Made by a program: the position numbers and the translations under genes
The notes under the pieces: generated by a model
The model's input: only the letters and a program-made list of their open reading frames with translations
What the model was told of the DNA's origin: nothing
The model's database searches: none
Shown here: piece after piece, positions 1 through 14,021 of the stretch
How the letters are laid out: each line of letters starts with the position of its first letter
Numbering within the stretch: position 1 is the stretch's first letter
NCBI GenBank assembly: GCA_035528375.1
Contig: DATKYS010000082.1
Location: forward strand, 1-14,021
Source of the DNA: a bacterium
GTDB lineage: Bacteria; RBG-13-66-14
DNA length: 14,021 bases
Reading direction: 5' to 3'

Positions 1-12
1 GCCCGTGCCCAC

Positions 13-49
13 CCCCTCCCCCCTCTGGGGGGAGGGCGGGGGAGGGGGG
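13..49 (+). repeat. G-rich intergenic repeat, copy A
   Basis: This C-run then G-run element reads C4-T-C6-TCT-G6-A-G3-C-G5-A-G6. A near-identical element lies in inverted orientation at 8377-8412, so it is a dispersed repeat and not chance composition. The left part can pair with the following G-run. The four G-runs at 27-49, separated by single bases, also fit a G-quadruplex motif on the plus strand. No gene is visible from 1 to 173; the remaining sequence holds only a weak promoter candidate. Confidence 0.75.
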
Positions 50-120
50 TGTAGCTATTCCCCCCTCCCTCCGGGAGCGACGCGCCGACGGGGTCAAGGG
101 TGAGGACTTCCGCCCAGCCC

Positions 121-148
121 TTGTCCCTTTGGAGTTGAACAATACAAC
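121..148 (+). promoter_or_regulatory. weak candidate promoter of scpA
   Basis: TTGTCC at 121-126 and TACAAC at 143-148 are separated by 16 bases, about 25 bases before the scpA start. An AGTTG/CAACT inverted repeat (133-149) overlaps the -10. The match is modest and there is no independent support. Confidence 0.25.
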
Positions 149-173
149 TATCCAAGCGAGCGGATAGGCGCCG

Positions 174-890
174 ATGCCCGTCGGGTTTAGAGTCGAGCTG
201 CCGATCTACGAGGGGCCCATGGAGCTCCTCGTCGAGCTCGTCGAGCGCCAGGAAGTCGAGCTGGCCCAGGTGGACGTGGCGCTGGTCTGCGACGAGTTCC
301 TGACCTACGTGGGCCGGGCGGGCGAGCTGGAGCTGGACCTGGCGGGCGAGTTCCTGGTCATGGCGGCGACGCTGGTGGAGCTGAAGGCCCGGCTCCTCTT
401 CCCCCGGACGCCGGGCGATGTCGGCGAGAGCCGGGACGCCGCCTCGGACCTCCTGGAACAGATCGCCCTCTACAAGCGCTTCAAGGACCTGGCCGCGACG
501 CTGCGGGAGATGGAGGCCGCCCAGCTCGAGCTCTTCCCGCGCGGCGCGCCGGCCGATTTCGCCGCCCTCCGCCGCCCGCTGGAATCCTCCGAGGACCTGG
601 TCCTGCTGGTCGAGGCCTACGGCCGCCTTGTCCCGACCGACATGGACGAGGGCTTCCTGGCCGAGGAGAAGGTCACCATCGCCGAGCGGATGGAGGAGTT
701 GCAGACGGTCCTGCTCGAGCGGGGTCGGGTGTCCCTGGGCGAGCTCATCCCGGACCGGCGTCGCCGGGAGTACGTGGTGGTGACCTTTCTGGCCCTGCTG
801 GAGCTCGTGCGGCTGAAGAGGGTCCGCCTGGCCCAGGCCGAGCCCTACCTCCGCCTGTGGATAGTCCCCCCCGACGAGGCGCCGTCTTGA
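174..890 (+). CDS. scpA: segregation and condensation protein A (ScpA)
   Basis: ScpA is the kleisin that bridges the two SMC heads and, with ScpB, forms the bacterial condensin that compacts and segregates chromosomes. The 238-residue product has the family N-terminus: a beta strand running into YEGPMELLVELVERQ (residues 12-26, the usual F/Y-EGPLDLLL motif), then a helical region with the conserved FLVMAATLVELKARLLFP stretch at about 61-78. The C-terminal winged-helix segment (about 180-232) contains TFLALLELVRLKRVRLAQ, typical of kleisin contact with the SMC head. Length is normal. The ATG at 174 has only a weak ribosome-binding site, but the next Met would remove the conserved motif. The stop overlaps the start of the downstream scpB-cmk gene by 4 bases (TTGA), so the two are probably translationally coupled. 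The assignment is firm. Confidence 0.95.
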   Translation: MPVGFRVELPIYEGPMELLVELVERQEVELAQVDVALVCDEFLTYVGRAGELELDLAGEFLVMAATLVELKARLLFPRTPGDVGESRDAASDLLEQIALYKRFKDLAATLREMEAAQLELFPRGAPADFAALRRPLESSEDLVLLVEAYGRLVPTDMDEGFLAEEKVTIAERMEELQTVLLERGRVSLGELIPDRRRREYVVVTFLALLELVRLKRVRLAQAEPYLRLWIVPPDEAPS

Positions 891-2146
891 ACGAAGATTC
901 CACCCCTCCCCAGGAAAACCTGTTCGCCGGGCTGGAGGCGATTCTCTTCGCGGCGGACGCGCCGGTCTCCATCCACCGCCTGGTGCGGGCCTTGGGCCAC
1001 CCCCGGAGCCGGGTCGAGGATGCGTTGAGCGCCCTGGGGCGGCGTTACGCCGAGAACGACCGCGGGGTGGAGCTGGTGGAGCTGGGCGGCGGCTGGCAGC
1101 TCTTCACCAAGCGCCGGTTCTCCCGGGCCGTGGAGAAGGCCCTGGGCCAGCCCCCGCGCAACCGGACCCGCCTCTCCGCCGCGGCCCTGGAGACCCTGGC
1201 CATCATCGCCTACCGTCAGCCCATCACCCGGGGCGAGATCGAGGCCATCCGCGGGGTGGACACATCGGGCACCCTGGCGAGTCTTTCCGAGCACAAGCTG
1301 ATCGAGGTCTCCGGCCGCGCCGAGAGCGCCGGGCGCCCCAACCTCTACTCCACCACCGAGGGCTTTTTGAACTTCTTCGGCCTGCGGCACCTGGGCGAGC
1401 TGCCCCAGCCGGGGGCGGAGGGGGAGGTCCCGGAAGAGGGAGACGCCGTCCGCATCGCCATAGACGGTCCCGCGGGGTCGGGTAAGTCCACCGTGGCGCG
1501 GCTGGTGGCCTCGCGGCTGGGGCTGGTGTACGTGGACACCGGGGCGTTCTACAGGGCGCTGACCTGGCTGGCCCTCGAGCGCGGGACGGACCTGGACGAT
1601 CCGGCGGCGCTGGTGGAGCTGGCCCGGGACGCCGAGCTCGAGCTCGAGGTGGAGGACCACACCGCCCGTCTCCTCCTCGGGGGTGTCCCCGTGGGCGCCG
1701 AAATCCGCTCCCCCCGGGTCACCACGGCCATCAAGCGCGTGGCCGACCTCCCGCCGATCAGAAACCTGGTGAACGGGCGCATCCGGGAACTGGCCCGGCG
1801 GCTGCCCGGCGGGGTGGTGGCCGAGGGCCGCGACATCGGCACCCTCCTCTTTCCCGACACGCCCCATAAGTTTTACCTGACGGCGTCGGTGACCGAGCGG
1901 GCGCGGCGGCGACTGGAGGACCATCGGGCCCGGGGCGAGGCCGTCACCCTCCCCGAGCTCGAGGCGCAGATAGTCGAGCGGGACCGCGCCGACTCCACCA
2001 GGCAGTACGGGGCGCTCACCCGGCTGCCCGAGGCCCTCGAGATAAACACCACCGGGATGACCATCCAGGAGGTCGTCGAGGCGGTCATCGGGGGGGTGGA
2101 GCTCCGCCGCGCCGAGCCGGCGTCCGATACGCCGGGGACCGACTGA
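887..2146 (+). CDS. ScpB-cytidylate kinase fusion protein
   Basis: One uninterrupted 419-residue frame joins two proteins normally made separately. Residues about 10-172 are ScpB (condensin subunit with two winged helices), recognised by ETLAIIAYRQPITRGEIEAIRGVD and by GRPNLYSTTEGFLNFFGL. After a linker of about 14 Pro/Glu/Gly-rich residues, about 187-410 is CMP/dCMP kinase. It shows a P-loop GPAGSGKST (194-202), the VAEGRDIGTLLFPD substrate-binding motif and the arginine-rich lid RDRADSTRQYG. Cmk phosphorylates CMP/dCMP with ATP in pyrimidine nucleotide recycling. No ATG, GTG or TTG lies just before the kinase part, so separate translation is unlikely. I chose the TTG at 887 because GAGG (876-879) sits 7 bases upstream and it overlaps the scpA stop as TTGA. 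A GTG at 857 would add 10 residues but lacks a ribosome-binding site. In many genomes scpA, scpB and cmk are neighbours, often with rluB between; rluB is absent here. Confidence 0.93.
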   Translation: MNEDSTPPQENLFAGLEAILFAADAPVSIHRLVRALGHPRSRVEDALSALGRRYAENDRGVELVELGGGWQLFTKRRFSRAVEKALGQPPRNRTRLSAAALETLAIIAYRQPITRGEIEAIRGVDTSGTLASLSEHKLIEVSGRAESAGRPNLYSTTEGFLNFFGLRHLGELPQPGAEGEVPEEGDAVRIAIDGPAGSGKSTVARLVASRLGLVYVDTGAFYRALTWLALERGTDLDDPAALVELARDAELELEVEDHTARLLLGGVPVGAEIRSPRVTTAIKRVADLPPIRNLVNGRIRELARRLPGGVVAEGRDIGTLLFPDTPHKFYLTASVTERARRRLEDHRARGEAVTLPELEAQIVERDRADSTRQYGALTRLPEALEINTTGMTIQEVVEAVIGGVELRRAEPASDTPGTD

Positions 2147-2162
2147 CCGTCCGGCACGGGGC

Positions 2163-2192
2163 TTGGCCTCGACCCCGAAACCGTGTTAAAAT
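2163..2192 (+). promoter_or_regulatory. sigma70-type promoter with extended -10
   Basis: TTGGCC (2163-2168) and TAAAAT (2187-2192) are 18 bases apart. The TGT at 2184-2186 supplies an extended -10. This would start transcription near 2199 and give a leader of about 38 bases for the lipoprotein pair that follows. Confidence 0.55.
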
Positions 2193-2236
2193 CAATTGTT
2201 GTCTTTCGTCACCCCAAATACCCAAGGAGCGACAAG

Positions 2237-2869
2237 ATGCATAGGTTACTCTACGTGGTGCTGGCTCTGTCGTTCGCGCTCTTCCTCGTGGCCTGCGAGG
2301 AGGAGAAGCCCCAGGAGCCGGTCGAGCCGGTCGAGCCCGTCTTGCCGGCGGTCGTGTACGAGATGTCCGAGCTTGCTGCGACCCCCGTGGTCTTCAAGGA
2401 GCTCACCGGCGACTACGATCTCTTCGGCGACGCCGTGGAGGCGGGATTCACCGCCCTCAAGGACGCGAAGATAGAGGTCGTCAGCGACCCCTTCGGCGTC
2501 TTCTTCGATGATCCCGCGCTGGTGGCGCCCGATGAGCTGCGCTCCGAGGTCTGCTTCCCCGTGGCCGCCGACGTGAAGCCGCCCAAGGGTTACGCCTACA
2601 AGGTCACCGAGCCCTGCAAGGCCGTCATGACCACCTTCATGGGCGAGTTCACCGATGAGAACATGCCCGATTACGCCGCGCTCTACAAGTACGTCGCCGA
2701 TCAGGGTCTCCTCGTCGCGGGTCCGATGCTCAATGTCTACCACTGGGGCTCCGAGGATCCCGCCGAGTACGTCACCGACATCTACGTCCCCGTGACGGAG
2801 CCGCCGGCGCCCGAGGCCGAGACGGCCGAAACCCCTGCGACCGAGCCCGCCGAGGAGCCGCCGGCCTAG
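2237..2869 (+). CDS. lipoprotein with GyrI-like ligand-binding domain
   Basis: The 210-residue product starts at the ATG at 2237, preceded by AAGGAG (2224-2229) at a 7-base spacing. The upstream in-frame GTG at 2183 lies inside the promoter. A lipoprotein signal peptide (residues 1-19) ends in lipobox LVAC, with Cys20 as the lipidated residue. An acidic Glu/Pro linker follows, then one GyrI-like (AraC effector-binding/SHS2-type) domain at about 45-190. It carries a GDYDLF start, a DPFGVFFDDP strand-turn, and the terminal NVYHWG...VTDIYVPV signature. The tail is Ala/Pro/Glu-rich. GyrI-like domains usually bind small hydrophobic ligands in the cytoplasm, often attached to DNA-binding domains. 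Here the domain is secreted and membrane-anchored with no other domain. The glutamate often found in the E-x-Y motif is Asn here. It is the first of two paralogues, 27 bases apart, and the ligand is unknown. Confidence 0.8.
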   Translation: MHRLLYVVLALSFALFLVACEEEKPQEPVEPVEPVLPAVVYEMSELAATPVVFKELTGDYDLFGDAVEAGFTALKDAKIEVVSDPFGVFFDDPALVAPDELRSEVCFPVAADVKPPKGYAYKVTEPCKAVMTTFMGEFTDENMPDYAALYKYVADQGLLVAGPMLNVYHWGSEDPAEYVTDIYVPVTEPPAPEAETAETPATEPAEEPPA

Positions 2870-2896
2870 CGGTCCGTTTAATTCGAGGAGGTTCCC

Positions 2897-3520
2897 GTGA
2901 GGATGGCCGTTGCTTTCGCGGCGCTCATGCTGTTCCTCTGCGCCGGTTGCGGCGACGACCAGCCCCAGCACGTGGCCTCACCCACCGGTGAGCCCGTCCA
3001 GGTCGAGGCCGCCCCCGAGGTGGTCCGCAAGAACTTGTCGGGCACCGGCGCGCTGGTCATGGCCGAGACGGGGGACTTCAACCTGTACCCCCAGGCGCTG
3101 GACGAGGCGCTGGCGGCTATCGCGGCCAAGGGCATCGAGCCGCTGGGCGACCCCATGGGAATACTCGACCCCGAGTCCGCCGGCCTCCCCCTCGCCGAGC
3201 GGCGGTGGGAGGTGCTGATCCCGGTTCCCAACGACACCTTTCCCCCGGTGGGGTTCACCTACCGGGACGTCGAGGGCGGACCGTCGGCCATGTTGAGCTT
3301 CAAGGGCCCCTTCAAGCGGGACCGCATCCCCCTCTACGAGACGCTCGATTCCTGGGTGTACGCCCACGGATTCGTGCCCGCCGGTCCGCCGATCGAGGTG
3401 TACCACTGGGGCGAGAACCTGCCCGAGGAGGAGCGCGTCACCGAAATCTACCTCCACATCGGCGAGCCCGGGGGTGAACCGGAACCGGCCGCCGAGCCGA
3501 CGGGGGAGGGGACGGAGTAG
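2897..3520 (+). CDS. second lipoprotein with GyrI-like domain (paralogue)
   Basis: The 207-residue product is a diverged tandem copy of the preceding gene. They share TGDFNLY/TGDYDLF, the DPMGI/DPFGV turn and the ending VYHWGE...VTEIYLHI. The GTG at 2897 is preceded by GAGGAGGT (2885-2892). An ATG two codons later (2903) is a possible alternative. Residues 1-17 form a signal peptide followed by Cys18; the lipobox (C-A-G-C) lacks Leu at -3, so lipidation is likely but less certain than in the neighbour. The GyrI-like domain spans about 45-190 and keeps the Glu of the E-x-Y motif (IEVYHWGE), which the first copy has lost. The C-terminal tail is rich in Pro, Glu and Ala. With a gap of only 27 bases the pair is probably one operon. 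The function beyond ligand binding outside the cytoplasm cannot be read from the sequence. Confidence 0.78.
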   Translation: MRMAVAFAALMLFLCAGCGDDQPQHVASPTGEPVQVEAAPEVVRKNLSGTGALVMAETGDFNLYPQALDEALAAIAAKGIEPLGDPMGILDPESAGLPLAERRWEVLIPVPNDTFPPVGFTYRDVEGGPSAMLSFKGPFKRDRIPLYETLDSWVYAHGFVPAGPPIEVYHWGENLPEEERVTEIYLHIGEPGGEPEPAAEPTGEGTE

Positions 3521-3847
3521 CACGATGTCCGCCGGAGTAGGGTGGACCGGGCTCAGGCTGTAACGGGGTGGTGCGATATACTGCCGGGTGTAAGGCGGGC
3601 CGGGCTCCAGTTTGAGCGGGTCGGTTTGACATCCTGCCGGGTGCAGGGCCGGGCCGGCGACGAGACGGGAAACGCGGCTTGGTTTGACAAGGGTCAGCCG
3701 GACCGGCATCGCGGCGGGATTTGGCATGAATCGGCCGGGCCGGTGTCGGCCGACCCCGAGCCGGGACGGGGAAGCACGGCGTGATTTGACACGGACCAGC
3801 CGGGGTGGAACCGCTTCCGCCCCGGCTGTAACGTGATTCGAGACGGT
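3521..3847. repeat. degenerate tandem repeat array, unit about 50-65 nt
   Basis: This 327-base gap holds no credible gene. Unit starts can be aligned at 3521, 3572, 3625, 3683, 3720, 3785 and weakly 3837. The best conserved part is TTTGACA (exact at 3625, 3683 and 3785; TTTGGCA at 3720), followed by a CCGG-rich core. The first two units align with the third through GCCGGGTG/CCGGGCTC blocks, and GGCTGTAACG ends both an early unit (3556-3565) and the late unit (3824-3833). TTGACA resembles a -35 box, but no unit has a convincing -10 at 16-18 bases. Units are too divergent and the spacing too irregular for a CRISPR. Confidence 0.6.
3798..3827 (+). other. strong 13-bp RNA hairpin before the arsenate-reductase gene
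   Basis: AGCCGGGGTGGAA (3798-3810) pairs with TTCCGCCCCGGCT (3815-3827) around a CCGC loop, with a single G-U pair. There is no T-run after it, so it is not a canonical terminator. It lies 20 bases before the ATG at 3848. It could terminate readthrough from the lipoproteins, stabilise an RNA end or hinder translation. Confidence 0.6.
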
Positions 3848-4308
<461 letters not shown>

Positions 4309-4312
<4 letters not shown>

Positions 4313-5214
4313 AGGTCGCCATCACCGGCCCCGACGGGCTTTTAGGAACGGAACTGGTCCGGGAGTGCATCGCCGCCGGTGCCACCGTGGACCCGCTCCT
4401 GGAGTCCGAGTGCGACGTGACCGACGCCGATGCGCTGCGCAGGCGCCTGGGGCGCGTCTCGCCGGAGCTGGTCATCCACGCCGCCGCCTACACCGACGTG
4501 AACGGGGCCGAGGCCGATCCCGACCGCGCCTACGCGGTGAACGCCTTCGGCACCTTCCACGTCTGCCGCGCCGCCGAGGCGGTGGGCGCCCGGGTGGTTT
4601 ACATCTCCACGGACTTCGTCTTCGACGGCTCCCTGGGGCGTCCCTACGCGCCCGACGACGAACTTCGGCCCCTCCAGGTGTACGGGCGGACGAAGCTGGC
4701 CGGCGAGCTCTACGTCCAGGGGCATCCCCCCGGCGGGCTCGTCGTGCGCACCGGCTCCCTCTTCGGCCCCGGCGGCGCGGGGTTCCCGGACAGATTCTGC
4801 GGGCAAGCCGCGACGGGCGGGCCGCTCACCGTCGTCAACGACCGGTGGTGCAGCCCGACCTACGCCCCGGACCTGGCGAACGCCGTCGTCGTCCTCGCGG
4901 GAAAGGCCGACTCCGGCGTCTTTCACCTGACCAACACGGGCTCGGTCACCTGGTACGACTACGCCCTGCATCTGGTGGACGGCCTGGGGCTCGACGTCGA
5001 GGTCGTTCCGGTGGGCGCGAAGGAGTACGCGGCCCCGGCGCCCCGTCCCGCCAGGATCGAGCTGGACCGCTCCGCCGCCGCCGGGCTGGACGTGGTGATG
5101 CGGCCCTGGGACGAGGCGCTCGCGGACTATCTGGACCGGTGCGGCGACCGGCTGCGCAGGAGCGCGGGGCGGGAATCCGGTCCGCCTCCCAGTGGCGGGG
5201 GGCTGGATGGGTGA
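4309..5214 (+). CDS. rmlD: dTDP-4-dehydrorhamnose reductase (RmlD-like)
   Basis: The 301-residue product is an NAD(P)H-dependent sugar-nucleotide reductase of the extended SDR superfamily. The last step of dTDP-L-rhamnose synthesis is the standard role. Visible elements are the nucleotide-binding GPDGLLG (7-13), CDVTDADAL and VIHAAAYTDVNGAE (55-68), the catalytic STD of ISTDFVFDG (99-107), YGRTK (Tyr125, Lys129), and the late RPARIELD substrate-side segment typical of RmlD. The C-terminal 20 residues are Gly/Pro/Arg-rich and probably disordered. The TTG start overlaps the previous stop as TTGA, and GAGG at 4298-4301 lies 7 bases upstream, the same arrangement as scpA/scpB. No rmlA, rmlB or rmlC is in the window, so a related 4-keto-sugar reductase role is possible. 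It overlaps the next gene by 8 bases. Confidence 0.88.
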
Positions 5215-6088
5215 GCTCGAATCCTACGCGGCGCGGGTGAGGCGGCTGGTGGACGACCGGCTGCTGTCGCTGGCTGCCGGCGACGACCCCCGTTGCGCCA
5301 AGCCCCACGCCGCCGTCAGGCACACGGTGGAGGCGGGCGGCAAGCGGCTGCGCCCCGTCCTCTTTTTCGCCTCCTGCGAGGTCTGCGGCGCCAGGCCCGA
5401 GCCCTTCCTCGACGCGGCCTGCGCCGTGGAGCTGGTGCACACCGCCAGCCTGGTCCTCGACGACCTGCCCTGCATGGACGACGCGCAACTGCGGCGCGGA
5501 CGACCCACCCTCCACGTGCTCTACGACGAGGCGACGGCGGTGCTGGCCGCGGTGGCGGAGCTGATGGCCGCCTTCGAGCTCATCGCGCGCTGCCCCGGCA
5601 TCCGGCGCGATTCCCTGGCCCGCGACATGGCCGCCGAGCTGGCCCGCGCCGTGGGCCTGGACGGGATGATAGCCGGACAGCAGCTAGATCTGGACTCGGT
5701 GGGCCGGCGGCTCTCCACGGACGAGATGGAGTTCGTCCACGCCCGCAAGACCGGCGCCCTCTTCACCGCGACCGCCCGCATGGGGGCCCTGGCCGCCGGG
5801 GCCTCGGAGCCCGAGATCCAGGCCCTGGATGCCTATGCCAAGAACCTGGGCCTCGCCTTCCAGATCGTGGACGACATCCTGGACGCCACCGCCACCGCGG
5901 AGGAGCTGGGCAAGGACGTGGGCAAGGACGCGGAGAAGCCCACCTTCGTCCACCTCTTCGGTCTGGAGACGAGCCGGACCGTGGCCGGGGAGCTGATCGC
6001 CACCGCCAAGGGGTCCCTGGGGGTTTTCCGGCGCGGCACCGCGGTCCTCGGAGAGCTGGCCGACTTCGTCCTGGCGCGGAAATCTTGA
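5207..6088 (+). CDS. ispA: short-chain polyprenyl (farnesyl/geranylgeranyl) diphosphate synthase
   Basis: The 293-residue product condenses allylic diphosphates with isopentenyl diphosphate using Mg2+, feeding quinones, carotenoids or undecaprenyl carriers. It has GGKRLRP (44-50), the first Asp-rich motif DDLPCMDDAQLRRGRP (85-100, with the two-residue insertion of bacterial farnesyl/GGPP synthases), ARKTGALF (179-186), and the second Asp-rich motif QIVDDILD (219-226) followed by GKDVGKDAEKPTF. One oddity is that the usual A-x-L-A-G-D segment after the first motif reads AVLAAVAEL (111-119), lacking the Gly-Asp. The Asp-rich catalytic motifs are intact, so activity is still likely. The ATG at 5207, preceded by a G-run, overlaps rmlD by 8 bases; a GTG at 5192 would add five residues. 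Product chain length cannot be fixed from sequence alone. Confidence 0.9.
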   Translation: MGELESYAARVRRLVDDRLLSLAAGDDPRCAKPHAAVRHTVEAGGKRLRPVLFFASCEVCGARPEPFLDAACAVELVHTASLVLDDLPCMDDAQLRRGRPTLHVLYDEATAVLAAVAELMAAFELIARCPGIRRDSLARDMAAELARAVGLDGMIAGQQLDLDSVGRRLSTDEMEFVHARKTGALFTATARMGALAAGASEPEIQALDAYAKNLGLAFQIVDDILDATATAEELGKDVGKDAEKPTFVHLFGLETSRTVAGELIATAKGSLGVFRRGTAVLGELADFVLARKS

Positions 6089-6113
6089 CAGTTCTCCGTT
6101 TCGCTGCTATATT
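6085..6113 (+). promoter_or_regulatory. near-consensus sigma70 promoter
   Basis: A perfect TTGACA (6085-6090) lies 17 bases from TATATT (6108-6113). The -35 overlaps the TGA stop of the prenyltransferase gene. It is the best promoter in the window and faces the lipoprotein gene starting at 6253. Confidence 0.85.
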
Positions 6114-6119
6114 ATCTTA

Positions 6120-6252
6120 ACGCGGGGGCGATGCGGTCGAGCCGGGAACCCAGACCCTCCCCCGGACGTAATTGAAAAGCCCCGGGAAGCGAATGCTTCG
6201 CCGTGGGTTATGGTCGCGGCCCGGAAAAGCCGCCGGTCAGCGGAGGACTCCC
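6120..6252 (+). promoter_or_regulatory. structured 5' leader of about 130 nt
   Basis: The predicted transcript start near 6120 leaves an unusually long leader. It contains an imperfect direct repeat, GAAAAGCCCCGGGAAGCG at 6174-6191 and GAAAAGCCGCCGGTCAGCG at 6224-6242. A small hairpin, GAAGC/GCTTC, lies at 6186-6199. The second repeat runs into the GGAGG ribosome-binding site (6242-6246), so pairing that involves it could affect translation. I recognise no known riboswitch. Confidence 0.4.
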
Positions 6253-6807
6253 ATGCACAAGGCCATCATCCCAGCGGTCATACTCGTCCTTTTCGCCGGC
6301 CTCGGCTGCGATCTGTTCAGCATCCCGCCGGGCGGCGGCGGCGACGACCAGAGCGAGTGGCAGGACCCGCTCACGCCCCGGGCCGTCATCGAGGACATCC
6401 AATGGTGCTACAACAACGCAAACGGACCCTTCTACGGGACTCTCCTGGACCACGACAATTTCGTCTTCTACTTCGATCCGTCGGACGTGGGCGGTGATCA
6501 TGATATCCCCATCTCCTGGACGTACCAAGCCGAGACTACGGCCACGCAGAACCTCTTCATCGCCGTGGGCGCCGCAAACATCACCCTGACACTGGATTTC
6601 AGCGACAGTGGTGACACCGAGCCCGGTCCCTATGACACCTCGTTCGATATCTCCACCGTGAAATACTTCCTCCGCGTGGTCGTAACGGAAGAGGATATAA
6701 TCTATCAGGCCAATGAACAGGCCAATTTCGAGCTCTCCAAGTTCCCCGACGACAAAGGCATGGATCGCTGGTGGCTCACCAAGTGGTGGGATTTAAAAAA
6801 CGGTTGA
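6253..6807 (+). CDS. predicted exported NTF2-like lipoprotein (paralogue 1 of 3)
   Basis: The 184-residue product begins at the ATG at 6253, six bases after GGAGG (6242-6246). A signal peptide (1-18) ends at Cys19 in AGLGC, an imperfect lipobox. The mature part follows the pattern of an NTF2-like fold: an N-terminal helix (PRAVIEDIQWCYNNAN), then DHDNFVFYFDPSD, and a run of beta strands ending in DRWWLTKWWDLKNG. This fold assignment is my inference. The pattern W-C/A-Y-N/D-N/H...LD-x-D/G-F-x-F/Y recurs in the two minus-strand genes at 6872-7405 and 7474-7998, so all three are paralogues. NTF2-like folds range from enzymes to binding modules and no catalytic residues can be named. It is transcribed alone from a strong promoter and ends at a shared bidirectional terminator. 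Confidence 0.75.
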   Translation: MHKAIIPAVILVLFAGLGCDLFSIPPGGGGDDQSEWQDPLTPRAVIEDIQWCYNNANGPFYGTLLDHDNFVFYFDPSDVGGDHDIPISWTYQAETTATQNLFIAVGAANITLTLDFSDSGDTEPGPYDTSFDISTVKYFLRVVVTEEDIIYQANEQANFELSKFPDDKGMDRWWLTKWWDLKNG

Positions 6808-6820
6808 TCTTCCCGATTTG

Positions 6821-6851
6821 AAAAAAGACGGCCCGCGGGCCGTCTTTTTTT
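6821..6851. terminator. bidirectional Rho-independent terminator
   Basis: GACGGCCCGCGGGCCGTC (6827-6844) is a perfect palindrome, flanked by six A on the left (6821-6826) and seven T on the right. It therefore has a U-tract on either strand. It lies between the ends of two convergent genes (6807 and 6872) and can serve both. Confidence 0.95.
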
Positions 6852-6871
6852 ATCGCGCGGCGGGGCGCCGG

Positions 6872-7405
6872 TCAATTGCCGATGTCCCACCACTTCCAGA
6901 GCCACCACCGCGGCTGACCGCGCCAGAAGCCGTCCTTCCGCGTGAGGAAGTTGGCGAAACCGTCCGCCCGGTACGTCACGTCCCAGGTGACCACGGTCAA
7001 GAGGTAGTCCACGCCGTTCAAATCCCACACCTCATCGCCCGGTCCCGGCTCCCGCTGATCCCCGAGGTCCATGTCGAGCGTGATGGCCCCTTCGTCAACG
7101 GAATCGAAAAGGTTCTGCGTGGCCTTCAGCTCGTCGTCGTAGCCCCAGGAGGACGGTGTGCCGCTGTCATGGACGTCCCGGGAGTCGAAGTAGAAGGTGA
7201 AGTCGGGGTCGAGCATGTCCGTGTACCAGTTGATGTCCTGGTTGTTGTAGGCCCACTCGATGCCCCGAATGACGCCCGCGGGGCTCGTCGGCTCGGGCGG
7301 AGGGTCGGTCGGCGTGGTCCCGGGAATCTCGCAGATGCTGAATATGCTCAGCAGGGAGACCTGGGAGATGAAAAGCGGCAATGTTCGGCCCGGAATGCGT
7401 CTCAT
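6872..7405 (-). CDS. predicted exported NTF2-like protein (paralogue 2 of 3)
   Basis: The 177-residue product starts at an ATG (complement of 7403-7405) with AAGGAGG four bases upstream. Residues 1-24 look like a signal peptide ending at Cys25 (IFSIC). Ile at -1 is not a good lipobox, so lipidation is doubtful. The mature domain runs PAGVIRGIEWAYNNQD, then LDPDFTFYFDSRDV, then ELKATQNLFDSV, and ends PRWWLWKWWDIGN. It is closest to the plus-strand paralogue at 6253-6807: both share the double-Trp ending, ATQNLF and the EPGP turn. It is the second gene of a leftward pair, 68 bases after the third paralogue. The specific function is unknown and the NTF2-like fold is inferred from the strand and helix pattern. 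Confidence 0.73.
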   Translation of the reverse strand: MRRIPGRTLPLFISQVSLLSIFSICEIPGTTPTDPPPEPTSPAGVIRGIEWAYNNQDINWYTDMLDPDFTFYFDSRDVHDSGTPSSWGYDDELKATQNLFDSVDEGAITLDMDLGDQREPGPGDEVWDLNGVDYLLTVVTWDVTYRADGFANFLTRKDGFWRGQPRWWLWKWWDIGN

Positions 7406-7473
7406 GGCGCCTCCTTCGGTTCACTCATTCAACGTGCGCGAAGGGGGAACGCTCGGGGCATGGGGTCTCCTTC

Positions 7474-7998
7474 TCAGGGCAGTTCGAGGCGCTCGAAGCC
7501 GACGAGCACCAGCAGCCGCCAGCAGGGTCCTTCTCCCGGATTTTTCGCCGCGCGGAAATCGAAGCGGCCTGCCACGGCGTAGGTCATGTCCCCGATGAGG
7601 ACGCGGAGGGTGTAGGCCACGTTGTTGATGATGAATTCCGTGTCGCCGGGGTCGGGCTCGGTGTCCCCGCATTCGCTTGTGTCCAGTGTCAGGTCAATAT
7701 CGCCCTCGCCGCAGGCGGCGCAGAGCTCGGCGAAGTAGGCCAGTTCCTCCTCGCGGCCCCACTCAAGGTGCTCCGGTCTCCCGTCCTGTTCTCGGTCGAG
7801 GATGTAGGTGAAGCCGGGGTCCAGGATTTTTGCGTACAGCGCCTCGTCCTGGTGGTCGTAGCACCACTCGAAGGTTTCAACCAGGCCGAGGGGTGTGTCG
7901 GGCTTTGGGGGCTCTTCGGGGGTGGTCGTCGGGCTCAGGCAGCCGGCGCCCAGCAAGAAGAGGGCGGTCGGGAGCACGTAAAACGTCCCGCGTCGCAT
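7474..7998 (-). CDS. predicted NTF2-like lipoprotein (paralogue 3 of 3)
   Basis: The 174-residue product starts at an ATG (complement of 7996-7998) after a GGAGGAGGCGCC ribosome-binding region. The GAGGCGCCATGCG stretch around this start is the same as in the downstream paralogue. A signal peptide (1-19) ends at Cys20 in LLGAGC. A Thr/Pro linker precedes the domain, which begins PLGLVETFEWCYDHQD and continues LDPGFTYILDRE. The central part contains extra cysteines (LCAACGEG, SECGD). The C-terminus departs from the RWWLxKWWD ending of the other two and instead reads CWRLLVLVGFERLELP, the typical start of SnoaL/NTF2-like final strands. It is the first gene of the leftward pair; its promoter candidate lies near 8171-8199. 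The function is unknown. Confidence 0.72.
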   Translation of the reverse strand: MRRGTFYVLPTALFLLGAGCLSPTTTPEEPPKPDTPLGLVETFEWCYDHQDEALYAKILDPGFTYILDREQDGRPEHLEWGREEELAYFAELCAACGEGDIDLTLDTSECGDTEPDPGDTEFIINNVAYTLRVLIGDMTYAVAGRFDFRAAKNPGEGPCWRLLVLVGFERLELP

Positions 7999-8151
7999 GG
8001 CGCCTCCTCCATTTCTTCGCCTCGTCTAACTGTTCTCGTCACCGGTCGGGGCGATGGAAAAGGCGCTCAGGGCACGGGACCGTCCTTCTTGCGGGTCCGG
8101 AAAGGGGCGGGTCGAAGGGAGGAGTATTTACCTTCGATACGCGGTTTTTCC

Positions 8152-8199
8152 GGGAATGATTCCCAAGGTAATTATATACGGTCGGGATTCAAATCCCCA
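8152..8199 (-). promoter_or_regulatory. candidate promoter with two flanking dyads
   Basis: On the minus strand a perfect TATAAT (complement of 8171-8176) has a poor -35 (TGGGGA, complement of 8194-8199) at 17 bases. Two similar dyads flank it: GGGATT-CA-AATCCC at 8184-8197 in the spacer, and GGGAAT-G-ATTCCC at 8152-8164 near the expected start. Their centres are about 32 bases apart, three helical turns. This would give the leftward pair a leader of about 165 bases. Confidence 0.4.
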
Positions 8200-8237
8200 G
8201 CTCGAATCGCCCCTCACCCTATGTTGCGATGATGTAG

Positions 8238-8272
8238 GGCGGCCCCGTGGGATGCATCCCCTGCGGGCCGCC
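8238..8272. repeat. palindromic intergenic repeat, module 1
   Basis: GGCGGCCC (8238-8245) pairs with GGGCCGCC (8265-8272). The centre is the perfect palindrome GGGATGCATCCC (8249-8260). It is the first of three adjacent palindromes in a 425-base stretch (7999-8423) that contains no gene I can support. Confidence 0.8.
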
Positions 8273-8287
8273 GCGAATTGCGGTGAA

Positions 8288-8328
8288 GTAGGGGCCGACC
8301 GACGGCGCGCCGTTCGGGTCGCCCCTAC
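8288..8328. repeat. palindromic intergenic repeat, module 2
   Basis: GTAGGGGC (8288-8295) pairs with GCCCCTAC (8321-8328). The inner part is also nearly palindromic around CGGCGCGCCG, with a few mismatches. The GTAGGGGC edge is shared with module 3. Confidence 0.8.
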
Positions 8329-8349
8329 GGGTTTGATTCGATGATGCTC

Positions 8350-8375
8350 GTAGGGGCGGGTGTCCACACCCGCCC
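8350..8375. repeat. palindromic intergenic repeat, module 3
   Basis: GGGCGGGTGT (8354-8363) and ACACCCGCCC (8366-8375) form a perfect 10-bp inverted repeat around CC. It is preceded by the GTAGGGGC edge seen in module 2. The sequence CGATGATG occurs before both module 1 (8227-8234) and module 3 (8339-8346), suggesting a larger duplicated unit. Confidence 0.8.
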
Positions 8376-8376
8376 G

Positions 8377-8412
8377 CCCCCCTCCCTGGTCCTCCCCCAG
8401 AGGGGGGAGGGG
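8377..8412 (-). repeat. G-rich intergenic repeat, copy B
   Basis: Read on the minus strand this is C4-T-C6-TCT-G5-A-GG-A-CC-A-G3-A-G6. It matches copy A at 13-49 except for one G fewer in one run and two or three substitutions. It abuts a perfect palindrome, GAATAATTATTC (8412-8423), touching the stop codon of the MFS gene; together they may form the 3' end structure of that transcript. Confidence 0.8.
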
Positions 8413-8423
8413 AATAATTATTC

Positions 8424-9626
8424 TCATGCCCCGCGGGGCCGGGCGACCTCGTCACCGCCGGTCTTCCGCAGCAGGAGCATCGCCAGCGCCGCCAGGAGCG
8501 AGGTCGCGGCCAGCAGCAGAAATACGTTCTCGAGGCCGGCGTTCTGGGCCACCCACCCCCCGACGGACCCGGCCAGGGAACCGAAGCCGAAGTTGACGGC
8601 GCTGGCCAGGCCGTAGCCCTTCCCGCGGTGTCGGGCGGGCATGAGCCGTCCGACGATGCTGTTGGTGATGGGCTGGGTGGAAAAGACCGCAGCCGCCATG
8701 CCCACCGAGATGAAAAGGGTCCACCATCCCCCGGCGAAGCGCCCGCCGAGCCCCGCGACGCACGCCGCCGCCGACAGCCAGGTCGCCGAGCGCAGCGGCT
8801 TCTTCCTCTCCGCGAGGACGCCCCCGGAGAACTGGCCGAAAACCCCGCCCAACAGCATCACACCCGCGGCCAGGTTCCCCAGCACCTCCTCGGTCATCCC
8901 GGCCAGGTGCAGGTTCTCGCCGAAGAAGAGCGGCATGAAGACGACCATCCCCTGGTAGCTGAACCCGAGGAGGGCCGCGGCGGTTACGGCGAAGGCCATC
9001 TGCGCCCAGCGGCGGGGTGGGGGCGGCTCCGTCGGCGGCTCGGCGGTGTGCGGCTCGGCGAGCGCCAGGGGCCGCACGGCCAGCCACTGGTAGCCCAGCA
9101 CCAGGAGCGGGACGACGGCGTAAAGCCCGAAGAGGTAATGCCAGCTCGCCACGGCCAGGATTCCCGCGCCGATGAAATTCCCCAGGGCCATCCCGCCGCT
9201 CCCGGCGATGCCGTGGTAGCCCATCCCCCGGCCGTCCTGGAGGAGGTTGGAGCTCACCAGCGTCAGCCCCGCGGGGTGGTAGAGCCCCGCCGCCAGGCCC
9301 AAAAGCGTGACGCCCACCGCCAGCATCACCAGCCCTTCGGCCAGGGCGGTTACCAGCGCCCCCAGGGCGACGCCGCCCAGGCAGATGTACAGCGTGCGCC
9401 GGGGCCCGATGCCGTCCACCAGGAACCCCGCCGGCAGCGCCCCCAGCCCGAAGCCCAGGTACGAGAGGTTCGCCAGCAGGCCGTACTCGAAGGTGTCGAG
9501 GTGGAATTGGGATTTGAGGAGGGCCGCCGCGGCCGGCAGCGCCAACATCGCCGCGTGCGTCACCCAGTGCCCCGCGGCGGTGAGCGTGATGACCCGGCGT
9601 TCGGTGGGGTTGAGCATGGTTTTCAT
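8424..9626 (-). CDS. major facilitator superfamily exporter
   Basis: The 400-residue integral membrane protein has about 12 hydrophobic segments in two halves. A cytoplasmic loop of Pro, Glu and Arg (EPPTEPPPPRR) near residue 200 separates the halves. The loop between helices 2 and 3 has the MFS motif A form GFLVDGIGPRRTLY. GLYHPAGLTLVSS in the first half and RHRGKGYGLASAVNFGFGSLAG in the second resemble fosmidomycin-resistance-type and related drug exporters. The substrate cannot be predicted. I chose the ATG (complement of 9624-9626) since it begins just before the first amphipathic stretch; an upstream in-frame TTG (9692) lies upstream of the predicted promoter elements. No clear ribosome-binding site precedes this ATG, and the leader would be only about 20 bases. 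It diverges from lysS. Confidence 0.85.
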   Translation of the reverse strand: MKTMLNPTERRVITLTAAGHWVTHAAMLALPAAAALLKSQFHLDTFEYGLLANLSYLGFGLGALPAGFLVDGIGPRRTLYICLGGVALGALVTALAEGLVMLAVGVTLLGLAAGLYHPAGLTLVSSNLLQDGRGMGYHGIAGSGGMALGNFIGAGILAVASWHYLFGLYAVVPLLVLGYQWLAVRPLALAEPHTAEPPTEPPPPRRWAQMAFAVTAAALLGFSYQGMVVFMPLFFGENLHLAGMTEEVLGNLAAGVMLLGGVFGQFSGGVLAERKKPLRSATWLSAAACVAGLGGRFAGGWWTLFISVGMAAAVFSTQPITNSIVGRLMPARHRGKGYGLASAVNFGFGSLAGSVGGWVAQNAGLENVFLLLAATSLLAALAMLLLRKTGGDEVARPRGA

Positions 9627-9645
9627 GGAGTCGCGCGACGTGTGA

Positions 9646-9674
9646 GGTATACCAGTAAAATGGGGCGGGGTCAA
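9646..9674 (-). promoter_or_regulatory. extended -10 promoter of the MFS gene
   Basis: On the minus strand TTGACC (complement of 9669-9674) and TATACC (complement of 9646-9651) are 17 bases apart. TGG directly before the -10 gives the extended -10 motif. The transcript start would lie about 20 bases from the ATG. Confidence 0.6.
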
Positions 9675-9683
9675 CGGGGCGGC

Positions 9684-9714
9684 GGTTGTCAACCGGTAGT
9701 CGCTGTGGTAGCAT
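9684..9714 (+). promoter_or_regulatory. lysS promoter with palindromic -35 region
   Basis: TTGTCA (9686-9691) and TAGCAT (9709-9714) are 17 bases apart, with TGG before the -10 as an extended motif. The -35 lies inside the perfect dyad GGTTG-T-CAACC (9684-9694), a possible operator between the two divergent genes. Confidence 0.55.
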
Positions 9715-9772
9715 CGCCGGGCGGGGCCCCTCTTTTCTTTTTATTGAAAACAGCGTCAGTTCGAGGTGGGAG

Positions 9773-11287
9773 TTGCCCGACGAGACCCTGGACCAGGTCC
9801 GCCACCGGCGGGAGAAGAGGCGGCGCTTCGAGGAGGCCGGCCTGCCGCCGTACCCCGCGCGCTCCCACCGCGACCGGACCGTCGCGGAGCTTTTACAGGG
9901 TTTCGACGCCATGGAGGGCTCCGAGGCCGAGTTCGCCCTAGCCGGCCGCCTGGTCGCCCTGCGGGGCCACGGCAAGGCCACCTTCGCCGACCTCACCGAT
10001 TCCTCGGGCCGCGTCCAGCTCTACTTCAAGCGCGACACGCTGGGGGAGGAGTCCTACGGGCTGGTCGGTGAGCTGGACCTGGGCGATTTCATCGGGGTCC
10101 GGGGCCGGGCCATGACCACCCGCACCGGCGAGCCCACGGTGGCCGTGACCGCCTGGACGCTTCTGGCCAAGAGTCTGCGGCCCACGCCCGTGGTCAAACA
10201 AACCGAGGACGAGGAGGGGAAGGCCGTCCGTCACGACGCCCTGGCCGACGTGGAGCTCCGTTACCGGCAGCGGTATCTGGATTTACTGCTGAACCCGGAG
10301 AGCCGGGAGCGGTTCCTGGCGCGCACGCGGCTGACGGCGCTCGTCCGGCGCTTCCTCGACGAGCGCGGCTTCCTCGAAGTGGAAACCCCCGTGCTCCAGC
10401 CGCTCTACGGCGGGGCGGCGGCGGAGCCCTTCACCACCCACCACAACGAGCTGGACATCCCGCTCTTCCTGCGCATCGCCGACGAGCTGTACCTCAAGCG
10501 GCTCATCATCGGCGGCCTCGAGCGCGTCTACGAAATCGGCAAGGACTTCCGCAACGAGGGGATGGACCGGACCCACAACCCCGAGTTCACCCAGTGCGAG
10601 CTGTACCAGGCTTTTTCCGACTACCACGGCATGATGGCGCTCTTCGAGGAGCTGCTGAAATTTCTGGCGGTGGAGCTCACCGGCGGGACGATAATCACGT
10701 ATCAGGGTAAGGAAGTGGACTTCTCGAAGCCCTTCCGGCGGCTGCCGGTTTTGGAGGCGATAAAAGAGCGGACGGGGGTGGATTTGGGCCTGGAGCCGGG
10801 GCGGGAGCTCAACCGCGGCGCGGCGTTGAAACTGGCTGAAAAATACGCCCTGGAATACCCCGACCACGCCCCCACGGGCAAGATAATAATGGGGGTCTTC
10901 GACGCCGTGGCCGAGCCGCTCTTGCAGGACCCGGTCTTCGTCCTGGACTACCCGGCCGAGGTGAGCCCCCTGGCCAAGACCAAGCCCGAGGACCCCCGGC
11001 TGGCCGAGCGCTTCGAGCCCCACGTCGCGGGCCTCGAGCTGGGCAACGCCTTTAGTGAGCAAAATGACCCCGATATCCAGCGGCAGGTGTTAGAGGCCCA
11101 TGCCCGTCAGCGCGCCCTGGGCGACTCGGAGGCCGCGGTGGTGGACGAGGATTTCCTGCGCGCCCTGGAATACGGCATGCCCCCCACCGGCGGCCTCGGC
11201 ATCGGCCTGGACCGACTCACCATGCTCTTCACCGACGCCCCGAGCATCCAGGACGTGATACTGTTCCCGCAGATGCGACCGAAGTAG
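9773..11287 (+). CDS. lysS: lysine-tRNA ligase, class II
   Basis: The 504-residue enzyme charges tRNA-Lys. The N-terminal helix (VRHRREKRRRFEEAGLPPYP) and an OB-fold anticodon-binding domain (about 50-150, including GRVQLYFKRD) are followed by the class II catalytic core. Motif 1 is at about 193-205 (GFLEVETPVLQ). Next come GGAAAEPFTTHHNELDIPLFLRIADELYLKRL, motif 2 FRNEGMDRTHNPEFTQCE (about 258), FEPHVAGLELGNAFSEQNDP, and motif 3 GLGIGLDRLTML (about 473). All match bacterial LysS closely. The TTG at 9773 is chosen because GAGG (9763-9766) lies six bases upstream and the product then begins where LysS proteins usually do; the reading frame open from 9686 includes the promoter. It lies upstream of lolC-lolD, as in several other diderm bacteria, but separated here by an inserted pair. 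Confidence 0.97.
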   Translation: MPDETLDQVRHRREKRRRFEEAGLPPYPARSHRDRTVAELLQGFDAMEGSEAEFALAGRLVALRGHGKATFADLTDSSGRVQLYFKRDTLGEESYGLVGELDLGDFIGVRGRAMTTRTGEPTVAVTAWTLLAKSLRPTPVVKQTEDEEGKAVRHDALADVELRYRQRYLDLLLNPESRERFLARTRLTALVRRFLDERGFLEVETPVLQPLYGGAAAEPFTTHHNELDIPLFLRIADELYLKRLIIGGLERVYEIGKDFRNEGMDRTHNPEFTQCELYQAFSDYHGMMALFEELLKFLAVELTGGTIITYQGKEVDFSKPFRRLPVLEAIKERTGVDLGLEPGRELNRGAALKLAEKYALEYPDHAPTGKIIMGVFDAVAEPLLQDPVFVLDYPAEVSPLAKTKPEDPRLAERFEPHVAGLELGNAFSEQNDPDIQRQVLEAHARQRALGDSEAAVVDEDFLRALEYGMPPTGGLGIGLDRLTMLFTDAPSIQDVILFPQMRPK

Positions 11288-11340
11288 ACGGTTTTCGACG
11301 GAGACTCTGGACGGGCGGTCGCCGGTGGGGAGCCGCGTGA

Positions 11341-11419
11341 GGCGGTGGCACAGTTTTATGCGCCACTGAGGCCGGCGGACGGATTTGCGCTGGGGATTCG
11401 CAAAAACTGTGCCACCGCC
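11341..11419. repeat. 17-bp perfect inverted repeat with a sigma54-like arm
   Basis: GGCGGTGGCACAGTTTT (11341-11357) is repeated in inverse at 11403-11419 with 45 bases between. Both arms continue into TGCG, with one extra A in the left arm. On the minus strand the right arm reads TGGCACAGTTTTTGCG (complement of 11399-11414), which fits the sigma54 -24/-12 consensus TGGCAC-N5-TTGC. In the left arm the extra base breaks this spacing. A smaller stem TTTGCG/CGCAAA (11384-11404) competes with the right arm. The rest of 11288-11539 shows no gene and no lysS terminator with a T-run. Confidence 0.85.
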
Positions 11420-11539
11420 GGCGCGAGCAAGTCTCGTAAAAACATGGAGTTATGCGGAGGTTCCCGACGTTCGTTCCCGTGAGTCACGAGCGGTCGAGGG
11501 CGGTTGAGCCCGATTCACACGGATGAAGCCGAAGGTGTG

Positions 11540-11914
11540 ATGGAGATGGGCGAGGAGACTTTCGTCCCGGCGAGGGAGCGTCAGCGGCGGCGGGCAGTGG
11601 AGCTCCGCGGGAAGCTGCTGGCGGCCCTGCCGCGCCTCGTGGCCCGACGGCCGGAGCTGGTGGTCCTCTTCGGCAGCGTCGCCCGGGGGCGGGCCTTCGA
11701 CGACTCCGACATCGACGTCCTGGTGGTGCTGGAAGGGGTCGAGGGGAACCCGCCGGAGAGGGCCCTGGTCGTCTGGAAAATCCTCGACGTCCACGAGGTG
11801 GTCAACGCCTTCGTGCTCACGCCGGAGGAGTTCGCCCGGGCGCGGGAGGAAAGCCCCCTGGTGCGGACCGCCCTCGCGGAGGGGGAGGTTTTATACGATG
11901 CGCGAGATGCCTGA
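11540..11914 (+). CDS. MNT-type nucleotidyltransferase, partner of HEPN protein
   Basis: The 124-residue protein has the minimal nucleotidyltransferase signature LFGSVARGRAFDDSDIDVLVV (43-63): Gly45-Ser46 and the metal-binding Asp57 and Asp59. In MNT-HEPN systems this protein is the antitoxin, and some members add AMP units to the HEPN toxin. The third acidic residue expected in the later strand is not obvious; the region reads EVVNAFVLTPEEF (86-98). It may therefore be a binding-only member, or use another residue. The ATG at 11540 is preceded by GAAGG; an in-frame TTG at 11504 and the ATG at 11546 are alternatives. It overlaps the HEPN gene by 17 bases. Both were probably inserted between lysS and lolC. 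Confidence 0.85.
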   Translation: MEMGEETFVPARERQRRRAVELRGKLLAALPRLVARRPELVVLFGSVARGRAFDDSDIDVLVVLEGVEGNPPERALVVWKILDVHEVVNAFVLTPEEFARAREESPLVRTALAEGEVLYDARDA

Positions 11915-12299
11915 AGAGAGAGGCCGATACTGGCTGAAAGAGGCGGAGAGTAACATGTCGCTGGCGCGGTTGGTCGCCGAAAGGGAGTATTACTCCTTCG
12001 CCTGTTTCCATGCCCAGCAGGCGGCGGAGATGGCCCTGAAGGCTTTTTTGGCGTTTCGGGGCGAGGTTGACATGCGCACGCATTCGCTGCACCGGTTGCT
12101 CGCCGTCGTGGGTAGGTACGATGATGAAGCGTCCCGTCTGGATGAATCGGGCCGGGCGTTGGAGGAATACTACACGGCCACCCGCTACCCCAACGGCATC
12201 GGCACCGGGGCGCCCAGCGACTACTTCAACGAGCGCCAGTCCCGCGAGGCCCTCGCGGCGGCCGGCGAGGTGCTCGGCTTCGTCAAGGAACGGATTTAA
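11898..12299 (+). CDS. HEPN-domain protein, probable toxin of an MNT-HEPN pair
   Basis: The 133-residue protein is almost wholly helical and matches the HEPN family: RYWLKEAESNMSLARLV (10-26), YYSFACFHAQQAAEMALKAFLAF (31-53), THSLHRLL (61-68), EEYYTATRYP (89-98) and a last helix SREALAAAGEVLGFVKERI. HEPN proteins of this size, next to a MNT protein, are typically RNases or RNA-binding toxins. The usual R-x4-6-H active site is not in the TRYPNG region. The only R-x4-H is Arg60-His65 in RTHSLH, a position often conserved for other reasons, so RNase activity is unproven. The ATG at 11898 has GGGAGG nine bases upstream. Its stop is three bases before lolC, so it is probably co-transcribed with that essential operon. 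Confidence 0.85.
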   Translation: MREMPEERGRYWLKEAESNMSLARLVAEREYYSFACFHAQQAAEMALKAFLAFRGEVDMRTHSLHRLLAVVGRYDDEASRLDESGRALEEYYTATRYPNGIGTGAPSDYFNERQSREALAAAGEVLGFVKERI

Positions 12300-12302
12300 G
12301 CC

Positions 12303-13694
12303 ATGCTGCCCGAGGTGGAAGGACTGCCCCCGCTGGTGACCGTCGCCCTGGTCCTGGGCGTCGTGGCGGCCTTCATCGGCCTGGTGCTGCTGTTCACGCG
12401 GCTGGGGCGCTTCGAGCTCGCCGTGGCCTTTCGCTACCTGCGCACGGGACGCAAGGGGTTCCTCCGCGTCGTCACCTGGATCAGCGTGAGCGGCATCGCC
12501 CTGGGCGTGGCGAGCCTCCTCGTCGTGGTGAGCGTGATGGAGGGGTTGCAGGAGAACGTGCGCTCCCGGATTCTGGCCAACAACGCCCACATCATGGTGG
12601 TGGACTACCTGCGGCGTCCCATCGCGGACTGGCGCCCGCTCCTGGAGGAAATCAAGGACACCCCCGGGGTGGTGGCCGCCTCGCCCGCCGTGTACCTGGA
12701 GGGGATGCTGGTCAACCGCTCCAACACCGTCGGCGCCGTCTTCCGCGGTATAGCCCCCGACTCCGAAGCCGAAATCACCAGACTCCCCGACCTGGTCATC
12801 GAGGGCGACTTCACCTTCCGGCCCAAGGACTACACCGGCGTTCTGCGCGACGGCGAGGGGCCGTTGTCGGAGTACGACTCACCCGACGGGATGGACACGG
12901 TCCACGGGGTGGTGCTGGGCAAGGAGCTGGCCTACGAGCTGGCCGCCGTGGTGGGCGACGAGGTGGTCCTGGTGATGCCCACCGGCGAGTGGGACCCCCT
13001 GACCCCCATCCCGCCCAAGATGAAGAAGCTGCAGATAACCGGCATCGTCTCCACGGGGATGTACGAGTACGACGCCCAGCTCGCGTACATAGACATCGGG
13101 CTGGCGCAGGAGTTCATGAACATCGGGGACAAGGTGACGGTCATCGAGGCGCGGGTCCAGGACCCCTTCGCCGCGGCGGAGGTGGCGGACGCGCTCAACG
13201 AGAAGCTGGGCGGCGCCTATCACGCCCGGGACTGGTCCCAGATGAACGAGCGCCTATTCGCCGCCCTGGAGATGGAGAAGTTCGCCATGTTCCTGGTGGT
13301 CATCATCGTGGTCCTGGTGGCGGCCTTCAACGTGGTGAGCAACCTCATCATGCTGGCGGTGGAAAAGACGAAGGACATCGGCGTGATGCTGAGCTTCGGG
13401 GTCAAGCGGGGCCAGGTGAGGGGGGTTTTCCTGACCGTGGGGCTGGTCCTGGGCGGCCTGGGGACGGTGGTGGGCGGTGCGGTCGGCGCCGTGCTGGCCT
13501 GGCTCCTGGAAAAGTACAAGTTCATCCACCTCTCGGCGGAAATCTACAACATGGACCACCTGCCGGCGGTGGTGAGCTGGGGCGACGTGGTTTTAATCGG
13601 CGCCGTCGCCATGGTGATAACCCTCCTGTCCACCCTGTACCCCGCCTGGCGGGCCAGCCGGCTCGATCCCCTGGAGGCCATCCGCTATGAGTGA
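12303..13694 (+). CDS. lolC: LolC/E-type lipoprotein-release ABC transporter permease
   Basis: The 463-residue inner-membrane protein has the FtsX/MacB-type plan that in LolCDE extracts lipoproteins for transfer to LolA. FELAVAFRYLRTGRKGFLRVVTWISVSGIALGVASLLVVVSVMEGL (37-82) is the usual start, with the first regular membrane helix at about 55-77. A periplasmic domain of about 245 residues follows, then three helices (about 327-352, 372-402, 425-448) with VEKTKDIGVMLSFG and the terminal YPAWRASRLDPLEAIRYE. An added hydrophobic stretch at residues 10-32 precedes the family start; LolC/E normally begins near the FRYL motif and is about 50 residues shorter. A GTG near 12384 could be the true start but lacks a ribosome-binding site; the ATG at 12303 has a weak AAGGAA 12 bases upstream. 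LolC and LolE cannot be separated here. It overlaps lolD by 8 bases. Confidence 0.9.
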   Translation: MLPEVEGLPPLVTVALVLGVVAAFIGLVLLFTRLGRFELAVAFRYLRTGRKGFLRVVTWISVSGIALGVASLLVVVSVMEGLQENVRSRILANNAHIMVVDYLRRPIADWRPLLEEIKDTPGVVAASPAVYLEGMLVNRSNTVGAVFRGIAPDSEAEITRLPDLVIEGDFTFRPKDYTGVLRDGEGPLSEYDSPDGMDTVHGVVLGKELAYELAAVVGDEVVLVMPTGEWDPLTPIPPKMKKLQITGIVSTGMYEYDAQLAYIDIGLAQEFMNIGDKVTVIEARVQDPFAAAEVADALNEKLGGAYHARDWSQMNERLFAALEMEKFAMFLVVIIVVLVAAFNVVSNLIMLAVEKTKDIGVMLSFGVKRGQVRGVFLTVGLVLGGLGTVVGGAVGAVLAWLLEKYKFIHLSAEIYNMDHLPAVVSWGDVVLIGAVAMVITLLSTLYPAWRASRLDPLEAIRYE

Positions 13695-14021
13695 GGCCGT
13701 GCTGGTGGCCCGTGGGGTGGAGCGCTTCTTCCAGGACGGCGAGCGCCGCCTGGAGGTCCTTCTGGGCGTGGACCTCGACGTGGCCCCCGGCGAGACGGTG
13801 GTGGTCGTCGGGGCGTCGGGCACCGGCAAGAGCACGCTGTTGCACATCCTGGGGGCGCTGGACCGGCCCTCGGGCGGCCGCGTCCGGATCGGCGACCGCT
13901 GGTTCGACGACCTCTCGGTGCGCGAGCTGGCGCAGGTGCGCAACCGCGAGGTGGGCTTCGTGTTCCAGATGCACCACCTGCTCCTGGAGTTCAGCGCGTT
14001 GGAGAACGTGATGCTGCCGCT
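13687..14021 (+). CDS. lolD: lipoprotein-release ABC transporter ATPase LolD (5' part, runs off the window)
   Basis: The frame stays open to the window end, giving 111 codons of a protein normally about 225-235 residues. It has the ABC ATPase start, Walker A GASGTGKST (42-50), and the Q-loop in FVFQMHHLLLEFSALENVML (91-110), which closely matches LolD (F-Q-F-H-H-L-L-P-E-F-T-A-L-E-N). LolD energises the release of lipoproteins by the LolC/E permease. The ATG at 13687 is preceded by GGAGG (13673-13677) at nine bases and overlaps the lolC stop (ATGAGTGA), indicating coupled translation. The signature motif, Walker B and H-loop lie beyond the window and cannot be checked. Confidence 0.93.
   Translation, partial: MSEAVLVARGVERFFQDGERRLEVLLGVDLDVAPGETVVVVGASGTGKSTLLHILGALDRPSGGRVRIGDRWFDDLSVRELAQVRNREVGFVFQMHHLLLEFSALENVMLP

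Follow-up and report, generated by a model that had tools for sequence, protein, structure and literature searches.

The window analysed here, a stretch of 14,021 nucleotides, carries on its forward strand (+) scpA at 174–890, which encodes the kleisin partner of ScpB (Pfam SMC_ScpA, E 6.9e-32), and directly after it a gene at 887–2146 in which scpB and cmk are fused. Translation of 887–2146 (+) gives 419 amino acids without a stop, and the gene is further delineated by Pfam and NCBIfam matches and by four other full-length orthologues and one partial one. Its start is likely a TTG at 887, which overlaps the TGA of scpA as TTGA; a GTG at 857 is a possible but less likely alternative. Similar overlaps between scpA and the fusion gene were found in the orthologues (TGATG in L003; ATGA in L004 and L005). 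The TTGA overlap suggests that translation of the two genes is coupled.

The N-terminal part (residues 11–174; 917–1408, +) is ScpB. It matches Pfam SMC_ScpB (PF04079) over residues 16–174 (profile positions 3–159 of 160, E 5.6e-53, 179.2 bits against a cut-off of 27.4), NCBIfam TIGR00281 (124 against a cut-off of 89.2), and the PDB ScpB chains 4i98_B (E 3.9e-35) and 3w6j_B. A variable, Pro/Glu/Gly-rich linker (residues 175–187; 1409–1447, +) leads into the cytidylate kinase part (residues 188–402; 1448–2092, +), which is supported by PDB Cmk matches and conserved columns as well as by Pfam Cytidylate_kin (PF02224; residues 190–402, profile positions 1–207 of 211, E 1.3e-62, 211.8 bits against a cut-off of 26) and NCBIfam TIGR00017 (208.1 against a cut-off of 135.55). 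In the window, no in-frame ATG, GTG or TTG was found between residue 161, within ScpB, and residue 203, in the P-loop helix. An earlier note, made from the letters of this DNA, had proposed that ScpB and Cmk lie in one polypeptide with no start codon ahead of the kinase part, and both points hold: the frame is single and uninterrupted, and its two domains are complete.

The columns conserved in 13 stand-alone ScpBs are nearly all kept in the fusion, the exceptions being Q71, K75 and T129. In an AlphaFold2 model (mean pLDDT 89, pTM 0.60), the ScpB part matches the ScpB of the ScpAB core complex (3w6j_C, TM 0.88) and the Cmk part matches 2h92 and 1kdo (TM 0.89 by target), while the linker falls below a pLDDT of 50 at residues 177–182. 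This model is consistent with two well-folded, independent domains on a flexible linker.

Other genes in the window were also recorded. Two tandem paralogues (2183–2869 and 2897–3520; 36% identity) combine a lipoprotein-like start with a GyrI-like domain. Three further adjacent paralogues (6172–6807, +; 6872–7405, −; 7474–7998, −), which share 32–46% identity and have no Pfam match, are read as putative secreted proteins or lipoproteins. At 11504–12299, a nucleotidyltransferase gene overlaps a HEPN gene in a layout of the MNT/HEPN toxin-antitoxin type.

We then compared the fusion across the family of uncultured bacteria, in the phylum Candidatus Coatesbacteria, to which the window belongs. 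The fusion locus was found in six of the seven genomes, and the same junction recurs in frame in all six; the locus is missing from the seventh genome (G001), which is 70% complete. A search for the same architecture in the lineage was one of the checks that the earlier note had proposed. Five copies are full-length, the other four being 92, 82, 73 and 68% identical to that of the window. In the sixth genome (G003; locus L006 on G003:C369), ScpB, linker and P-loop lie in one frame, followed by a gap of about 220 bases and a frame change within the kinase, so that the gene is either broken or badly assembled at this point. Pairwise comparison of the five full-length copies gave dN/dS values of 0.19–0.43 for ScpB and 0.20–0.47 for Cmk over all pairs. 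The linker is only 15–62% identical and stays in frame throughout; its own dN/dS ratios cover just 11–14 codons and carry little meaning. These substitution patterns point to purifying selection on both domains and to drift in the linker. With both domains under such selection and the junction in frame, the fused protein is therefore maintained.

The own genome of the window (listed completeness 100%) contains a single Cytidylate_kin match, and the search for further cmk or scpB genes in it found none. Its Smc is full-length, with both SMC_N halves in a frame of 1344 codons (G000:C98). The fusion is thus the only source found for ScpB and Cmk in this genome, and any ScpB or Cmk activity in the cell must come from it.

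Whether the kinase half is active was judged from its residues. The equivalents of E. coli Cmk K18, Y40, R41, R110, R131, D132, R181, D185 and R188 are kept in all five fused kinases; K18 is the P-loop lysine, and the residues from Y40 onwards are those reported to contact CMP or phosphate in Cmk of the E. coli type (PMC3603445, PMC7259600). The site equivalent to E. coli Ser101 (K283 in the window; codon 1733–1735, +) holds K, Q, R, K and R in the five fused kinases, and Ser (60/61) or Thr (1/61) in other Cmks. Ser101 is here a family-wide column in the NMP-binding domain, not a documented catalytic residue, and nothing relevant on it was found in the searchable literature. I291, L321 and A376 of the fused kinase likewise deviate from near-invariant columns, and the P192 equivalent is Ala. 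Since each of the five fused kinases covering this region has lost Ser101, one cannot be sure that the kinase half is active. By spacing (nine positions before Arg107), E. coli Ser101 would correspond to Ser98 of the T. thermophilus Cmk, which is reported to contact the lid residue Arg174 on closing (PMC7259600). At the lid position taken to correspond to Arg174, the five fused kinases all carry Ala, and 30 of 61 others carry Arg. The Ser101 change may reflect a swapped lid contact. A role of Ser101 in base specificity, which was also considered, is weakened, since the papers cited here give base contacts to Ser36, Arg110, Asp132 and further residues, and the counterpart of Ser101 in T. thermophilus touches the lid. 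As far as sampled (G001 is missing), the change and the fusion arose on one stem, an association for which we make no causal claim.

The gene order in related genomes bears on the origin of the fusion. Elsewhere in the phylum, four families have scpA, scpB, rluB and cmk as separate genes in this order, with trpS upstream of scpA in the sister families where the stretch extends that far; in G007, the scpB gene is divided between two contig ends. The same order occurs in Acidobacteria (L036, L042, L045, L047, L048, L058 and others), Nakamurella (L062) and Treponema (L067), some of these non-Coatesbacteria loci having a further gene or a gap ahead of cmk. The earlier note's remark that the genes scpB and cmk often lie side by side is thus nearly right, except that rluB usually lies between them in Coatesbacteria and in the acidobacterial, actinobacterial and spirochaete loci examined here. 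In the fused family, no rluB match was found at the fusion locus and trpS was not seen upstream. An RluB/RsuA-type gene with about 39% identity to outgroup RluB lies on another contig (G000:C25); it may be rluB in a new place or a paralogue of older origin. With trpS as well as rluB not seen at its former place, the fused-family locus was reshaped more than once, in an order of events that we infer. In another member of the phylum (G012), rluB and cmk share one open frame (L020, 1852–3327) with GTG and ATG at the junction, which may be a fusion of another kind.

An arrangement close to the fusion was found in a spirochaete (G1290, Spirochaetota). Here scpA, scpB and cmk follow one another with rluB absent between them, then a gene with an S1 domain that reads like rpsA; scpB and cmk lie in one frame (L097, 1477–2769, minus strand), separated by a TGA and 6 nt. 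With this in-frame TGA between the genes, G1290 was rejected as a second ScpB-Cmk fusion; its arrangement is the one expected a step before fusion.

We next asked how rare the fusion is. No further ScpB-Cmk fusion was found among about 1,880 sampled genomes: 347 from the phylum of an Acidobacteriota locus (G014), 386 relatives across the domain, 398 from the phylum of G019 (Lachnospiraceae), 373 from the phylum of G017 (Treponema) and 377 from the phylum of G018 (Verrucomicrobia), sets that are samples rather than a census and may overlap slightly. A cut-off of 1e-50 was used, and the read-through match to G1290 reached E 6e-67, so that a distant fusion would be detectable. Ten regions of other genomes in which cmk or scpB lies within a long open frame were inspected, and none had ScpB and Cmk in one frame. 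The long frame of G414 is PanC-Cmk-like, and some others near cmk or scpB are, in our reading, apparent GC-rich shadow. A 437-aa frame on the minus strand of L108 (G1090) reads to us as Cmk followed by a PlsC-type acyltransferase-like part. No relevant description of ScpB with cytidylate or CMP kinase was found in the searchable literature.

Overall, we consider it quite probable that operon neighbours fused into a real bifunctional protein with two independently working domains. An ancestral scpA-scpB-rluB-cmk cluster would have lost rluB from its middle, leaving scpB and cmk adjacent in a shared frame; once the stop of scpB was lost, the two would have been joined. In condensin, the ScpB half would still partner ScpA and Smc, while CDP/dCDP would still be made by the Cmk half. 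We infer from these sequences that the fusion is made as one chain with both halves active, and that functional coupling was not its driver. What speaks against this reading is that the fusion persisted over family-level divergence, whereas a neutral fusion need not persist. The replaced Ser101, with the doubt it casts on kinase activity, and the repeated reshaping of the locus also count against it.

Two working products could instead arise from the one frame, by linker cleavage or from an internal Cmk start. This seems unlikely: although the linker has low confidence in the model and a GTG stands just ahead of the P-loop in three of the five orthologues (L003, L004, L005), neither the window nor L002, the full-length relative closest to it, has an ATG, GTG or TTG between ScpB and the P-loop helix, and the linker alignment contains no conserved motif. 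Functional coupling, in which a Cmk tethered to condensin puts CDP/dCDP production at the nucleoid, or nucleotide state tunes ScpB, and which selection favoured, is to our mind rather improbable. The fusion is kept family-wide wherever the locus is present, and the kinase has a lineage-specific change at the otherwise near-invariant Ser101 position, both of which would fit coupling. However, the linker is variable and of low model confidence, the sampled genomes hold the fusion in no other lineage, Cmk has also joined PanC, AroA, Der and a PlsC-like protein, partners that share no theme, and a simpler genomic route is available through an arrangement of the G1290 type. Thus, of the two options left by the earlier note, mere co-expression fits, but a nucleotide supply physically bound to condensin is unsupported, given the linker, the sufficiency of the genomic history and the unrelated fusion partners of Cmk. 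Still harder to credit is that the kinase half was retuned for condensin, so that the change at the Ser101 position would affect how the lid closes or which substrate is used, and the kinase would respond to ScpA/Smc or bring (d)CDP synthesis to the chromosome. Finally, a sequencing or assembly error joining two genes is rejected as next to impossible: the genomes are apparently metagenome-assembled and G003 has its gap and frame change in the kinase, but the junction recurs in frame in six genomes of at least three genera, two of them from different projects (RBG_13_66_14 and CSMAG_1439), with purifying selection on either side, which removes the hidden stop or frameshift near 1400–1450 that the earlier note had named as its refutation.

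Fusion of operon neighbours thus remains the preferred reading, and the novelty is genuine but modest; so far, nothing points to a new function. The case is a clean one of operon neighbours becoming one protein, with the ancestral order in sister families, the single stop in a spirochaete and then the fusion. It also warns that gene fusion alone does not prove that two functions are coupled. Should the kinase sense or serve condensin after all, the supply of (d)CTP precursors would be linked to Smc-ScpAB in a new way.

Compared with known systems, the fusion resembles stand-alone ScpB (PF04079, TIGR00281) in its complete domain, which shares about 44% identity with the ScpB of 4i98 and 3w6j, and in having scpA directly upstream, but its C-terminal tail is swapped for linker and kinase. 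Like stand-alone bacterial Cmk (PF02224, TIGR00017), the kinase is full-length and keeps the known substrate-binding residues; unlike it, it has no start codon of its own, and carries K/Q/R for Ser101 and Ala for P192. PanC-Cmk (PRK13477), AroA-Cmk (PRK11860) and Cmk-Der (PRK09518) also join Cmk to another housekeeping protein in one chain, whereas the partner here is ScpB, a structural condensin subunit and no enzyme. The fusion scored 231.8 bits against the PanC-Cmk model (cut-off 524), and 153 and 152 against the other two models (cut-offs 943 and 953); judged by these scores, ScpB-Cmk belongs to none of the three, the Cmk half alone matching. With the scpA-scpB-rluB-cmk cluster, the fusion locus shares genes and order minus rluB, and differs from it in that scpB and cmk are joined.
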